DNA of 64,000 bases. Origin: Microlunatus kandeliicorticis. GTDB lineage: Bacteria; Actinomycetota; Actinomycetes; Propionibacteriales; Propionibacteriaceae. Of this stretch, positions 1 to 64,000 are shown in pieces (the first letter of the stretch is position 1; each line of letters begins with the position of its first letter). The stretch is taken from positions 1-64,000 of the forward strand of contig NZ_JACGWT010000005.1 in assembly GCF_014137855.1 (NCBI RefSeq), read 5' to 3'. Below the pieces are notes generated by a model. That model searched no databases, was not told where the DNA came from, and worked only from the letters and a program-made list of their open reading frames with translations. The translations under genes and the position numbers were made by a program.

Positions 1-189
1 TTGGCCGCCGGGATCGCGGTCGGCGGCGCGGTGGTCGGGCGCACCGTCGACGTGTGGCACGCGTTCGGTGCCTTCGTCGCGCTCGCCCTGGCCGGGGTGG
101 TGCTGGTCGCCGGTTCGCTGAGCGTGCCGGCGGCCGGCCGGCCGTCGGCCGACGAGCCGGCCGTCGCTCCCGAGCCCGAGCCGTCCTGA
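1..189 (+). CDS. MFS-type transporter, C-terminal fragment (5' end outside window)
   Basis: Only the last 62 codons are present and the frame is open to the window edge, so the true start lies upstream. The visible part has a Gly/Val-rich helix, then a strongly hydrophobic segment (AFVALALAGVVLVAGSL), then a short Ala/Pro/Glu-rich cytoplasmic tail ending in PEPEPS. This pattern, a last transmembrane helix followed by a charged low-complexity tail, fits the end of a major-facilitator permease of the drug/sugar efflux type. The family call is inference from very little sequence. Any multi-pass transporter could end this way, and no substrate can be suggested. Confidence 0.5.
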   Translation: MAAGIAVGGAVVGRTVDVWHAFGAFVALALAGVVLVAGSLSVPAAGRPSADEPAVAPEPEPS

Positions 190-262
190 GCGTCGCCCGA
201 GCGCCGGCTCACCCGTCCCCGACACGACAACCGCTGTTCTGCGGGTGTTCACGACCCGTCCC

Positions 263-268
263 TAGCGT
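263..268 (+). promoter_or_regulatory. -10 box (TAGCGT) for the membrane glycosyltransferase
   Basis: TAGCGT matches the TANNNT box seen repeatedly in this window. It lies 65 bases before the GTG at 334, so this gene would have an ordinary leader rather than a leaderless transcript. No convincing -35 box is visible. Confidence 0.4.
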
Positions 269-333
269 TCGGTCCGCCGGCGAGCGTCGGCGCCTTCGCG
301 CCCGTCCGGCGGGCCCCGACCCCGAGGAGCCGC

Positions 334-2226
334 GTGAGCCTGGCCGCCGCAACCGAGCGCACCGCACCTCGGCGAACCGGGGCCGAGGGCCCCGCGGTCA
401 ACGACACCGCGGCCGTCGCTCCGACGCGGCCCGGGGCCACCCCGCGCTCGGCGCGCCGGAACCCGGCCGGGGTCGTGCTCGGGGTCCTCGCGCTGGCGCT
501 GCCGGTGCTCGTCTACCTGAGCCGACTGGCCCGGCTCGGCCACTGGCTGGTCGACGACGCGCTGATCTCGTTCGGCTACGCCCGGACGCTCAGCGAGGGC
601 GGCGGCTTCGCCCAGCAGCCGGGGGCCGCGGCGGTCGAGGGGTTCTCCAACCCGACCTGGACGCTGCTGCTGGCCGGGCTGCGGCTGCTCGGCGTGTTCG
701 ACCGCGGCCACCGGCTGGCCGGCGTCGAGGACACGGTGCTGGTGGTGCGCGCGCTGGCGGTGGTCGCCTTCGTGCTCACCCTGCTCGCCATCCGGGCCAC
801 CGCCCGGTCGGTGCTGGGCGGGCCCCGGCGGACGGCGACCGCCACCCTGGTGGCCGGGCTCGCCCTGGCGCTCTCCCCTGCCTACGTGATCTGGACCGGC
901 AGCGGACTGGAGAACCCGCTCTACGGCCTGCTGGCGGCGGCGCTCGCCGCGCTGCTCGGCACCGCGCGGGCCCGCGGGCGGCTGTTCGCGCTCCGCACCG
1001 CGACGCTCGCCGGGCTGCTCGCGCTCGGCCTGGCCGCCACGCGTCCCGACGGGCTGGTCTTCGCCGCCGCCCACCCGCTCACCCTGCTGGTCGTCGCGGT
1101 CGGCGCGGCACCCCGCGGCCGGGGCCGGCTCCGGTCCGCGCTGCGTCGCGCTCTCCCGCCCGGAGCGTTCGGCGTCGCGGCCTTCGCGCTGCCGGCCGGG
1201 GCGCTGCTGCTGGCCCGGCACGCGACCTTCGGGCTGTGGGTGCCGAACACCGCGGTGGCCAAGAGCCAGGGCGGGCTCGACCTCGGCGTGCCGGCCCGGG
1301 CCGCCGGCCTGGTGTCGGCGGCCGGGCTGCCGCTGGTGCTGCTCGCCGCGCTCTCCACGGCGGTGCTGCTGGTTGCGCGGACCCGGGCCGCCCGTCCGGT
1401 GACACAGTCAGCCGCGACGGCGACGGCGGCGGCACCGCTGCTGGTCTGCGCGGCGCTGGGCGGTGCCGGGTTCGCGGTGCTGCGTCCCGACTGGATGCCC
1501 GAGTACCGGTTCGCCACTCCGGCGACGGTGCTCGGCTCGGCGCTGCTCGGCGTGCTGGCCGTCGGTGCCGGGGTCGCGGTCGCGTCGCCGGTGTCCGGCC
1601 GGGAGTCGCCGGCGCCGCGCGGGGCTCGGTGGCCCGGACGCCGCGGGCCGGCGACCGCGGTCGTCCTCGCCGTGGTCGCCGCGCTGCTGGCCGGCGCGGC
1701 CGTGGCCGACGACGCGCGCCGCCTCGACGCCTTCGCCCGGACGCCGACGATCTCGGGCTGCTTCGTGGCCGACCGGTACGGCCGGTTGTTCGACCTGTAC
1801 GCCGACCGGCTGGGCGTCCGCACCGGGACGCTGGTGGTGCCGGACATCGGCGGGGTGCTGCTGGTCAGCCGGCTGCGGGTGGTCGACCTGGCCGGCTTGA
1901 CCGACCGGGTGATCGCCCGCGACCGGGGCCGCGGCGACACCGCCGCGGTGGCCGAGCAGGTGTTCGGCGTGGTGCGGCCGACCTTCCTGCACCTGCACCG
2001 GCCGTGGGACGCCGGGCTGCGGTCCGACCCGCGTCTCCGCCGGGACTACCGGGCGATCGTCCCCGGCCAGGACTACGTCCGGCGCGACGTGGCCTCCGCC
2101 GCGGCGGTCGCGGCGCTCCGCCCGACCGCGGTGCGCCGGGTCGCCGCCCTGGTCGCCGAGCGCCGGGCCCGACCGCTGTCCGGCTGCGGGCCGTGGGTGG
2201 TCGACCCGCCGCCGGCCGAGCGGTGA
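334..2226 (+). CDS. GT-C fold integral membrane glycosyltransferase (ArnT/PMT/AftB-like)
   Basis: This 630-residue polytopic membrane protein has a disordered N-terminal tail of about 45 residues, a first helix at about 46-64, and then the extracytoplasmic loop motif DDALISFGYAR at 74-84, with VEGFSNPTW at 101-109. An acidic DD pair in the first outer loop followed by 'EG(F/Y)xNxxW' is typical of GT-C enzymes that use polyprenyl-phosphate sugars, including mycobacterial arabinofuranosyltransferase AftB-like proteins. Several further hydrophobic helices follow, and a soluble C-terminal domain begins near residue 470. The GTG at 334 starts the longest sensible frame. It probably adds a sugar to a cell-envelope polymer on the outer face of the membrane. 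The sugar and acceptor are unknown. Confidence 0.65.
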   Translation: MSLAAATERTAPRRTGAEGPAVNDTAAVAPTRPGATPRSARRNPAGVVLGVLALALPVLVYLSRLARLGHWLVDDALISFGYARTLSEGGGFAQQPGAAAVEGFSNPTWTLLLAGLRLLGVFDRGHRLAGVEDTVLVVRALAVVAFVLTLLAIRATARSVLGGPRRTATATLVAGLALALSPAYVIWTGSGLENPLYGLLAAALAALLGTARARGRLFALRTATLAGLLALGLAATRPDGLVFAAAHPLTLLVVAVGAAPRGRGRLRSALRRALPPGAFGVAAFALPAGALLLARHATFGLWVPNTAVAKSQGGLDLGVPARAAGLVSAAGLPLVLLAALSTAVLLVARTRAARPVTQSAATATAAAPLLVCAALGGAGFAVLRPDWMPEYRFATPATVLGSALLGVLAVGAGVAVASPVSGRESPAPRGARWPGRRGPATAVVLAVVAALLAGAAVADDARRLDAFARTPTISGCFVADRYGRLFDLYADRLGVRTGTLVVPDIGGVLLVSRLRVVDLAGLTDRVIARDRGRGDTAAVAEQVFGVVRPTFLHLHRPWDAGLRSDPRLRRDYRAIVPGQDYVRRDVASAAAVAALRPTAVRRVAALVAERRARPLSGCGPWVVDPPPAER

Positions 2227-2254
2227 TCCGTCCGACGACCTCGCGCGCCGGCGG

Positions 2255-4264
2255 TCAGCGTCGCCCGCGCCGTGCCCGCAGGTAGTCCGCGACCACGTAC
2301 TCGCCGAGCCGGCCGATGTCGGGGGTGAACACCCGGCCGCCGACCCGGCGCGCCATCGCGTCGACGAACCGGGCCAGCCCGGGGTCCTCGCCGAGCATGA
2401 AGGTGTTGATCGTGGCGCCGTAGCGGGCCAGCTCGTCGACCTGGCCGACGGTGGCCCGGACGGTCTCGGCGGTCACCGGCCAGTGGAAGAACGGCGTGCC
2501 GTCGTCGAGCAGGTGCGCGGTCGGTTCGCCGTCGGTGACCACCAGCACCACCGGCTCGGCGTCCGGGTGCCGCCGCAGGTGCCGGGCGGCCAGCATCAGC
2601 GCGTGCTGCAGGTTGGTGCCCTGCACCCAGCTCGGCTCGACCTCGGCCAGCTCGACGGCGCTGAGCCGGTGGGCGGCCCGACCGAACCCGATGATCTGCA
2701 GCTCGTCCTGTCGGAACCGGGTGGCCACCAGGTGCGACAGCGCGAGCGCGGTCTGCTTCATCGGGCCCCAGCGACCGTCGAAGAACATCGAGTTCGACAG
2801 GTCCACGCACAGCGCGACCGCCGCCGAGGTGCGGCGTTCGGTCTCGGTCACCTCGAAGTCGTCGACCTCGAGGGTCACCGTGCCGCCGGCCGACCCGGGC
2901 GCCAGCCCGGCCGAGGACCGCCGCTGCAGGGCGTTGTGGACGGTCCGCGGGACGTCGATCGGCAGCTCGTCGCCGAACGTCCACGGCCGGGTCAGCCCGG
3001 TCGCCTCGTCGGCCGACCCGGTGCGCCGGTCGTCGTGGTCGCCGTGTCCGCGCGCCTCGAGCTGGGAGAACACCCGGCGCAGCGCCGACTCCCCCAGCCG
3101 CCGGACGGCCTTCGGGGTCAGCCGCATGCCGTCCTCGTCACGACGCAGGTAGCCCTGCCGCTCGAGCTCGCGCTCGAGGTCGCGCAGCGCGGTGAAGTCA
3201 CGGACCGCGCCGGAGCCCAGGTGGCGTTCGAGCGCCTCGACGTCGACGTCGTCGAGGGTCGAGCCGACCCCGCTCTGCGACAGCTGGTCCTCCAGCGCCT
3301 CGAGGTCGGCGAGGTCGGCGACCGCGTTGACCGCGTCGGAGTAGCCCATCGGCTCGCCCTGGCCGGGCTGGCTGCCCATCCCGGTCGGCGACTGCCGGTC
3401 GAGCCCGGGCCGCAGCGCCCGCAGGTTGTCGGCCAGCTGGGCCATCTCGGAGGCCAGGTCGACGTCGCTCAGCGCCTGGCTCATCAGCTGGCCGAGCTGT
3501 TCGCGCTGATCGGGGCTCAGGCTGTTCATCATCCGCTGGGCGGCGGCCTGCTGCCGGGCCAGGCTGTCGATCAGCTCGTCGACGTCCTGGGGGTCGTCGG
3601 GGAAGAACTCCCCGTGCTTGTCCATGAACTCGCGGAACTGGTCGGTGGTGTCCTCCTGCCGCGCGTGCGCGGCGAGCAGCGCGTTGAGGTCGGACATCAT
3701 GTCCTTGACCCGCTGCATCGCGGCCTGGTTCTCGGCCGAGCCGGGGTTCTCCAGCGCCTGCTTCAGGCCCTTGAACTGGGCGTCCAGCACCTCGCGCTGG
3801 AGCATCTGCTGGATCGAGTCGTAGATCTGCTTCGCCTCGGGCGAGTGCCACGGGTAGGAGTCGAGCCCGCGGACCGCGCCGGCGACGTCGTCGGGCAGGG
3901 TGGCCAGCTCCATCTCGGCCAGCCGGGCGTCCGGGCCCTCCTCGCCGGCCAGCGTCTCCCGCTCGGCGGCCAGCGCCTGGTCGAGCGCCGCCCGCACCTG
4001 GTCGAGGGTCGAGCCGAGGTTGCCGCGGCGCCGGGCCTGCTGCCGCATCCGCCGGATCCGCTCGGCCAGCTGGTCGAGGCCCTGGCGGCCGTCGGCGCCG
4101 TTGCGCAGCAGATCGCGGAGCGCCTCGCCGAGGTTGCCCGAAGCGAGCATGTCGCGACCGAGCTGGTCCATCGCGTCGCGGACGTCCAGCGGCGCGGCCA
4201 GCGGGTCCGGACCACCGGACCACGGGCCGTAGCGGTAACCGCGGTCACGGTGTTCGTAGGCCAT
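2255..4264 (-). CDS. VWA-domain protein, partner of the MoxR/Mg-chelatase-like AAA+ ATPase
   Basis: This is a 669-residue cytoplasmic protein. The N-terminal two thirds are helical and highly charged, rich in Gln, Leu and Arg. The last 190 or so residues form a von Willebrand factor A domain with a metal-ion-dependent adhesion site: DLSNS (DxSxS) near residue 485, a conserved Thr in WVQGTNL, and VTDGEP near 576. ATG at 4264 lies 10 bases after the stop of the ATPase gene, so the two form an operon. Such ATPase/VWA pairs act as metal-chelatase or MoxR-type remodelling machines, in which the VWA subunit binds the client. The client is unknown here. The pair sits divergent from sepH. Confidence 0.8.
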   Translation of the reverse strand: MAYEHRDRGYRYGPWSGGPDPLAAPLDVRDAMDQLGRDMLASGNLGEALRDLLRNGADGRQGLDQLAERIRRMRQQARRRGNLGSTLDQVRAALDQALAAERETLAGEEGPDARLAEMELATLPDDVAGAVRGLDSYPWHSPEAKQIYDSIQQMLQREVLDAQFKGLKQALENPGSAENQAAMQRVKDMMSDLNALLAAHARQEDTTDQFREFMDKHGEFFPDDPQDVDELIDSLARQQAAAQRMMNSLSPDQREQLGQLMSQALSDVDLASEMAQLADNLRALRPGLDRQSPTGMGSQPGQGEPMGYSDAVNAVADLADLEALEDQLSQSGVGSTLDDVDVEALERHLGSGAVRDFTALRDLERELERQGYLRRDEDGMRLTPKAVRRLGESALRRVFSQLEARGHGDHDDRRTGSADEATGLTRPWTFGDELPIDVPRTVHNALQRRSSAGLAPGSAGGTVTLEVDDFEVTETERRTSAAVALCVDLSNSMFFDGRWGPMKQTALALSHLVATRFRQDELQIIGFGRAAHRLSAVELAEVEPSWVQGTNLQHALMLAARHLRRHPDAEPVVLVVTDGEPTAHLLDDGTPFFHWPVTAETVRATVGQVDELARYGATINTFMLGEDPGLARFVDAMARRVGGRVFTPDIGRLGEYVVADYLRARRGRR

Positions 4265-4274
4265 CGGTTCCGCC

Positions 4275-5684
4275 TCAGGCGCCGTAGACGGTCCGGCCGC
4301 CGACGGTGTCCTTGTCGATCCGTCGGGTGAGGTAGAGGCCCTCGAGGACGAACTCGGCGGCCGCGGCGACCTGGCCGGGGCCGGCGTCGTCGCCGTAGCC
4401 GAGCCGGTCGAGCACCTTGGACAGACCGGGCACCGTTCCGAGCTGGCGGAGCAGGTCGGAGGCGGTGACCAGGTCGCCGGTCTCCACCACCGCGCCGTCG
4501 CCGAACACCGCGGTGAACCCGGACAGGTCGAGCCCGCCGAGCCGGTCGCGGAACACCTCGGCCTCGGCCACCCGCAGCAGGTGGTCGAGCACCGCGCGCT
4601 CGCGTCCCTCCTCGCCCATCTCGAACTCGATCTTGCCGAGCAGGGTCGGGATCACCTGGGGCAGGTCGCAGACCCGGGCCACCGGGGCGGAGAGGAACTC
4701 CCCGGTCCGGGCGGCCCGGCGCAGCGCCGACCCGGCGACGCCCTCGGCTGCGGCGATGGCGAACCGGGCCGACACGCCCGAGCGCTGGTCGACCGCCGAG
4801 CTGTCCCGCAGGCCGCGGGTGAACCGGGCCAGCACCTCGAGCAGGTGGTCGCCGACCTCGGCGACCAGCTCCGCCTCCTGGGCCAGCAGTGCGACCTCGT
4901 CGTGGACGTCGTCGAGGTAGTGGGTGCGGATCTCCGCGCCGAACCGGTCCTTGAGCGGGGTGATGATCCGGCCCCGGTTGGTGTAGTCCTCCGGGTTGGC
5001 GGTGGCGATCAGCAGCAGGTCGAGCGGCAGCCGCAGCGAGTAGCCGCGGACCTGGATGTCGCGCTCCTCGAGGACGTTGAACAGCGCGACCTGGATCCGC
5101 TCGGCCAGGTCGGGGAGCTCGTTGAGCCCGAACAGCCCGCGGTTGGTCCGCGGCACCAGCCCGTAGTGGACGGTCTCGGGGTCGCCGAGGGTGCGGCCCT
5201 GCGCCACCTTGACCGGGTCGACGTCGCCGACCAGGTCGCCGACGCTGGTGTCGGGGGTGGCGAGCTTCTCGGTGTAGCGGTCGTCGCGGTGCCGCCAGGA
5301 CACCGGGAGGTCCTCGCCGAGCTCGGCGGCCAGCCCCCGGCACCGCAGGCACACCGGCGCGTACGGGTCGTCGTGGATCTCGCAGCCGGCCACCTCGGGC
5401 TGCCACTCGTCGAGCAGCCGGGCCACCGTCCGCATCAGCCGGGTCTTGCCCTGACCGCGCTCGCCGAGCAGCACCAGGTCGTGCCCGGCCAGCAGCGCCG
5501 CCTCGAGCTCGGGCAGCACCGAGTCCTCGAAGCCCACCATGCCGGGGAACGCGGCCTCGCGGCTCTGCAGCCGGTCGACCAGGTTGGCCCGGATCTCCTC
5601 CTTGACGCCCCGGCTCGTCCACCCCGAGGCCCGCAGCTCACCGACCGTGCTGATCGTCGGCGCCGTCGCTGTCTGTTCGCTCAC
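4275..5684 (-). CDS. AAA+ ATPase, magnesium-chelatase/MoxR-like
   Basis: This 469-residue ATPase has Walker A GERGQGKT near residue 73 and a Cys cluster CEIH...CLRC at about 97-112 that could hold a metal ion. The Walker B-like GLFGLNELPDL near 180 has Asn-Glu in place of Asp-Glu, which I recall as normal for this COG1239-type family. IATANPEDY near 223 is the sensor 1 strand. The GTG at 5684 was chosen because TAGTGT sits 7 bases upstream, a leaderless arrangement; the frame stays open further upstream, but that part is antisense to sepH and not protein-like. The ATPase leads the operon and should drive its VWA partner in ATP-dependent remodelling of an unknown client. Confidence 0.82.
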   Translation of the reverse strand: MSEQTATAPTISTVGELRASGWTSRGVKEEIRANLVDRLQSREAAFPGMVGFEDSVLPELEAALLAGHDLVLLGERGQGKTRLMRTVARLLDEWQPEVAGCEIHDDPYAPVCLRCRGLAAELGEDLPVSWRHRDDRYTEKLATPDTSVGDLVGDVDPVKVAQGRTLGDPETVHYGLVPRTNRGLFGLNELPDLAERIQVALFNVLEERDIQVRGYSLRLPLDLLLIATANPEDYTNRGRIITPLKDRFGAEIRTHYLDDVHDEVALLAQEAELVAEVGDHLLEVLARFTRGLRDSSAVDQRSGVSARFAIAAAEGVAGSALRRAARTGEFLSAPVARVCDLPQVIPTLLGKIEFEMGEEGRERAVLDHLLRVAEAEVFRDRLGGLDLSGFTAVFGDGAVVETGDLVTASDLLRQLGTVPGLSKVLDRLGYGDDAGPGQVAAAAEFVLEGLYLTRRIDKDTVGGRTVYGA

Positions 5685-5691
5685 CTGTTCG

Positions 5692-5697
5692 ACACTA
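5692..5697 (-). promoter_or_regulatory. -10 box (TAGTGT) of the AAA+/VWA operon
   Basis: TAGTGT on the minus strand ends 7 bases before the GTG at 5684, which predicts a leaderless mRNA and fixes that start. It faces the sepH -10 box about 70 bases away. Confidence 0.6.
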
Positions 5698-5768
5698 CGA
5701 CCGGACGGCAAGGTGGTCGACGGCGCGGTGGGAGCGTCCCGTTCCGGGGCGGTCGGGGCGGGAACCGG

Positions 5769-5774
5769 TAGGTT
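5769..5774 (+). promoter_or_regulatory. -10 box (TAGGTT) of sepH
   Basis: TAGGTT ends 7 bases before the GTG at 5782. The spacing predicts a leaderless transcript and supports 5782 as the sepH start over downstream Met codons. Confidence 0.6.
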
Positions 5775-5781
5775 GGTCCCG

Positions 5782-7431
5782 GTGAGCGGACCGGGTGCTG
5801 CGACGCCGGGTATCCGCGATCCCGAACGTCCCCGACGCAGCCGGGAGCGGCCCATCGACGGTGAGCCGAGCAGGACGTCACGCCCAGCAGGACCGGGCCA
5901 TTCGAGACAGGGGCAGCTGGACATCGAGATGGAGAGTGCACTGAGACCGCGCGAGATCCAGACCCGGATCCGCTCGGGCGAGTCGGTCGAGGACGTCGCC
6001 CGCGCCGCCGGGGTCCCGGTCGAGCGGATCGAGCCGTTCGCCGGCCCGGTGCTGGCCGAGCGCGAGCACGTCGCGGCCCAGGCCCAGCGGAGCTCCGCCC
6101 GGCGCCGCGGCGAGGGGTCGGGACACCGCGAGCTGCGGGCGGTGGTGGCCGAACGCCTCGGCACCCGCTCGATCGACCCCGAGACCGTGCTCTGGGACTC
6201 CTTCCGGCTCGAGGACGGCCGCTGGGCGGTCACCGCCCGCTACGCCTCGGGTGAGGCCACCCGGGAGGCGCTGTTCCACTTCGACCCGCGCGGCCGGTTC
6301 TCGGTGGCCGGCAACGACGAGGCCCGCTGGGTGCTCGGCGAGCAGAGCCCGCTGCACGGTCCGCAGCCGGGCCGCCAGCCGCGCCGTCCCGGCTCGGAGG
6401 ACCCGGACGCCGAGCCGACGCTCGAGCTGAGCGACGAGCTCGCGCTGGTCCGCGCCATCCAGGAGCGGCCCGTCGACGCGGCCGCCGCCGGCGGCACGGG
6501 TGACGCGGGAGCGGACCAGCAGGACGCCCCGGTGGTCGAGGTGACCGAGGTCGCCGTCACCCGGGTCGAGGTCGTCGCCGAGGACCCCGCGGCCACCGGC
6601 AGACCGGTTACCGACAGCCCGGACGCCGGCGATCAGGGCGCTCCGAGCCCGGCACCCGCCGACACCGCGCCCGACACCGACACCGCCCCCGACACCGAGG
6701 ACGGGGTTCCGGTCGAGCAGCTCGACGAGGCCTCCGAGCTCGACCTGCTCTACGACATGCTCGGCGGCGTCGGCTACAGCGAGGACTCCGGCCGGGTCTA
6801 CCCCGGCCTGGCGGCCGAGGAGACCGAGGGTGACCTCGGCTGGGAGCCGGGCGTGACGATCAACTACCCGGTCGAGCCGGAGCCCGAGAGCGGCGAGCAG
6901 CTGATCGACGACGTCACCGGCGCCGGGCTGGACCCGCACCGGGTGCGGACCCGCACCGAGCCGACCCTGGTCGACTCCGATCCGGTCGAGAACCACCCGT
7001 CGGACGACACCAGCCAGGAGGAGGGCGAGGCGGTCCCCGGGGTGGAGGCCGAGCCCTCGCACCCCGGGGAGGACGAGGCGCGGCCCGGCCCCGAGCTGCC
7101 GCCGGCTCCCGGCGGGAACCCGGACGACGACGACGCGACCCTCGAGGACGCGGTCCCCGACAGCCCGCAGGCGCCGGCGACCATCCCGCCCGAGCTCCAG
7201 GACCCGCCGAAGGACCGGGCGACCGGTGCCGCTCCTGATGCCGTTCCTGACTCGGCGTCCGAGCCGGGACCGGAGCGGCGCACCGGCACCGTCCGGTCCG
7301 CGGACGGGCTCGAGCAGGACGCGTTGGTCGACGTGCCCGCCCCGGCCCCGGCCAAGCCGGCCCGCAAGAAGAAGCGGGCCGAGGTGCCGAGCTGGGACGA
7401 GATCATGTTCGGCGGACCCAAGCGCGACTGA
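5782..7431 (+). CDS. sepH: SepH septation protein (DUF3071 domain)
   Basis: SepH is an actinobacterial cell-division protein that binds FtsZ and promotes Z-ring assembly. The product here is 549 residues. After about 45 unconserved residues comes the conserved stretch GQLDIEMESALRPREIQ with a helix-turn-helix-like IRSGESVEDVARAAGVPVER, then the rest of the DUF3071 domain to about residue 190. A long acidic, Pro-rich disordered region follows, and the protein ends in the family's C-terminal motif (RKKKRAEVPSWDEIMFG). The N-terminal beta-rich segment usually found before GQLxIEME is not recognisable. The GTG is supported by a leaderless -10 box. It is divergent from the AAA+/VWA operon. Confidence 0.88.
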   Translation: MSGPGAATPGIRDPERPRRSRERPIDGEPSRTSRPAGPGHSRQGQLDIEMESALRPREIQTRIRSGESVEDVARAAGVPVERIEPFAGPVLAEREHVAAQAQRSSARRRGEGSGHRELRAVVAERLGTRSIDPETVLWDSFRLEDGRWAVTARYASGEATREALFHFDPRGRFSVAGNDEARWVLGEQSPLHGPQPGRQPRRPGSEDPDAEPTLELSDELALVRAIQERPVDAAAAGGTGDAGADQQDAPVVEVTEVAVTRVEVVAEDPAATGRPVTDSPDAGDQGAPSPAPADTAPDTDTAPDTEDGVPVEQLDEASELDLLYDMLGGVGYSEDSGRVYPGLAAEETEGDLGWEPGVTINYPVEPEPESGEQLIDDVTGAGLDPHRVRTRTEPTLVDSDPVENHPSDDTSQEEGEAVPGVEAEPSHPGEDEARPGPELPPAPGGNPDDDDATLEDAVPDSPQAPATIPPELQDPPKDRATGAAPDAVPDSASEPGPERRTGTVRSADGLEQDALVDVPAPAPAKPARKKKRAEVPSWDEIMFGGPKRD

Positions 7432-7461
7432 GGCCGGTTTGGGGCCGTCGTCCCGGCGTCC

Positions 7462-8268
7462 TCAGCTCGACGCGCTGGCGTAGCGCCGCACGGCCAGCCG
7501 CCAGTGCAGCCGGGTGACCAGTACCGCGACCACCCCCAGCCCGACCATGATCACCACCTGTCCGGCCGACGGGCCGCGGGTCAGCGCCTGCACCGGGTAG
7601 GTGCTGGCCACCCCGACCGGGACGACGAAGATCATCAGCGTCCGCACCGCGGTCGGGAACAGGCTGACCGGATATCGTCCGGCCGTGAAGGCCTCGAGGA
7701 CCAGGTCGTGGACGAAGTCGGCCGAGCTGAACCAGAAGGCCAGATAGGCCGCGTTTGTCCAGACCGCCGCGAGCAGCACGGTCCCGCAGAGCAGGGCGAG
7801 CACCGCCTGCGCGACCCCGCCCGGCGTCGGGTGGCTGTCCCCCAGCCCGACGACCACCAGTGCGACCCCGGCCAGGGTGCCGGTCAGCGCCGCCGGCTGG
7901 ACCCAGCGGAAGGTGCAGAACCACTGCGGGTCGACCGGTCGGATCAGCACCCCGTCGAGCTCGCCGGTGCGGACGTAGCCGCTGAGCCGGAGCAGGTTCG
8001 GCGCGACGAAGACCTCGAGCAGGCTCTGCACCAGCTGGTAGCACCCGGCCACCGCGATCAGCTGCCGCGCGGTCCAGCCGCCGATCTCCGGGGTGCGGGC
8101 CCCCAGCACCAGCACCGGGATCACCCCGACCACGATCCGGGCCAGCGCGACCAGCCCCGTGGTCCAGGCCTGCGCCCGGAACTGCGCGTCCCGTCGGACG
8201 GCCTGCACCAGCACCGCGCGCCAGGTGCGGAGGTGCCGGGCCAGGGTGCCCCGCCGCGTCGCGCTCAT
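7462..8268 (-). CDS. ABC-2 family transporter permease, second subunit
   Basis: This 268-residue protein has about six hydrophobic helices and no ATPase motif. After a basic N-terminus (MSATRRGTLARHLRTWRAVL) the sequence resembles the ABC-2 permease group PF06182, which is normally encoded as two dissimilar permeases behind one ATPase. The ATG at 8268 overlaps the TGA of the upstream permease as ATGA, indicating translational coupling. With its two upstream neighbours it forms a complete exporter with ATPase, permease 1 and permease 2. The family is linked to export of drugs or lipids, but no substrate is evident. It is the last gene of the operon and converges on sepH. Confidence 0.82.
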   Translation of the reverse strand: MSATRRGTLARHLRTWRAVLVQAVRRDAQFRAQAWTTGLVALARIVVGVIPVLVLGARTPEIGGWTARQLIAVAGCYQLVQSLLEVFVAPNLLRLSGYVRTGELDGVLIRPVDPQWFCTFRWVQPAALTGTLAGVALVVVGLGDSHPTPGGVAQAVLALLCGTVLLAAVWTNAAYLAFWFSSADFVHDLVLEAFTAGRYPVSLFPTAVRTLMIFVVPVGVASTYPVQALTRGPSAGQVVIMVGLGVVAVLVTRLHWRLAVRRYASASS

Positions 8269-9188
8269 GCGCCGGACGCCGCGTAGCGCCGGAGCCCGGT
8301 GCGCCAGAGCAGCACGCTGAGCCCGCCGACTACCAGCAACCAGCCGAGCTGCTGGGCGAAACCGAACGCGACCCCGCCGGCCACCTGCCCGGTGGCCACC
8401 TCGATCGGGAAGGACACGAAGAACCGGAACGGCTGCCAGGACAGCGCGGTGGCCAGGGCCGGCGGCATCAGCACCAGCGGCACCACCGCGCCGGACAGCA
8501 CCCCCTTGATCAGCTCGAGGGCGACCAGGAAGCCGTTGACGTCGGAGAACCAGAAGGCCAGCGAGGCGCAGGCGATCTCGAAGCAGTGCGCGATCACCGC
8601 GGCCACCACCACGGCGACCACCGCCAGCGCCCAGTGCCGCGGGTCGCCGACCACCCGCGGCGTCTCGGGCAGCACGAGCACCACCACCACGATGATCGGG
8701 ACCAGCAGGGCGAGCTTGACCACCTTCTCGCCGAGGTTGTTGGCGTAGCCGTCGAGGTGCGGCGACGCCGGTCGCAACAGCGACCGGCTGAGCTCGCCGT
8801 TGCGGATGCTGGTGGACAGGAACGGCGCCGTCCAAGACGCGGTGGCCATCGAGACCACGCTGACCGCGAGGAAGTAGCTGTCGAGGTAGCTTTGGTCCAC
8901 CGGCAGGTCGGCGCCGGCGGCCACCGCCGCCCGCCAGACCAGCAGCGAGATCACCGGCACCAGCACGGTGGCCAGCTGGAGCATCAGGAAGTCGCCGCGG
9001 TAGACGAAGGTCATCGAGATGTTGAGGGCCAGCAGCCGGCCGAACGCCCGCAGCTGGCGTGGGAGCCGCCGGCGCCGACCGTGACCGCCACGACCAGGAT
9101 CATCATGCCCGTGATCATGCTGATCATGATCATGACGGCCGTGATCACCGCCACCGTGATCACGACCGGCGACCACCGGCGCGCTCAC
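8265..9188 (-). CDS. ABC-2 family transporter permease, first subunit, with His/Asp-rich N-terminus
   Basis: This is a 307-residue permease with about six membrane helices after residue 50. The GTG at 9188 was chosen because it overlaps the ATPase stop as GTGA. The first 37 residues are unusual: positions 10-37 contain eight His and seven Asp with Gly and Arg, including RHDHDQHDHGHDD. Such a cluster could bind Zn, Ni or Cu in the cytoplasm. I do not know this extension as part of the PF06182-like family. The rest, including WFSDVNGFLVALELIKG, looks like an ordinary ABC-2 permease pairing with the next gene. A start further downstream would remove the cluster but break the coupling. Confidence 0.8.
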   Translation of the reverse strand: MSAPVVAGRDHGGGDHGRHDHDQHDHGHDDPGRGGHGRRRRLPRQLRAFGRLLALNISMTFVYRGDFLMLQLATVLVPVISLLVWRAAVAAGADLPVDQSYLDSYFLAVSVVSMATASWTAPFLSTSIRNGELSRSLLRPASPHLDGYANNLGEKVVKLALLVPIIVVVVLVLPETPRVVGDPRHWALAVVAVVVAAVIAHCFEIACASLAFWFSDVNGFLVALELIKGVLSGAVVPLVLMPPALATALSWQPFRFFVSFPIEVATGQVAGGVAFGFAQQLGWLLVVGGLSVLLWRTGLRRYAASGA

Positions 9189-10201
9189 CGGCCCGCCAGC
9201 ACGTCGCGCATGACCTGGTCGAGGTCGGCGTCGCCGACGTCGAGGTCGACCAGCTCGCCCCACCCGGCCGCGGCACCCAGCAGCGCCGGCACCGCGTCAC
9301 GCTCGGCCCGCAGCTCGACGCTCGTCCCTTCCCGGCCGACCATCCGGGTGCCGCGCGGCCAGACCGCCGGGAGCTGCGGCGGGTGCCGGAACGTCAGCCG
9401 GAGCTCCTTGTCCGGGCTGGTCCGGGCGACCAGGTCGGCCACCGTGCCGTCGTAGCCGAGCCGGCCGTCGTCGACCAGCAGCACCCGGTCGCAGAGCTGC
9501 TCGACGTCGTCCATGTCGTGACTGGTCAGCACGATCGTCGTCCGGTCGCGGCGGTTGACCTCGGCGAGGAACTCGCGGACGGCCGCCGTCGAGACCACGT
9601 CGAGGCCGATGGTCGGCTCGTCGAGGAACAGCACCTCCGGGCGGTGCAGCAGCGCGGCGAGCAGCTCGCACTTCATCCGCTGGCCGAGCGACAGCTGCCG
9701 GACCGGGACGTCGAGCACCGTGGTCACGTCGAGCAGCTCGGCCAGGCCGGCCACCCGGCGGGCGAAGTCGTCGTGGTCGAGGTCGTACATCGCCCGGTGC
9801 ACCAGGTAGCTGTCCATCGGCGAGACGTCCCACCACAGCATCGCCTTGTTGCCCAGCACCACGGCGATCCGGCGCAGGAAGGCGAACTCGCGGCGCCACG
9901 GCTGGTGCCCGAGCACCCGGACCTCGCCCGCCGACGGGCGCAACAGCCCGCAGCAGAGCTTGATCGTGGTGGTCTTCCCCGCACCGTTGCGTCCGAGCAG
10001 CCCGACGAACTCTCCCGGCTCGACCCGCAGGTCGAGCCGGTCGAGGGCCCGGTGCTCCTCGACGTCGCGCGAGACCAGCCCGCGGAGCGCGCCGAGCAGG
10101 CCGGGCCGCTGCCGGCTCCGTCGGTAGTCCTTGATCAACTGCTGGGCGACGATCACGCCACCGCCGTCCGACCCGCCGGTCGGGACACCCTTCGTGGACA
10201 C
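9185..10201 (-). CDS. ABC transporter ATP-binding protein of the ABC-2 exporter
   Basis: This ATPase of 338 residues has Walker A GRNGAGKTTT near residue 65, the signature LSLGQRMKCEL, Walker B EVLFLDEPTIGLD and the H-loop SHD. The Gln after the signature Leu-Ser-Leu-Gly is typical of DrrA-like exporter ATPases. GTG at 10201 gives a reasonable distance from an upstream AAGG; a TTG at 10210 in the same frame is the alternative. The gene is first in a three-gene operon with GTGA and ATGA overlaps. A minus-strand -10 box (TAGAGT) at 10334-10339 would give a leader of about 125 bases that contains a 16-base palindrome at 10226-10241. Confidence 0.88.
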   Translation of the reverse strand: MSTKGVPTGGSDGGGVIVAQQLIKDYRRSRQRPGLLGALRGLVSRDVEEHRALDRLDLRVEPGEFVGLLGRNGAGKTTTIKLCCGLLRPSAGEVRVLGHQPWRREFAFLRRIAVVLGNKAMLWWDVSPMDSYLVHRAMYDLDHDDFARRVAGLAELLDVTTVLDVPVRQLSLGQRMKCELLAALLHRPEVLFLDEPTIGLDVVSTAAVREFLAEVNRRDRTTIVLTSHDMDDVEQLCDRVLLVDDGRLGYDGTVADLVARTSPDKELRLTFRHPPQLPAVWPRGTRMVGREGTSVELRAERDAVPALLGAAAGWGELVDLDVGDADLDQVMRDVLAGR

Positions 10202-10225
10202 AGGTTCCAACGCCTTCTGCTCCGG

Positions 10226-10241
10226 GCAACCGCGCGGTTGC
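10226..10241. promoter_or_regulatory. 16-base perfect palindrome upstream of the ABC-2 operon
   Basis: GCAACCGCGCGGTTGC is a perfect inverted repeat about 25-40 bases before the ATPase start. It could be a repressor operator or a small leader hairpin. No local regulator gene is obvious. Confidence 0.4.
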
Positions 10242-10333
10242 TCACCATTCGCTGCTGGGCCACAGGGTCACCCGGTCGGGCGGCACCTGAGACGCGCGAA
10301 CATCACCTGCCGGCTCGCGTGGGGCTGCGCGGG

Positions 10334-10339
10334 ACTCTA
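10334..10339 (-). promoter_or_regulatory. Candidate -10 box (TAGAGT) of the ABC-2 exporter operon
   Basis: TAGAGT on the minus strand matches the TANNNT box. It lies 132 bases before the GTG, so a transcript from here would carry the 10226-10241 palindrome in its leader. Confidence 0.35.
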
Positions 10340-10391
10340 CCGGCCGTCAGCGGGCGCGCCCAACGGTTTTCCCGGACGGCCCGGCGCGCGG

Positions 10392-11252
10392 TCACCGGGT
10401 CCAGAAGTCCTCCGGCCGGCGGCCGCGCCGGAAGCCGTTCTGCTCGGCCATCGCGACCGCGTCGGGGAAGTTCGCGGCCAGCCGGTCCGGGGTGTGGGCG
10501 TCGCTGCCGAAGCTGACCGCCCGGCCACCCTCCTGTGCCCACCACTGCGCGATCCACGGCCGGATCACGCCGACGTTGAGCTCGAGCGCCCGGCCGCTGG
10601 CCGCGATCGCCCGCATCGCCGCCCGGAACGGCTCCTCGAAGGTGTAGGGGTCGAACGGCCCGAGCCGCTCGGTCGGCCAGCTGCGGACCGCGTAGTCGAG
10701 GTGGGTGAAGACCGGGAACGCCGCGTCACTGCCGGCCATCACCACCGCCTCGGCCAGGTAGTCGGTGATCACCCGGTCGGCGGGCCAGCGGCGGTACAGC
10801 GTGATCGGCTCGTACCGGACGCCGTCGACGGTGAGGGTGTGCAGCGAACCGTTGACCCGGTCGAGACCGGCCAGGTCCAGCACGGCCAGGGCGCGGTCGA
10901 GGTCGAGGTGCGGCTGGCCGAACTCCACTCCGGTGAGGATCCGCAGCCCCGGGTGGTCACGACGGCAGCGCTCGACCTCGGCGCGGAAGGCGTCCAGCCG
11001 CGGGAGTGGCGGCACCAGGATGCCGTCCGCACCGATCAGCACCCGGTGCGCGGGCGAGGCGTCCTCGGCGTCGATCCCCCAGCCGGTGAGGTCGCAGTGC
11101 TCGGTGAAGATCACCGTGCTCAGCCCGATCCGTTCGGCGCGCGCGCAGTGCCCGCGCAGCGTCCCGTGCGCGGGCGAGTGCGGCCCGGGCCCGCCCGGCG
11201 AGACGTCCCAGGAGTACTCGCTGTGCACGTGGGTGTCCGCCGGCAGGTCCAT
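10392..11252 (-). CDS. PHP-domain phosphoesterase, histidinol-phosphatase (HisK) family
   Basis: This 286-residue protein begins MDLPADTHVHSEYSWD, the metal-binding HxH motif of PHP phosphoesterases, and continues with FTEHCDLTGW and later conserved His/Asp positions near the C-terminus (NVGVIRPW..., FGSDAHTP). These residues would coordinate a trinuclear metal centre. The family includes histidinol-phosphatase, but many actinobacterial members lie away from his genes, as here, so the substrate is open. ATG at 11252 was chosen because a CAGGCT box ends 6 bases upstream. No his gene is nearby. Confidence 0.78.
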   Translation of the reverse strand: MDLPADTHVHSEYSWDVSPGGPGPHSPAHGTLRGHCARAERIGLSTVIFTEHCDLTGWGIDAEDASPAHRVLIGADGILVPPLPRLDAFRAEVERCRRDHPGLRILTGVEFGQPHLDLDRALAVLDLAGLDRVNGSLHTLTVDGVRYEPITLYRRWPADRVITDYLAEAVVMAGSDAAFPVFTHLDYAVRSWPTERLGPFDPYTFEEPFRAAMRAIAASGRALELNVGVIRPWIAQWWAQEGGRAVSFGSDAHTPDRLAANFPDAVAMAEQNGFRRGRRPEDFWTR

Positions 11253-11258
11253 CACCCC

Positions 11259-11264
11259 AGCCTG
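11259..11264 (-). promoter_or_regulatory. -10 box (CAGGCT) of the PHP gene
   Basis: CAGGCT on the minus strand ends 6 bases before the ATG at 11252, which fits a leaderless transcript. Confidence 0.45.
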
Positions 11265-11362
11265 CCAGCACCCGGACTCCCGAGCCGCCGACGGATCCCC
11301 GAGCCCGTCGACGAGACGCACTGGTGACCGGACACCAGGAAGCGGCCTCGGCCCTCCTCCAC

Positions 11363-11368
11363 TAGCCT
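11363..11368 (+). promoter_or_regulatory. -10 box (TAGCCT) of the phosphoribosyltransferase gene
   Basis: TAGCCT ends 6 bases before the ATG at 11375, a leaderless arrangement. It is divergent from the PHP gene promoter. Confidence 0.6.
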
Positions 11369-11374
11369 GCCGCC

Positions 11375-11875
11375 ATGGCGAGCGAAGCGGTGACCGACGG
11401 CGACCGCGAGGTGCTGACCTGGGACCTCTTCGGCCAGGCGACCCGGGATCTGGCCCATGCGGTGGCCGACGACGGGTGGCACCCGGAGATCGTGTTGTCG
11501 ATCGCGCGCGGCGGTCTGCTGATCGGCGGCGCGCTCGGCTACGCCCTCGACCTCAAGAACACCTTCGTGATGAACGTGGAGTTCTACACCGGGATCGACC
11601 AGCGGCTCGAGATGCCGCGGATCCTGCCGCCGGTGCCCGACTTCGTCGACCTCGCGGACGCCCGGGTGCTGATCGCCGACGACGTCGCCGACACCGGCCA
11701 GACCCTGGCCTCGGTGATCGAGTTCGTGGCCAGCAAGGTCGGGCAGGTCCGCTCGGCGGTGCTGTACGAGAAGCCCCGGTCGCTGGTCCGCTGCGACTAC
11801 GTCTGGCGGCGTACCGACCGGTGGATCAACTTCCCGTGGTCCACCCTGCCGCCGGTGGTGCCGACCGCGGGCTGA
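11375..11875 (+). CDS. Phosphoribosyltransferase, type I fold (purine/xanthine-type)
   Basis: This 166-residue protein of the PRTase type I fold has the PRPP-binding motif VLIADDVADTGQTL near residues 95-108 and an N-terminal SIARGGLLIGGALGYALDL loop. It would transfer phosphoribose from PRPP to a purine-type base. Similar short proteins are annotated as xanthine or hypoxanthine phosphoribosyltransferases, but the hood region that sets base choice is short, so I do not assign the base. ATG is supported by a leaderless -10 box. Its last codons and TGA (GCGGGCTGA) are also the beginning of repeat array A, so the gene end appears to have been set by the repeat. Confidence 0.78.
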   Translation: MASEAVTDGDREVLTWDLFGQATRDLAHAVADDGWHPEIVLSIARGGLLIGGALGYALDLKNTFVMNVEFYTGIDQRLEMPRILPPVPDFVDLADARVLIADDVADTGQTLASVIEFVASKVGQVRSAVLYEKPRSLVRCDYVWRRTDRWINFPWSTLPPVVPTAG

Positions 11876-12131
11876 GCCTGTCGAAGCCCCCGACACCGCA
11901 CCGCGGGCTGAGCCTGTCGAAGCCCCCGACACCGCACCGCGGGCTGAGCCTGTCGAAGCCCCCGACACCGCACCGCGGGCTGAGCCCGTCGAAGCCCCGG
12001 CACGCACCGCGGGCTGAGCCCGTCGAAGCCCCGGCACGCACCGCGGGCTGAGCCCGTCGAAGCCCATCGCACCCCGGGCTGAGCCTGTCGAAGCCCTCGG
12101 CACGCACCGCGGGCTGAGCCTGTCGAAGCCC
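11869..12131. repeat. Array A: eight same-direction copies of the CTGAGCCTGTCGAAG core
   Basis: Eight units begin GGGCTGAGCC(T/C)GTCGAAGCCC at about 11869, 11905, 11941, 11977, 12011, 12045, 12076 and 12111, a spacing of 31-36 bases. Spacers repeat in two families (CCGACACCGCACC and CGGCACGCACC). All copies point the same way. The array fills the space between two convergent genes, so it lies downstream of both. The reading frames across it are artefacts of the repeat. Confidence 0.9.
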
Positions 12132-12149
12132 GCTCGCAGGTCGACCGGC

Positions 12150-13076
12150 TCAGACTCGCGGACCGTCGCCGGTCGCGCGCGGCCGGTCGGGGTCGCTGAT
12201 CCAGTCGCTCCAGGATCCCGGGTAGATCGCGCCGGCGGTCAGCCCGGCGGCCTCGCGAGCCAGCAGCGTGTGCGCGGCGGTGATCCCCGACCCGCAGTAG
12301 AAGACCGGCCCGTCCGGCCCGGCCGCGGCGTCGAGGTCGGCGTAGCGAGCGGCGATCTCCGCGGCCGGGCGGAACCGGCCGTCGGGGCCGACGTTGTCCA
12401 TCGACGGTGCGCTGACCGCACCCGGCAGGTGGCCGGCGACCGGGTCGACCGGCTCGCTCTCGCCGGTGTAGCGCTCCCAGCCGCGGACGTCGGCCACCGC
12501 CGGCGCCGTGCCCGCGGCGATCGCGGCGGCCAGCCGGTCGGCGTCCCAGAACCGGCGGTGCCCGGGCCGTGCGACGAAGTCGCCCTCGACCACCGGCCCG
12601 GCCGGCCCGGCCGGGCCGGTCTCCACCGGGTGACCGCCGTCGCGCCAGGCGGCCCAGCCGCCGTCGAGCACCGTGACGTCCGAGTGCCCGGCGTCGGTCA
12701 GCAGCCACCACAGCCGGGCCGCGGCCAGCGCGTTCGACCCGTCGTAGACCACCACCGGGCGTCCGCCACTCACCCCGGCGCGACGCATCGCCGCCTGGAA
12801 GTCGGCCGGTGCGGGCAGCGGGTGCCGTCCCCCGGGCCGGGCCCGGGTCGCCTCGGCCGGGTGCGGGGCGGAGAGCTCGGTCTCGAGGTCGACGAACCGG
12901 GCGCCGGGCACGTGCCCGGCCTCGTGCTCGGGGCGCCCGGACGGCCCGCCGAGCGTCCAGCGGACGTCCAGCAGCACCGGGCGGGCCGGGTCGCTCGCGT
13001 CGGTCCCGGCCAGGGCGACCGCGAGGGCGTCGGCGGTCACCAGGACGCCGTCCACGGGCGTGATCATGGCGTTCAT
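12150..13076 (-). CDS. Rhodanese-family sulfurtransferase, two-domain
   Basis: This protein of 308 residues has two rhodanese domains in tandem. The first, inactive-type domain carries LLDVRWTLGG and the linker motif HVPGARFVDLE; the second carries the active-site loop FYCGSGITAAHT with the catalytic Cys that accepts a persulfide. That arrangement is standard for thiosulfate or 3-mercaptopyruvate sulfurtransferases. The active loop CGSGITA is closer to the mercaptopyruvate/thiosulfate group of actinobacteria, but substrate preference cannot be read reliably. ATG at 13076 has GAGGAT 7 bases upstream; ATG at 13067 and 13085 are alternatives. The gene converges on the phosphoribosyltransferase across array A. 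Confidence 0.85.
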   Translation of the reverse strand: MNAMITPVDGVLVTADALAVALAGTDASDPARPVLLDVRWTLGGPSGRPEHEAGHVPGARFVDLETELSAPHPAEATRARPGGRHPLPAPADFQAAMRRAGVSGGRPVVVYDGSNALAAARLWWLLTDAGHSDVTVLDGGWAAWRDGGHPVETGPAGPAGPVVEGDFVARPGHRRFWDADRLAAAIAAGTAPAVADVRGWERYTGESEPVDPVAGHLPGAVSAPSMDNVGPDGRFRPAAEIAARYADLDAAAGPDGPVFYCGSGITAAHTLLAREAAGLTAGAIYPGSWSDWISDPDRPRATGDGPRV

Positions 13077-13106
13077 CCCACCCATCCTCGTCCGTGCGGG
13101 GTTGGG

Positions 13107-13112
13107 TAGCGT
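13107..13112 (+). promoter_or_regulatory. -10 box (TAGCGT) of the serine hydrolase gene
   Basis: TAGCGT ends 7 bases before the ATG at 13120 and predicts a leaderless transcript. It sits 31 bases from the start of the divergent sulfurtransferase gene. Confidence 0.6.
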
Positions 13113-13119
13113 GACCGGC

Positions 13120-14568
13120 ATGCCGACGACGTCCGGACCGGACTTCTCCTCCTCGCTGCAGGCGTTCCTCGACGGTGTGGCCGCCGACGACGCCCTCGAG
13201 CTGCACTCGCTGATCGTCCGCCAGCACGGCCGCGAGCTGGCCCGCGGCTGGTGGGAGCCCTACCGCCGCGACGACGTCCACCTGCTCTACTCGCTGAGCA
13301 AGAGCTTCACCTCGACGGCGGCCGGGTTCGCGGTGGCCGAGGGGCTGCTCGACCTCGACCGCCCGGCGCACAGCTACATCCCGGGCGCCGCGGAGGTGAT
13401 CACCGACGACCGGTCGGCCCGCATCACCGTCCGCGACGCCCTGCGGATGGCCACCGGGCACACCGTCGACACGCTGGACCGGCTCCGGGTCGAGGCGCAG
13501 CGGCACGACCCGCCGCTCGACCTGCCGGTCGCCTTCTTCGCGCTGCCGCCGGAGCAGGAGCCGGGTTCGGTGTTCTGCTACAACAACGGCGCCACCTACC
13601 TGGTCGCGGTGATCGTCCAGTCGCTGGTCGGCGAGCCGCTAAGCCGCTATCTGACGCCGCGGCTGTTCGAGCCGCTGGGCATCGCGACGCCCTACTGGCA
13701 GACCGACGCCGCCGGGCGCGAGATCGGCTTCTCCGGGCTGCACCTGCCGACCGAGGCGGTCGCCGCGTTCGGCCAGCTCTATCTGGACGGCGGGCGGCTG
13801 GGCGACCGGCAGGTCCTCCCCGAGGGCTGGGCGGCCGAGGCCAGCACCGCGCACACCCCGAACCCGGGTGAGCCGACCACCGACTGGCAGCAGGGCTACG
13901 GCTACCAGTTCTGGCGGTCCCAGCACGGCTTCCGCGGCGACGGTGCCTACGGCCAGTTCTGCCTGGTGCTGCCCGAGCAGGACGCCGTGGTGGCGATGAC
14001 CTCGGACACCGACCAGATGCAGGCGCTGCTCGACCTGGTGTGGGCGCACCTGCTGCCCGCCCTCGACGCCACCGCCGACCCCGCTGCCCCGGGGACGGGC
14101 GCGCCCGACCCGATCGTGCTCGACGCGCTGGCGCTGCCGGTGATCGGTGGACATCCGGCGCCGGTGCCCGCCCCGGTGTGGACGCCGACCCCGCCCAGCC
14201 CCGAGCAGCCGGCACCGATCTCGGTGCTCGAAGTGAGCGAGGACCGGCTGGTGCTCGGTCACCCCGACGGCGACGGGGAACGACGCTACGAGCTCGGGCT
14301 GACCCCGGGCGGCTGGTGCCGGACCGAGCTCGACCTGCCCGAGGGCCGGTTGCTGGTGGGGACGAGCGCCGGCTGGACCGGGCCGGACACCTTCGAGGCC
14401 GCGCTGGCGATGATCAACACGCCGCACCGGCTCGAGGTCCGCGGCCAGGTCAGCGCCGGTGACGACGGCACCCCGACGGCGACCTCGACGGTCGGCTGGC
14501 GGCTCCCGCCCCTCGGCCCGACCCACCCTTGGATGCTGACCATCCCTCGGGCCTCCGTCCGCCCCTGA
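13120..14568 (+). CDS. Serine hydrolase, beta-lactamase/class C fold
   Basis: This 482-residue protein belongs to the beta-lactamase-related group PF00144. The nucleophile motif SxxK is SLSK in LYSLSKSFTS near residue 58, and the second motif is YNN in FCYNNGATYLVA. No signal peptide is visible at the N-terminus (MPTTSGPDFSSSLQAF), so it is probably cytoplasmic. The last 130 residues form an added beta-rich domain after a Pro-rich linker. Enzymes of this type include esterases and D-amino-acid amidases; a true beta-lactamase role is unlikely without export. Start choice rests on the TAGCGT box 7 bases upstream. The 3' end runs into repeat array B. Confidence 0.82.
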   Translation: MPTTSGPDFSSSLQAFLDGVAADDALELHSLIVRQHGRELARGWWEPYRRDDVHLLYSLSKSFTSTAAGFAVAEGLLDLDRPAHSYIPGAAEVITDDRSARITVRDALRMATGHTVDTLDRLRVEAQRHDPPLDLPVAFFALPPEQEPGSVFCYNNGATYLVAVIVQSLVGEPLSRYLTPRLFEPLGIATPYWQTDAAGREIGFSGLHLPTEAVAAFGQLYLDGGRLGDRQVLPEGWAAEASTAHTPNPGEPTTDWQQGYGYQFWRSQHGFRGDGAYGQFCLVLPEQDAVVAMTSDTDQMQALLDLVWAHLLPALDATADPAAPGTGAPDPIVLDALALPVIGGHPAPVPAPVWTPTPPSPEQPAPISVLEVSEDRLVLGHPDGDGERRYELGLTPGGWCRTELDLPEGRLLVGTSAGWTGPDTFEAALAMINTPHRLEVRGQVSAGDDGTPTATSTVGWRLPPLGPTHPWMLTIPRASVRP

Positions 14569-14574
14569 GCCGCT

Positions 14575-14905
14575 GCACGCGCCCTGAGCCCGGACGAGGG
14601 GCCCTGAGCCCGGAAGAGGTGCCCTGAGCCTGTCGAAGGGCCAACCCACCGTGCCCTGAGCCCGTCGAAGGGCGAGGCCGTTCGCGGCTTCGACAGGCTC
14701 AGCCGGCGTCCCCACGGCTTCGACCGGCTCAGCCGACGTCCCCACGGGCTTCGAAGCGCTCAGCCCACGTCCCAACGGCTTCGACCGGCTCAGCCGGCGT
14801 CTCAACGGCTTCGACGGGCTCAGCCGGCGTCCCCACAGGGTTCGACCGGCTCACCCCAGGTCTCAGCCGGGCTTCGACCGGCTCAGCCCACGTCGGAGCA
14901 GGGTC
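14575..14905. repeat. Array B: two opposed blocks of the CTTCGACAGGCTCAG core
   Basis: From 14575 to about 14675, partial and full copies read CCCTGAG...(CCCTGAGCCTGTCGAAGGG type). From about 14685 to 14905, about eight copies read in the other direction (GGCTTCGACAGGCTCAGCC type), several with CCGGCTC or CGGGCTC variants. The blocks point at each other near 14680, where the flanking copies could pair into one long stem. The array fills the space between the convergent serine hydrolase and tdk genes, and no coding sequence is credible in it. Confidence 0.85.
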
Positions 14906-15713
14906 AGCCCACCTCGGCGCCCTGGGCGAAGGGCAGCGGGTCGGACAGGGTGGCCCGGGCGACCGCGCGGGTGACCCCGCGCCGGTGGTGCCGGCGGCAG
15001 AGCACCTCGTAGGCGACCACCGGCCGGACGTCCACCTCGGTCGGGGTCCAGGTCGGCGCGGGCACCGGGGCCGGCTCCTCCTCGTCGGTGTCGTCGTCGG
15101 TCTCGTCGGGAGCGAGCACCGGCTCCTCCGGGTCGAGGTCGGGCACCGCGACCTGCTCGGCCGGTCCGGGCGACGGATCCTCTCCGGCCAGGTCGCCGAT
15201 CACCACCTGGTCACCCTCGGTGACCATCCGGCCGTCCACCGTCCGCGCGTTGTGGGTCGCCCGCTCCCCGCACCAGCACAGGGCCTGCACCTGGAGCGTC
15301 TCCACCCGGTCGCACAGCTCGACCAGCCGCTGCGAGCCCGGGAACATCCGGGTCTGGAAGTCGGTGAGGATGCCCACCGCGGTGACGTCGATCTGCAGCT
15401 CGTCGACGATCCGGGCGAGCTGGTCGATCTGCCGCGGCGTGTAGAACTGCGTCTCGTCGCAGACCAGGTAGTCGATCCGCCGCCCGCCGGTCAGCTGCTC
15501 GGTGACGTAGCGCCAGAAGTCGAAGTCGGGGGCGACCTCGATGGCCGGCCGCTGGAGCCCGAGCCGCGACGAGATGGTCGGCTCGCCGGCGCGGTCGCGG
15601 CAGGTGAAGAGCCGTCCCTGACGTCCGCCGGTGCTGTTGGTGTGGTCGATCTGCAGCGCGAGGGTGGACTTGCCGCAGTCCATCGGGCCGGTGAAGAACA
15701 GGAAGTCAGCCAC
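14904..15713 (-). CDS. tdk: Thymidine kinase (type II) with an acidic insertion
   Basis: Thymidine kinase phosphorylates thymidine with ATP in pyrimidine salvage. The 269-residue product has the P-loop TGPMDCGKST (8-17), the catalytic Glu in DETQF (86-90), the conserved FPGSQRLVELCD, and zinc-site residues CWC (146-148) and CRRH (239-242). Between the two halves of the zinc site, residues about 175-231 form a Pro/Asp/Glu-rich insert (including DETDDDTDEEE), which makes the protein longer than the usual 190-220 residues. GTG at 15713 has CAGGAT 6 bases upstream, a leaderless arrangement. The gene follows the phosphodiesterase gene closely but has its own promoter-like box. Confidence 0.88.
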   Translation of the reverse strand: MADFLFFTGPMDCGKSTLALQIDHTNSTGGRQGRLFTCRDRAGEPTISSRLGLQRPAIEVAPDFDFWRYVTEQLTGGRRIDYLVCDETQFYTPRQIDQLARIVDELQIDVTAVGILTDFQTRMFPGSQRLVELCDRVETLQVQALCWCGERATHNARTVDGRMVTEGDQVVIGDLAGEDPSPGPAEQVAVPDLDPEEPVLAPDETDDDTDEEEPAPVPAPTWTPTEVDVRPVVAYEVLCRRHHRRGVTRAVARATLSDPLPFAQGAEVG

Positions 15714-15719
15714 CGGACG

Positions 15720-15725
15720 ATCCTG
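15720..15725 (-). promoter_or_regulatory. -10 box (CAGGAT) of tdk
   Basis: CAGGAT on the minus strand ends 6 bases before the GTG at 15713. It overlaps the short gap after the phosphodiesterase gene stop at 15732. Confidence 0.4.
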
Positions 15726-15731
15726 CCAGCT

Positions 15732-17006
15732 TCAGTCGACGAGCAGCGGGACCGTCATCTCGGCCGGGGTCAGCGAGCCGTGCATCCCGACCAGGTCGAG
15801 CTCGCGCGGGTAGGCCCGGGTCATCACCGCCCAGTCGCTGCGCATCGCCACCAGGACGTCGCCGTACCGCTCGCGCACCTCCGCGTCGACCGGGCCGAAC
15901 CAGCCGTCCTCGACCGCCTCGTCGCGACTCCGGACCCAGGCGCGCTCATCGAGCCGGTCGGCCCAGCGCGCCGCCACCGCGGCCGGGTCGTCCCGGTCCA
16001 CGTAGAGCTGGCGGAAGCGTCCCTCGCCGGCCAGGGTGTCGACGCCGGCGCCCAGCTCGGGTTCGTCCTCGACGACCAGCCGGTGCCCGACCGGGACGTC
16101 GACCATCCCGTGGTCCCCGGTGACCACCAGCGCGATCTCGGCGGGCAGCGCGTCGCGGAGCTGCCGGCACAGGTCGTCGACCCGGGCCAGCCGGTCGCGC
16201 CAGGCACCGGACCGCCAGCCGTGGGCGTGGCCGGCGTGGTCGAGCCGACGCTCGTAGACGTAGACCAGACCGCGTCCCGGTCCGGTGGCCGCCTCGACCA
16301 CCGCGGCGACCCGGCGCTCCGTCCGAGCCTCCTCGGTCAGCCCGACGAACCCGGGTCCGCGCAGCGCGGCGGCGGTCAGCCCGCTGGCCGCGAACCGCTC
16401 GAGCCCGACCGAGGTGGTCCGGATCCCGGCGGCGGCCGCCCGCTCGAAGAGGGTCGGGTGCGGTTGGTAGCGCCGCGGGTCGACGTCGGCGTCCCAGGTG
16501 AGCGCGTTGAGCACCGCACCGCTGTCCGGGACGCGCGTCGAGTAGCCGACGATCCCGTGCCGCCCCGGCGGCAGCCCGGTGCCCAGGCTGGCCAGGCTGG
16601 TGGCCGTGGTGCTGGGAGCGGTCGCGGTCAACGGCTCGGTCTGTTCGGCCAGCCCGGCCAGATAGGGCGCTCCAGCCAGCGACTGGCGCAGCAGCGTCCA
16701 GCCGAGGCCGTCGACCAGCACGACGACGTAGCCGTCGGCCCGGCGCACCCCGACGAGGTCTCTCGGGCACCCCGGGACGCCGAGGTGCGCGCCGATGCTC
16801 GGCAGCAGGTCGGACAGGCTGCGGCGGCCGTAGGCGGGGCGGGTGAGGTCGTCGACGGCCGGTGCCGGGGTGTCCGGCACCGGGTCACGGAACGGGTCGT
16901 GCGGCCGACTCAGCCCGTCCGCCCCGTCGAGCCGGTCGGACCGCTCGGTGGGACGGCTCGCCGTCCGGGAGGCCGTACGGCCCGACGACGCACGGCGAGG
17001 CGACAC
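15732..17006 (-). CDS. Alkaline-phosphatase-superfamily phosphodiesterase/nucleotide pyrophosphatase-like
   Basis: This 424-residue enzyme of the alkaline phosphatase superfamily has metal ligands in VVVLVDGLGW near residue 95, a Thr nucleophile in APSTTATSLASLGTG near 130, DHAGHAHGW, VTGDHGMVDV and a final His in GMHGSLTP. The Thr nucleophile and motif order fit nucleotide pyrophosphatase/phosphodiesterases rather than alkaline phosphatases with Ser. No signal peptide is evident, so it is probably intracellular. GTG at 17006 lies 6 bases after the DUF5998 stop, which makes a two-gene operon. The natural substrate is unknown. Confidence 0.8.
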   Translation of the reverse strand: MSPRRASSGRTASRTASRPTERSDRLDGADGLSRPHDPFRDPVPDTPAPAVDDLTRPAYGRRSLSDLLPSIGAHLGVPGCPRDLVGVRRADGYVVVLVDGLGWTLLRQSLAGAPYLAGLAEQTEPLTATAPSTTATSLASLGTGLPPGRHGIVGYSTRVPDSGAVLNALTWDADVDPRRYQPHPTLFERAAAAGIRTTSVGLERFAASGLTAAALRGPGFVGLTEEARTERRVAAVVEAATGPGRGLVYVYERRLDHAGHAHGWRSGAWRDRLARVDDLCRQLRDALPAEIALVVTGDHGMVDVPVGHRLVVEDEPELGAGVDTLAGEGRFRQLYVDRDDPAAVAARWADRLDERAWVRSRDEAVEDGWFGPVDAEVRERYGDVLVAMRSDWAVMTRAYPRELDLVGMHGSLTPAEMTVPLLVD

Positions 17007-17012
17007 CGGCCC

Positions 17013-17594
17013 TCAGACCCCGGCGACGCGCTGGAGGCTGGTGGCGAACCGGATCAACCGGTCCACCCGCTCCTCGCCGTCGGCGGCGGCGCTCATCCGC
17101 ACCGTCAGGTCGTCCCCGACCAGGGTGCCGGTGTAGCCGTGGTCGGCCTCGCACTGCGGGTCCGAGCAGGTCGCCGGCTCGAGATCGACCCGGCGCATCC
17201 CGCCCCAGCTGATCGTCGCCCAGGTCTCGGGCACCCGCGGGGTGTGCCGGTCGAACTGCTCGGGCGCCTCGACCACGCGGGTCACCACCACGGTGCTGAT
17301 CAGCCGGAGCGGCACCGCCTCGGTCGAGGAGGCGGCGAAGGTGCCGGTCTGGCCGGGCTCCGGCGGGTGGTCGTCGGTGTGACCGACGATCAACCGGGTC
17401 GGCGTGAGCAGCAGGATGGTCAGGTGCCGGTGGATCTCGTCGTGGTCGAACGTCGGCTCGTGGTGCACGACGAAGTCGAGGATCGGCTCGTCGCCGGCCG
17501 CCAGCAGCACCGCGTCCTCGACCAGGTCCGGGAAGTAGCCGCACGACTCGATGTCGGCGCGCAACTCGGTACGGATGGTCGTCGATGCCCGCAT
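17013..17594 (-). CDS. DUF5998 family protein
   Basis: This 193-residue protein matches the actinobacterial DUF5998 family, usually found beside this phosphodiesterase and thymidine kinase. It is soluble and beta-rich and carries ILDFVVHHEPTFDHDEIHRHLT near the N-terminus and a single CSDPQC pair near residue 140 that could bind a metal. No catalytic motif is recognised and the function is unknown. ATG at 17594 has CAGGAT 6 bases upstream and is the first gene of the operon with the phosphodiesterase. Confidence 0.75.
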   Translation of the reverse strand: MRASTTIRTELRADIESCGYFPDLVEDAVLLAAGDEPILDFVVHHEPTFDHDEIHRHLTILLLTPTRLIVGHTDDHPPEPGQTGTFAASSTEAVPLRLISTVVVTRVVEAPEQFDRHTPRVPETWATISWGGMRRVDLEPATCSDPQCEADHGYTGTLVGDDLTVRMSAAADGEERVDRLIRFATSLQRVAGV

Positions 17595-17600
17595 GGACTC

Positions 17601-17606
17601 ATCCTG
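17601..17606 (-). promoter_or_regulatory. -10 box (CAGGAT) of the DUF5998 operon
   Basis: CAGGAT on the minus strand ends 6 bases before the ATG at 17594, which predicts a leaderless transcript. Confidence 0.45.
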
Positions 17607-17664
17607 CCACGCAGCGGCCGCCCCACCCGGACGGGCGGGACGGCCGTGGCGACGGCGGACCGGG

Positions 17665-19098
17665 TCAGACCCGACCGAAGAAGTTCGGGGTGATCCAGTC
17701 GTAGATGCCGGAGATCTTGACGTAGTTGCCCGGGCTCGGTGCCTGGATGATCCGGCCGCCGCCGATGTAGATCGCGGTGTGGTAGATCGAGGCCGGGTTG
17801 GAGGTGGAGCCCCAGAACACCAGGTCGCCCGGCCGCAGCTGGCTCATCGAGATGTGCTGGACGTTGTTCCACTGGATGCCGGTGTAGTGCCCGATCTCGA
17901 CCCCGGCCGACTCCCACGCCCGCATGGTCAGGCCCGAGCAGTCGAAGCTGTACGGCCCGGTGGCGCCGAAGACGTAGGGCTTGCCGAGCTGCGCGTAGGC
18001 GTAGGCGATCGCCTTGCGGGCCCCGGCACTGGTGTAGCCGCCGCCGTACCCGCCACCCGAGCTCGACGAGCCCGACGAGCCCGAGGACCCGGAGCTGCTG
18101 GACGACGAACCCGACGAACCCGACGAGCCGGAGCTGGACGATCCCGAGCTCGAGGAGGAGGCCTGCTGGCTGCGGGCCTTGGCCCGCTGCTCCGCGCGCT
18201 GCTCGGCGCGTTCCTGGGCGGCCTGGCGGGCGGCCGCGGCCCGGGCCGCCGCCTCCTCGCGACGCTTCATCGCGGCTTCGCGGGCCTTGGCCGCGGCGAT
18301 CCGACGGGCCCGGGCCTGCGCCTCGAGACCGTCCTGCCGCTGCTTGGCGATGGCCACCGACACCCGCTGCGCCTCGGCGAGCTGGCGGATCAGCGCGGCG
18401 CGCTGCCCGGCGTACCCGGCGACGGCGGCGGACTGGGCAGCCGCGGCGGCCTCGGCCGCCTGCTTGGCCTGGGCTGCGGCGTTCGCGGCGTTCTGGACGA
18501 CCTGCTGGGCGGCGGCGGCCTGCGCCTGCGCGCTCGCCGCCTTCGCCTCGGCCGACTTGAGCTGGTCGAACTTGCCCTTGAGCACGGTCGAGTAGGAGTT
18601 GAACGAGCCGGCCTGGTCGAGGACCTGCTGAGGGCTGCCGCCGTCGAAGATGGGCGCCCAGGCCAGCAGCCCGGCGTTGCCCTGGACGGCGCTGCGGGCC
18701 ATCTCGCCCACCTGGGTGCGGGCCAGCGCGACCGCGGCGAGCGCACGCTTCTCGTCGGCCTGGCGGGCCTGGAGCACGGCCTTGGCGGCGGCGAGATCGG
18801 CCATCGCCCCGATGTACTTCTGCTCGGCGGCCTGCTCGCGGATCTGCAGGGTCTGCAGCTGGGCCTGGGCGGCGGCGAGCTGGGCCTCGATCGCGTTGAC
18901 CTGCTGGGCCTTCTGCGCCGCGGCCTGCTGGGCCTTCTGCACGTCGGACTTGCTCGGGATCACCGGATCGGCCAGGGCGGCCGGGCCGGACCCGAGCAGC
19001 AGGGAGAGGGAAACCCCGAGGGTCAGGCTGAGGGTGACACCCCGGCGCGCCCGCGCTCGAGGCGACCGTGGGGGCTGACCGGGTTCGCGCTTCGACAT
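17665..19098 (-). CDS. Secreted coiled-coil C40 peptidase (NlpC/P60), peptidoglycan hydrolase
   Basis: The product is 477 residues. It has a basic N-terminus, a hydrophobic signal segment (about 20-38) ending PAALA, and an Ala/Gln-rich coiled coil to about residue 305. A Ser/Gly linker follows (about 305-345), then a C-terminal NlpC/P60 domain with the catalytic Cys in YSFDCSGLTMRAW, His in IYHTAIYIGGG and a third polar residue downstream. Such proteins cut peptide bonds in peptidoglycan stems and help daughter cells separate; the coiled coil usually blocks the active site until a partner binds. The mRNA leader is about 128 bases with an AGAGGA ribosome site. A MtrA or c-di-AMP link is discussed separately. 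Confidence 0.88.
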   Translation of the reverse strand: MSKREPGQPPRSPRARARRGVTLSLTLGVSLSLLLGSGPAALADPVIPSKSDVQKAQQAAAQKAQQVNAIEAQLAAAQAQLQTLQIREQAAEQKYIGAMADLAAAKAVLQARQADEKRALAAVALARTQVGEMARSAVQGNAGLLAWAPIFDGGSPQQVLDQAGSFNSYSTVLKGKFDQLKSAEAKAASAQAQAAAAQQVVQNAANAAAQAKQAAEAAAAAQSAAVAGYAGQRAALIRQLAEAQRVSVAIAKQRQDGLEAQARARRIAAAKAREAAMKRREEAAARAAAARQAAQERAEQRAEQRAKARSQQASSSSSGSSSSGSSGSSGSSSSSSGSSGSSGSSSSGGGYGGGYTSAGARKAIAYAYAQLGKPYVFGATGPYSFDCSGLTMRAWESAGVEIGHYTGIQWNNVQHISMSQLRPGDLVFWGSTSNPASIYHTAIYIGGGRIIQAPSPGNYVKISGIYDWITPNFFGRV

Positions 19099-19226
19099 CC
19101 TGATCCTCTTTCGCTGACCGCCGGCGGCTGCCGCAGCCGGTGCCTTGTCGACCGGTGGGTCACCGGCCGACGTGGAACTCAGGTCGCCTCCGGGGACCCT
19201 CCCCCGTGGTCACGGATCACGACGCA
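19099..19226 (-). promoter_or_regulatory. Structured 5' leader of the C40 peptidase gene, candidate ydaO-type (c-di-AMP) riboswitch
   Basis: The minus-strand leader of about 128 bases starts 7 bases after TAGCGT. It contains an early GGGGGA, then CCTGAGTTCC, then GGCAGCC...GGTCAGCG before AAAGAGGA. This order resembles the GGGGGA, GGGUGAAUCC and ACAGCU...AGGCG blocks of ydaO riboswitches, which control NlpC/P60 and Rpf genes in actinobacteria. Several hairpins can form (CCGGTGACCCACCGG), and TGATCC at the 5' end can pair with GGATCA at the ribosome site (19214-19219 with 19101-19106). The family match is by eye only. Confidence 0.4.
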
Positions 19227-19232
19227 GGCAGC

Positions 19233-19238
19233 ACGCTA
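19233..19238 (-). promoter_or_regulatory. -10 box (TAGCGT) of the C40 peptidase gene
   Basis: TAGCGT on the minus strand would place the transcript start near 19226 and yield a leader of about 128 bases, close to the size of known leader riboswitches. No clear -35 box is seen. Confidence 0.45.
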
Positions 19239-19530
19239 GGCAGAATCCGTCCCGGTGGAAACACTCTGCGCAGATTTCTCTGTCGTCACAGGCGTGTCCG
19301 CTTGACAAAACACAGCCGTGTAATTTGTGACGTGAGAGGTTCCTGAGGCCGCTGTGAAGGCTGATTCAGGCGTGAAATCAGCGTGTGGCCGGTGCGAGCG
19401 GCAGCGCCAGCCCGCGGTCGGCCCTCCCGCTCACGGCGGGCGAAAAAGTCCCTCATCCTCGACTGGAGGTCGATGGTTGAGAGTGCTCGAGGGTGAGGTC
19501 TCGACGGGCTCGAGGAAAGCGGAAGGACCC
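19239..19530. promoter_or_regulatory. Intergenic region with paired GTCACA motifs and a lower-GC stretch
   Basis: No gene is credible here. Two GTCACA motifs face each other (plus strand 19285-19290, minus strand 19326-19331), about 60-105 bases upstream of the predicted peptidase transcript start, in a stretch with unusually high AT (19250-19390). They resemble MtrA-type sites known upstream of actinobacterial wall hydrolase genes, but only loosely. TTGACA at 19302-19307 on the plus strand has no matching -10 box. Confidence 0.35.
19443..19492 (-). terminator. Weak candidate terminator after the GNAT/CoA-ligase gene
   Basis: Downstream of the stop at 19531, CCTCGA (19487-19492) can pair with TCGAGG (19457-19462) on the minus strand, followed about ten bases later by five T residues (19443-19447). 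The stem is short. Confidence 0.3.
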
Positions 19531-22194
19531 TCAGCCGAGGCTGCGGGCCATCGGGTCGCGCTGGGTGCTCGACGGCGCCACCCGGACGTCCGCCCCGAGC
19601 ACGGCGACGCCGTGCGGTGCCGCGATGCACGGCGAGAGGGTGACCCGGGAGAGCTGCGGCAGGTCGTCGGCCAGCTCGGCCAGCCGGTGCAGCAACTCCT
19701 GGATGGCCTCGACGTCGGCCTGCGGTCCCCCGTTCCGCCCGAACAGGGTCTCGGCCGCCCGGAGGTCGCGGACCATGGCCCGGGCGTCCGCGTCGGTCAG
19801 CGGCGGGACGCGGTAGACGACGTCCCCGAGCAGCTCGCTCGCGATGCCCTCGAGCCCGAGCGAGACGATCGGCCCGAACGCGTCGTCCTCGACACTGCCC
19901 ACGGTGAGGGCGACCCCGGCCGGCGCCATCGGCTGCACGACCGGCTGGGCCCGGTGCAGCAGCTCGTCCAGTCCGACGCCCGGCTCACCGGTCTCACGGA
20001 CCAGGACGCACAGGTTGCTCCAGGCCTGACCGAGCTCGGCGCGGTCGTCGAGGTGCCGGAACACGCTGGCCAGATCAGGCCGCCCCCGGAAGGCTGGCGC
20101 CGTGGCCTTCAGCACCACGTTCCAGCCGAACCGCTCGGCCGCCGCCACCGCCTCGTCGAGCGAGAAGACCGGCTGGCGCGGCACCAGGGCGATGCCGTAG
20201 GCGTCGAGCAGCTCGGCGGCCTCCTCGTCGGTCAACCGACGGCCCTCCGGGTCCCGAGAGAGCACCCGGTTGACCAGCCGCTGCCCGGCCTGCGGGTCGA
20301 TCCGCTCGAGCAGCGGCACCGCGCCCGCGTCGCGTTCGCGCCAGTGCGCGTAGGCGCTGGCGGCGGCCAGCGCGTCCACCGCGTCCACCGGACCGCCCAG
20401 GATCGGCAGCGTGCCCATCGCGTCCGGCCCCTCCTCGCTGCGGTCGGGCTCGGTGAAGTCGAGGAAGCAGGCCACCAGCGGCTTGGTCGACTCGGCGGCC
20501 AGCTGCGACAGCGCCCAGCGGGTCTCGTCCGGTTCCTCGGCGAAGACCCCGACCAGCGCGCAGAGCACCGAGTCGCAGCTGTCGTCCTGCATCGCCGTCC
20601 GGGCCAGCTGGGCCACCCGCTCGAGCGGGTCGGTCGCCTCGGTCACCACCACCGGCCCCGCCGCGAGCAGTCCGCTCCGGTCGACCGAACGGGTCAGCTG
20701 GTGCGACAGCGAGCTCGAGTTGGTGATCACCCGGACCCGCGGGCCGTTGGGCAGCGGCTGCCGGGCCAGGATCTGGGCGATGTCGAACATCAGCTCCCGC
20801 CGGTGCACCACCATCACGCCGGACTGCCGGAACAGCGCGTCGACGGCCGCCGACGGCGCCTGGTTGCTGCCGCCCCGCTCGGTGGAGTAGCCGGTCCGCC
20901 GGGCCTGGCCCGGGGAGAAGACGAGCACCGGCTTGCGCCGGGCCAGCCGGCGGACGATCCGGCTGAACTTGCGCGGGTTGCCGATCCGGTCCAGCGAGAG
21001 CATGCAGACGGTGGTCGCCTCGTCGTCCTCCCAGAACTGCATCACGTCGTTGGCAGTCACGTCGGCCACGTCGCCGGTGGAGATGAACGAGCTCAGCCCG
21101 AGGTGCTGGCGGACCGCGGTGGCCAGCAGCCCCACCCCGATCGCCGCCGACTGGCAGAACACCCCCACCGCGCCGTTGCGCGGCATCGGCCCGGGGCTGG
21201 CGTTGAGCGCCACCTCCGGGTCGGTGTTGATCAGGCCGAGGGCGTCCGGGCCGACCGCGCGGATGCCGTAGGCCCGGGCCAGGTTGATCACCGTCCGGTT
21301 GTCCTGCGGACCCACTGCCGAGCCGGAGAGCACCACGATGCCGTGCGCACCCTTGTGCGCCGCGTCGATCACCAGGGCGCCCAGCTCCTCCACCGGGACC
21401 GCGGAGACGACCAGATCGATCCCGCGCTCCACCGTGGCCAGCGAGCGCGCCGTGGTGACGCCGTTGACCGGGACGTCGTCGGTGCTGATCGCCGTGGTCC
21501 GGCCGCGGAAACCCGCCTCGAGCAATGAGTTCGCCAGCCCCTGGGCCCGCCGGCCCGGACCGACGATCACCACCTGGCGCGGGGTCAGCAGCCGCTGCAT
21601 CGACGCGCCCTCGGCCCGGTGCTCACGGCGCTCCATCACCCCCACCGAGGTGTCGGTGGGCAGGATCGGGAAGTCGACGCTGAGCACGCCGTCCTCGATG
21701 CCGCGGGTCACCTTGTAGCCGGCGTCGGCGAACACCTGGGCCATCCGCCGGTTCTCGGGCAGCACGTCGGCGGTGAACCCGGTGATCCCCCGCTCGCGGG
21801 CCGCCTCGGCCAGGTGCTCGAGCAGCAGCTGGGCCACCCCGCGGCCCTGGTGGGCGTCCTCGACCAGGAAGGCGACCTCGGCCCGGTCGTCCTCGAGCCG
21901 CTCGTACCGGCCGACCCCGATCATCCGGCCGCCGGACACCACGATGAAGGCGACCCGGTCGACGTAGTCGAGCTGGGTGAACCGCCGGACGTCGCGCTCG
22001 CTCAGCCGCGGGTAGGGCGCGAAGAACCGCAGGTACTTCGACTCCGGCGAGACCCGGTCGTAGAACTGGACGAGCAGCTCGGCGTCGTCGGGCCGGATCG
22101 GGCGCAGCCGGGCCAGCGCGCCGTCCGACAGCAGGACGTCCGCCTCCCACTCCCGGGGGTAGCCCGGGGGGTCGCTCACCTCCGTCACGCCCAC
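19531..22194 (-). CDS. GNAT acetyltransferase fused to an ADP-forming acyl-CoA ligase-like protein (Pat/PatZ type)
   Basis: This 887-residue fusion has an N-terminal GNAT domain (about 15-180, with the acetyl-CoA loop EDAHQGRGVAQLL). It is followed by a CoA-binding domain, a ligase-like domain and an ATP-grasp domain (about 640-870, DEEAAELLDAYGIALVPR...). Such proteins acetylate lysines on acyl-CoA synthetases to switch them off. The phosphohistidine motif of active ligases (SHTG) is not found; the corresponding stretch reads STERGGSNQAP near residue 440, so the ligase half is probably regulatory. GTG at 22194 has TAGTGT 6 bases upstream. An acyl-CoA synthetase at 29061 could be a target, but this is inference. 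Confidence 0.85.
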   Translation of the reverse strand: MGVTEVSDPPGYPREWEADVLLSDGALARLRPIRPDDAELLVQFYDRVSPESKYLRFFAPYPRLSERDVRRFTQLDYVDRVAFIVVSGGRMIGVGRYERLEDDRAEVAFLVEDAHQGRGVAQLLLEHLAEAARERGITGFTADVLPENRRMAQVFADAGYKVTRGIEDGVLSVDFPILPTDTSVGVMERREHRAEGASMQRLLTPRQVVIVGPGRRAQGLANSLLEAGFRGRTTAISTDDVPVNGVTTARSLATVERGIDLVVSAVPVEELGALVIDAAHKGAHGIVVLSGSAVGPQDNRTVINLARAYGIRAVGPDALGLINTDPEVALNASPGPMPRNGAVGVFCQSAAIGVGLLATAVRQHLGLSSFISTGDVADVTANDVMQFWEDDEATTVCMLSLDRIGNPRKFSRIVRRLARRKPVLVFSPGQARRTGYSTERGGSNQAPSAAVDALFRQSGVMVVHRRELMFDIAQILARQPLPNGPRVRVITNSSSLSHQLTRSVDRSGLLAAGPVVVTEATDPLERVAQLARTAMQDDSCDSVLCALVGVFAEEPDETRWALSQLAAESTKPLVACFLDFTEPDRSEEGPDAMGTLPILGGPVDAVDALAAASAYAHWRERDAGAVPLLERIDPQAGQRLVNRVLSRDPEGRRLTDEEAAELLDAYGIALVPRQPVFSLDEAVAAAERFGWNVVLKATAPAFRGRPDLASVFRHLDDRAELGQAWSNLCVLVRETGEPGVGLDELLHRAQPVVQPMAPAGVALTVGSVEDDAFGPIVSLGLEGIASELLGDVVYRVPPLTDADARAMVRDLRAAETLFGRNGGPQADVEAIQELLHRLAELADDLPQLSRVTLSPCIAAPHGVAVLGADVRVAPSSTQRDPMARSLG

Positions 22195-22200
22195 GGGACA

Positions 22201-22206
22201 ACACTA
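22201..22206 (-). promoter_or_regulatory. -10 box (TAGTGT) of the GNAT/CoA-ligase gene
   Basis: TAGTGT on the minus strand ends 6 bases before GTG at 22194, which predicts a leaderless transcript and favours this start over GTG codons at 22188 and 22179. Confidence 0.6.
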
Positions 22207-22276
22207 CGATCACCGCCGCCGCCGACGGTGGACTCGACGGCGGTCGCGGACCCGGCTCTCAGCGGTCCCTGGTCGG

Positions 22277-22282
22277 TAGGGT
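22277..22282 (+). promoter_or_regulatory. -10 box (TAGGGT) of the two-component system operon
   Basis: TAGGGT lies 68 bases before the ATG at 22351, so the histidine kinase gene would have an ordinary leader of about 60 bases. Confidence 0.4.
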
Positions 22283-22350
22283 TTTCCCCACCCCGGACCG
22301 GGCAGCCTGCCGGGTGGCCGGCGGAGCCCCGGCCCGGAAGGCTCGTGGAC

Positions 22351-23694
22351 ATGATCACCACCGCCCCGACGCCCACACCGACACCCGCCCCGACACCTGC
22401 ACCGACACCCGTACCGATGACCAGCACCGAACCCGACCACCGGACCCGCCCGGACCCCGGCGCGCTGGTCCGCCGGTGCTGCCGCGACCTGGGGCTGCTG
22501 ACCGCGACCTTCGTGGTCGCGCTGCTCGGTTTCGTGGTCGCGACCACGCTGTTCGCGGTGGGCATCGGGACCGCGGTGATCGGCGTCGGGCTGGTCGTCC
22601 TGGTCGCCGCGCTGGTCACTGGAGGCGGGTTCGCCCGCTTCCACCGGCTGCTGCTCGCCCGCGCGGGAGTGGCGATCGTGCCGCCCCGCTATCCGGCTCC
22701 CGCACCCGGCGTCCGGGGGCGGCTCCGTCGGCTGGCCCACCCGCAGTCCTGGCGGGAACTGTTGCACGTGCTGGTGGCCTTCGTGGTCTCGTGCGTCACC
22801 TTCCCGCTCGGCCTGACCTGGTTCGTGGCCGGACCCGGCGGTCTGAGCTACCCGTTCTGGAGCCGCTACCTGCCGGGTGAGCCGCAGGGCCTGGCCTGGC
22901 TGCTCGGCTTCCCGGGACGCCTCGCCGAGGACGCGGTCAACGTCGCCCTCGGTCTGGTCCTCCTGCTCACCGCCCCGGTCGTGCTGCGCGGACTGGTCCT
23001 GGTGCACGCCGGGCTGGCCCGGGCGCTGCTCGACGACGAGGCCGGCCGGCTCCGCTCCCGGGTGGAGGACCTGACCAGCAGCCGCGCCGCCGCCGGCCAG
23101 GCGGAGACCGCCACGCTGCGGCGGCTCGAGCGCGACCTCCACGACGGCCCGCAGCAACGGCTGATCCGGGTCGGTCTGGACATCAGCGCCGCGCACCGCC
23201 GGCTCGCCGCCGATCCCGACGGGGCCCGGGCGATCCTCGACGAGGCGCTGCAGACCTCGCGCGAGGCGCTGGCCGAGATCCGCTCGCTCTCCCGCGGGAT
23301 CGCCCCGCCGATCCTCGCCGAGCAGGGGCTGCCCGCCGCCCTGATCACCCTGGCCGCGCGCTGCCCGGTCGCGACCGCGGTCGCGGTCTCCGACGAGGAC
23401 CGGCTGGCCGGGCTCTCACCCGCCGCCCAGAACGCCGTCTACTTCACCGTCGCCGAGGCGCTGGCCAACGTGGCCAAGCACAGCGGTGCGGCGGCGGCCC
23501 GGGTGGAGCTCCGCGCGGTCGGCGCGCTCGCCGTCGTGTCGGTCGGCGACGACGGTCGCGGCGGCGCGGACGTCGGCAAGGGCCACGGGCTGGCCGGGCT
23601 GGCCGACCGGCTCGAGGGCGTCGACGGCCGGCTCGAGGTCAGCTCCCCGGTCGGCGGGCCGACGCACCTGACCGCCACCCTCCCGCTCGGCTGA
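22351..23694 (+). CDS. Sensor histidine kinase, HisKA_3 (NarL-partner) type
   Basis: The protein has 447 residues: a Pro/Thr-rich N-terminus (TPTPTPAPTPAPTPVP), four membrane helices in a sensor region (about 45-225), a HisKA_3 helix with the phosphoacceptor His in RDLHDGPQQR near 263, and a HATPase domain with N-box NVAKHSGA and G1 box VGDDGRGG. The signal is probably in or at the membrane, as no extracellular domain of size is present. ATG at 22351 is used; ATG at 22417 after the Pro/Thr repeat is possible. It is followed after 56 bases by its response regulator and then a GNAT gene. Confidence 0.85.
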   Translation: MITTAPTPTPTPAPTPAPTPVPMTSTEPDHRTRPDPGALVRRCCRDLGLLTATFVVALLGFVVATTLFAVGIGTAVIGVGLVVLVAALVTGGGFARFHRLLLARAGVAIVPPRYPAPAPGVRGRLRRLAHPQSWRELLHVLVAFVVSCVTFPLGLTWFVAGPGGLSYPFWSRYLPGEPQGLAWLLGFPGRLAEDAVNVALGLVLLLTAPVVLRGLVLVHAGLARALLDDEAGRLRSRVEDLTSSRAAAGQAETATLRRLERDLHDGPQQRLIRVGLDISAAHRRLAADPDGARAILDEALQTSREALAEIRSLSRGIAPPILAEQGLPAALITLAARCPVATAVAVSDEDRLAGLSPAAQNAVYFTVAEALANVAKHSGAAAARVELRAVGALAVVSVGDDGRGGADVGKGHGLAGLADRLEGVDGRLEVSSPVGGPTHLTATLPLG

Positions 23695-23750
23695 CCGTGG
23701 GCGGTCCCCGGGTGCAGCCCCGTGCGGCCGGGGCTGACAGGCTGCCCGGT

Positions 23751-24398
23751 GTGCGGGTGCTGGTGGCCGAGGACTCGGTGCTGCTGCGGGAGGGGCTGGT
23801 GCGGCTGCTCGGCGACCTCGGCTGCGAGGTCGTCGCGGCCGTCGGCGACGCGCCGTCGGTGCTACCGGCCGTCCGCGCGCACCGGCCCGACGTCGCGGTG
23901 GTCGACATCCGGATGCCGCCCGGGATGACCGACGACGGGCTGCGGGCCGCGGTCGAGGCGCGCGCGGAGCGCCCCGACCTGCCGGTGCTGCTGCTGTCGG
24001 CCTACGTGGAGGCCGGCTACGCCGACCTGCTGCTGGCCGATCGTCGCGGTGGCGTCGGCTACCTGCTCAAGGACCGGGTCACCTCGATCGAGGTGCTCCG
24101 CGACGCGCTGCGGACGCTGGTCGCCGGCGGCACGGTGCTCGACCCCGAGGTGGTGGCCCAGCTGCTGATCGAACGCCGCCGCCCCGACCCGCTGGCCGCG
24201 CTCACCGCCCGCGAGCGCGAGGTGCTCGGGCTGATGGCCGAGGGCCTCAGCAACGCGGCGATCGCCGACCGGCTCGTGGTCGGGCTCGGCGCGGTGGAGA
24301 AGCACGCGGGCAACATCTTCGGCAAGATCGGGCTCCGTGACGACGGCAGCGAGAACCGGCGGGTGCAGGCCGTGCTGACCTGGCTCAGGTCGCGGTGA
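23751..24398 (+). CDS. Response regulator, NarL/LuxR family
   Basis: This 215-residue regulator has a receiver domain (acidic pocket near AEDSVLLREG, phosphorylated Asp in VVDIRMPPG near residue 50, Lys in YLLKDRV) and a C-terminal LuxR-type helix-turn-helix (LTAREREVLGLMAEGLSNAAIAD). It should be phosphorylated by the kinase gene just upstream. GTG at 23751 has CAGGCT 7 bases upstream, so a separate leaderless transcript is possible. Its stop overlaps the start of the GNAT gene as GTGA, which couples the two. Confidence 0.86.
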   Translation: MRVLVAEDSVLLREGLVRLLGDLGCEVVAAVGDAPSVLPAVRAHRPDVAVVDIRMPPGMTDDGLRAAVEARAERPDLPVLLLSAYVEAGYADLLLADRRGGVGYLLKDRVTSIEVLRDALRTLVAGGTVLDPEVVAQLLIERRRPDPLAALTAREREVLGLMAEGLSNAAIADRLVVGLGAVEKHAGNIFGKIGLRDDGSENRRVQAVLTWLRSR

Positions 24399-24952
24399 CC
24401 GAGGACCGCCTGGCGTTCGGGACCGCGACCGCCGACGAGGTCGAGGAGGTGCTCGCGCTGGTCCGCTCGGCCTACCGCGGCGAGGCCAGCCGGGCCGGCT
24501 GGACCACCGAAGCCGACCTGCTCGACGACGAGCGGATCGACGCGCCCGGGGTGGCGGCCAAGATCAGCACCCCCGGGTCGTCGGTGCTCACCGCGCGGAC
24601 GCCCGACGGCGAGCTGGTCGGCTGCTGCGAGCTGGTGCTGAGCGCCGGCGCGCCCGCCTACTTCGGGATGTTCGCGGTCAGCCCCACCCGCCAGAACGCC
24701 CGGATCGGACGCCGGCTGCTGGCCCACGCCGAGGCGCTGGCCGCCGGGGCCGGGGCCGACGCGGTCGAGATGACCGTGATCCGCCAGCGCACCGACATCA
24801 TCGACTGGTACGCCCGGCGCGGCTACGCACCGACCGGCGAGGTCCGGCCGTTCCCCTATGCCGAGCTGGTCAACGGCCGGGCGCTCCGCGACGACCTGGC
24901 CTTCCTGGTGCTCCGCAAGCCGTTGCACGGCTCCGCGGAGGGCGGCCGGTAG
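24395..24952 (+). CDS. GNAT-family N-acetyltransferase
   Basis: This 185-residue GNAT protein has a V-shaped acetyl-CoA loop in [16 protein letters not shown] and the usual closing strand [18 protein letters not shown]. It starts with GTG overlapping the response regulator stop (GTGA), so it is translated with the two-component system. The substrate is unknown. The coupling suggests a small stress or antimicrobial response unit, though nothing in the sequence identifies the signal. Confidence 0.8.
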
Positions 24953-24982
24953 GTTGCCTGCAACCCGTCGGCGCCGACGGGT
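24951..24982 (+). promoter_or_regulatory. glpK promoter: TAGGTT -10 box and 20-base perfect palindrome
   Basis: TAGGTT (24951-24956) includes the TAG stop of the GNAT gene. Six bases later lies the perfect palindrome ACCCGTCGGCGCCGACGGGT (24963-24982), so a transcript starting near 24963 would begin with this hairpin. It may be a repressor operator, a 5' stabilising hairpin or a terminator for the preceding operon. Confidence 0.5.
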
Positions 24983-25025
24983 CGGGCCCGACCAGGGCTC
25001 CCGCCGAGAGGGGCAGGAGAGGCAG

Positions 25026-26543
25026 ATGGCCGACGTCGTCGCCGCGATCGACCAGGGCACCACCAGCACCCGGTGCATGCTCTTCGACCGCTCCGGGACC
25101 GAGGTGTCCCGGCACCAGCTCGAGCACGAGCAGATCCTCCCCGAACGCGGCTGGGTCGAGCACAACCCGGTGGAGATCTGGGAGCGCAGCGTCTCGGTGC
25201 TGCAGACCGCGGTCAACCGGGCCCGGATCGCCCCGTCCGACATCGCCGCCCTCGGGATCACCAACCAGCGCGAGACCACGCTGGTCTGGAACCGGCGCAC
25301 CGGGCGTCCCTACTACAACGCGATCGTCTGGCAGGACACCCGCACCGACCGGATCGCCGCCCGGCTCGAGCGCGAGGGCCACGGCGAGGTGATCCGGCAG
25401 AAGGCCGGCATCCCCCCGGCCACCTACTTCGCCGCCGGCAAGCTGCAGTGGATCCTCGAGAACGTCGACGGGGTCCGCGCCGCGGCCGAGTCCGGCGAGG
25501 CGATCTTCGGCACCACCGACTGCTGGCTGCTGTGGAACCTGACCGGCGGGCCGCGCGGCGGCGTCCACATCACCGACGTCACCAACGCCAGCCGCACCAT
25601 GCTGATGAACCTGACCACGCTCGACTGGGACGACGAGCTGCTGGGCTTCTTCGACATCCCGCGGCAGATGCTCCCCGAGATCCGGCCGTCCTCGGACCCG
25701 AACCTCTACGGCACCACCAGCGACGACGGCCCGCTCGGCGGCGCGGTGCCGATCGCCGGTGCCCTGGGTGACCAGCACGCGGCGATGGTCGGCCAGGTGT
25801 GTCTCGAGGCCGGCGAGGCCAAGAACACCTACGGCACCGGCAACTTCCTGCTGATGAACACCGGCGAGGAGCTGGTGCGCAGCAGGAACGGGCTGCTCTC
25901 GACGGTCTGCTACCAGTTCGGTGATGCCAAGCCGGTCTATGCGCTCGAGGGCTCGATCGCGGTCACCGGCTCGGCGATCCAGTGGCTGCGCGACCAGCTG
26001 AGGATCATCGCGGACGCCGCGGACAGCGAGCGGCTGGCCGCCGGGGTCAAGGACAACGGCGGCGTCTACTTCGTGCCGGCGTTCTCCGGGCTGTTCGCGC
26101 CCTACTGGCGCTCCGACGCCCGCGGCGTGATCGCCGGGCTGAGCCGTTTCAACCACCGCGGCCACATCGCCCGGGCCACCCTCGAGGCGATCTGCTACCA
26201 GAGCAAAGACGTCGTCGAGGCGATGGAGGCCGATTCGGGCGTCCACCTCGACGTGCTCAAGGTCGACGGCGGGGTGACCGCGAACAGCCTCTGCATGCAG
26301 ATCCAGTCCGACGTGCTCGGTGTCGACGTGGTGCGTCCGGAGGTCTCCGAGACCACCGCGCTCGGCGCGGCCTACGCGGCCGGGCTGGCCACCGGCTTCT
26401 GGTCCGACGTCTCCGAGCTCCGCGAGAACTGGCACGAGGACACCCGCTGGTCCCCCACCTGGACCGACGAGCAGCGCCGGACAGGTCACACCCGGTGGAA
26501 GAAGGCCGTCGAGCGCACCCTCGACTGGGTCGACCTGGACTGA
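25026..26543 (+). CDS. glpK: Glycerol kinase
   Basis: Glycerol kinase converts glycerol and ATP to sn-glycerol 3-phosphate in the cytoplasm. The 505-residue product has the N-terminal phosphate-binding motif [13 protein letters not shown], the substrate region [11 protein letters not shown], and FGGY-family hallmarks such as [13 protein letters not shown] and the closing [17 protein letters not shown]. Length matches the family. ATG at 25026 follows a purine-rich ribosome site (GGCAGGAGAGGCAG). glpD lies 105 bases downstream on the same strand. No glycerol facilitator gene (glpF) is adjacent, unlike many glp operons. Confidence 0.95.
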
Positions 26544-26547
26544 CTCC

Positions 26548-26623
26548 ACCGCCCCGCGGCCGACCCGACGTCGAACGGCGGCGACCCCGGACGGGCGGCG
26601 ACGTCGGCGGGATTCGGGGCGGT
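26548..26623. terminator. Long inverted repeat between glpK and glpD, attenuator/terminator candidate
   Basis: ACCGCCCCG (26548-26556) pairs with CGGGGCGGT (26615-26623), and inside this CCGACCCGACGTCG can pair with CGACGTCGG. The whole region could fold into one long stem. It has no U tract, so it may reduce read-through from glpK rather than stop it. Confidence 0.4.
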
Positions 26624-26636
26624 GGTGCGGGCCGGG

Positions 26637-26642
26637 CAGAAT
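26637..26642 (+). promoter_or_regulatory. -10 box (CAGAAT) of glpD
   Basis: CAGAAT ends 6 bases before the ATG at 26649, so glpD probably has its own leaderless transcript in addition to any read-through from glpK. Confidence 0.5.
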
Positions 26643-26648
26643 GGCGGC

Positions 26649-28361
26649 ATGGCCACGCTCACCTCTCCGCTCAACCCGCAGACCCGCGCCGAGGCGCTCC
26701 GGCGGCTGGCCACCGAGGAGCTCGACGTGCTGGTGATCGGCGCCGGGGTGACCGGGGCCGGAGCCGCCCTCGACGCGGTGACCCGCGGGCTCAAGGTCGG
26801 GCTGGTCGAGGCCCGCGACTACGCGGCCGGCACCTCCAGCCGGTCGAGCAAGCTGTTCCACGGCGGGCTGCGCTATCTCGAGCAGCTCAACTTCCACCTG
26901 GTCTTCGAGGCGCTCAAGGAGCGCAAGCTCGCCCTGGAGAAGCTCTGCCCGCACCTGGCCCGGCCGGTGCCGTTCATCTTCCCGCTGCAGAAGCCGGCCA
27001 TCGACCGCGGTTACGCCGGGCTCGGCATCACCGTCTACGACGTGATGGGCGCCGGCCGCGGCGTCCCCTCGCACCTGCGGCACCTGGGCAAGGCCAAGAC
27101 CTACGCCAGCTTCCCCTCGGCCAAGCGCGGCGCGCTGACCGGCTCGATCCGGTTCTACGAGGGCCAGGTCGACGACGCCCGGCACACCCTGTTCCTGGCC
27201 CGCACCGCGGCGCACTACGGCGCGATCGTCGCCTCCAGCACCCGGGTCACCGGCTTCCTCCGCGAGGCCGACCACGTGGCCGGTGTCCGGGTCCGCGACC
27301 TCGAGGACGGCACCGACTTCGAGATCCGGGCCAGGCAGACGATCAACTGCGCCGGGGTCTGGATCGACGAGATCCAGGAGATGGTCGGCGGCCGCGGGCA
27401 GTTCAAGGTCCGGGCCAGCAAGGGCATCCACCTGGTGGTGCCGCGGAACCGGATCAACTCCAAGACCGGGATCATCACCCGGACCGAGAAGAGCCTGCTG
27501 TTCGTCATCCCGTGGGGCAGCCACTGGCTGATCGGCACCACCGACACCGACTGGCACCTCGACCTGGCCCACCCGGCGGCCAGCCAGGCCGACATCGACT
27601 ACGTCCTCGACCACGTCAACGCCCTGCTCGCCGACCCGCTGACCCGGGCCGACGTCGTCGGCGTCTACGCCGGGCTGCGCCCCCTCCTGGCCGGCGAGGA
27701 CGAGTCGACCTCGAAGCTGTCCCGCGAGCACGCCGTCGCCTCCCCGGTCGACGGGCTGACCATGATCGCCGGCGGCAAGTACACGACCTACCGGGTGATG
27801 GCCAAGGACGCCGTCGACGCGGTGGTGCACAACCTCAACCGCAAGGTGCCGGGCTCGATCACCGAGGACGTCCCGCTGCTCGGCGCCGACGGGTACGCCG
27901 CCGCCTGGAACAGCCGCGAGCTGACCGCCGAGCGCACCGGGCTCAGCACCGCCCGGATCGAGCACCTGCTCGGCCGCTACGGGACCCTGCTTCCCGAGCT
28001 GCTGACCATGATCGAGGAGCGCCCGGAGCTGCGCGAGCCGTTGGCGTCGGCGCCGGAGTACCTGCGGGTCGAGGCGGTCTACGCCGCCTCGCACGAGGGG
28101 GCGCTGCACCTCGACGACGTGCTGGCCCGGCGCACCCGGATCTCCATCGAGACCTGGGACCGTGGCGAGGCGGCGGCCGCCGAGGTGGCCGCGCTGGTCG
28201 CCCCGGTGCTGGGCTGGTCCGAGGCCGACGTCGAGCGCGAGGTGGAGCACTACCGGGCCCGGGTGGCCGCCGAGCGCGAGTCGCAGACCATGCCCGACGA
28301 CCGGACCGCCGACGCCGCCCGGCTCGGCGCCCCGGACGTCCGCACCGGCATCCCGGCCTGA
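26649..28361 (+). CDS. glpD: Glycerol-3-phosphate dehydrogenase, FAD-dependent
   Basis: This enzyme oxidises glycerol 3-phosphate to dihydroxyacetone phosphate and passes electrons to the quinone pool at the membrane. The 570-residue protein has the FAD-binding motif VIGAGVTGAGAALDAVTRG at about 22-40, the family signature SSRSSKLFHGGLRYLEQLNF, and GLRPLL and GGKYTTYRVMAKDAVD near the C-terminal third. A C-terminal DAO_C domain follows. Start choice rests on CAGAAT 6 bases upstream. It acts directly after glpK in the same pathway. Confidence 0.94.
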   Translation: MATLTSPLNPQTRAEALRRLATEELDVLVIGAGVTGAGAALDAVTRGLKVGLVEARDYAAGTSSRSSKLFHGGLRYLEQLNFHLVFEALKERKLALEKLCPHLARPVPFIFPLQKPAIDRGYAGLGITVYDVMGAGRGVPSHLRHLGKAKTYASFPSAKRGALTGSIRFYEGQVDDARHTLFLARTAAHYGAIVASSTRVTGFLREADHVAGVRVRDLEDGTDFEIRARQTINCAGVWIDEIQEMVGGRGQFKVRASKGIHLVVPRNRINSKTGIITRTEKSLLFVIPWGSHWLIGTTDTDWHLDLAHPAASQADIDYVLDHVNALLADPLTRADVVGVYAGLRPLLAGEDESTSKLSREHAVASPVDGLTMIAGGKYTTYRVMAKDAVDAVVHNLNRKVPGSITEDVPLLGADGYAAAWNSRELTAERTGLSTARIEHLLGRYGTLLPELLTMIEERPELREPLASAPEYLRVEAVYAASHEGALHLDDVLARRTRISIETWDRGEAAAAEVAALVAPVLGWSEADVEREVEHYRARVAAERESQTMPDDRTADAARLGAPDVRTGIPA

Positions 28362-28385
28362 CCGCCCCGGACCGCCAGCGCAGCG

Positions 28386-28901
28386 TCAGGCGGGCCAGCT
28401 CGGCCGGTCCGGGCGGGCGTCCGGCCGCAGCTGCCGGCGGTCGCGCTCGCGCGCGACCTCCCACGAACGCCGGAGGGTGTGGTAACCGGCCGCTCCCCCG
28501 ACGGCCGCCACCGACCCACCGACCAGCCCGAGCACCGCGTACTCCGCCGCCCCCGCCACCGACAGCCCGAGCAGCAGCACCGCGGCCAGTCCGAGACAGC
28601 TGATCATGATCAGGATCGCCAGCACGTCGGCACCGCGCCACGGCACCGGCGGGTGGGCGGTCGGGGTGGGCGGCACCGGCGGCAGCGGCGGCAGGTCGGC
28701 CAGCAGCACGTCGAGGTCGCGACGGCTGACCGCCCGGAGCGCCTGGCCGGCGCGGTGGTCGAAGTCGTCGGGGTCGAGCCGCCCGGCGGCGTAGTGCGCG
28801 CCGAGCGCGTCGGCCACCGCGCTCCGTTCGAGATCACCGACCCGCTGGCGGGGATCGGGACGCTGCCACGGGGGAAGGCCGAACGGCCCGGTCGTCGTCA
28901 C
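28386..28901 (-). CDS. DUF1707 (SHOCT-like) membrane protein
   Basis: This 171-residue protein has a DUF1707-type N-terminal domain (VGDLERSAVADALGAHYAAG then LDPDDFDHRAGQALRAVSRRDLDVLLADLP), a Pro-rich linker and two close membrane helices (DVLAILIMISCLGLAAVLLLG; AEYAVLGLVGGSVAAVGGAA). A short basic tail follows. The DUF1707 domain is common in actinobacterial membrane and regulatory proteins, and its function is not known. GTG at 28901 has CAGAGT 7 bases upstream. It converges on glpD with a 24-base gap. Confidence 0.75.
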   Translation of the reverse strand: MTTTGPFGLPPWQRPDPRQRVGDLERSAVADALGAHYAAGRLDPDDFDHRAGQALRAVSRRDLDVLLADLPPLPPVPPTPTAHPPVPWRGADVLAILIMISCLGLAAVLLLGLSVAGAAEYAVLGLVGGSVAAVGGAAGYHTLRRSWEVARERDRRQLRPDARPDRPSWPA

Positions 28902-29047
28902 CCCGCCGACTCTGCCGCGCCGCCGCCGGTCCCGCATCGGCCCGCGGTCTGCCGGCCGACGCACCGGCATCGGCCCGGGGTAAGACCTCCGGTGACGAGC
29001 CGCCTGCGGTGCTGCTGCCGTCTGCTGCGGGCCGGGAGGCGCTGCAC

Positions 29048-29053
29048 TAACGT
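29048..29053 (+). promoter_or_regulatory. -10 box (TAACGT) of the acyl-CoA synthetase gene
   Basis: TAACGT ends 7 bases before the ATG at 29061, a leaderless arrangement. Confidence 0.6.
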
Positions 29054-29060
29054 GCCGACC

Positions 29061-30833
<1,773 letters not shown>

Positions 30834-30908
30834 GGTCGTTCACCCGGGTTGGGTACGGTCGAGGACCCGCTCCGGCGGTGGACCCTGCCGACCGACCGAA
30901 CGGTGATC

Positions 30909-31811
30909 ATGAGCCCGAAGAAGTCCCCCGACCCGCGCGTCCTGATCGGTGCCTACCTCGCCGCCCAGTGCACCGCGGTGCTCGACGCCGAGGTCCCGAT
31001 CACCGCGGCCGCCGAGGCCCGGGCGGCGGGACGACCGACCGAGCCGGCCGTGGTGGTCGAGCTGGTGCACGACACCCGGGTCGCCCTGCGTCGGCTCCGC
31101 AGCACGCTGCGGGTCTTCGCCGCCGCCTTCACCGAGCCCGAGCGGACCCTGCTGCTCGAGGAGGCCGGCTGGTACGCCGAGAGCCTCGGCGCGCTGCGCG
31201 ACCTCGACGTGATCGACGAACGGGTCCGGGCCGGCCTGGCCGCGCTGCCGCCCGCGCTGCGCGTCGGCGACCCCGAGGCACGGCTCGAGGCGGACCTCAC
31301 CGAACGTCGCGCCGCGCACCTGGGGGCGCTGGCCGGCGTCCTGGAGACCGAGCGGTACGCCGGGCTGCGCTCGATGCTGACCGGCTGGCGCGAGAGGCCG
31401 CCGTGGGCGCGCAAGGCCAGGAAGGTCGACCTGCGCAGCCGGGTCAAGGCCGCCGACCGCAAGCTCACCGGCCGGGTGGCCACCGCGGTCACCGCGGTCC
31501 GGGCCGACGACCCGGAGGCGGCCCACCTGCTGCACCAGGCCCGGAAGACCGCCAAGCGGCACCGGTACGCCGCCGAGCTGGCCCAGCCGGTCCTCGGGGC
31601 GAAGACCGAGGCCTTGCTGGTCGCCCGCAAGCAGCTGCAGGACGAGCTCGGGCTGCTCCAGGACGCGGTGGTCACCGTCGCCTACCTGGCCGACCTCGGG
31701 CGGCGGCTGGGCAACCGGGCCGGGCGGAACGTGTTCAGCTTCGGGGCGGTCGCGGCGCTCGAGCAGCGCGCCGAGACCGACGGCATGCGCCGGTTCGCCG
31801 ACCGCGGCTGA
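30909..31811 (+). CDS. CHAD-domain protein
   Basis: This 300-residue helical protein belongs to the CHAD family, which binds inorganic polyphosphate through conserved His and basic residues. It shows the typical motifs ELVHDTRVALRRLRSTLRVF, LGALRDLDV and LHQARKTAKRHRYAAELAQ. No CYTH (triphosphatase) domain is attached, so it may bind polyphosphate rather than cut it. ATG at 30909 gives MSPKKSPDPRVLI; GTG at 30903 is possible. No clear ribosome site or leaderless box decides between them. Confidence 0.82.
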   Translation: MSPKKSPDPRVLIGAYLAAQCTAVLDAEVPITAAAEARAAGRPTEPAVVVELVHDTRVALRRLRSTLRVFAAAFTEPERTLLLEEAGWYAESLGALRDLDVIDERVRAGLAALPPALRVGDPEARLEADLTERRAAHLGALAGVLETERYAGLRSMLTGWRERPPWARKARKVDLRSRVKAADRKLTGRVATAVTAVRADDPEAAHLLHQARKTAKRHRYAAELAQPVLGAKTEALLVARKQLQDELGLLQDAVVTVAYLADLGRRLGNRAGRNVFSFGAVAALEQRAETDGMRRFADRG

Positions 31812-31841
31812 GCGTCGGTGCCGCCGTCCGTCGCCGCGCCC

Positions 31842-32663
31842 TCAAAGGGCGACGGTGCCGGTGATCCCCACCACGGTGTCGCCGCCGACCCAGACGTCGG
31901 TGCCGTCGTGGTGCAGGTGGATCCGCCCGCGGCGGCCGATCGCAGTCCCCTGGGCCGCGACGTAGTCGTCGGGCGCCCGGCCGGAGCCGATCAGCCACTG
32001 CGCGACTGCGGCGTTGAGGCTGCCGGTCACCGGGTCCTCCCCGCCGGGGAAGAAGGCCCGCAGCTCCCAGCCGACCTCGCCGCCCGGCGGGTGCGGACCG
32101 ACCAGCCCGATGTCACCGAACCCAGCCACCGGCAGCGGCGGCGGGTCGACGTCGAGCACCGTGGCCGCGTCGCTGAGCAGCAGCGCCACCCAGCCCGGAC
32201 CGTTGTCGGCCCAGGCGGCATCGACCACCTGGTCCGGGCGCAGCCCGAGCTCGCGGACCAGCGTGGCCAGCGGTTCCGGATCGACCGGCCCGCCGCGGAG
32301 CAGCGGCGGCGCGGCGAAGGCCAGCCGGTCGCCGTCGCGGCGGATCCGCACCAGCCCGGCGCCGCACTGCTGGACCAGCACGTCGTCGGCCCGCGGCGCG
32401 CCGCCGGCCTCGAGCCAGGCCCGGGCCGACCCGAGGGTGGGGTGCCCGGCGAACGGGAGCTCGCGGGCGGTGGTGAAGATCCGCAGCCGGTAGTCGGCGC
32501 CCGGGTCGGTCGGCGGCAGCAGGAAGGTGGTCTCGCTGAGGTTGGTCCAGGCGGCGAAGGCGGCCATCCGCTCGTCGTCGAGGCCCTCCGCGTCGTGGAC
32601 GACGGCGACCGGGTTGCCCCGGGTGAACTCGGCGGAGAACACGTCCACCTGGCTGAAACGCAT
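31842..32663 (-). CDS. PhzF-family isomerase/epimerase-like protein
   Basis: The product is 273 residues with the PhzF two-domain fold signature. It has MRFSQVDVFSAEFTRGNPVAVV at the N-terminus, the catalytic Glu in NLSETTFLLPP near residue 46, FAGHPTLGSARAW, and DPVTGSLNAAVAQWL in the second domain. PhzF proteins catalyse isomerisation using this Glu. Most family members outside phenazine clusters have unknown substrates, and no phenazine genes lie nearby. ATG at 32663 has CAGGGT 7 bases upstream. It is divergent from parC. Confidence 0.88.
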   Translation of the reverse strand: MRFSQVDVFSAEFTRGNPVAVVHDAEGLDDERMAAFAAWTNLSETTFLLPPTDPGADYRLRIFTTARELPFAGHPTLGSARAWLEAGGAPRADDVLVQQCGAGLVRIRRDGDRLAFAAPPLLRGGPVDPEPLATLVRELGLRPDQVVDAAWADNGPGWVALLLSDAATVLDVDPPPLPVAGFGDIGLVGPHPPGGEVGWELRAFFPGGEDPVTGSLNAAVAQWLIGSGRAPDDYVAAQGTAIGRRGRIHLHHDGTDVWVGGDTVVGITGTVAL

Positions 32664-32670
32664 GTCCGTC

Positions 32671-32696
32671 ACCCTGTCACGCCCCGCTGACAGAAT
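32671..32696. promoter_or_regulatory. Back-to-back -10 boxes of phzF-like gene (minus) and parC (plus)
   Basis: CAGGGT on the minus strand (32671-32676) ends 7 bases before the PhzF ATG, and CAGAAT on the plus strand (32691-32696) ends 6 bases before the parC ATG. The two boxes are 14 bases apart, so RNA polymerase cannot serve both at the same moment. Confidence 0.55.
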
Positions 32697-32702
32697 GCCG
32701 GT

Positions 32703-35168
32703 ATGGCCCGAGCACCCCGTACGCCGACCGACGAGCCGACCGAGGAGCCGGCGGAGCGGATCCTCGACGTCGACGTCCGCAACGAGATGCAGAACAGCTT
32801 CCTCGAGTACGCCTACTCGGTCATCTACAGCCGGGCGCTGCCCGACGCCCGCGACGGGCTCAAGCCGGTGCAGCGACGGATCCTCTACTCGATGCGCGAC
32901 ATGGGGCTGCTGCCCACCCGGGGCCACGTCAAGTGCGCCCGGGTGGTCGGTGAGGTGATGGGCAAGCTGCACCCGCACGGCGACGGCGCGATCTACGACG
33001 CGCTGGTCCGCACCACGCAGTCCTGGACCATGCGGCTGCCGCTCGTCGACGGGCACGGCAACTTCGGCTCGCCCGACGCCGGCCCGGCGGCGATGCGCTA
33101 CACCGAGTGCCGGATGGCGCCCTCGGCGCTGGCCATGACCGACGGGCTCGACCAGAACAGCGTCGACTTCGTCCCCAGCTACGACGGCAAGGAGACCCAG
33201 CCGGCGGTGCTGCCGGCCGCGTTCCCCAACCTGCTCGTCAACGGCACCAGCGGGATCGCGGTCGGCATGGCCACCAACTGCCCGCCGCACAACCTGATCG
33301 AGGTGGTGCAGGCCCTCCGGCACCTGCTCCGGCACCCGGACGCGAGCGTCGACGACCTGATGCGGTTCGTCCCCGGCCCGGACCTGCCGACCGGCGGCAA
33401 GATCATCGGGCTGGACGGGATCCGCGAGGCCTACCAGACCGGCAAGGGCACCTTCAAGATCAGGGCGACCGCCCGGGTCGAGCAGACCTCGCCGCGGCGC
33501 AAGGGGATCGTGATCACCGAGCTGCCCTACGGGATCGGCCCGGAGAAGGTGGTCGAGCAGATCTCGGCGGCGGTCAAGGCCAAGAAGCTGCAGGGCATCG
33601 CCGACCTCAAGGACCTCACCGACCTGGCCCACGGCACCCGGCTGGTGGTCGAGGTGAAGAACGGGTTCAACCCGGACGCGCTGCTCGAGCAGCTCTACCG
33701 GTTGACCAAGCTCGAGGACAGCTTCGCGATCAACGCGGTCGCCCTGGTCGAGGGCCAGCCGCGGACGCTGACCCTCAAGGAGCTGATGGAGGTCTACCTC
33801 GCGCACCGGCTGGAGGTGGTGCTCCGCCGGACGACCTTCGAGCGCGACCGGGCCGCCAACCGGCTGCACCTCGTCGAGGGGCTGCTGCTGGCCATCGTCG
33901 ACATCGACGACGTGATCGCGATCATCCGCTCCTCCGAGGACGCGGCCGCGGCGCGGACCCGGCTGATCGAGGTCTTCGACCTGACCGAGGTACAGGCGAA
34001 CTACATCCTCGACATGCAGCTGCGGCGGCTGACCCGCTACAGCAGCATCGAGCTGGAGACCGAGCGCGACGAGCTGCGCGACCGGATCGCCGAGCTGACC
34101 TCGATCATCGAGGACCCGGCGCAGCTGCGGCTGCTGGTCGGCAACGAGCTGGCCGAGGTCGCCAAGCAGCACGGCACCCCGCGCCGGACCATCCTGCTGG
34201 CCTCCACCGGCGTGACCGCGGCGGCGGCCCCGCTCGAGGTGGCCGACGACCCGTGCTGGGTGCTGCTCTCCTCGGCCGGGCTGCTGGCCCGGACCGAGAC
34301 CGCCGACCCGCTGCCGGGGGCGGAGACGGCCGACCAGCGGGCCAACCACGACGTGGTCGTCAGCCGGATCGCCACCACCGCCCGCGGCGAGTTCGGCGTG
34401 CTCACCTCGGCCGGGCGGCTGATCCGGGCGTCCGCGCTCGATCTGCCCACCGTCCCGGTGACCGCGGCCGCCCCGAACCTGCAGGGCGGGGCGCACGTCA
34501 GCGAGCTGCTCGCGGTCGACGGCGGCGAGCGGGTGCTCGGGCTGACCACGCTGGCTCCCGACTCCCCCGGGCTCGCGCTCGGGACCCGGCGCGGCGTGGT
34601 CAAGCGGGTCAACCCCGAGCTGCTGGCCAAGGACAGCTGGGAGGTGATCCGGCTCGACGACGGCGACGAGGTGGTCGGCGCGGTCGAGCTCGACGCCGCG
34701 CACGGCGGCGACCGCGCCGAGCTGGTGCTGATCAGCAACGACGCCCAGCTGCTGCACTTCCCGGCCTCGGTGGTGCGCCCGCAGGGCCGCGGCGGCGGCG
34801 GGATGGCCGGGATCAAGCTGGCCGACGGGGCCGCGGTGGTGTTCTTCGGGGCCGTGCCGGCCGACCGGCCCGGCGCGGTGGTGACCGTGGCCGGGAGCAG
34901 CCGCGCCCTGCCCGGCACCGACGCCGGCAGCGTCAAGATGACCGACCTCGCCGACTACCCGGGCAAGGGCCGGGCCACCGGCGGGGTCCGCTGCCACCGC
35001 TTCCTCAAGGGCGAGGACGTGCTGCTGGTGGCCTGGGCCGGGCCGCTGCCCGCCCGGGCGGCCGCCGCCAGCGGCGCCCCGGTCGAGCTCCCCGAGCTCG
35101 ACCACCGGCGCGACGGGTCCGGCGTGCCCGGCAGCCAGCCGATCGCCGCGGTGGCCAGCGCGGGCTGA
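32703..35168 (+). CDS. parC: Type IIA topoisomerase subunit A (topoisomerase IV ParC-like / GyrA-like)
   Basis: This 821-residue subunit cuts and rejoins DNA in the heterotetramer with subunit B. The catalytic Tyr is Y133 in [10 protein letters not shown]. The quinolone-determining region is [14 protein letters not shown]: Gly95 at the place of GyrA Ser83 and Asp99 at the place of Asp87. The coiled-coil gate and a C-terminal beta-pinwheel domain (from about residue 510) follow. The GyrA-box is not recognised, so ParC-like function is favoured. The partner is the parE-like gene at 43833. ATG has CAGAAT 6 bases upstream. The last codons SAG-TGA merge into repeat array C. Confidence 0.9.
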
Positions 35169-35172
35169 GCCG

Positions 35173-35815
35173 CCCTTCGACAGGCTCAGGGCGCGTTCGG
35201 ACGTCGGCTGAGCCTGTCGAAGCCGCGCACCTGCCCTTCGACAGGCTCAGGGCACGTTCGGACATCGGCTGAGCCTGTCGAAGCCCCCACCTGCCCTTCG
35301 ACAGGCTCAGGGCACCGTTGCGACGTCGGCTGAGCCCGTCGAAGTCCGCCACCTGCCCTTCGACAAGCTCAGGGCACATTCGGCCGCCGGCTGAGCCTGT
35401 CGAAGCCCCAGCCCATCTGCCCTTCGACAAGCTCAGGGCACCGTTGCGACGTCGGCCGAGCCTGTCGAAGCCCCGCACCCGCCCTTCGACAGGCTCAGGG
35501 CACGTTCGGCTGCCGGCTGAGCCTGTCGAAGCCCGCCAACCTGCCCTTCGACGAGCTCAGGGCACGTTCGGCCGCCGGCTGAGCCTGTGGAAGACGCTCA
35601 TCTGCCCATCGACAAGCTCAGGGCACCGTTGCGACGTCGGCTGAGCCTGTCGAAGCCGCCCACCCGCCCTTCGACGAGCTCAGGGCACCGTTGCGACGTC
35701 GGCTGAGCCTGTCGAAGCCGCCCACCCGCCCTTCGACAAGCTCAGGGCACCCTCGGACGCCGGCTGAGCCTGTCGAAGCCCCTTACGCGCCCTTCGACAG
35801 GCTTAGGGCACGGAA
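35173..35815. repeat. Array C: eleven forward and ten reverse copies of the 15-base core, period about 62 bases
   Basis: Forward cores (CCCTTCGACAGGCTCAGGG type) begin near 35173, 35233, 35293, 35357, 35420, 35481, 35543, 35605, 35668, 35729 and 35791. Between them lie reverse cores (GGCTGAGCCTGTCGAAGCC type) near 35208, 35269, 35330, 35391, 35456, 35517, 35579, 35641, 35703 and 35765. Each forward/reverse pair can form a stem of up to 15 base pairs with a loop of about 18-20. Loops come in two families, one with CACGTTCGGC and one with CACCGTTGCGACGTCGG. The layout resembles a REP/BIME element. The array lies between convergent parC and the peptide-binding protein gene. Confidence 0.93.
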
Positions 35816-35859
35816 AGACGAAACGCCCCACCGACCCGGGGAACCGGATCGGCGAGGCG
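35814..35859 (-). terminator. Rho-independent terminator of the peptide importer operon
   Basis: On the minus strand CGCCTCGCCGA (35849-35859) pairs over its full length with TCGGTGGGGCG (35824-35834), including two G-U pairs, and is followed by a T-rich tract (TTTCGTCTTT, 35814-35823). It lies 15 bases after the binding-protein stop. Confidence 0.8.
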
Positions 35860-35874
35860 CTTCGCAGCTGCAGA

Positions 35875-37740
35875 CTAGCCGCTGACCGGCTCGAGCTTGC
35901 CGTTCATCATCCAGAGGATGACGTTGTTGTCGCCGTAGAGCGAGTTCAGCGCGATCGGGTCGCTGGCCGGCGGGAACTCCTTGACCCGCTTGCCGTTGAG
36001 CGCGGGGCAGTTGCCGTAGCGCTCGAACATCGGGAGCAGCGGGAGCAGCTCGTTGAAGACCTGCGCCAGCTTCTCCACGTTCGCCTTGACGGCGTTCTCG
36101 TCCAGACCGCTGCCCGAGGCGGTGATCAGCTTCTGGATGTCGACCTCGCCGAAGCCCGAGGTGTTGGTCTTCAGCTGGAAGTCCATGCCCTTGCCACCCT
36201 GGTTCTGGGTGATCGGGTAGTTGTTCGTCAGGAACGCCTGGACGAAGCTGAAGTACGGGTACGGCTGGGTCGAGTTGCCCCAGCCCTGGATGGCCAGCTC
36301 GAAGTTGCCCTTGGCCACGTCGATCGGCTCCTGGGTGGAGACCACGCCGCGGAGTTCGATCTTGATGCCGAAGTTGGTGAGCTGGTCGGCGATGTCCTTG
36401 GCGCAGGCGCTCCAGTCGGCGTAGTCCGACGGGTACTCCAGCTGGTAGCTGGCCGTCTTGCCGCTCGGGGTCTGCCAGCTCGACCCGTTCTTCTTCCAGC
36501 CGGCCTCGGTCAGCAGCTGCGCGGCCTTGTTCGTGTCGTAGTCGTAGGTGTCGAGCTTGCCCTTGACGTCGGCACTGAGCCAGTTGTCGACCAGGTTGTC
36601 GGAGAACCCGCACATGTACTTGGCCCCGATGCCCGACGGGCCGAGCGAGGCGGTGCCGTTCTGCGCCCGGTTGATCGCGCAGGCGATGCCCTGCCGCGCC
36701 TTCGCGTTGCCGAACTCGCTGAGCTTCGCGAAGTTGAACAGCATGGCCGGGCCGGAGTACGTCGGCGGCTTCATGGTCTGGTAGCCGATCGCCTCGAACT
36801 GCTTGGTCGAGGCCACCGGGAACCCGTAGGTGCCGTAGTCGAGGTCCTTGCTCAGCACCAGCGGGGTGACCGCAGGGGTCTCGCCGTTGTAGAGCAGGAT
36901 CTTGTCGAACTTCACCGTGTTGGCCGCGTAGCCGGTCGAGTTCTTGACCAGGGTCAGCTGGGTGTTGTTGATCGTGCTGTACTCGATCTGGAACGGCCCG
37001 CTGACCACGTACTCCTTGGGCGCGAACTTGACCAGGTCCTGGTTGAGCGACTTGGCCTCGCTGGAGTTGGCGAAGTCGCCGGTGATCTTCTGCGCCTTGT
37101 CGGCGTAGTCACCGTAGACCGAGGTCGGGATGATCGTGCTGCGCAGCAGGTAGCGCTCGACCACCATCGCCGGCTGGTTCATCTTCATGGTGAAGGTGGT
37201 GTCGTCGGGCGCCGACACCTCGCTGATGTAGTCCCACAGCGGCGAGTTGAGGATCCGCTGCACCCAAAAGGTGGTGACGTAGTCCTTGGCGGTCAGTGCC
37301 GAGCCGTCGCTCCACTTGAGCCCGCTCTTGACCTTGACGGTGTAGGTGTTGCTGGCCTTGTCCAGGCTGTAGCTGTCGGCCAGGAACAGCTCCCACGTCC
37401 CCTCCTTCCAGTGGTAGTAGCCGGTCGGCGGGCAGAGCAGGTCGATGTAGATGCCGCCGCCGAGGATGGCGTTCGGGATGCCCACGTAGGGGTTGCCCGC
37501 GACGTTGTAGTTGCCCTGCGGCGACTGCAGGTAGGGCCAGCCGCCGTTGAACTGGGCGGTCCCCCCACCGCCACCGTTGCCACCGTTGCCACCGCTGTTC
37601 GACGGAGCGGCCGGCGAGCAGCCGGCGGCGACCGCGCCGACACCGGCGACGCCGACCGTGGACAGACCCACCAGCTGCAGCAGGCTGCGCCGGGTGATCG
37701 GGGTGGGGGTCGGGACGGGTCCCGGGGTTGGTTCGGTCAC
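35875..37740 (-). CDS. Dipeptide/oligopeptide ABC transporter substrate-binding lipoprotein
   Basis: This 621-residue protein of the SBP_bac_5 group has a twin-arginine-like signal (ITRRSLLQLVGLS) and a lipobox AAGC, so it is a lipid-anchored extracellular protein. A Gly/Asn-rich spacer follows the Cys. The body has the typical YTVKVKSGLKWSDGSALTAKDYVTTF motif. GTG at 37740 overlaps the stop of the small membrane protein gene (GTGA) and has a strong AAGGAGGA ribosome site. It delivers peptides or similar ligands to the two permeases encoded upstream. A Rho-independent terminator follows. Confidence 0.92.
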   Translation of the reverse strand: MTEPTPGPVPTPTPITRRSLLQLVGLSTVGVAGVGAVAAGCSPAAPSNSGGNGGNGGGGGTAQFNGGWPYLQSPQGNYNVAGNPYVGIPNAILGGGIYIDLLCPPTGYYHWKEGTWELFLADSYSLDKASNTYTVKVKSGLKWSDGSALTAKDYVTTFWVQRILNSPLWDYISEVSAPDDTTFTMKMNQPAMVVERYLLRSTIIPTSVYGDYADKAQKITGDFANSSEAKSLNQDLVKFAPKEYVVSGPFQIEYSTINNTQLTLVKNSTGYAANTVKFDKILLYNGETPAVTPLVLSKDLDYGTYGFPVASTKQFEAIGYQTMKPPTYSGPAMLFNFAKLSEFGNAKARQGIACAINRAQNGTASLGPSGIGAKYMCGFSDNLVDNWLSADVKGKLDTYDYDTNKAAQLLTEAGWKKNGSSWQTPSGKTASYQLEYPSDYADWSACAKDIADQLTNFGIKIELRGVVSTQEPIDVAKGNFELAIQGWGNSTQPYPYFSFVQAFLTNNYPITQNQGGKGMDFQLKTNTSGFGEVDIQKLITASGSGLDENAVKANVEKLAQVFNELLPLLPMFERYGNCPALNGKRVKEFPPASDPIALNSLYGDNNVILWMMNGKLEPVSG

Positions 37741-37943
37741 GAATCCTCCTTGCTTCGGGTCGGGCGCACACCGCACCGGACCATGACTATGGCGAGTCCG
37801 ATCAGGACGAGTCCCATCGCCAGGCTGGCGATGGTCAGCACGAACTGGGCCGTGCCGGGACGGACGATCAGGAGACACAGCAGCGACATGCCGGTCAGCA
37901 GGCTGCCGCCGGTCATCGCGGTCTTGCCGAGGGCGACGATCAC
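37737..37943 (-). CDS. Small two-helix membrane protein inside the peptide importer operon
   Basis: This 68-residue protein has two hydrophobic helices (about 10-30 and 34-56) and a short basic tail (RCGVRPTRSKEDS). The GTG start at 37943 overlaps the ATPase stop, and its TGA overlaps the GTG of the binding-protein gene. It is therefore translationally coupled on both sides. I do not recognise it. Its place suggests a small subunit or chaperone of the importer. The tight 4-base overlaps on both sides argue that it is real. Confidence 0.7.
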   Translation of the reverse strand: MIVALGKTAMTGGSLLTGMSLLCLLIVRPGTAQFVLTIASLAMGLVLIGLAIVMVRCGVRPTRSKEDS

Positions 37944-39010
37944 GAGGTGCTCGTGGCCCCGGCCGGTTCGGGCGGGCGGATCCGGTCACCCGGGTGCCCG
38001 TCCTCGCGTTGGACGACGTGGCAGGAGACGCTGCGCCGGGCCACCGGCGCCAGCGCGGGCTCCTTCACGTCGCAGAGCCCGTCCTCGGCGATCGGGCACC
38101 GGGGGTGGAAGCTGCAGCCGCTCGGCAGGTTGGCCAGGCTCGGGATCTCCGCGCTCTTCAACCCCCCGCCCTCGAGCTTGCGGGCCGCCGCGTCGGGGTC
38201 GGGCTCGGGGACGGCGTCCAACAGCGCCCGGGTGTAGGGGTGCTGCGGGTTGTTGATCACCTCGGGGGTCGGGCCGTACTCGACCACCTTGCCCAGGTAC
38301 ATCACCGCGGTCCGGCCCTGCCAGCCGAAGTACTTGGCGATGGCCAGGTCGTGGGTGATGAACAGGAAGCCGACGCCGAGGTCGTCGCGCAGCGAGCCCA
38401 GCATGTTGAGCATGGCCACCCGGATCGACACGTCGAGCATCGAGGTCGACTCGTCGGCGATGATCAGCTTGGGGTCCAGCGACAGCGCCCGCGCCACCGC
38501 GACCCGCTGCCGCTGGCCGCCGGAGAGCTGGTGCGGGAACTTCGACAGGTAGTTCTCCGGCGGGGTGAGGTTGACCCGGCGGAGCAGCTGGGTGGCCTGC
38601 TCCCAGGCCTCCTTGCCGTTCTTGGCCAGCCCGTGCTTGCGCAGCGGCGCGGTCAGCGTCGCCTCGACGGTGCGGATCGGGTTGAGCGAGGCGTACGGGT
38701 CCTGGTGGACGTACTGGACGGCGGTCCGGAAGTTCCCGAACCCCGCCTTGTCGAGGCTCCAGATGTCCTGGCCGTCGTAGGAGATCGTCCCGGCGGTCGG
38801 CTTGGACAACCCGGCCGCCATCCGGGCGGTGGTGGTCTTGCCGCAGCCGGACTCCCCCACCAGGCAGAGCACCTCGCCGGCGTTGACGGTCAGGTTCACC
38901 CCGTCGACGGCGGGCAGCGTGGCGTGCTTGGTGGTGAAGATCTTCGAGACGTCGCTGATCTCCATCAGCGCGTGCGAGCTCTTCGCGTCGTGCTCGGTGT
39001 GCTCAAACAT
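37940..39010 (-). CDS. Peptide ABC transporter ATP-binding protein (DppF/OppF-type)
   Basis: This 356-residue ATPase has Walker A GESGCGKTTTAR, signature LSGGQRQRVAVARALS and Walker B LIIADESTSMLD. The C-terminal oligopeptide-transporter region contains HPYTRALLDAVPEPDP and four Cys positions in CSFHPRCPIAEDGLC...SCHVV that in related transporters form a metal or iron-sulfur site. It overlaps the previous ATPase gene by 8 bases. ATG at 39010 is used; the GTGA overlap at its end couples the small membrane protein gene. Confidence 0.93.
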   Translation of the reverse strand: MFEHTEHDAKSSHALMEISDVSKIFTTKHATLPAVDGVNLTVNAGEVLCLVGESGCGKTTTARMAAGLSKPTAGTISYDGQDIWSLDKAGFGNFRTAVQYVHQDPYASLNPIRTVEATLTAPLRKHGLAKNGKEAWEQATQLLRRVNLTPPENYLSKFPHQLSGGQRQRVAVARALSLDPKLIIADESTSMLDVSIRVAMLNMLGSLRDDLGVGFLFITHDLAIAKYFGWQGRTAVMYLGKVVEYGPTPEVINNPQHPYTRALLDAVPEPDPDAAARKLEGGGLKSAEIPSLANLPSGCSFHPRCPIAEDGLCDVKEPALAPVARRSVSCHVVQREDGHPGDRIRPPEPAGATSTS

Positions 39011-40091
39011 CGGCGCCCACCACCTCCCGGCTGCTGTGCACGTCCTGCCAGCGCAGGCAGGCCGCGGTGTGGCTGAGACCCAGCGGCCGCTCCTCGATCA
39101 GGTCGAGCGGCGGGTCGGTGGTCGCGCAGGCGTCGACCGCGTACTGGCAGCGGTCCCGGAACGCGCACCCGGTGGGCAGCTTGGCCAGCGAGGGCGGCGA
39201 ACCGGGGATCGAGGCCAGCGTCGGCAGCTCGCCGCGGACCGGCGGCACCGCGTTGATCAGACCCGCGGTGTACGGGTGGTGCGCGTCGTTGAAGATGTCG
39301 CGGACGCTCCCGGTCTCGATGATCCGGCCGGCGTACATGGTGGCGACCCGGTCGGCCAGCTCGGCGGCCAGCGACAGGTCGTGGGTGATGAAGATCATCG
39401 CGAACCCGCGCTCGGCGCGGAGCTCGGCCAGCACGTCGACGATCGCCCGCTGGGTGAGGATGTCCAGCGCGGTGGTCGGCTCGTCCAGCACCAGCAGCCG
39501 CGGGTCGAGCAGCAGCGCCATGGCGATCAGGATGCGCTGCCGCATGCCGCCGGACAGCTCGTGCGGGTAGCTGTCGAGCACCCGCTTGGGCTCCAGCCGG
39601 ACGCCGCGGAGCATCTCGCTGCTCCGGTCGGTGATCTCCTGCTGGCTCGGCTTGCGCCCGTCGGCGTGCGCCTTGATGGTGTCCCCCATCTGCTCGCCGA
39701 TCTTGAGCACCGGGTTGAAGGCGTTCATCGCCCCCTGGAACACCATCGCGCCCTCCTCCCAGCGCCAGCGCCGCAGCGCCTGCCGGTTGAGCTTGAGGAC
39801 GTCGACGTGCTTGCCCTGGCCGTCGGTGTAGTCGATCGACCCGCTGGGCACGCTGCCCAGCCGCGGCAGCAGCCGCAGCAGACCGAGCCCGAGGGTGGTC
39901 TTGCCGCACCCGGACTCGCCGACCAGGGCCAGCGACTGGTTCGGGTAGAGGTCGAAGCTGACCCCGCGGACCGCGTCCACGTGGCCCTTGTTGCTGGTGC
40001 GGTAGCGCACCACCAGGTCGCGGACCGAGAGGATCGGCGTCTCGGACGCCGGGCTCGACGCGTGCGTCGTCGACATCGCCGGGGCCGCCAT
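39003..40091 (-). CDS. Peptide ABC transporter ATP-binding protein (DppD/OppD-type)
   Basis: This 362-residue ATPase has Walker A GESGCGKTTLGLGLL, signature LSGGMRQRILIAMALL and Walker B LLVLDEPTTALD. It has a C-terminal Cys-rich region CAFRDRCQYAVDAC...HTAACLRW typical of OppD/DppD. It pairs with the next ATPase in one heterodimer. ATG at 40091 overlaps the TGA of the permease gene (ATGA). A short Ser/Ala-rich N-terminal tail precedes ILSVRDLVVRY. Confidence 0.93.
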   Translation of the reverse strand: MAAPAMSTTHASSPASETPILSVRDLVVRYRTSNKGHVDAVRGVSFDLYPNQSLALVGESGCGKTTLGLGLLRLLPRLGSVPSGSIDYTDGQGKHVDVLKLNRQALRRWRWEEGAMVFQGAMNAFNPVLKIGEQMGDTIKAHADGRKPSQQEITDRSSEMLRGVRLEPKRVLDSYPHELSGGMRQRILIAMALLLDPRLLVLDEPTTALDILTQRAIVDVLAELRAERGFAMIFITHDLSLAAELADRVATMYAGRIIETGSVRDIFNDAHHPYTAGLINAVPPVRGELPTLASIPGSPPSLAKLPTGCAFRDRCQYAVDACATTDPPLDLIEERPLGLSHTAACLRWQDVHSSREVVGADV

Positions 40092-41005
40092 CAGCTGTCC
40101 CGCAGACGGGGGTTGATGATCTCCTCGAGCGAGCGGCTGAGCATGATCAGGCCGAGGTTGAGCAGCACGATCATCGCCACGGGGGCGAGGATGTAGAGCA
40201 CCGCGAGCGGGTTGAACATGGCGCCGGACGTCCAGGCGTCGTTGATCATGATCCCCCAGTTGCTGCCCGACATCGGGGCCAGGCCGAGCAGGTAGAGACC
40301 GGCCAGCGCGTAGATCGCGTTGGTCACGGCGATGATGAAGTTGATCAGGATGTAGCTGGCCATGTTCGGCACGATCTCGACGAACACGATCCGCCAGGTG
40401 CCGAGGTTGAGCAGCCGGGCCGCCTCGACGAACTCGCGCTCCTTGAGCGAGAGCACCTGGGCCCGGATCGAGCGCATCAGCACCGGCCAGGTCAGGAAGC
40501 CGAGCAGCGCGGCCAGCGCGACCGGGGAGTCCAGCTGGAAGAACGCGCCCATGACCGCGAGCAGGACGATCTGCGGCACCGTCATGACGATGTCGGTGAT
40601 CTGCAGCATGATCGCGTCGAACCGGCCGCGGAAGTAGGCGGCCAGCGCGCCGATGGCCACCGCGATCACCGTGGTGAGGGCGGCGGCACCGAAGCCGACG
40701 AAGATCACCACCTGGCCACCGCGGACGATCAGCTTGAGCACGTCCTGGCCGCTGCCGTTGGTGCCCAGCCAGTGGGCGCCGCTCGGGCCGTTCCAGGCCA
40801 GGTTGACGTCGGAGACCGGCGGCGAGACGACCAGCGGGCCGAGCACCGACATCCCGACGATCAGCACCACCAGGATCAGTCCGGCGAACCCGGACGGGCT
40901 GCGGGTGAGCTGGGCGAAGACGCCCTGCCCGCGGCTGCGGGCGGCGCCCGCGTCGGCCGGGGCTCCCGGCACGGTGCCGCCCAGGGCGGCGATCGCGTCG
41001 GCCAT
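40091..41005 (-). CDS. Peptide ABC transporter permease (DppC/OppC-type)
   Basis: This 304-residue permease has an N-terminal OppC-type helix and the inner-membrane component domain. The EAA loop is visible in REFVEAARLLNLGTWRIVFVEIVPNM. About six membrane helices are predicted. The N-terminal 30 residues are Ala/Gly-rich. The ATG overlaps the TGA of the DppB-type gene (ATGA). It forms the channel with that protein. Confidence 0.92.
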   Translation of the reverse strand: MADAIAALGGTVPGAPADAGAARSRGQGVFAQLTRSPSGFAGLILVVLIVGMSVLGPLVVSPPVSDVNLAWNGPSGAHWLGTNGSGQDVLKLIVRGGQVVIFVGFGAAALTTVIAVAIGALAAYFRGRFDAIMLQITDIVMTVPQIVLLAVMGAFFQLDSPVALAALLGFLTWPVLMRSIRAQVLSLKEREFVEAARLLNLGTWRIVFVEIVPNMASYILINFIIAVTNAIYALAGLYLLGLAPMSGSNWGIMINDAWTSGAMFNPLAVLYILAPVAMIVLLNLGLIMLSRSLEEIINPRLRDS

Positions 41006-42096
41006 CAGGCCTCCCCCTCCCCGACCCGGATCCTCGGGTCGAGCACGCTGTAGATCAGGTCGGCGATCAGGTTGGCGAAGACCACCGAGGCGGTGAGGAT
41101 CAGCAGGATCCCCTGCAGCACGGTGTAGTCGCGGGTCTGCAGCGCCGCGTAGAGCGAGGCGCCGATGCCGGTGTACTGGAAGGTCTGCTCGACGAAGATC
41201 GCCCCGCCGACCACGAACCCGGCCTGGGTGGCGATCTGGGCGACCAGCGGCAGCACCGCGTTGCGCCCGACGTAGGCGCCGCGGATCCGGTTGTCCCCGA
41301 GCCCGCGGGCCCGGGCCACCATCACGTAGTCCTCCTCGAGCACCTGGGTGGTCGAGGACTTCATCACCAGCGCCCAGGTGCCGGCCGTGGTCAGCACGTA
41401 GGTGAGGATCGGCATCTGCGCGTGGTACATCACGTCGGAGAAGAAGCTCAGGCTGAAGCTCGGCTCCACCCCCGAGGTGATCGTGCCGCGGGCCGCGCCC
41501 ACGTCGTAGATCCCCAGCTCGGCGCCGAGGATCACCACGATCATGATCGCCATGATGTAGTTCGGGATCGCGTGCAGGATGCTGCCGACCGCGGTCACGC
41601 CGTGGTCGATCACGCCGCCGCGGCGGTAGGCCATCACCATCCCGAGCAGCAGGCCGACGACGATCGAGATGATCATGCCGATGCCGACGCTGAACAGGGT
41701 CCAGGGCAGGTAGCGGCCGATCACGTCGATGACCGGCACCCCGCGGGTGGCGATCGAGATCCCGAGGTCCCCGTGCAACAGACCCAGCAGGTACTGCAGG
41801 TACTGGACGATCAGCGGGGTGGTCGGGTCGAAGCTGAAGTAGGAGCGGGCGGAAGCCGCCGCGTCCTCGTAGGAGACGCCGTACTGGGCGATCTGGCTGT
41901 TGATGTAGACCTGGACCGGGTTGCCCGGGAGCAGCCGGACCAGGAAGAACACCGCCGTCGCGACCACCCAGATCACGAAGATCGCCCGGAGCACGCGTCG
42001 CAGCGCGTAGTTGCGCCAGACCTTGACCAACGCCTTGCCGACACCGTTCGTCGCCGGCGCGCGGACCCCGGAAACCTCCGGATTTGCTACCGCCAT
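41005..42096 (-). CDS. Peptide ABC transporter permease (DppB/OppB-type)
   Basis: This 363-residue permease has an N-terminal helix after a charged region (KVWRNYALRRVLRAIFVIWVVATAVFFLVRLLPGNPV), a large periplasmic-side loop, and the EAA loop in EEDYVMVARARGLGDNRIRGAYVGRNAVLP. ATG at 42096 was chosen because GAGGAGGGTG precedes it directly; the frame is open upstream but lacks a ribosome site. It is the first gene of the six-gene importer operon. Confidence 0.92.
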   Translation of the reverse strand: MAVANPEVSGVRAPATNGVGKALVKVWRNYALRRVLRAIFVIWVVATAVFFLVRLLPGNPVQVYINSQIAQYGVSYEDAAASARSYFSFDPTTPLIVQYLQYLLGLLHGDLGISIATRGVPVIDVIGRYLPWTLFSVGIGMIISIVVGLLLGMVMAYRRGGVIDHGVTAVGSILHAIPNYIMAIMIVVILGAELGIYDVGAARGTITSGVEPSFSLSFFSDVMYHAQMPILTYVLTTAGTWALVMKSSTTQVLEEDYVMVARARGLGDNRIRGAYVGRNAVLPLVAQIATQAGFVVGGAIFVEQTFQYTGIGASLYAALQTRDYTVLQGILLILTASVVFANLIADLIYSVLDPRIRVGEGEA

Positions 42097-42135
42097 CACC
42101 CTCCTCGGGTTGGATCCTCGAGCCGAAGTGGTCGG

Positions 42136-42141
42136 AGCGTA
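42136..42141 (-). promoter_or_regulatory. Candidate -10 box (TACGCT) of the peptide importer operon
   Basis: TACGCT on the minus strand lies 40 bases before the ATG at 42096. A TTGAAG at 42165-42170 is too far (23 bases) to be a standard -35 box, so the assignment is tentative. The region 42097-42312 has no other feature. Confidence 0.3.
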
Positions 42142-42312
42142 CAACGCCAAATTGGTCTAGGTCACTTCAAACGCGTTACCGATATCGAACAGATGCCTGT
42201 GGGTCTCGATCGGCTCACAACAAGGCGTGTCGGCACCCCGGCCGCTCCGTGATCGGGCAAGCTACCGCGCCGCCCGCGCTCCCGCAGGCGGTTGCAGAGA
42301 TCGGACCTGCGC

Positions 42313-43065
42313 TCAGACGTGCAGCGCGGCGAGGATGTCGTCGACGGTCCGCGGACTGCCCGCGACGTGCCAGCGCTGGCCGCGGTGCTCGACCACCTCG
42401 GCCCGCCCGCCGGCGGCCCGCACCAGTGCGGCACCCGGCAGCCAGTCCCACGGCAGGGCGTTGGCCTGGAGGAACGCGCCGAGCCGACCGCCGGCCACGC
42501 TGGCCAGCTCGACCGAGCCCGAGCCGAGCACCCGGACGGTCGCCGCACCGGCGATCACCGACAGCACCGGCAGCCGCCGGTCGTCGTCGAGCCGGGTGGG
42601 GTGCAGATAGCTGGCCAGCGACACCTCGGCCAGCGGCCGGTCGACGAGCGGAGCCACCGGCTCGCCGTCCAGCGTGGTCGGGTCGTCCTCGCCGCCGAGC
42701 CACAGCTCGCCGGTCGAGGGCTGGTAGACCGCGCCCAGCAGCGGGGTGTCACCCCGGGCCAGCGCGACCGCGGAGCACCAGATCGGCAGCCCGGAGACGA
42801 AGTTGTAGGTGCCGTCCACGGGGTCGACGAACCAGGTCCGGTCCCCCGCGCGCCGGGCGCCCTCCTCGCCGACCAGCCCGTCGTCGGGACGCTCGGTCCC
42901 GAGCCGGCGGGTGACCAGCTCCTCGGCCGCCCGGTCCGCGTCGGTGACCACGTCGGAGACCGAGGTCTTCCGGTCGGTGCGGACGCCCTGCGCCCGCATC
43001 CGGGCGGCCAGCTCGCCGGCCTCGCGGACCAGCGAGCCCGCCAGCTCCAGGTCGGATGACGTCAC
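42313..43065 (-). CDS. Inositol-monophosphatase-family enzyme (histidinol-phosphatase HisN-like)
   Basis: This 250-residue Mg-dependent phosphatase has metal-binding motifs GEEGARR, WFVDPVDGTYNF and PWDWLPGAALVRAAGG, which fit the inositol monophosphatase fold. The N-terminus includes VVTDADRAAEELV. Members with DPVDGTYNF are often HisN-type histidinol phosphatases in actinobacteria, but inositol phosphates or 3'-phosphoadenosine phosphate are also possible substrates. GTG at 43065 has TAGGGT 6 bases upstream. It is downstream of nothing in the same direction and reads toward the importer promoter. Confidence 0.83.
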   Translation of the reverse strand: MTSSDLELAGSLVREAGELAARMRAQGVRTDRKTSVSDVVTDADRAAEELVTRRLGTERPDDGLVGEEGARRAGDRTWFVDPVDGTYNFVSGLPIWCSAVALARGDTPLLGAVYQPSTGELWLGGEDDPTTLDGEPVAPLVDRPLAEVSLASYLHPTRLDDDRRLPVLSVIAGAATVRVLGSGSVELASVAGGRLGAFLQANALPWDWLPGAALVRAAGGRAEVVEHRGQRWHVAGSPRTVDDILAALHV

Positions 43066-43071
43066 GGCGGC

Positions 43072-43077
43072 ACCCTA
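43072..43077 (-). promoter_or_regulatory. -10 box (TAGGGT) of the inositol-monophosphatase-family gene
   Basis: TAGGGT on the minus strand ends 6 bases before the GTG at 43065, a leaderless arrangement. Confidence 0.6.
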
Positions 43078-43097
43078 GCCGCCGCGACCGGGGCGGC

Positions 43098-43136
43098 GGG
43101 GCGGACCGTCGGGGCGGACCGTCGGGGCGGACCGGC
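43098..43136. repeat. Three tandem copies of a 13-base GC repeat
   Basis: GGGGCGGACCGTC occurs twice and GGGGCGGACCGGC once, head to tail, followed by a partial copy. The repeat lies between the divergent phosphatase and flavin reductase genes. It may be a product of slippage, and no binding protein can be named. Confidence 0.7.
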
Positions 43137-43172
43137 GGGGCGGGGCCTTGTCCGCCGTGGTCTGCTGTGGCC

Positions 43173-43787
43173 GTGGGTGATCACTTCTACCGTCCGGCCG
43201 AGGGCCACCGTCTCGCGCACGACCCGTTCAACGCGATCGTCGCGCCGCGTCCGATCGGCTGGATCGCGACCCGGTCCGCCGACGGCGTCCGCAACCTGGC
43301 GCCGTACAGCTTCTTCAACGCCTTCAACTACACCCCGCCGATCGTGGGGTTCTCTTCGAACGGCTACAAGAACTCGGTGGCCAACGCCGAGGCGACCGGG
43401 GTGTTCACCTGGAACCTGGTGAGCCTCGAGCAGGCCGAGGCGATGAACGCCACCTCGGCCGCGGTCGACCCGGACGTCGACGAGTTCGCTCTGGCCGGGC
43501 TCGAGCCGGTGCCCGGCACCGAGGTCGCCGCCGACAGGGTGGCCGGCGCGCCGGTCAGCTTCGAGTGCCGGCTGAGCCAGGTGATCCGGCTGACCGCCGC
43601 CGACGGCACCCCGACCGAGAGCTGGCTGACGCTCGGCGAGGTGGTCGGCGTGCACATCGACGAGCGCTACCTGAGCGACGGGGTCTACCAGACCACCGAG
43701 CCGACGCCGGTGGTCCGGGGCGGCGGGCCGAGCGCCTACTACGCGATCCACGAGCAGAACCGGTTCGACCTCGACCGCCCGGCCTGA
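43173..43787 (+). CDS. Flavin reductase-like FMN-binding protein
   Basis: This 204-residue protein matches the flavin reductase-like family (PF01613), with DPFNAIVAPRPIGWIATRSADG and NLAPYSFFNAFNYTPPIVGFSSNG in the N-terminal half, where FMN binds. These proteins bind FMN and pass electrons to a partner oxidase or act on unknown substrates. GTG at 43173 gives VGDHFYRPAEGH; GTG at 43167 is possible. The gene lacks the leaderless -10 box seen in many neighbours. It converges on parE with a gap of 45 bases. Confidence 0.82.
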   Translation: MGDHFYRPAEGHRLAHDPFNAIVAPRPIGWIATRSADGVRNLAPYSFFNAFNYTPPIVGFSSNGYKNSVANAEATGVFTWNLVSLEQAEAMNATSAAVDPDVDEFALAGLEPVPGTEVAADRVAGAPVSFECRLSQVIRLTAADGTPTESWLTLGEVVGVHIDERYLSDGVYQTTEPTPVVRGGGPSAYYAIHEQNRFDLDRPA

Positions 43788-43832
43788 TCGCCGGCGCCGT
43801 CGACGTCCGGAGCGCGCAGGTGCCGGGAGCGC

Positions 43833-45950
<2,118 letters not shown>

Positions 45951-45956
45951 GCCGCG

Positions 45957-45962
45957 AGGTTA
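45957..45962 (-). promoter_or_regulatory. -10 box (TAACCT) of parE
   Basis: TAACCT on the minus strand ends 6 bases before the GTG at 45950, a leaderless arrangement that favours this start. Confidence 0.55.
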
Positions 45963-46443
45963 CCCGTCGGGACCGACGCTCCCGGGGAGGTCCGGGCCAC
46001 CCCATCCGCGATGTCGTCGGGCACGAATCACCGGCGTCGGGAGCACCGGCGTTCGCCCGCGGCGGACGGTCCCGGGAGCGTTCGGAGAGGCAGGTACGGT
46101 GGGCGAGGTCCAGGGTGACCGGGTGACCGGGCACCCGTTGCCGACGACGGGGTCGGGTCGGCATCCGGATGGCGGCGGGCCGGGGAACAGATCCGTGCAC
46201 GGATTGTCCGCAGTCCGTGCGCGCGTTGCCGTTACACAACCTTCACGGTGTGGAGACACTGGGCGGGAAGAATCCGGGCCGTCCCCGGTGTTGACTGGAC
46301 GTACGAGCTGATGGACGTACCGCATCAGTGGGTAAGACAGCAGGGCAGGACCGCACGACAGTGGGACAACAGCAGGACCCCGGGCAGGACCGGCGCAGCC
46401 GGCACCGGCCCCGGAGCCCCAGACGGAGAGAGCGAGGCCAATC
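45963..46443. promoter_or_regulatory. Long intergenic region upstream of the DUF7455 gene
   Basis: No credible gene is seen in these 481 bases. A plus-strand TTGACT at 46291-46296 could be a -35 box but no clear -10 follows. GGACGTAC is directly repeated at 46297-46304 and 46313-46320, and CTGATG (46308-46313) faces CATCAG (46323-46328). These could be regulator half-sites for the DUF7455 gene. The stretch GTTACACAACC near 46230 has lower GC. Confidence 0.4.
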
Positions 46444-46644
46444 GTGAGCACCACAGTGATCGAAGGAGCTGCGTTGAACGCAGCGGACCGTTGTGACCGA
46501 TGCGGCGCCCAGGCCTACATGCGGGTCACGCTCTCGGGTGGGGGCGAGCTCCTCTTCTGCGCCCACCACGGCAAGGAGCACGCCGACCGCCTCAAGCAGG
46601 TCGCGCTCAAGATCCAGGACGAGACGGACCGCCTCGCCCGCTGA
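46444..46644 (+). CDS. DUF7455 small zinc-ribbon-like protein
   Basis: This 66-residue protein belongs to the actinobacterial DUF7455 group. It has CDRCGAQA and FCAHHGKEH, so one zinc ion could be bound by two CxxC/CxxH half-sites. A helix rich in Lys and Gln follows (KQVALKIQDETDRL). In other actinobacteria it is often near a primary sigma factor gene or topoisomerase genes; here it is near parE. Function is unknown. GTG at 46444 is preceded by a purine-rich stretch (GGAGAGAGCGAGG). A strong hairpin follows. Confidence 0.75.
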   Translation: MSTTVIEGAALNAADRCDRCGAQAYMRVTLSGGGELLFCAHHGKEHADRLKQVALKIQDETDRLAR

Positions 46645-46670
46645 CCGCCAGGTCAGCCAGCCAGCATCAC

Positions 46671-46703
46671 CGAAGGGCTCCCGCCGCCGGCGGGGGCCCT
46701 TCG
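46671..46703 (+). terminator. Hairpin terminator after the DUF7455 gene
   Basis: CGAAGGGC at 46671 pairs with GCCCTTCG ending at 46703, with the inner stem CCCGCC/GGCGGG, to give a stem of about 14 base pairs. It has no clear U tract. Lying between convergent genes, it may serve both strands. Confidence 0.7.
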
Positions 46704-46736
46704 TCGTCCCCGGGGGACTCCGGCACCGGGACGGGA

Positions 46737-47258
46737 TCAGGCCGACGGGTCGTCGCCCTCGTCGCGACGGTCGGCGTACGCACGGAGCACGGCGGTCGCG
46801 CCGCGCAGGTAGTCGAGCACGGCGGCCGCCCGGTCGGGATCGAGCCCGTCGGTCAGCCGGGCCAGCGCCGCGTTGAGCGGGCGGAGCGTCGCGACCACCT
46901 CGTCCCGGGCGCTCTCGGTCAGGTGCAGCTCGACCCGCCGCCGGTCGCGCGGGTGCCGCTGCCGGAGCAGGTGGCCGCGGGCCTCGAGCCGGTCGACCAT
47001 CACCGTCGCCGAGGCGGTGGTGATGCCGAGCCGGCGGGCCAGCTCCCCCGGTCCGATCACGCCGTCGGGCGAGTCCTGGGCCCGGACGATCACGTCGAGC
47101 GCGGCCACGTCCCCCGGCGACATCCCCATCGACCGGCCCATCGCGTCCTGCACGTCGGCGTAGGTGGCCAGCAGGTCCCGGAGCGCCAGCCCGATGGGCA
47201 CTGCCCCGGCCGCCGGACCCGGCGGGCCGACCTCCCGCTGTTGTCTGCCGTCGGTCAC
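46737..47258 (-). CDS. MarR-family transcriptional regulator
   Basis: This 173-residue regulator has a winged helix with GPGELARRLGITTASATVMVDRLEARGHLLRQRHPRDRRRVELHLTE, which includes the recognition helix and beta-wing of MarR proteins. Dimerisation helices flank it. It probably senses a small phenolic or lipophilic compound. GTG at 47258 has TAGGAT 6 bases upstream. A strong inverted repeat overlaps this promoter and lies before the divergent nitroreductase-fold gene, so self-repression and control of that operon are likely. Confidence 0.85.
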   Translation of the reverse strand: MTDGRQQREVGPPGPAAGAVPIGLALRDLLATYADVQDAMGRSMGMSPGDVAALDVIVRAQDSPDGVIGPGELARRLGITTASATVMVDRLEARGHLLRQRHPRDRRRVELHLTESARDEVVATLRPLNAALARLTDGLDPDRAAAVLDYLRGATAVLRAYADRRDEGDDPSA

Positions 47259-47264
47259 GTGCCT

Positions 47265-47296
47265 ATCCTAGTTCACAAGGTAACTAGATGAACTAG
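47265..47296. promoter_or_regulatory. MarR operator and promoter region
   Basis: TAGGAT on the minus strand (47265-47270) is the likely -10 box of the marR-type gene. CTAGTTCA (47268-47275) and TGAACTAG (47289-47296) form a perfect 8-base inverted repeat with 13 bases between. It covers the -10 and spacer region of the regulator and ends just before the divergent gene, as expected for a MarR operator. The stretch is AT-rich compared with its surroundings. Confidence 0.65.
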
Positions 47297-47310
47297 TGAT
47301 TGAAGAGACC

Positions 47311-47772
47311 GTGTCGACGTCGAGCCCCGGCCCCGACCCGCGAGCGATGAACACCCAGATGACCCAGCGGCTGCTCGTCACCGAACCCGACCAGATCCCC
47401 GTCGGCGGTTACGGCCTGCGGGTGCTCGAGGTGCCCGGCCGGCGCAGTGGCGAACCGCGCCGCACCCCGGTCGGGCTGCTCCGGCTCGAGGACGGCTACC
47501 GGCTGGTCTGCCCGGACCGCACCCGCGACTGGCCGAGCAACCTCATCGCCGCGGGTCACGGGTCGGTGCTGGCCGGCGGCCGTCGCGACGACTACCGCAC
47601 CGAGGAGCTGCACGGCCGGCCGGCCGCCGAGGCGGTGTCGCGCTACCTCGCCGCGGTCGACGCCCCGTGGGCGGTGGCCGCCTTCGGACTCCCCGACCAC
47701 CCGACCCCGGAGCAGGTCGAGCCCGCACTCGACCGGATGGCGGTCTTCGCGCTGGTCCCGGCGCAGTCGTGA
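47311..47772 (+). CDS. Nitroreductase/deazaflavin-dependent oxidoreductase fold protein (DUF385-like)
   Basis: This 153-residue protein has the small split-barrel signature VPGRRSGEPRRTPVGLL near residue 35, as in the F420-dependent Ddn-type nitroreductase family. Such enzymes reduce quinones or nitro compounds with reduced F420. Start is uncertain: GTG at 47311 gives VSTSSPGPDPRAMNTQ and is preceded by GAAGAG, GTG at 47296 overlaps the operator, and ATG at 47347 is shorter. It is followed by the FAD monooxygenase gene with a GTGA overlap and is divergent from marR. Confidence 0.72.
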   Translation: MSTSSPGPDPRAMNTQMTQRLLVTEPDQIPVGGYGLRVLEVPGRRSGEPRRTPVGLLRLEDGYRLVCPDRTRDWPSNLIAAGHGSVLAGGRRDDYRTEELHGRPAAEAVSRYLAAVDAPWAVAAFGLPDHPTPEQVEPALDRMAVFALVPAQS

Positions 47773-49121
47773 GCACCACCGAGAAAGTCGACGCCGCCGA
47801 GCCGGAGCTGACCACCGACGTCGCGATCGTCGGAGGCGGACCGGGCGGCGTGCTGCTGGCCTACCTGCTGGCCCGGGCCGGCGTCCGGGTCGACCTGCTC
47901 GAAGCGCACCGCGACTTCGACCGGGACTTCCGCGGCGACTCGCTGCACCCGTACACGCTCGAGCTGCTCGACCGGCTGGGACTGGCCGACGACCTGCTCA
48001 AACTCGAGCACTTCGCGGCGACCAGGTTCCGGATGCACACCCCGGCGGGCACCCTGGTCACCGCCGACTACGGCCGGATCCACTCGAAGTTCAACTACAT
48101 CGCGCTGATGCCGCAGGCCCGGTTCCTCGACTTCCTGGCCGGGCGGGCGGCCGCGCTGCCGTCGTTCACGCTGCGGACGGGGGCGCGGGTGCGTCGGTTG
48201 CTGACCGACGCCGACCAGGAGCCGGTCGGCCGGTCCGGCGACGGGCTGCCGGGCACGGTCACCGGCGTGGCCTGGAAGGACGACGCGGGCGAGCACCGGC
48301 TGCGCGCCCGGCTGGTCGTCGCCGCCGACGGCCGGTTCTCCCGGCTCCGCACGCTGGCCGGCGTCCCGGTCACCGACCTCGGTGCGGCCAGCGACCTGCT
48401 CTGGTTCCGGCTGCCGCGCCGGCCCGAGGACCCGCCCGAGGCCGACGTCGACCTCTACTTCGGCACCCACCACTACGTCGGGCTGCTCGGCGGCGACGAC
48501 ACCTGGCAGATCGGCTACAGCCTGCCCAAGGGCGGCTTCGCGGCGGCCCGCGAGGCCGGCGTCGAGCCGATCCGCGCGTTCCTCCGCGAGCACGTCGCCT
48601 GGTTGGGTGACCGGATCGACCAGCTGACCGACTTCGGCCAGACCACTTTGCTGTCGGTCGAGCTGCTCCGCGCCGAGCGCTGGCACCAACCCGGGCTGCT
48701 CTTGATCGGCGACGCGGCGCACGTCATCTCACCGGTGGGCGGGAACGGCATCCTGATGGCCATCCAGGACGCGGTGGCGGCGACCAACCGGCTGGTGCCG
48801 GTGCTCACCGGCCACGGCGGCGCGCCGGTCCCCGAGGTGGTGCCGGAGGCGGTGCTCGCCGCGATCCAGGCCGACCGCGAGGCGGCCATCGTCGAGGTGC
48901 AGGACGACCAGGCCAAGGTGGAACGGCGGGCCAAGGAGGCGCGCGAGGCGGGCCGTCCGCTGATCCCGGGCCGGCTGCTCAAGGTGGTCACCGCGATCCC
49001 GGGCGTCCGGGCGCGGTCGGCCCGGTCGAACGCCTACGGGCCGAACCCGCCGGTGCTCGCGTCCGGGCTGCTCGCCGGTGACGGGAACGAGGACGCCGCG
49101 AAGCCCCTCCCCGTGCGCTGA
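47769..49121 (+). CDS. FAD-dependent oxidoreductase, aromatic/phenol hydroxylase type
   Basis: This 450-residue flavoprotein monooxygenase (FAD_binding_3 group) has the dinucleotide motif VAIVGGGPGGVLLAYLLARAG, the second-site RLVVAADGRFSRLR and LLIGDAAHVISPVGGNGILMAIQDA near residue 320. Members hydroxylate aromatic substrates or modify antibiotics with NAD(P)H and oxygen. GTG at 47769 overlaps the nitroreductase-fold gene stop (GTGA). Together with that gene and the MarR regulator it makes a small aromatic or drug response unit. The substrate is unknown. Confidence 0.83.
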   Translation: MSTTEKVDAAEPELTTDVAIVGGGPGGVLLAYLLARAGVRVDLLEAHRDFDRDFRGDSLHPYTLELLDRLGLADDLLKLEHFAATRFRMHTPAGTLVTADYGRIHSKFNYIALMPQARFLDFLAGRAAALPSFTLRTGARVRRLLTDADQEPVGRSGDGLPGTVTGVAWKDDAGEHRLRARLVVAADGRFSRLRTLAGVPVTDLGAASDLLWFRLPRRPEDPPEADVDLYFGTHHYVGLLGGDDTWQIGYSLPKGGFAAAREAGVEPIRAFLREHVAWLGDRIDQLTDFGQTTLLSVELLRAERWHQPGLLLIGDAAHVISPVGGNGILMAIQDAVAATNRLVPVLTGHGGAPVPEVVPEAVLAAIQADREAAIVEVQDDQAKVERRAKEAREAGRPLIPGRLLKVVTAIPGVRARSARSNAYGPNPPVLASGLLAGDGNEDAAKPLPVR

Positions 49122-49129
49122 TCGTGCCC

Positions 49130-49135
49130 TAGGGT
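49130..49135 (+). promoter_or_regulatory. -10 box (TAGGGT) of the GH5 gene
   Basis: TAGGGT ends 7 bases before the GTG at 49143, so a leaderless transcript is likely. Confidence 0.6.
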
Positions 49136-49142
49136 GCGGACG

Positions 49143-50816
49143 GTGAGGACCGTCTCCCGGCTCCGGCCGGTCGCCCGCCGCAGGTTCGGCCGCCGGTTGC
49201 TGCCGGCCTCGGTGACCGCGGTGGTCGCGGTGGTCTGCACACTGGCCGTCGTGGTCGGCTTCCTCACCGTCCGCCCGGACCGTGCCGTGGCGGCGACCTC
49301 GGGCTGGTTGCGGACGTCCGGGGCGACGATCACCACCGCCGACGGCCGGCCGTACGTGATCAAGGCCGTGTCCTGGTTCGGGATGGAGACCGCCAACTGC
49401 GCTCCGCACGGGCTGTGGCAGATCGGCCTCGACGCCGGGATGGCCCAGATCGCCTCGTTCGGCTTCACCACCATCCGACTGCCGTACAGCAACGAGTGCC
49501 TGGCCGGGTCGAGCACCAGTGGCATCGACGCGAGCAAGAACCCGGGGCTGGTCGGCAAGACGCCGCTGCAGGTGATGGACGCGGTGATCGCCTCCGCCCG
49601 CGCGCACGGGCTGACCGTCATCCTCGACCGGCACCGGCCGGACTCCGGGTCGCAGTCGGCGCTCTGGTACACCTCCGCCTGGTCGGAGCAGCGCTGGATC
49701 GACGACTGGGTGATGCTGGCCAAGCGCTACCGGAACGACCCGACGGTGATCGGCGTCGACCTGCACAACGAACCGCACGGCACGGCGTGCTGGGGGTGCG
49801 GGGACCGGAGCCGCGACTGGGCGGCCGCGGCCACCCGGGCCGGCAACGCGGTGCTGGCCGCCAACCCCAACCTGCTGATCGTCGTCGAGGGCGTCGAGCA
49901 GCAGGGCAACAACCAGGCCACCTGGTGGGGCGGCGGACTGGCCGACGTGGCCGCCCACCCGGTGGTGCTCTCGGTGCCCAACCGGGTCGTCTACTCCCCG
50001 CACGACTATCCCGCCTCGATCTACCCGCAGCCGTGGTTCTCCGCGGCCGACTACCCGGCCAACCTGGACCGGGTGTGGACCGCGAACTGGGGCTACCTGG
50101 TGCAGCGGAACATCGCGCCGGTGCTGCTCGGCGAGTTCGGGACCAGGTTGCAGACCGATACGGACCGGCAGTGGCTGACCCGGCTGGTCGGCTACCTGAA
50201 GACGAACCGGATCAGCTTCGCCTACTGGTCGTTCAACCCGAACAGCGGTGACACCGGGGGGCTGGTCGGCGACGACTGGGTCACCCCGCAGCGCGCCAAG
50301 CTCGACGCCCTCGCCCCGATCCTCGGCCGGTCGGCCCCGACCAGCGGCCCGTCCACTCCTGCCCCGAGCAGTCCCGCTCCCAGCAGCCCGGCACCCAGCA
50401 GCCCGGCACCCAGCAGTCCAGCACCCAGCAGCCCGGCACCCAGCAGCCCGGCACCCAGCAGCCCGGCACCCAGCAGCCCCACCCCGAGTGCCCCGCCGAG
50501 CAGCGGTGCGCCGAGCAGCGGTGCGGCGACGGCCAGCTGGCAGCTCAGCTCGTCGTGGAACGCCGGGTACGTCGCGCAGCTGACCGTCCGGGCCGGTTCC
50601 ACCGCCAAGAACGGCTGGAGCGTCAGCTGGGCCGACCCGTCGGCGACCGGAGTGGCCAACGCCTGGGGCATGACCTGCGCGGTGGCGTCCGGGCGGGTCA
50701 CCTGCACCGGGGCGGACTGGGCCCGGACCATCCCGGCCGGACAGAGCGTCACCGTCGGGCTGCAGGCGAACTCGCCGGGCCCGGCCCCGCAGTCCCCGGT
50801 GTTGACCCTGCGCTGA
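49143..50816 (+). CDS. Secreted glycoside hydrolase family 5 enzyme with PAPSS linker and CBM2-like domain
   Basis: This 557-residue protein has a basic N-terminus and a membrane/signal helix (TAVVAVVCTLAVVVGFL), then a GH5 catalytic domain (about 55-395). The proton donor Glu is in GVDLHNEPHG near 209 and the nucleophile Glu in LLGEFGT near 330, with LDRHRPD earlier. A linker with eight PAPSS repeats follows (about 405-445) and then a beta domain from about 463 resembling a cellulose-binding CBM2 (WQLSSSWNAGYVAQLTV, WSVSW). It should cut a beta-glucan such as cellulose or mannan outside the cell. The CBM2-like part is short. GTG is supported by a leaderless -10 box. Confidence 0.87.
   Translation: MRTVSRLRPVARRRFGRRLLPASVTAVVAVVCTLAVVVGFLTVRPDRAVAATSGWLRTSGATITTADGRPYVIKAVSWFGMETANCAPHGLWQIGLDAGMAQIASFGFTTIRLPYSNECLAGSSTSGIDASKNPGLVGKTPLQVMDAVIASARAHGLTVILDRHRPDSGSQSALWYTSAWSEQRWIDDWVMLAKRYRNDPTVIGVDLHNEPHGTACWGCGDRSRDWAAAATRAGNAVLAANPNLLIVVEGVEQQGNNQATWWGGGLADVAAHPVVLSVPNRVVYSPHDYPASIYPQPWFSAADYPANLDRVWTANWGYLVQRNIAPVLLGEFGTRLQTDTDRQWLTRLVGYLKTNRISFAYWSFNPNSGDTGGLVGDDWVTPQRAKLDALAPILGRSAPTSGPSTPAPSSPAPSSPAPSSPAPSSPAPSSPAPSSPAPSSPAPSSPTPSAPPSSGAPSSGAATASWQLSSSWNAGYVAQLTVRAGSTAKNGWSVSWADPSATGVANAWGMTCAVASGRVTCTGADWARTIPAGQSVTVGLQANSPGPAPQSPVLTLR
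50358..50477 (+). repeat. Tandem 15-base repeat encoding the (PAPSS)8 linker
   Basis: Eight units of 15 bases, most reading CCGGCACCCAGCAGC, encode PAPSS repeats in the linker of the GH5 enzyme. The near-identity of the units suggests recent slippage, so the copy number probably varies between strains. Confidence 0.9.
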
Positions 50817-50856
50817 CCCCTGCGCTGAATCCTGCGCTGGCTCGGTCGACCGCGGC

Positions 50857-51864
50857 TCAGCCGTCGCGCTCGACCCGGCCGCCCAGCTGGTCCAGGATCC
50901 CGGCCAACCGGGCCGTGGTCCGGTCGACCGGCTCGACGTCGGGACGCAGCCACTGCAGCTCCGAGAGCGCGCCGATGCGGGCGAACTCGGCGAGCCGCTC
51001 GACGTCGGCCTCGGGCAGCGGGCCGCCGGCGTCGCGGTACCAGCGCCACACCTGCTCGGCGGGGACGCCGGCCGTCCCGTACGCGGTCTGGGCGACCTCC
51101 CAGGCCAGCGGTTCGATCCGGCAGTCGTCGAGGTCGACGATCCCGACCAGGTCGTCACCGGCGAAGAGCAGGTTGCGCGGATTGAGGTCGCCGTGCACCG
51201 CGGCCCGCCGGTCGAGCCGACCCGCGGCCTGCTGCCGGTCGAGCCAGTCGTCGAGCCGGGCCAGCTCGTGGTCGATCTCCTCCACCACCTGCGCGGTGCC
51301 CGGCGCCGGCTCGGCGGTCAGCCGCTCGCGCGTCGCCGGCCAGCCGAACCAGCGCGGACGCTCGTCGACCGCGGTCGTCCCCGGTCGCGGCGGCAGGTCC
51401 GCGTCCAGCGCGGCCCGGTGCAGCGCAGCCAGGGCCGCCGCGACCTGTCGGGTCCGGATCCACGGGGCGACCAGCCGTCCGGAGCGGCCGGCCACGAACG
51501 GGTAGAGGGTGAGCGCGTGACCGCGGACCACGGGCACCCGGCAGGTCTCGGCCCGGACCACCGCGGGCACGGCCGCGCCGACGGCCGCCGCGAACCGGTG
51601 CTCCCAGGCGACCTGCTCGACGGTCCGCTCGGGGCGGCTGACCCGGAGCACGCGGTCGTGGTCGGGGCCGTGCAGCCGCCAGGTCTGGTTGAGCAGTCCC
51701 TCGGTCAGCAGCGAGGCCGGGCCGACGGTCACGCCGAAGTGGTCGGCGACCACACCTGGCACCTCGTCGGCGGTGAGCCACAGCGGGTGCCACCCCTGCT
51801 CGTCCGCGTCCCAGACCCGGGTCGCGCCCGGCGACAGCGTGCCCTGCGTCCGCGGCTCGTCCAC
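50857..51864 (-). CDS. Aminoglycoside phosphotransferase-fold kinase
   Basis: This 335-residue kinase-fold protein has the Brenner motif AVHGDLNPRNLLF near 245 and the metal-binding GIVDLDDCRIEP about 20 residues later. The APH/homoserine-kinase II family phosphorylates small molecules or stays uncharacterised, and resistance cannot be assumed. GTG at 51864 has TAGGGT 8 bases upstream. It converges on the GH5 gene with a short gap (50817-50856) and is divergent from the dehydrogenase gene at 51916. Confidence 0.78.
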   Translation of the reverse strand: MDEPRTQGTLSPGATRVWDADEQGWHPLWLTADEVPGVVADHFGVTVGPASLLTEGLLNQTWRLHGPDHDRVLRVSRPERTVEQVAWEHRFAAAVGAAVPAVVRAETCRVPVVRGHALTLYPFVAGRSGRLVAPWIRTRQVAAALAALHRAALDADLPPRPGTTAVDERPRWFGWPATRERLTAEPAPGTAQVVEEIDHELARLDDWLDRQQAAGRLDRRAAVHGDLNPRNLLFAGDDLVGIVDLDDCRIEPLAWEVAQTAYGTAGVPAEQVWRWYRDAGGPLPEADVERLAEFARIGALSELQWLRPDVEPVDRTTARLAGILDQLGGRVERDG

Positions 51865-51872
51865 GAACGCCG

Positions 51873-51878
51873 ACCCTA
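51873..51878 (-). promoter_or_regulatory. -10 box (TAGGGT) of the APH-fold kinase gene
   Basis: TAGGGT on the minus strand ends 8 bases before the GTG at 51864, slightly further than most, but still compatible with a leaderless transcript. Confidence 0.45.
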
Positions 51879-51903
51879 GCCAGGCCACCGGTCGCCCGCG
51901 CCG

Positions 51904-51909
51904 TAGATT
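51904..51909 (+). promoter_or_regulatory. -10 box (TAGATT) of the SDR gene
   Basis: TAGATT ends 6 bases before the ATG at 51916, a leaderless arrangement. Confidence 0.6.
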
Positions 51910-51915
51910 CGCGCG

Positions 51916-52701
51916 ATGACCAGCGAGCTCACCTCCGTCCCCGGCGCCCGGCCCGCCGTCGTCGTCACCGGCGCGGCCCAGGGCATCGGCGAAGCGATCA
52001 CCCGGGTGCTGGTCGCGGACGGCCGGGTGGTGGTCGCCCTCGACCGCGACGGCGAGCGGCTCGACGGGTTGGTCGAGCGGTACGGCGAGGCCGTGGTCCC
52101 GGTGACCGGGGACGTCCGGCAGCGCGATGACCACGAGCGGGCGCTGGCCGAGGCGCAGCGGCGGGGGCGGCTGGTCGGCTGGGTCAACAACGCGGGGATC
52201 GAGCACCCGACCCGCGCCCGCGACCTCGACGAGACCACGATGCAGGCGATCGTCGGGGTCAACCTGATGGGCACCATGCTCGGCTGCGCGACGGCAGCCC
52301 GGGCGATGCACGGCACCGGCGGAGCCATCGTCAACGTGTCGAGCATCCACGCCCTGGTCGGGTTCCCGGACTCCTTCGTCTACGCCGCCACCAAGGGCGG
52401 GATCGACGCACTCACCCGACAGCTCGCCGTCGAGGAGGCGCCGCACGGGATCCGGTGCAACACGGTCCGTCCCGGGGCGGTGATGACGCCGCTGACCCAG
52501 CGCTTCCTCGACGAGGCCGACGACCCGCGGGCGCTCTACGACGAGTACGCGGACCTGCACCCGATTCGTCGGCTGATCGACCCGCTCGAGGTGGCCCGGG
52601 TGGTGGCCTTCCTGCTGTCGGACGCGGCCGGCTTCGTCAACGGCGAGGCGGTCACGGTCGACGGCGGGGCCACCGCCCGCTGCTACCCCTATCCGACCTG
52701 A
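51916..52701 (+). CDS. Short-chain dehydrogenase/reductase (SDR), sugar/polyol-type candidate
   Basis: This 261-residue SDR has the NAD-binding motif VVVTGAAQGIGEAI, NNAG in VNNAGIEHPT, the active-site Ser in IVNVSSIHALVG and the catalytic YxxxK in YAATKGG. It is a classical SDR with an NAD or NADP cofactor. Its place just beside the carbohydrate operon suggests a sugar or sugar-alcohol substrate, but it is transcribed on its own and converges on the GH36 gene. ATG is supported by the TAGATT box. Confidence 0.85.
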   Translation: MTSELTSVPGARPAVVVTGAAQGIGEAITRVLVADGRVVVALDRDGERLDGLVERYGEAVVPVTGDVRQRDDHERALAEAQRRGRLVGWVNNAGIEHPTRARDLDETTMQAIVGVNLMGTMLGCATAARAMHGTGGAIVNVSSIHALVGFPDSFVYAATKGGIDALTRQLAVEEAPHGIRCNTVRPGAVMTPLTQRFLDEADDPRALYDEYADLHPIRRLIDPLEVARVVAFLLSDAAGFVNGEAVTVDGGATARCYPYPT

Positions 52702-52734
52702 CCGCGCTCGGCCCGGGCGCAGCTCGGGAGCAGC

Positions 52735-54573
52735 TCAGGAGCACGGACTCAACGACCACAGCACCGAGGTCGCCGTGTCCGCCGCGGTGAGCCCCTCCGC
52801 CGAGAGCTCGCGCCCGGTGCGGACCGTCACGCTCTCGTCGCCGAGATCGCGGACCTCGTAGCGGGCGTCCGGGTCGAGGCCGCGCGGGTGCAGCGGCAGC
52901 CAGCTCCCGGTGGGTGGCAGCCGGAACCCGGCCACCACGTGCTGCCGTCCCGAGGTGAGCTGGAAGGCGGGCTGGCGCCAGCCCTGCTCGGCGTGCAGCG
53001 GCTGCTCCCCCAACGGGACGAGCACGCCGTCCGCCAGCAGCGGGCGCAGGTGCCGGTCGTAGACCCCGAGGTGGTGACGGAGCCGGGCACGCAGGTCGGC
53101 GCGCATCTCGGTCAGCCGGACCGAGATCCCGAACCGGTGCAGCATCGCCGCCCTGATCATGGTGTCGAACCGGTCGACGGTGAGCAGGGTGCCGGAGTAG
53201 TCGACCTTCTGGAAGCGGTGCTCGCCGCGCCACTCGCTCTGCGGCCAGTGCAGCAGCTGGCGCGGCGGCAGCTGTTGGGCGGCTCCCCACAAGCAGGTCA
53301 GCGCGTGCTCGGTCCAGTCCGGGTCGGAGAGGAAGAACGCATGCACGTGCTCGGCCAGCCCGGCGTCGATCCGGAGGCCGCCCGACGAGCAGGCCTCGAA
53401 CAGCGTCCCGGGATGGGCCGACCGGAGCGCGTCGAGGACCGCGTAGAGGCCCCGGTAGTGGGAGAGCAACCCGTCGCCGGGGCCGTGACCGTGGTCGTCG
53501 CGGGCGCACCCGTCGCCCGGGTCGAGGTTGAAGTCCCACTTGATCCACCGCGCCCCGGTGGCCTCGATCAGCCCGCTGACGCTGCGGCGGACGTGCTCCT
53601 GCCCGGCCGGCGAGCCGAGGCAGACGTAGCCGAGTGGCTCGCCCGCGGCGCCGCGCGCGAGCAGCTCGGGACGGCGTGCCGCGACGGTCGCCTCCGGCCC
53701 CACCGCCTCGGCCTCGATCCAGATGCCGAAGTCGATCCCGTGCTCGCGGGTCCGGTCGGCCAGCCAGGCGAGGCCGTGCGGGAACCGGGCGGTGTTGACG
53801 AGGTCCCAGTCGCCGCGCTGGCCCACCCAGTCGCTCCCCGCGTCGGAGCGACCGAACCAGCCGGCGTCGAGGACGGCGACCTCGAGCCCGAGGTCGGCCG
53901 CGACCGCGGCGTTGGCCAGGAAGACGTCCTCGGTGATCTCGGCGTCCTCGTAGGGCCACCAGTGGTTCCACTCGGTGAGCAGCGGCGCGGTCGGTCCGGA
54001 CGCGGCCAGGTGGCGGACCAGGGCCGCGGCCGCGGCCGGGCGGTCGGCGCCCCAGCCGACGCTGACCGCCGGGAGGGTCGGGAGCGGGCCGTCGCCGACC
54101 GTCGTGGTCTGACCCTCCGGTCGCAGCCCGACGTGCAGCCGCTGCCCGTCGAGACTGAACCGCCAGTTGCCGCTCCAGTGCACGGTGATCGCGTACCAGC
54201 CGTCCGCGAGCTCGGCGAACAGCCAGGGCATGGCCTGGTTGCTCGACCGGCCGGCCGTGGTCTCGACCACGGCCGCCGTCCCGGTGGGCACCGGGAGCGG
54301 CTGGAACTCCATCCCCCAGCTGCTGGCGAACCCGACGAGTCGGACCAGCCCGGGCAGCTGGACGACCGCCAAGTCGGGTCGCACCGCGGTGCCGGGAGCC
54401 GCGGCGGTGACGACCGGCGTCCAGGTCGCCGCGCCGGGACCGGACCGGGTCCGGGACAGCTCGATCTCCGCGGACGGTGGACGCACCGTCGGCTCGGCCG
54501 GCGACCGCCCCGTCGTCCGGTCGAGCGTGGTCTCGGGTGCGGTCAGGTCGGCGGACGGGCCGGTGGCGGGCAT
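52735..54573 (-). CDS. GH36-type alpha-galactosidase-like glycoside hydrolase
   Basis: This 612-residue enzyme has the GH36/GH-D clan layout: an N-terminal beta domain, a TIM barrel from about residue 180 and a C-terminal beta domain. The nucleophile Asp is in ARWIKWDFNLD near residue 340, and the acid/base is likely the Asp in FFLSDPDWTEH after CSSGGLRID. TEWNHWWPYED and VLDAGWFG are also seen. It probably removes an alpha-linked galactose-like sugar. No signal peptide is present, so it acts on imported glycosides in the cytoplasm. It is the last gene of the operon, starting 45 bases after the dehydrogenase gene. Raffinose-synthase-like activity is an alternative. Confidence 0.82.
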   Translation of the reverse strand: MPATGPSADLTAPETTLDRTTGRSPAEPTVRPPSAEIELSRTRSGPGAATWTPVVTAAAPGTAVRPDLAVVQLPGLVRLVGFASSWGMEFQPLPVPTGTAAVVETTAGRSSNQAMPWLFAELADGWYAITVHWSGNWRFSLDGQRLHVGLRPEGQTTTVGDGPLPTLPAVSVGWGADRPAAAAALVRHLAASGPTAPLLTEWNHWWPYEDAEITEDVFLANAAVAADLGLEVAVLDAGWFGRSDAGSDWVGQRGDWDLVNTARFPHGLAWLADRTREHGIDFGIWIEAEAVGPEATVAARRPELLARGAAGEPLGYVCLGSPAGQEHVRRSVSGLIEATGARWIKWDFNLDPGDGCARDDHGHGPGDGLLSHYRGLYAVLDALRSAHPGTLFEACSSGGLRIDAGLAEHVHAFFLSDPDWTEHALTCLWGAAQQLPPRQLLHWPQSEWRGEHRFQKVDYSGTLLTVDRFDTMIRAAMLHRFGISVRLTEMRADLRARLRHHLGVYDRHLRPLLADGVLVPLGEQPLHAEQGWRQPAFQLTSGRQHVVAGFRLPPTGSWLPLHPRGLDPDARYEVRDLGDESVTVRTGRELSAEGLTAADTATSVLWSLSPCS

Positions 54574-54617
54574 GGGGCTCCTGACGATGGCGGTGGGCGG
54601 GTACGGCCGAGGGCCGG

Positions 54618-55643
54618 TCAGCGCGGCGGTTCGAGCACGACCTTGCCGGCCGGGTCACCGGCCAGCAGCAGCTCGTACCAGTGCTGCCCCTGCTCGAGCC
54701 GGGCGTGGACCAGCCCGGCCGGGAAGACCAGTTCCTCCTGGCGCAGCAGCTCCACGGCGGCGGCGAAGTCGTCCGGGGTGTAGGCGAAGCTCGTGGTCAG
54801 GGTGACCTCGCGACGGATCAGGTCGCGGACCGGCAGCGGCGTCTCGTGGGTGTGCAACCCGACCAGGCAGACGGTGCCACCGGACCGGACCACCCGGGTC
54901 GCGCTCTGCCGGGTGACGGTGCTGCCCACCGCGTCGAACACGACGTCGACGCCGTAGCCACCGGTCAGCTCGCCGATCCGGGCAGCGAGCCGCTCGGGGT
55001 CGCTGTCGAGCTCGACCGCCCCGCAGGCGCGGGCCGCCTCGCCCCGACCGGCGTGCGGCTCGGTGAACCAGACCGCGCCGACCCCGCGGAGCCGGAGCAC
55101 CTCGATCAGCAGCAGCCCGATCGGCCCGGCGCCGAGCACCAGTGCGGTCGCGCCTGGGGCGGGCCCGGCCTGCGCGACGGCCCGCACCGCACAGGCCGCC
55201 GGTTCGGCCAGCACGGCGCGTTCGGGCCGGGCAAACCCGTCGAGCGGGTGCAGCGCGTCGGCCGGCACCACCACGAACTCGGCGTTGCTGCCGGGCAGGT
55301 GGGCTCCCAGCAGCTGCCGGTGCGGGCACACGTTCGGCCGCCCGGACGCGCAGACCGGGCACCGTCCGCAGGACCGCAGCGGGTTGGCCGTGACCGGGGC
55401 CCCGACCGTGAGCCGGGGCGCCGGTTCCGCCCCGGGCCCGTAGCGATCGACCACGCCGACCAGCTCGTGGCCGAAGACCAAGCCCGGGTGCCGCAACCCG
55501 TCCGAGCCGGTGAACCCGCCGAGCTCCGAACCGCAGATCCCCGACTGCCGGACGGCGATCCGCACCTCGCCCGGCCCCGGCACCGGCTCGTCGACCTCGC
55601 GGACCTCGAAGCGGGCCACCTCGGCCAGCACCAGGGCCTTCAT
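54618..55643 (-). CDS. Zinc-dependent medium-chain dehydrogenase (MDR, sorbitol/threonine dehydrogenase-like)
   Basis: This 341-residue MDR oxidoreductase has the catalytic zinc ligands Cys in SGICGSELG and GHE in VFGHELVG, the four structural-zinc Cys in CGRCPVCASGRPNVC and a Rossmann motif VLGAGPIGLLLIEVL. It should oxidise a secondary alcohol, probably of a sugar or polyol, with NAD(P). Its position between the binding protein gene and the GH36 gene suggests it acts on the released sugar. The ATG at 55643 lies 22 bases after the binding-protein stop. Confidence 0.86.
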   Translation of the reverse strand: MKALVLAEVARFEVREVDEPVPGPGEVRIAVRQSGICGSELGGFTGSDGLRHPGLVFGHELVGVVDRYGPGAEPAPRLTVGAPVTANPLRSCGRCPVCASGRPNVCPHRQLLGAHLPGSNAEFVVVPADALHPLDGFARPERAVLAEPAACAVRAVAQAGPAPGATALVLGAGPIGLLLIEVLRLRGVGAVWFTEPHAGRGEAARACGAVELDSDPERLAARIGELTGGYGVDVVFDAVGSTVTRQSATRVVRSGGTVCLVGLHTHETPLPVRDLIRREVTLTTSFAYTPDDFAAAVELLRQEELVFPAGLVHARLEQGQHWYELLLAGDPAGKVVLEPPR

Positions 55644-55665
55644 CGTCGTCGTCCTCGACCGGCGG

Positions 55666-57012
55666 TCAGTTGCTGATCAGCTTGGTGGCCGCGTCCTGCA
55701 TCTTCTGCGCGGCCGCCTGCGGGGTCAGCTTGTTGTTGAACATCTGGTCGAAGTTCGGGCCGAACACCTCGTTGAAGATCTGCTGCATGTTGGTCGTGTA
55801 GATGTCGCCGATCCGAGCCTGCGGCAGCGCCTTCATCGTCTCGGCGAAGCCGTCCGGCATCCCGGAGAGCATGTCGGAGGAGTCGCGGGCGGCGTTCTCG
55901 ATCGGGATCCAGTCGTGATCCTTGGCCATCTGCTTCTGGAAGGTCGTCGCACTCCACAGCGCAAAGGTCTGCGCGGCGGTCAGCGCGCCCGACTTCTTCG
56001 GGATGACCCAGCCGCCGAGCCAGTAGGGCGCGACCCGCTGGCCCTGGTAGGTCGGCATCGGCGCCATCGCCCACTTCGCCTTCATCTGGTTGTAGGAGGC
56101 GATGTCCCAGGTCGCGCCCGGCACCATCGAGTAGGCCCCGGAGGCGAAGCCGCCGTTGTTCGCGGCGACGTCGGCCCGCTCCTCCGGCCGCGGGGCGATG
56201 TGCTGGGCCCACATCAGGTCCTGGACGAACTTCATCGACTCGACGACCTTCGGATCGGTCATCTGGAACGCGGTCGGCTCGAGCGGCTTGTCGACGAACG
56301 CGGTGCCGGTGGCCCAGGCGAGGGTCTGGATGCCCCACCAGATGCCGAGGGTGCCGATGTCCAGGCCCCACCGGGTGACCTTGCCGCCGGAGCTCTTCTG
56401 CAGCTGCGGTGCGACCTCGACCACCTTGTCCCAGGTCCAGGTGGCGTCGGGATAGTCGAGGCCGGCCTCGTCGAAGTGGTCCTTGTTGTAGAAGAGGGCG
56501 GTCGACTGGATGTTCTCCGGGATGCAGTAGAGGTTCTTGCCGTCGAACTTCCACGGGTCGTAGAGGTTCGTCGGGTACTTCGCGGCGTCCATCATCGCGG
56601 TGGTGTCGATCACCGGCTGCTCGTCGAAGACCAGGCCCTTCTTGTAGTGGGCGTAGGCCTGCACGTCCCAGTAGTAGATGTCGAACGGCTTGTTGGCCGC
56701 GTACTGCAGCTGCACCTTCTGCCAGTACTGGTCGTAGGGCAGGAAGTTGATCTTGGCCGTGAACTTGCCCTGGTGGTCCTGGTTGAACAGGTCGACCCGC
56801 TTCTTGAAGTTGGCGTCGATCGTCGGGCCGTTGCTCCAGGCGAAGATCTCCAGGTCGGTGCGGCCGATGACCTTGCCGTCGGTCGGGACCGGAGCCGGCT
56901 GGTCCTGGCTGCCGGACCCGCCGGAACAGCCGGCCGCGCCGGCCAGGACGGCGCCGCCGGCCAGGCCGCCGAGCAGCGTCCGGCGGGAGATCGGGCGGTG
57001 GAGAGCGGTCAT
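55666..57012 (-). CDS. Sugar ABC transporter substrate-binding lipoprotein (family 1)
   Basis: This 448-residue extracellular solute-binding protein has a twin-arginine signal (ISRRTLLGGLAGGAVLAG) and lipobox AAGC, a Ser/Gly spacer, then the SBP_bac_1 body (LEIFAWSNGPTIDANFKKRV ... YYWDVQAYAHYKKGLV). It binds a sugar outside the membrane and passes it to the two permeases. ATG at 57012 has AAGGA 11 bases upstream. Codon use is slightly lower in GC than its neighbours, as often with binding proteins. It follows the MalG-type permease gene after 53 bases. Confidence 0.92.
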   Translation of the reverse strand: MTALHRPISRRTLLGGLAGGAVLAGAAGCSGGSGSQDQPAPVPTDGKVIGRTDLEIFAWSNGPTIDANFKKRVDLFNQDHQGKFTAKINFLPYDQYWQKVQLQYAANKPFDIYYWDVQAYAHYKKGLVFDEQPVIDTTAMMDAAKYPTNLYDPWKFDGKNLYCIPENIQSTALFYNKDHFDEAGLDYPDATWTWDKVVEVAPQLQKSSGGKVTRWGLDIGTLGIWWGIQTLAWATGTAFVDKPLEPTAFQMTDPKVVESMKFVQDLMWAQHIAPRPEERADVAANNGGFASGAYSMVPGATWDIASYNQMKAKWAMAPMPTYQGQRVAPYWLGGWVIPKKSGALTAAQTFALWSATTFQKQMAKDHDWIPIENAARDSSDMLSGMPDGFAETMKALPQARIGDIYTTNMQQIFNEVFGPNFDQMFNNKLTPQAAAQKMQDAATKLISN

Positions 57013-57065
57013 CGTGACGTCCTTCCGGTGGTGAGAGGTGCTGGAGCGGTGGGGTCCGGTGGCGG

Positions 57066-58025
57066 TCACTTGTTGATCCCGCTGACCGCGATCCCGCGGA
57101 TGAAGTAGCGCTGCGCGAGCAGGAAGACGATCACCGACGGCAGCGCCGCGATGGTGGTGGCCGCCATGGTGAGGTGCATCTGCGGACCGATCCGCGGCGA
57201 GCCGCTGAAGTAGGACAGGGCGACCGCGATCGTGTACTTCGACTCGTCGGACAGGTAGATCACCGGACCGAAGAAGTCGTTGTAGGCGCCGACGAAGGTG
57301 AAGACGGTGACGGTCGCGATCACCGGCCAGCTCAGCGGCAGGAACAGGCTCCACCAGATCCGGAAGTAGCTCGCCCCGTCGATCCGGGCGGCCTCCTCGA
57401 GCTCACGCGGGATGCCGAGGAAGAACTGCCGGAACAGGAAGATGAAGAACGCGCTGCCGAAGAAGGCCGGCAGGATCAGCGGCTTGAAGGTGTTCAGCCA
57501 GCCGAGGTTGTTGAACACGATGTAGGTGGGCACCAGAGTGACGGTGCTCGGCAGCATCAGCGTGCCCATCAGCACCGCGAAGATCACCTTCTTGCCGGGG
57601 GCCCGGAGCCGGGCGAAGCCGTAGGCGCAGAACGAACAGCTGAGCAGCGTCCCGAGGACGACGAGTCCGACGATGGTGGCGGTGTTGAGGATGTAGCGCT
57701 GGAAGGGCACCAGGGTCAGTACGTCGACGTAGTTGTGCCACTGCGGCGTGAAGAACCACACCGGCGGCATCACCAGCACCTGGTCGGCGGTCTTCAGCGA
57801 GGTCAGCACCATCCACACCACCGGCATCAGCACGGTGAAGCAGCCCACCGAGAGGATGATCACCCGGACCCAGGCGGCGACCCGGCCGCGCCGGTGGCGT
57901 CGGCGGCGCGGACGGTCCTGCGGGCGACCGGCGCGGGCTGCACCGGCGGGCGGTGCCGGAACCGGGCCGACCGTGGGTGAGGAGTCCCCGGTGCGATCGG
58001 CCGCGGGGCGTTCGACGGTGCTCAT
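57066..58025 (-). CDS. Sugar ABC transporter permease (MalG-type)
   Basis: This 319-residue permease has a 45-residue basic N-terminus, about six helices and the EAA loop EELEEAARIDGASYFRIWWSLFLPLSWPV. It ends in YFIRGIAVSGINK, typical of the MalG/carbohydrate CUT1 family. ATG at 58025 overlaps the stop of the MalF-type gene (ATGA). It forms the membrane channel with that protein. Confidence 0.93.
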   Translation of the reverse strand: MSTVERPAADRTGDSSPTVGPVPAPPAGAARAGRPQDRPRRRRHRRGRVAAWVRVIILSVGCFTVLMPVVWMVLTSLKTADQVLVMPPVWFFTPQWHNYVDVLTLVPFQRYILNTATIVGLVVLGTLLSCSFCAYGFARLRAPGKKVIFAVLMGTLMLPSTVTLVPTYIVFNNLGWLNTFKPLILPAFFGSAFFIFLFRQFFLGIPRELEEAARIDGASYFRIWWSLFLPLSWPVIATVTVFTFVGAYNDFFGPVIYLSDESKYTIAVALSYFSGSPRIGPQMHLTMAATTIAALPSVIVFLLAQRYFIRGIAVSGINK

Positions 58026-58987
58026 CGCTCCTCGCTCGTCTCGTTGTGCACCCACATCGGGGTGGAGCGGAAGACCAGCAGGGTGAAGACGACGATGATC
58101 GCGAAGCTGACCCAGGCGATGGCCGAGGCATAGCCCATCTTCAGGTACTGGAAGGCGTTCTGGTACAGGTAGACCGAGAGCAGCAGGGTCGACTGGTTCG
58201 GGCCGCCGTTCGGGGTCAGCACGAACGGCTCGGCGAAGACCTGCAGGCTGTTGATGATCCCCATGATCAGGTTGAACAGCGTGACCGAGCTCAGCATCGG
58301 CACCGTGATGTGCAGGTGCTGGCGGAACCGGCTGGCGCCGTCGACCTGCGCCGCCTCGTAGAGCTCCTTGGGCACACCCTGCAACCCGGCGAGATAGATC
58401 AGCATGGTGCCGCCGAAACCCCACAGGCTCATGAAGATCAGCGCCCGGAGCGCCCAGTGCTCGTCGGTGAGCCAGGCCGGACCCGGGATGCCGAGCGCGC
58501 CGAGCACCGTGTTGATCAGGCCGTACTGGCCGTTGTAGAGCCACTTCCACAACATCGCCACCGCGACACCGCTGATCACGCTGGGCAGGTAGTAGGCCGA
58601 GCGGAAGAAGGCCATCGCGGGGATCTTGCCGTTGAGCAGGATCGCGACCAGCAGCCCGATCAGCAAGGTCGCCGGCACGCTGACCACGCCGTAGATCAGC
58701 GTGATCGAGAGCGACTTGCGGAACAGCGTGTCCTCGGCGAGCCCGACGTAGTTCTGCAGACCCACCCACTGCGGCGCCGACAGCAGGTCGTAGGAGGTGA
58801 AGCTGAGCAGGAAGGAGGCCACCATCGGGCCGAGCGAGAAGAGCAGCAGCCCGAGCAGCGCCGGCGCGATGAACAGGTAGCACCACAGCGCCTGGTTCCG
58901 GGTCATCCGGCTGCGCCGCCGCTTCGGCCGCTCCCCGCGGGGGCCGTCGCTCGGTGCGGCGACCGGCTCGGTACGCGTCAGTGTCAT
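58022..58987 (-). CDS. Sugar ABC transporter permease (MalF-type)
   Basis: This 321-residue CUT1-type permease has the motif MTRNQALWCYLFIAPALLGLLLFSLGPMV at the first helix and the EAA loop VPKELYEAAQVDGASRFRQHLHITVPML. It starts at ATG 58987 behind a GAGGGAG ribosome site and is the first gene of the five-gene operon. The perfect palindrome at 58999-59017 ends 11 bases upstream. No ABC ATPase lies in this operon, so a shared MsiK-type ATPase encoded elsewhere is expected. Confidence 0.93.
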   Translation of the reverse strand: MTLTRTEPVAAPSDGPRGERPKRRRSRMTRNQALWCYLFIAPALLGLLLFSLGPMVASFLLSFTSYDLLSAPQWVGLQNYVGLAEDTLFRKSLSITLIYGVVSVPATLLIGLLVAILLNGKIPAMAFFRSAYYLPSVISGVAVAMLWKWLYNGQYGLINTVLGALGIPGPAWLTDEHWALRALIFMSLWGFGGTMLIYLAGLQGVPKELYEAAQVDGASRFRQHLHITVPMLSSVTLFNLIMGIINSLQVFAEPFVLTPNGGPNQSTLLLSVYLYQNAFQYLKMGYASAIAWVSFAIIVVFTLLVFRSTPMWVHNETSEER

Positions 58988-58998
58988 ACCGTCTCCCT

Positions 58999-59017
58999 CG
59001 TTCCGATAATCGGAACG
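58999..59017. promoter_or_regulatory. Perfect 19-base palindrome, probable IclR operator
   Basis: CGTTCCGAtaaTCGGAACG has two 8-base arms and a 3-base centre. It lies just upstream of the MalF-type start and covers its likely promoter, while the IclR gene reads away from it about 130 bases off. IclR sites of the CatR/PcaR type (GTTCGATAATCGAAC-like, from memory) look similar. I saw no second copy in the window. Confidence 0.75.
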
Positions 59018-59082
59018 TTGTGCGCAATAATGGGACAGCAGTATCGTACGGCCACACCCACCGCGGTCAAGCGGTCACTGAC

Positions 59083-59088
59083 TACGGT
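59083..59088 (+). promoter_or_regulatory. -10 box (TACGGT) of the iclR operon
   Basis: TACGGT on the plus strand would start transcription near 59095 and give a leader of about 52 bases before the ATG at 59147. Confidence 0.4.
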
Positions 59089-59146
59089 GTGGTCACGATC
59101 AGGTCCGAGGACCGCGCGCCGGTCCGATCCCGCTCCAGGAGGCACC

Positions 59147-59989
59147 ATGGCCGCCCCCGCCAAGGCCGGGCCGTCCGCGACCAGCGGCGACCCGGAGGCC
59201 GCCGGGCTGAGCGGATCGGCCCGGGTGCTGGCCATCCTGCGGTTCCTGGCCGAGAGCCCGGACGGCGCCCGGCTGGCCGACGTCGCCACCGCGCTGCAGG
59301 CTCCCAAGTCCACCGCCCACCGCGCCCTCGGCGCCCTGGTCCAGAGCGGGTTCGCGCGTCAGGACCACGAGGGGCTCTACCGGCTCGGCTACGACCTGGT
59401 GCGGCTGGTCTACAGCTACCAGGAGGCGCAGACCCCCAGCCGGACGGTGGAGCCGCTGCTCCAGCGGCTGGCCGACCACACCGGCGAGACCACCCACTAC
59501 GGCGTGCTCGACGACGGCCGGATCGTCTACCAGGCCAAGGTCTCGCCGCGCCGGCGCACCCTCCAGATGAGCAGCGTGATCGGCGGCACCAACCCCGCCT
59601 ACCGGACCGGGATCGGCAAGGCACTGCTGATGCACGCGCTGCCCGACCTGCCCGCTGTCGAGCGCTACGTCGCCGAGCACGGTCCCCTCGTCGCCCGCAC
59701 CCCGCACACCCTGACCACCGCCCGGGCCCTGCACCAGGCGCTCGAGCGCGGACGCCGGTGCGGCTACAGCCTCGACCTCGAGGAGAACGACCTCGGCATC
59801 ACCTGCATCGCGCTCCCCCTGTTCCTGGACTCCTCGAGCCGGCCGACCGGTGCGCTGAGCGTCAGCGCGGTGGCCACCCGGACCAGCGCCGGCGAGCTCG
59901 AGGCACAGATCGACGACATCCGGCGCCTGGTCGCCGAGGAGCTCGGCGAGCAGGTGCTGCCGCAGCCCACCGGTGCGGGCACCCGCTGA
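59147..59989 (+). CDS. IclR-family transcriptional regulator
   Basis: This 280-residue regulator has an N-terminal winged helix (SARVLAILRFLAESPDGARLADVATALQAPKSTAHRALGALV) and a C-terminal IclR effector domain (about 110-270) with AYRTGIGKALLMHAL and LDLEENDLGITCIALPL. IclR proteins bind a sugar-acid or aromatic effector and usually act as repressors. ATG at 59147 has a clear AGGAGG site. It is divergent from the importer operon and leads the dehydratase operon, so it most likely controls both. Confidence 0.9.
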   Translation: MAAPAKAGPSATSGDPEAAGLSGSARVLAILRFLAESPDGARLADVATALQAPKSTAHRALGALVQSGFARQDHEGLYRLGYDLVRLVYSYQEAQTPSRTVEPLLQRLADHTGETTHYGVLDDGRIVYQAKVSPRRRTLQMSSVIGGTNPAYRTGIGKALLMHALPDLPAVERYVAEHGPLVARTPHTLTTARALHQALERGRRCGYSLDLEENDLGITCIALPLFLDSSSRPTGALSVSAVATRTSAGELEAQIDDIRRLVAEELGEQVLPQPTGAGTR

Positions 59990-60063
59990 GTCCGGCGTCC
60001 CCGCCAGCACGAGCACCACCAGCCGCACCACCAGCCGTCCGCACGATCTCAACGAGGAGACGC

Positions 60064-61200
60064 ATGTCCGTCCGCCCCGCGGTCTCGATCACCGACGTCG
60101 AGGCCGTCCACCTCCGGTTGCCCGACGTCGACGCCGCCCGGTGCGACGGCACCCAGGACACCCTGCTGGTCTTCGTGACCGCCAGCGACGGCACGGTCGG
60201 GGTCGGTGAGGCCGACTCGTCCCCGCCGGTCGCGCAGGCGGTGGTCGAGGCCGAGCCGTCGCACCTGATCGCCCGCGGGCTGCGGTCGGTGCTGCTCGGC
60301 CGGAACCCGCTCGACCTCGAGCTGCTCTGGCACAACATGGTGGCCGGCAGCCGCTACTTCGGTGGCGGGTCGACCATGCACGCCATCAGCGCCGCCGACA
60401 TCGCCTTGTGGGATCTGGCGGGCAAGCTGCTCGGGCTCCCGGTCGCCCAGCTGCTCGGCGGCCCACGCAGCGACCGGCTCGACGCGTACGCCAGCCTGGT
60501 GATGCCCGACACCCCGGACCTGGCCGCGGCGGCCGCGGCCGAGTACGCGAGCCGCGGCTACCGCGCGATCAAGTTCGGCTGGGGACCCCTCGGCGCCGAC
60601 CTCGCGCTCAACGAGGAGCTGGTGCGCCGGATCCGCGCCGCGGTCGGCGACGAGGTGGCGATCATGATCGACGCCGGCCAGGTCTGGGACGTCAAGACGG
60701 CGGTCCGGATGGCCGCGGTCTACGAGGGCTACGGCGTCGGCTGGCTCGAGGAGCCGCTGCCGCCCGACGACGTCGACGGCTACCGGCGGCTGTCCGACCG
60801 GACCACCCTGGCCATCGCCGGCGGCGAGCAGGAGAGCGACTACACCGCCTTCGAGGTGCTCGCCACCCGGGCCCGGCTGGACGTCCTGCAGCCCGACCTC
60901 GGCCGCTGCGGTGGGCTGACCCAGGGCCGGCGGCTGGCGTGGCTGGCCGCCCGGCACCACCGTCGGCTCGTCCCGCACGCGTTCAAGAGCGGCGTGCTGG
61001 TGGCCGCCTCGACCCACCTGGCCGCCTGCGCGCCGACCGGCGGGCTGATCGAGCACACCGTCTCGACCTCGCCCATCGCCCGCGACCTGGTGCGGCAGGA
61101 GATCAGCTTCGCCGACGGCCGGGTGCAGCTGCCGCTCGACCGTCCGGGGCTCGGGGTCGAGATCGACCCGACGGTGCTGGAGCGCCTCCGTGTCGGCTGA
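60064..61200 (+). CDS. Enolase-superfamily enzyme (mandelate racemase/muconate lactonizing group)
   Basis: This 378-residue enzyme has the enolase superfamily layout: capping domain then barrel. Metal ligands are Asp in IMIDAGQVWD, Glu in WLEEPLPPDD and Glu in AGGEQE; the likely base is His in LVPHAFKSGV, with Lys in YRAIKFGWG. This pattern occurs in sugar-acid dehydratases and cycloisomerases. It would act on an aldonic or anhydro-sugar acid made by the neighbouring dehydrogenases. ATG at 60064 has a GAGGAG ribosome site and the gene lies 74 bases after iclR. The substrate cannot be fixed by sequence. Confidence 0.83.
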   Translation: MSVRPAVSITDVEAVHLRLPDVDAARCDGTQDTLLVFVTASDGTVGVGEADSSPPVAQAVVEAEPSHLIARGLRSVLLGRNPLDLELLWHNMVAGSRYFGGGSTMHAISAADIALWDLAGKLLGLPVAQLLGGPRSDRLDAYASLVMPDTPDLAAAAAAEYASRGYRAIKFGWGPLGADLALNEELVRRIRAAVGDEVAIMIDAGQVWDVKTAVRMAAVYEGYGVGWLEEPLPPDDVDGYRRLSDRTTLAIAGGEQESDYTAFEVLATRARLDVLQPDLGRCGGLTQGRRLAWLAARHHRRLVPHAFKSGVLVAASTHLAACAPTGGLIEHTVSTSPIARDLVRQEISFADGRVQLPLDRPGLGVEIDPTVLERLRVG

Positions 61201-62182
61201 CCGGCCGCGCATCAGCACCGAGTGGGCGCTGGCCGGCCAGCCGGCGGTGGTGCTCGAGAACCGAGCGCTGCGAGCCGTCGTGCTGCCCCGGCTCGGCGGC
61301 AAGATCATCAGCCTGGTCGACAAGCACGCCGACCTCGAGCTGCTCTGGCGCAACCCGCGGGTGCCGGTGCGCGAGGTGCCGACCGGCGCCGTCTTCGACG
61401 ACGCCTTCCTCGGCGGCTGGGACGAGCTGTTCCCCAACGACGAGCCCGAGACGCTCGGCGGCGAGCCGATGCCGGACCACGGCGAGCTCTGGACCCAGCC
61501 GTGGTCGGTGACCACCGGGAGCACGGGTCCCGCGGCGGCGCCGACCGAGGTGTGGGTCGAGCTGACGGTGCAGCCTCCGGTCTCGGCCACCCTGGTCACC
61601 AAACGGCTGACGCTGGGCGCGGGACCGGACCTGGTCGTCGAGCACCGGCTGGGGAACGCCTCGACCCGACCGCTGCCCTTTCTCTGGAAGAGCCACGTGG
61701 CGGTGGCGCTGCGCCCGGAGAGCCGGATCGTGATGGCGGCCGACCGCGTCCGCCTGGACGGGTTCGGACACCCGCGGGGACGCCCGGACGACCCGCTGCT
61801 GACCTGGCCGCACCTGGTCGCCGACGGCGTGCAGCACGACTTGCGCCGGCCGCCGGACACCAGCCGCGGTGGGGTGTCGGAGTTCCTGCTGGCCGAGACG
61901 ATGCACGCCGGCCGCTGCGGCGTCGTCCACCCGGACGAGGGCTCGGGGCTGGGTCTGGAGTGGGACCTGGCCGACCTGCCCTCCTGCTGGTCCTTCGCCT
62001 CCTACGGCGGCGGCTGGCGCGGGCTCGACGTGCTGGTGCTCGAGCCCTGCACCGGTTACCCGCTGTCGGTGAGCGAGGGCGTGGCGGCCGGGACCCACCG
62101 AGTGCTCGGGCCGCACGAGGTGCGGTCGTGGCAGCTGCGCGCCGTGGTCGGCACGGGCATCGAGCCGGCGACCGAGCCGTGA
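61190..62182 (+). CDS. Galactose-mutarotase-fold (aldose epimerase-like) protein
   Basis: This 330-residue protein has the beta-sandwich aldose-1-epimerase-like pattern VVLPRLGGKIISLVDKHADLELLW near residue 25 and FLGGWDELFPNDEPETLGG near 68, with a C-terminal YGGGWRGLDVLVLEPCTGYP. Its catalytic residues are not clear to me. It may change the anomer of a sugar before oxidation or bind a sugar. It overlaps the dehydratase stop by 11 bases and its own stop overlaps the next start (GTGA), so the three genes are co-translated. Confidence 0.72.
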   Translation: MSADRPRISTEWALAGQPAVVLENRALRAVVLPRLGGKIISLVDKHADLELLWRNPRVPVREVPTGAVFDDAFLGGWDELFPNDEPETLGGEPMPDHGELWTQPWSVTTGSTGPAAAPTEVWVELTVQPPVSATLVTKRLTLGAGPDLVVEHRLGNASTRPLPFLWKSHVAVALRPESRIVMAADRVRLDGFGHPRGRPDDPLLTWPHLVADGVQHDLRRPPDTSRGGVSEFLLAETMHAGRCGVVHPDEGSGLGLEWDLADLPSCWSFASYGGGWRGLDVLVLEPCTGYPLSVSEGVAAGTHRVLGPHEVRSWQLRAVVGTGIEPATEP

Positions 62183-63426
62183 GCACCGCGGTTCCCCGGT
62201 TCCGGCTCGAACCGGCATCCCGGATCAAGGTCGGCTCGTTCGTCGACGCCAACTTGGCCACCGCCTGGGTCGACGACGAGTTCCGGACCTTCCCCGGCAA
62301 GTGGGGCGAGGACCCGGTGTGGGGCCCGGCCGACGAGCTGCGGACCGCACGCGGGGCGACGCCGTCGCAGGCCCTCGGCTGTCGGGCCGACGAGCTCGGC
62401 CGGGTGTCGTTGCCGCCGAACGACCCGCCCGGCCACCGGCACACCGCGACCTGCCTGCACGGTGCGGTGTGGTTCGAGAGCCTGGTCGCCGACCCCGGGG
62501 ACCCGTCGGGCCGGACCCTCTACGCCCTGGCCCACAACGAGAACTACCCGGAGACGCTGCCCTGGGACCCGGACACCGGTACCGGCTACCGCGACCACGC
62601 CTGGCCGTCCGGGCTGCGCGGTCCGGACTCGGTCCAGGCAGTGCCGAGGATCCTCGTCCTGCGCTCCGACGACGGCGGCACGAGCTGGACCAACCTCGGG
62701 GTGGCCCTCGAGGACCACGACGACCGGCTGGTGCGGCTCCCGGTCAACCGCAACCGCACCTTCCCCGGCGGGGTCGGCGACCCCTCGGCGGTGGTCTGCG
62801 GCGACTTCCTCTACGTCTTCTACGGCGAGTACGGCTATCCGGGCAGGTGGGACCCGGACTCGGCCTCGGCCGAGGTCGAGCACCGCGGCCAGTGCATCTC
62901 GGTGGCCCGGCTCGCGCTCGCGGACCTGCGCGCCGGGAGACCGGCGGCCCGCCGGTGGGACGGCCGGGCGTTCGCCGCGCCCGCGGACGGGGTCGGCGCG
63001 CCGGTGCCGTCGCTCCGGCTCGACCCGGCCGACGGCGGCGGGCCGGTCTCCGATGGCCACCGCTCGTTCCTCTGGGGACCGTCGGTCAGCTGGAACGTCG
63101 ACCTGGGTTGCTGGGTGATGCTCTGCGGGCGCGTCGACGCGCCGGCCTGGGTCGGCGACGCCGTCTACCTCGCCGTCAACCGGCACCCCGACCTGGGTAT
63201 CGGCGACCACGCCGTGGACTGGAGCCCGCCGCAGCTGCTCGACCGCCGGTCCGGCCGGACGCTCTGGTACCCGTGCCTGCAACCGACCGACGACCCCCGG
63301 GACCGGGAGGACCGGCGCACCTCGGCCCGCACCGGTCGACGGTCGCGCTTCTTCGTCAAGGAACTCGGCCCGGAGGGTGACCGCTACGCCTCCGACCACC
63401 TGCTCGTGCTCGACGACGACGCCTGA
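62179..63426 (+). CDS. Cytoplasmic beta-propeller protein with an Asp-box, glycosidase-like
   Basis: This 415-residue protein has no signal peptide (VSTAVPRFRLEPASRIKVGSF). An Asp-box appears in RSDDGGTSWTNLG near residue 160, a hallmark of sialidase-type propellers, and WGPADE, LYVFYGEYGYPG and SFLWGPSVSWNVDLGCWVM fit blades of a five- or six-bladed propeller. I know no named family for it with certainty. It could be a glycoside hydrolase of an imported sugar. GTG at 62179 overlaps the preceding stop (GTGA). It is the last gene of the iclR operon. Confidence 0.65.
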   Translation: MSTAVPRFRLEPASRIKVGSFVDANLATAWVDDEFRTFPGKWGEDPVWGPADELRTARGATPSQALGCRADELGRVSLPPNDPPGHRHTATCLHGAVWFESLVADPGDPSGRTLYALAHNENYPETLPWDPDTGTGYRDHAWPSGLRGPDSVQAVPRILVLRSDDGGTSWTNLGVALEDHDDRLVRLPVNRNRTFPGGVGDPSAVVCGDFLYVFYGEYGYPGRWDPDSASAEVEHRGQCISVARLALADLRAGRPAARRWDGRAFAAPADGVGAPVPSLRLDPADGGGPVSDGHRSFLWGPSVSWNVDLGCWVMLCGRVDAPAWVGDAVYLAVNRHPDLGIGDHAVDWSPPQLLDRRSGRTLWYPCLQPTDDPRDREDRRTSARTGRRSRFFVKELGPEGDRYASDHLLVLDDDA

Positions 63427-63466
63427 ACCCGGGCACGTGCGGAACGACCCGGCGGGACGTCCCCGG

Positions 63467-64000
63467 TCAGGAGCCGGTGGGCACCGACCCGGCCCAGACC
63501 CAACGCCCGGTCACCGGACTGACCGTGCGGGCCTCCGGGTTGGTGAAGGCCACCAGCGTGACGGTCAGGTCGCGGAGCGCGATCCGGGTCAGCACCGCGC
63601 GCGTCCCGTCCGGGCAGGTGCCGGGCTGGGCGTCGACGAGCGGCGCGGTCAGGGTCACCATCGTCGAGTCCCGGTCGGGGAACAGCGTGAAGACCTTGCC
63701 CGGACCGCCGTTGAACAGCGCCGGCTCCAGCACCCGACTGGCGTAGCGCGGCAGCCGCCGACCCGCTCCGGTCAGGCAGCCGTAGTCGCGGACCACCGTC
63801 CCGGAGGCCTTGAGCGCCCCCCGGAGCACGGTCGACCGGTCCCCCGACCGGAACGGCGTGCCCACGAACGTCAGCAGGCCGCAGCCGTTGACCGCCGGGC
63901 AGCTCGCCGCCGCCCCCGGCACCGTGGGAGCGGCCAGGGTGAGCAGGTAGCCATCGAGCTCCAGCGGTCCGGCCTCGACCGGCGCGGGAGCCGTGTCGGT
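63467..64000 (-). CDS. Unknown protein, partial (5' end outside window)
   Basis: The frame is open from the window end (64000) to the TGA at 63467, 177 codons, so the start lies outside. The visible part is Thr/Val-rich and beta-like, with Cys in SCPAVNGCG, RDYGCLTG and GTCPDG that could form disulfide bonds, and GKVFTLFPDRDSTMVTLTAP. This suggests a secreted or outer-surface protein. No family is recognised. A GTG at 63922 could be taken as a start, but the open frame upstream makes a longer protein more likely. It converges on the propeller gene. Confidence 0.55.
   Translation of the reverse strand, partial: TDTAPAPVEAGPLELDGYLLTLAAPTVPGAAASCPAVNGCGLLTFVGTPFRSGDRSTVLRGALKASGTVVRDYGCLTGAGRRLPRYASRVLEPALFNGGPGKVFTLFPDRDSTMVTLTAPLVDAQPGTCPDGTRAVLTRIALRDLTVTLVAFTNPEARTVSPVTGRWVWAGSVPTGS

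Follow-up and report, generated by a model that had tools for sequence, protein, structure and literature searches.

The array that separates a topoisomerase gene from a convergently transcribed solute-binding protein gene in Microlunatus kandeliicorticis is probably a BIME-like cluster formed by local amplification of a non-autonomous, REP/REPIN-like mobile element without a RAYT. It lies in the 64,000 nucleotides analyzed here (positions 1 to 64,000 of contig NZ_JACGWT010000005.1, referred to below as the window), and its repeat unit is NN-CT-[TCGAC NR GCTC]-AG-N'N' followed by a conserved CG, a unit that often occurs as inverted doublets. This reading draws on the copy number of the repeat, its placement between convergent genes, its covarying arms and 13 slowly changing core positions, as well as on sporadic bursts among species, orthologous sites without an array, and the presence of the same core in Pseudomonadota. 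Counting against it are the lack of a detectable mobilizing enzyme, the weak hairpins of single copies and the missing distance gradient among units of the array; a pure doublet element is additionally disfavored by the 19 of 32 sampled loci that are direct arrays or single copies.

Architecture and Constraint of the Repeat

The observation at the window array is confirmed. A core search recovered 21 copies at 35175-35806, all with two mismatches or fewer, in the strictly alternating order +-+-...+ with 11 forward and 10 reverse copies; for randomly ordered copies in these numbers, the chance of strict alternation is 1 in 352,716. The window as a whole contains 36 matches at this threshold, compared with 0.12 expected and a maximum of 1 in 100 shuffles. 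Successive forward copies are 60-64 bases apart and successive reverse copies 61-65, in agreement with the period of about 62 bases given in the original prediction, and the two loop families described there were also recovered: four of the ten forward-to-reverse spacers are one identical 19-mer, and the remaining six form an 18-base family. The arms are GCC/GGC on the forward copies and GG/CC on most of the reverse copies, with two of the ten reverse copies (35330 and 35579) departing from this. The core of this array is CTTCGACAGGCTCAG, with 11 of the 21 copies exact (4/11 forward, 7/10 reverse). As the forward copies often differ at core positions 8-9, the core is better given as CTTCGACNRGCTCAG, with 13 of its 15 positions fixed. 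The BIME-like architecture and the local amplification of composite units are both supported. Adjacent units have an identity of 0.845 and nonadjacent units of 0.849; this lack of a distance gradient gives no sign of recent duplication one unit at a time.

The array takes up most of the space from the end of the topoisomerase gene at 35168 to the end of the convergent gene at 35875 (table 1). Two further arrays occur in the window: the eight listed core copies of the second, spread across 11872-12128, are all reverse, and the third (14624-14888) has further degenerate units beyond its seven listed copies, which span 14624-14886. Separate tandem repeats were also noted, with 15-base units at 50367-50529 (7.5 and 2.4 copies), whose length is divisible by three and which may lie within a coding region, and a 13-base unit at 43097-43143 (3.6 copies, 97% match).

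Table 1. Genes and Repeat Features in the 64-kb Window
Feature	Coordinates	Strand	Basis
DNA gyrase/topoisomerase IV subunit A (type II topoisomerase)	32703..35168	+	PF00521; NF004044 above cut-off
Family 5 extracellular solute-binding protein, convergent; start codon uncertain	35875..37989	-	PF00496
Alternating array with 62-base period, 21 copies, pairing arms, two kinds of inner spacer	35172..35812	.	Core search, spacing
First forward copy, arms GCC/GGC	35175..35189	+	Core search; doublet fold with 35208-35222
First reverse copy, arms GG/CC, differing from forward copies	35208..35222	-	Core search, arms
Remainder of gap from array to stop of convergent gene, without core copy	35813..35874	.	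Core search
Second array, 8 direct copies, period about 31-36, convergent gap	11864..12131	-	Core search
Third array, 7 listed copies (2 -, 5 +), period about 30, convergent gap	14624..14888	.	Core search

Outside the core, the two arm bases on each side mostly pair despite changing identity in six genomes and the plasmid set, with CC/GG, CG/CG, GG/CC, GC/GC, and CA/TG all observed. When each of 86 loci (6 genomes, 9 plasmids) was represented by a single copy drawn at random, the fraction of Watson-Crick pairs at -1/+1 was 0.91 compared with 0.49 after shuffling (maximum 0.66), and at -2/+2 it was 0.91 compared with 0.58 (maximum 0.69). It should be noted that the first arm pair is nearly invariant C-G in two of these genomes (G018 and G010), where only the second pair is informative. 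Pairing is weaker at the third outer position (0.50 vs. 0.33 shuffled) and absent at the fourth (0.25 vs. 0.23). Among 195 copies with up to three mismatches, departures from the core fall at position 8 (66) and position 9 (36), with 2 to 25 at each of the other positions, the larger of these at positions 1, 2, 6, and 14. Most actinobacterial copies carry a CG at +5/+6 (among 139 distinct copies of the own genome, 132 have the C and 109 the G), and in the plasmid copies the CG is mostly found at +7/+8 (15/16 and 14/16), often inside GAACGG. In outline, a short stem of free sequence carries an apical stretch that is fixed, and a brief motif follows as a tail. Two copies on a Moraxella osloensis plasmid (L323, at 1472 and 1507) have G at position 1, which is compensated by C15 in one of them, with its neighbor keeping G.

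That each copy can also fold alone was upheld, but these folds are weak: six single copies gave z values from -1.7 to +0.6. Copies pair far better with their neighbors, as had been proposed, with the first inverted doublet (35175-35189 and 35208-35222; 58 nt) reaching z -6.7 as DNA; as RNA, a doublet gave z -4.8 and the whole gap z -8.1 (20 shuffles). These strong folds, and the fact that arrays start and finish close to the stop codons of the convergent genes, would suit bidirectional terminators or mRNA 3'-end stabilizers folding in both converging transcripts, a role that we nevertheless regard as improbable. In the first 80 nt after the stop codon, occupied convergent ends (n = 42) have a median z of +0.71 with 21% under -2, and unoccupied ends (n = 92) a median of -0.06 with 13% under -2, so occupied ends are not clearly more hairpin-prone in this test, whose 40-nt windows would miss doublets. 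Furthermore, direct arrays that lack any inverted partner make up 11 of the 32 loci, and Rfam gave no match within the 64-kb window. A simple terminator reading is not supported by the 80-nt test, in which occupied ends are no more hairpin-prone than shuffles.

Since adjacent units of a tandem array share an ancestor, a core without function would be expected to drift as fast as the spacer. For the own genome, adjacent copies were compared at 12 loci holding 13 same-strand arrays (the window array being entered once per strand): differences were found at 12/468 of the 13 fixed core positions and at 142/623 spacer sites (P = 7e-25; the comparisons are not independent, and P values are indicative), with 15/72 at positions 8-9 and 12/144 at arm sites. 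The fixed core bases thus differ about nine times less than the spacers, whereas the central dinucleotide behaves like spacer. Six arrays of other genomes gave 7/117 for the fixed core, 3/18 for positions 8-9, 3/36 for the arms, and 10/33 for the spacers, and in the window array mean pi is 0.023 over 26 fixed-core columns compared with 0.302 over 20 spacer columns. Degenerate in-register copies with up to seven mismatches were added (three were found), and the register of the window array has no missing site; the mismatch limit is therefore unlikely to have created the contrast between core and spacer. The spacer-like behavior of positions 8-9 argues against the core simply being converted as a whole and in favor of recognition at the remaining 13 positions, and the contrast as such suggests that every copy is kept to a given sequence. 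A passive amplification in tandem of neutral DNA, in which the core would not be recognized at all, could account for the many neighbor spacings and for spacers being common locally; we consider it very improbable in view of this contrast within the same arrays and of the dispersed loci, which have little in common beyond the core, the pairing arms and the CG tail.

Genomic Placement and Sporadic Distribution

The own genome (4,302,690 bases in 9 contigs) contains 755 exact matches to CTTCGACNRGCTCAG, 408 forward and 347 reverse, compared with none for the reversed control pattern, and the expected genome-wide abundance of the core is thus borne out. For the analysis of placement we used 464 kb, consisting of the window and 400 kb chosen partly around hits, so that the density of the 153 core copies at 32 loci found there is not unbiased. 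Gaps were classed with a purpose-made gene caller based on codon usage, with no reference annotation: 149 of the 153 copies lie in called intergenic gaps, 1 in a called gene, and 3 are unclassed. Placement is nonrandom, as had been anticipated, with 21/67 convergent gaps occupied but only 7/256 unidirectional and 1/66 divergent ones (convergent against the 8/322 others, Fisher odds ratio 17.9, P = 7e-12); the sole occupied divergent gap spans 1.2 kb, and a gene may be missed there. The prediction of many alternating arrays at convergent ends stands for the placement, but strict alternation is not typical and, with at least four copies, is seen at 4 of the 32 sampled loci; 13 loci have inverted neighbors, 11 consist of direct repeats only, and 8 are single copies. 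A strand bias along the chromosome was discarded, both strands being present past 0.43 Mb of contig 1.

Two arrays about 40 kb apart (L161, 3247-3429, and L163, 3658-3836) have 86% identity over 187 aligned bases, spacers included, indicating that arrays may be copied as multi-unit blocks. An assembly artifact or contamination, for which nothing speaks beyond the repetitiveness itself, is hardly credible, given that many loci of the own genome have arrays, with differing periods, and that other species have them too, among them the single-contig assemblies G018 and G010.

Convergent gaps in the own sample have a median length of 229 when occupied and 32.5 when unoccupied, and the median in G006, a nearly repeat-free relative, is 30.5. 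G019 is a poor comparison: the gene caller covered only 68% there, the median of its convergent gaps came to 77, and one of them was scored as occupied. We compared the loci of 18 same-genus relatives, each with 1.5 kb of flank, and found the solute-binding gene facing the topoisomerase gene in four of them (G005, G006, G011, and G012). Two of these, G006 and G012, have the same two convergent genes with their stops 25 and 13 bases apart and no core copy; the gap is longer in G011, again without a core copy, and also in G005, which has one core copy with arms GGGTC/GACCC. Set against the 229 bases of occupied gaps, the short unoccupied ones make the arrays look like additions to otherwise minimal gaps. 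Between G018 and G010, which are 88% identical over their aligned parts, ten sites were judged by eye on alignments: five are occupied in both species, four in a single species (in one case the match may be due to chance), and one is represented in the other species by a degenerate remnant. One core copy in G010 (C1, around base 119,526 of 200 kb; L317) lies in frame within a coding region, and the encoded protein is about six residues longer than its G018 orthologue, which does not have that stretch. On alignment this copy looks like an insertion, though the flanking bases have changed too; neither a target-site duplication nor a clean insertion boundary was established.

At least 30 copies are present in 20 of 146 genomes, the own genome included. 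The own genus, represented by 20 genomes, includes 14 with 32 to 755 copies and 6 with 0 or 1. Outside this genus, bursts were observed in single sampled species (G082, G084, G035, G073, G034, and G137), of which G034 is the only sampled member of its genus and G137 belongs to another family of the order. Copy numbers differ sharply within genera, with 431 in G082 compared with 0, 8, and 20 in its congeners, 161 in G084 compared with 0, 0, and 1, 278 in G035 compared with 0 and 0, and 164 in G073 compared with 0 and 0; the genera g9, g12, g15, g17, and g31 each include a single sampled species with 104 to 431 copies, the others having 0 to 20. A phylum-wide sample of 396 genomes contained more than 10 copies only in G000 (755) and G432 (37). 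In the 12-mers of 200 kb each from G019 and G006, no other shared gene-gap repeat stood out.

The core with pairing arms was also found on plasmids of Sphingomonas, Sphingobium, Novosphingobium, Comamonas, Variovorax, Nitratireductor, Methylotuvimicrobium, and Moraxella, and the core occurs in Sinorhizobium with less well paired arms. Of the nine plasmid records searched, all but the Moraxella record have exact matches, and inverted pairs 35-94 bases apart account for 56 of these 85 copies. A phage collection gave no core match; viral contigs contain at least 120 core stretches, many of them without pairing arms and possibly due to chance.

The main rival explanation is that the core serves as a binding or cleavage site for a chromosome-organizing protein at convergent ends, for which gyrase would be the first candidate by analogy with Escherichia coli BIME-2. 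Such a site would fit the convergent placement, the fixed core with a central dinucleotide left free in arrays and the occurrence of the same core in two phyla; in E. coli, gyrase cleavage sites are overrepresented in BIME-2 according to passages of PMC6379681, and the text of PMC2817692 states that BIME-2 binds gyrase strongly. We consider it unlikely as the explanation of the family. With the six same-genus genomes having 0 or 1 copies and the nearly empty congeners of burst species in five further genera, such a host role cannot be general, and the gyrase signal at E. coli BIME-2 is reported in the same passages of PMC6379681 to rise under a transcription block, which does not favor an involvement of converging transcription. 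Nevertheless, gyrase or a nucleoid protein could act at convergent ends alongside a RAYT-less element.

Candidate Enzymes and a Proposed Model of Spread

The search for a RAYT-like transposase proposed in the original prediction was negative: a Y1_Tnp domain was detected neither in the own genome nor in its 19 same-genus relatives, by a search that recovers E. coli and four others of the 14 control genomes. The domain occurs in 6 of 146 genomes, and among the 20 genomes with at least 30 copies only in G082. The Y1_Tnp genes examined in G082, G027, and G058 are enclosed by long inverted repeats of a different sequence. These RAYT-like genes of relatives (L125, L126, and L129) have inverted repeat families of their own, with units around GGGGACGGTTCC or AAGGGGACNGTCCCCTT that differ from the present core. 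With up to two mismatches allowed, the core is absent within about 1.5 kb of 13 Y1_Tnp loci (10 of the 21 from the genome search and all 3 plasmid loci), and three weak matches with three mismatches, found at 2 of those 10 loci, are not credible copies. The Novosphingobium plasmid W06 has three Y1_Tnp copies with no core within 1.5 kb, and the other eight records, covering plasmid sequence only, have no Y1_Tnp. A RAYT as the mobilizer is not supported for the genus, and the three Y1_Tnp loci examined for repeats are flanked by other ones.

Besides Y1_Tnp, the enzyme classes covered were reverse transcriptases (RVT_1) and IS110 transposases, in 40 chosen genomes of which 20 have at least 30 copies and 20 have 20 or fewer. 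RVT_1 was found in 10/20 genomes of the first group and 7/20 of the second, with 10/14 burst genomes compared with 2/6 others inside the genus and 0/6 compared with 5/14 outside it; for IS110 the numbers are 13/20 and 8/20. Neither class tracks copy number overall in these 40 genomes, and both were set aside as mobilizers. G033 has 19 IS110 matches, many of them near contig ends at the same offset, resembling a repeated element that breaks the assembly. A transposase located between close repeats was also discarded: the proteins between four near-locus pairs read as ordinary metabolic or regulatory genes, a judgment made by reading, with the family search covering only four window genes among them.

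For the RAYT-less mobile element we propose the following course. The fixed core, most likely in the form of a single-stranded hairpin, would be recognized by a trans-acting factor and copied to new places, where insertions would survive mainly in short gaps between convergent genes, sparing promoters and operons. Local slippage or unequal recombination could then turn a doublet, as in the window array, or a single copy into a tandem array, and continued recognition would keep the core from drifting. More tentatively, and with some doubt, we suggest that the repeats might form a cross-phylum class of hairpin repeats with the fixed apex TCGAC NR GCTC and a freely changing stem, recognized by an enzyme other than RAYT/Y1 that would enter species sporadically and cause bursts of hundreds of copies. 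The spread of the core over phyla may reflect transfer or a common recognition factor. With its defined recognition sequence and related species that have hundreds or almost no copies, the family provides a comparative handle, and the complete gene contents of burst species and their nearly empty congeners could name the missing factor.

Comparison with Known Repeat Systems

REPs are described in the text of Nunvar et al. (PMC2817692) as abundant imperfect palindromes, and BIMEs as their alternating, regularly spaced arrangements, tied to RAYTs. The present repeat resembles the BIME-2/REP sequences of E. coli and Stenotrophomonas, as they appear in that text, in its hundreds of extragenic palindromes, alternation with regular spacing, complementary stem changes, and clusters with common inter-repeat segments. 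Its 755 copies exceed the 100 per genome expected of REPs and BIMEs, nearly all sampled copies (149/153) are extragenic, and the covarying arms represent an imperfect palindrome with kept complementarity; regular alternation characterizes the window array. It differs in that no RAYT was found in the genus and no cognate RAYT flanked by the repeat in any of the 20 same-genus genomes, the own genome included, in the apical stretch being fixed and the stem variable, and in direct-repeat arrays being common. The hairpin foot also has no GT[AG]G, the motif that the text of PMC6006769 discusses together with RAYT subclasses, some of them with atypical REPs: it was found in fractions of 0.04 and 0.01 of 274 copies (two strands), and its frequency within 8 nt is not above that of shuffles. 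Similar to the REPINs of Pseudomonas, as outlined in parts of PMC8049555, the repeat forms hairpin-capable inverted doublets with diverse spacers and probably disperses non-autonomously, but it has no detectable cognate RAYT, and single copies and direct arrays are frequent: inverted partners within 100 bases are found for the 56 of 85 plasmid copies, and the 32 own loci divide into 13 inverted, 11 direct, and 8 single.

Di Nocera et al. (PMC3733652) split REPs into GTAG and CGTC superfamilies in their main text, in which the string "actinobacter" does not occur. The CGTC-tagged REPs (CGTC-1 to CGTC-4) are described there as lying near the 3' ends of ORFs, including convergent gaps, with some intragenic copies and no known dedicated transposase, all of which brings them close to the present repeat. 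According to the same text they carry a CGTC tag, their loops measure 4-5, and their stems of 8-9 bp almost always start with A-T pairs, whereas here about 4-5 bases are paired around an 11-base apical stretch, pairing weakens at the third outer position and is lost by the fourth, and CGTC (or TGTC, CCTC) is found at the foot in fractions of 0.01 and 0.05 of 274 copies. The descriptions of the CGTC families thus set the repeat apart from them, while identity with a CGTC consensus given in a figure is possible. In the open-licence PMC text, figures apart, papers containing core strings deal with other matters to judge by title and abstract, and no account of an actinobacterial REP with a RAYT or of a palindromic repeat in Microlunatus was found, although a prior description is possible. 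As the repeat combines the general features of REPs and BIMEs with neither tag and no RAYT, we call it REP-like and place it outside both tagged superfamilies, GTAG and CGTC.
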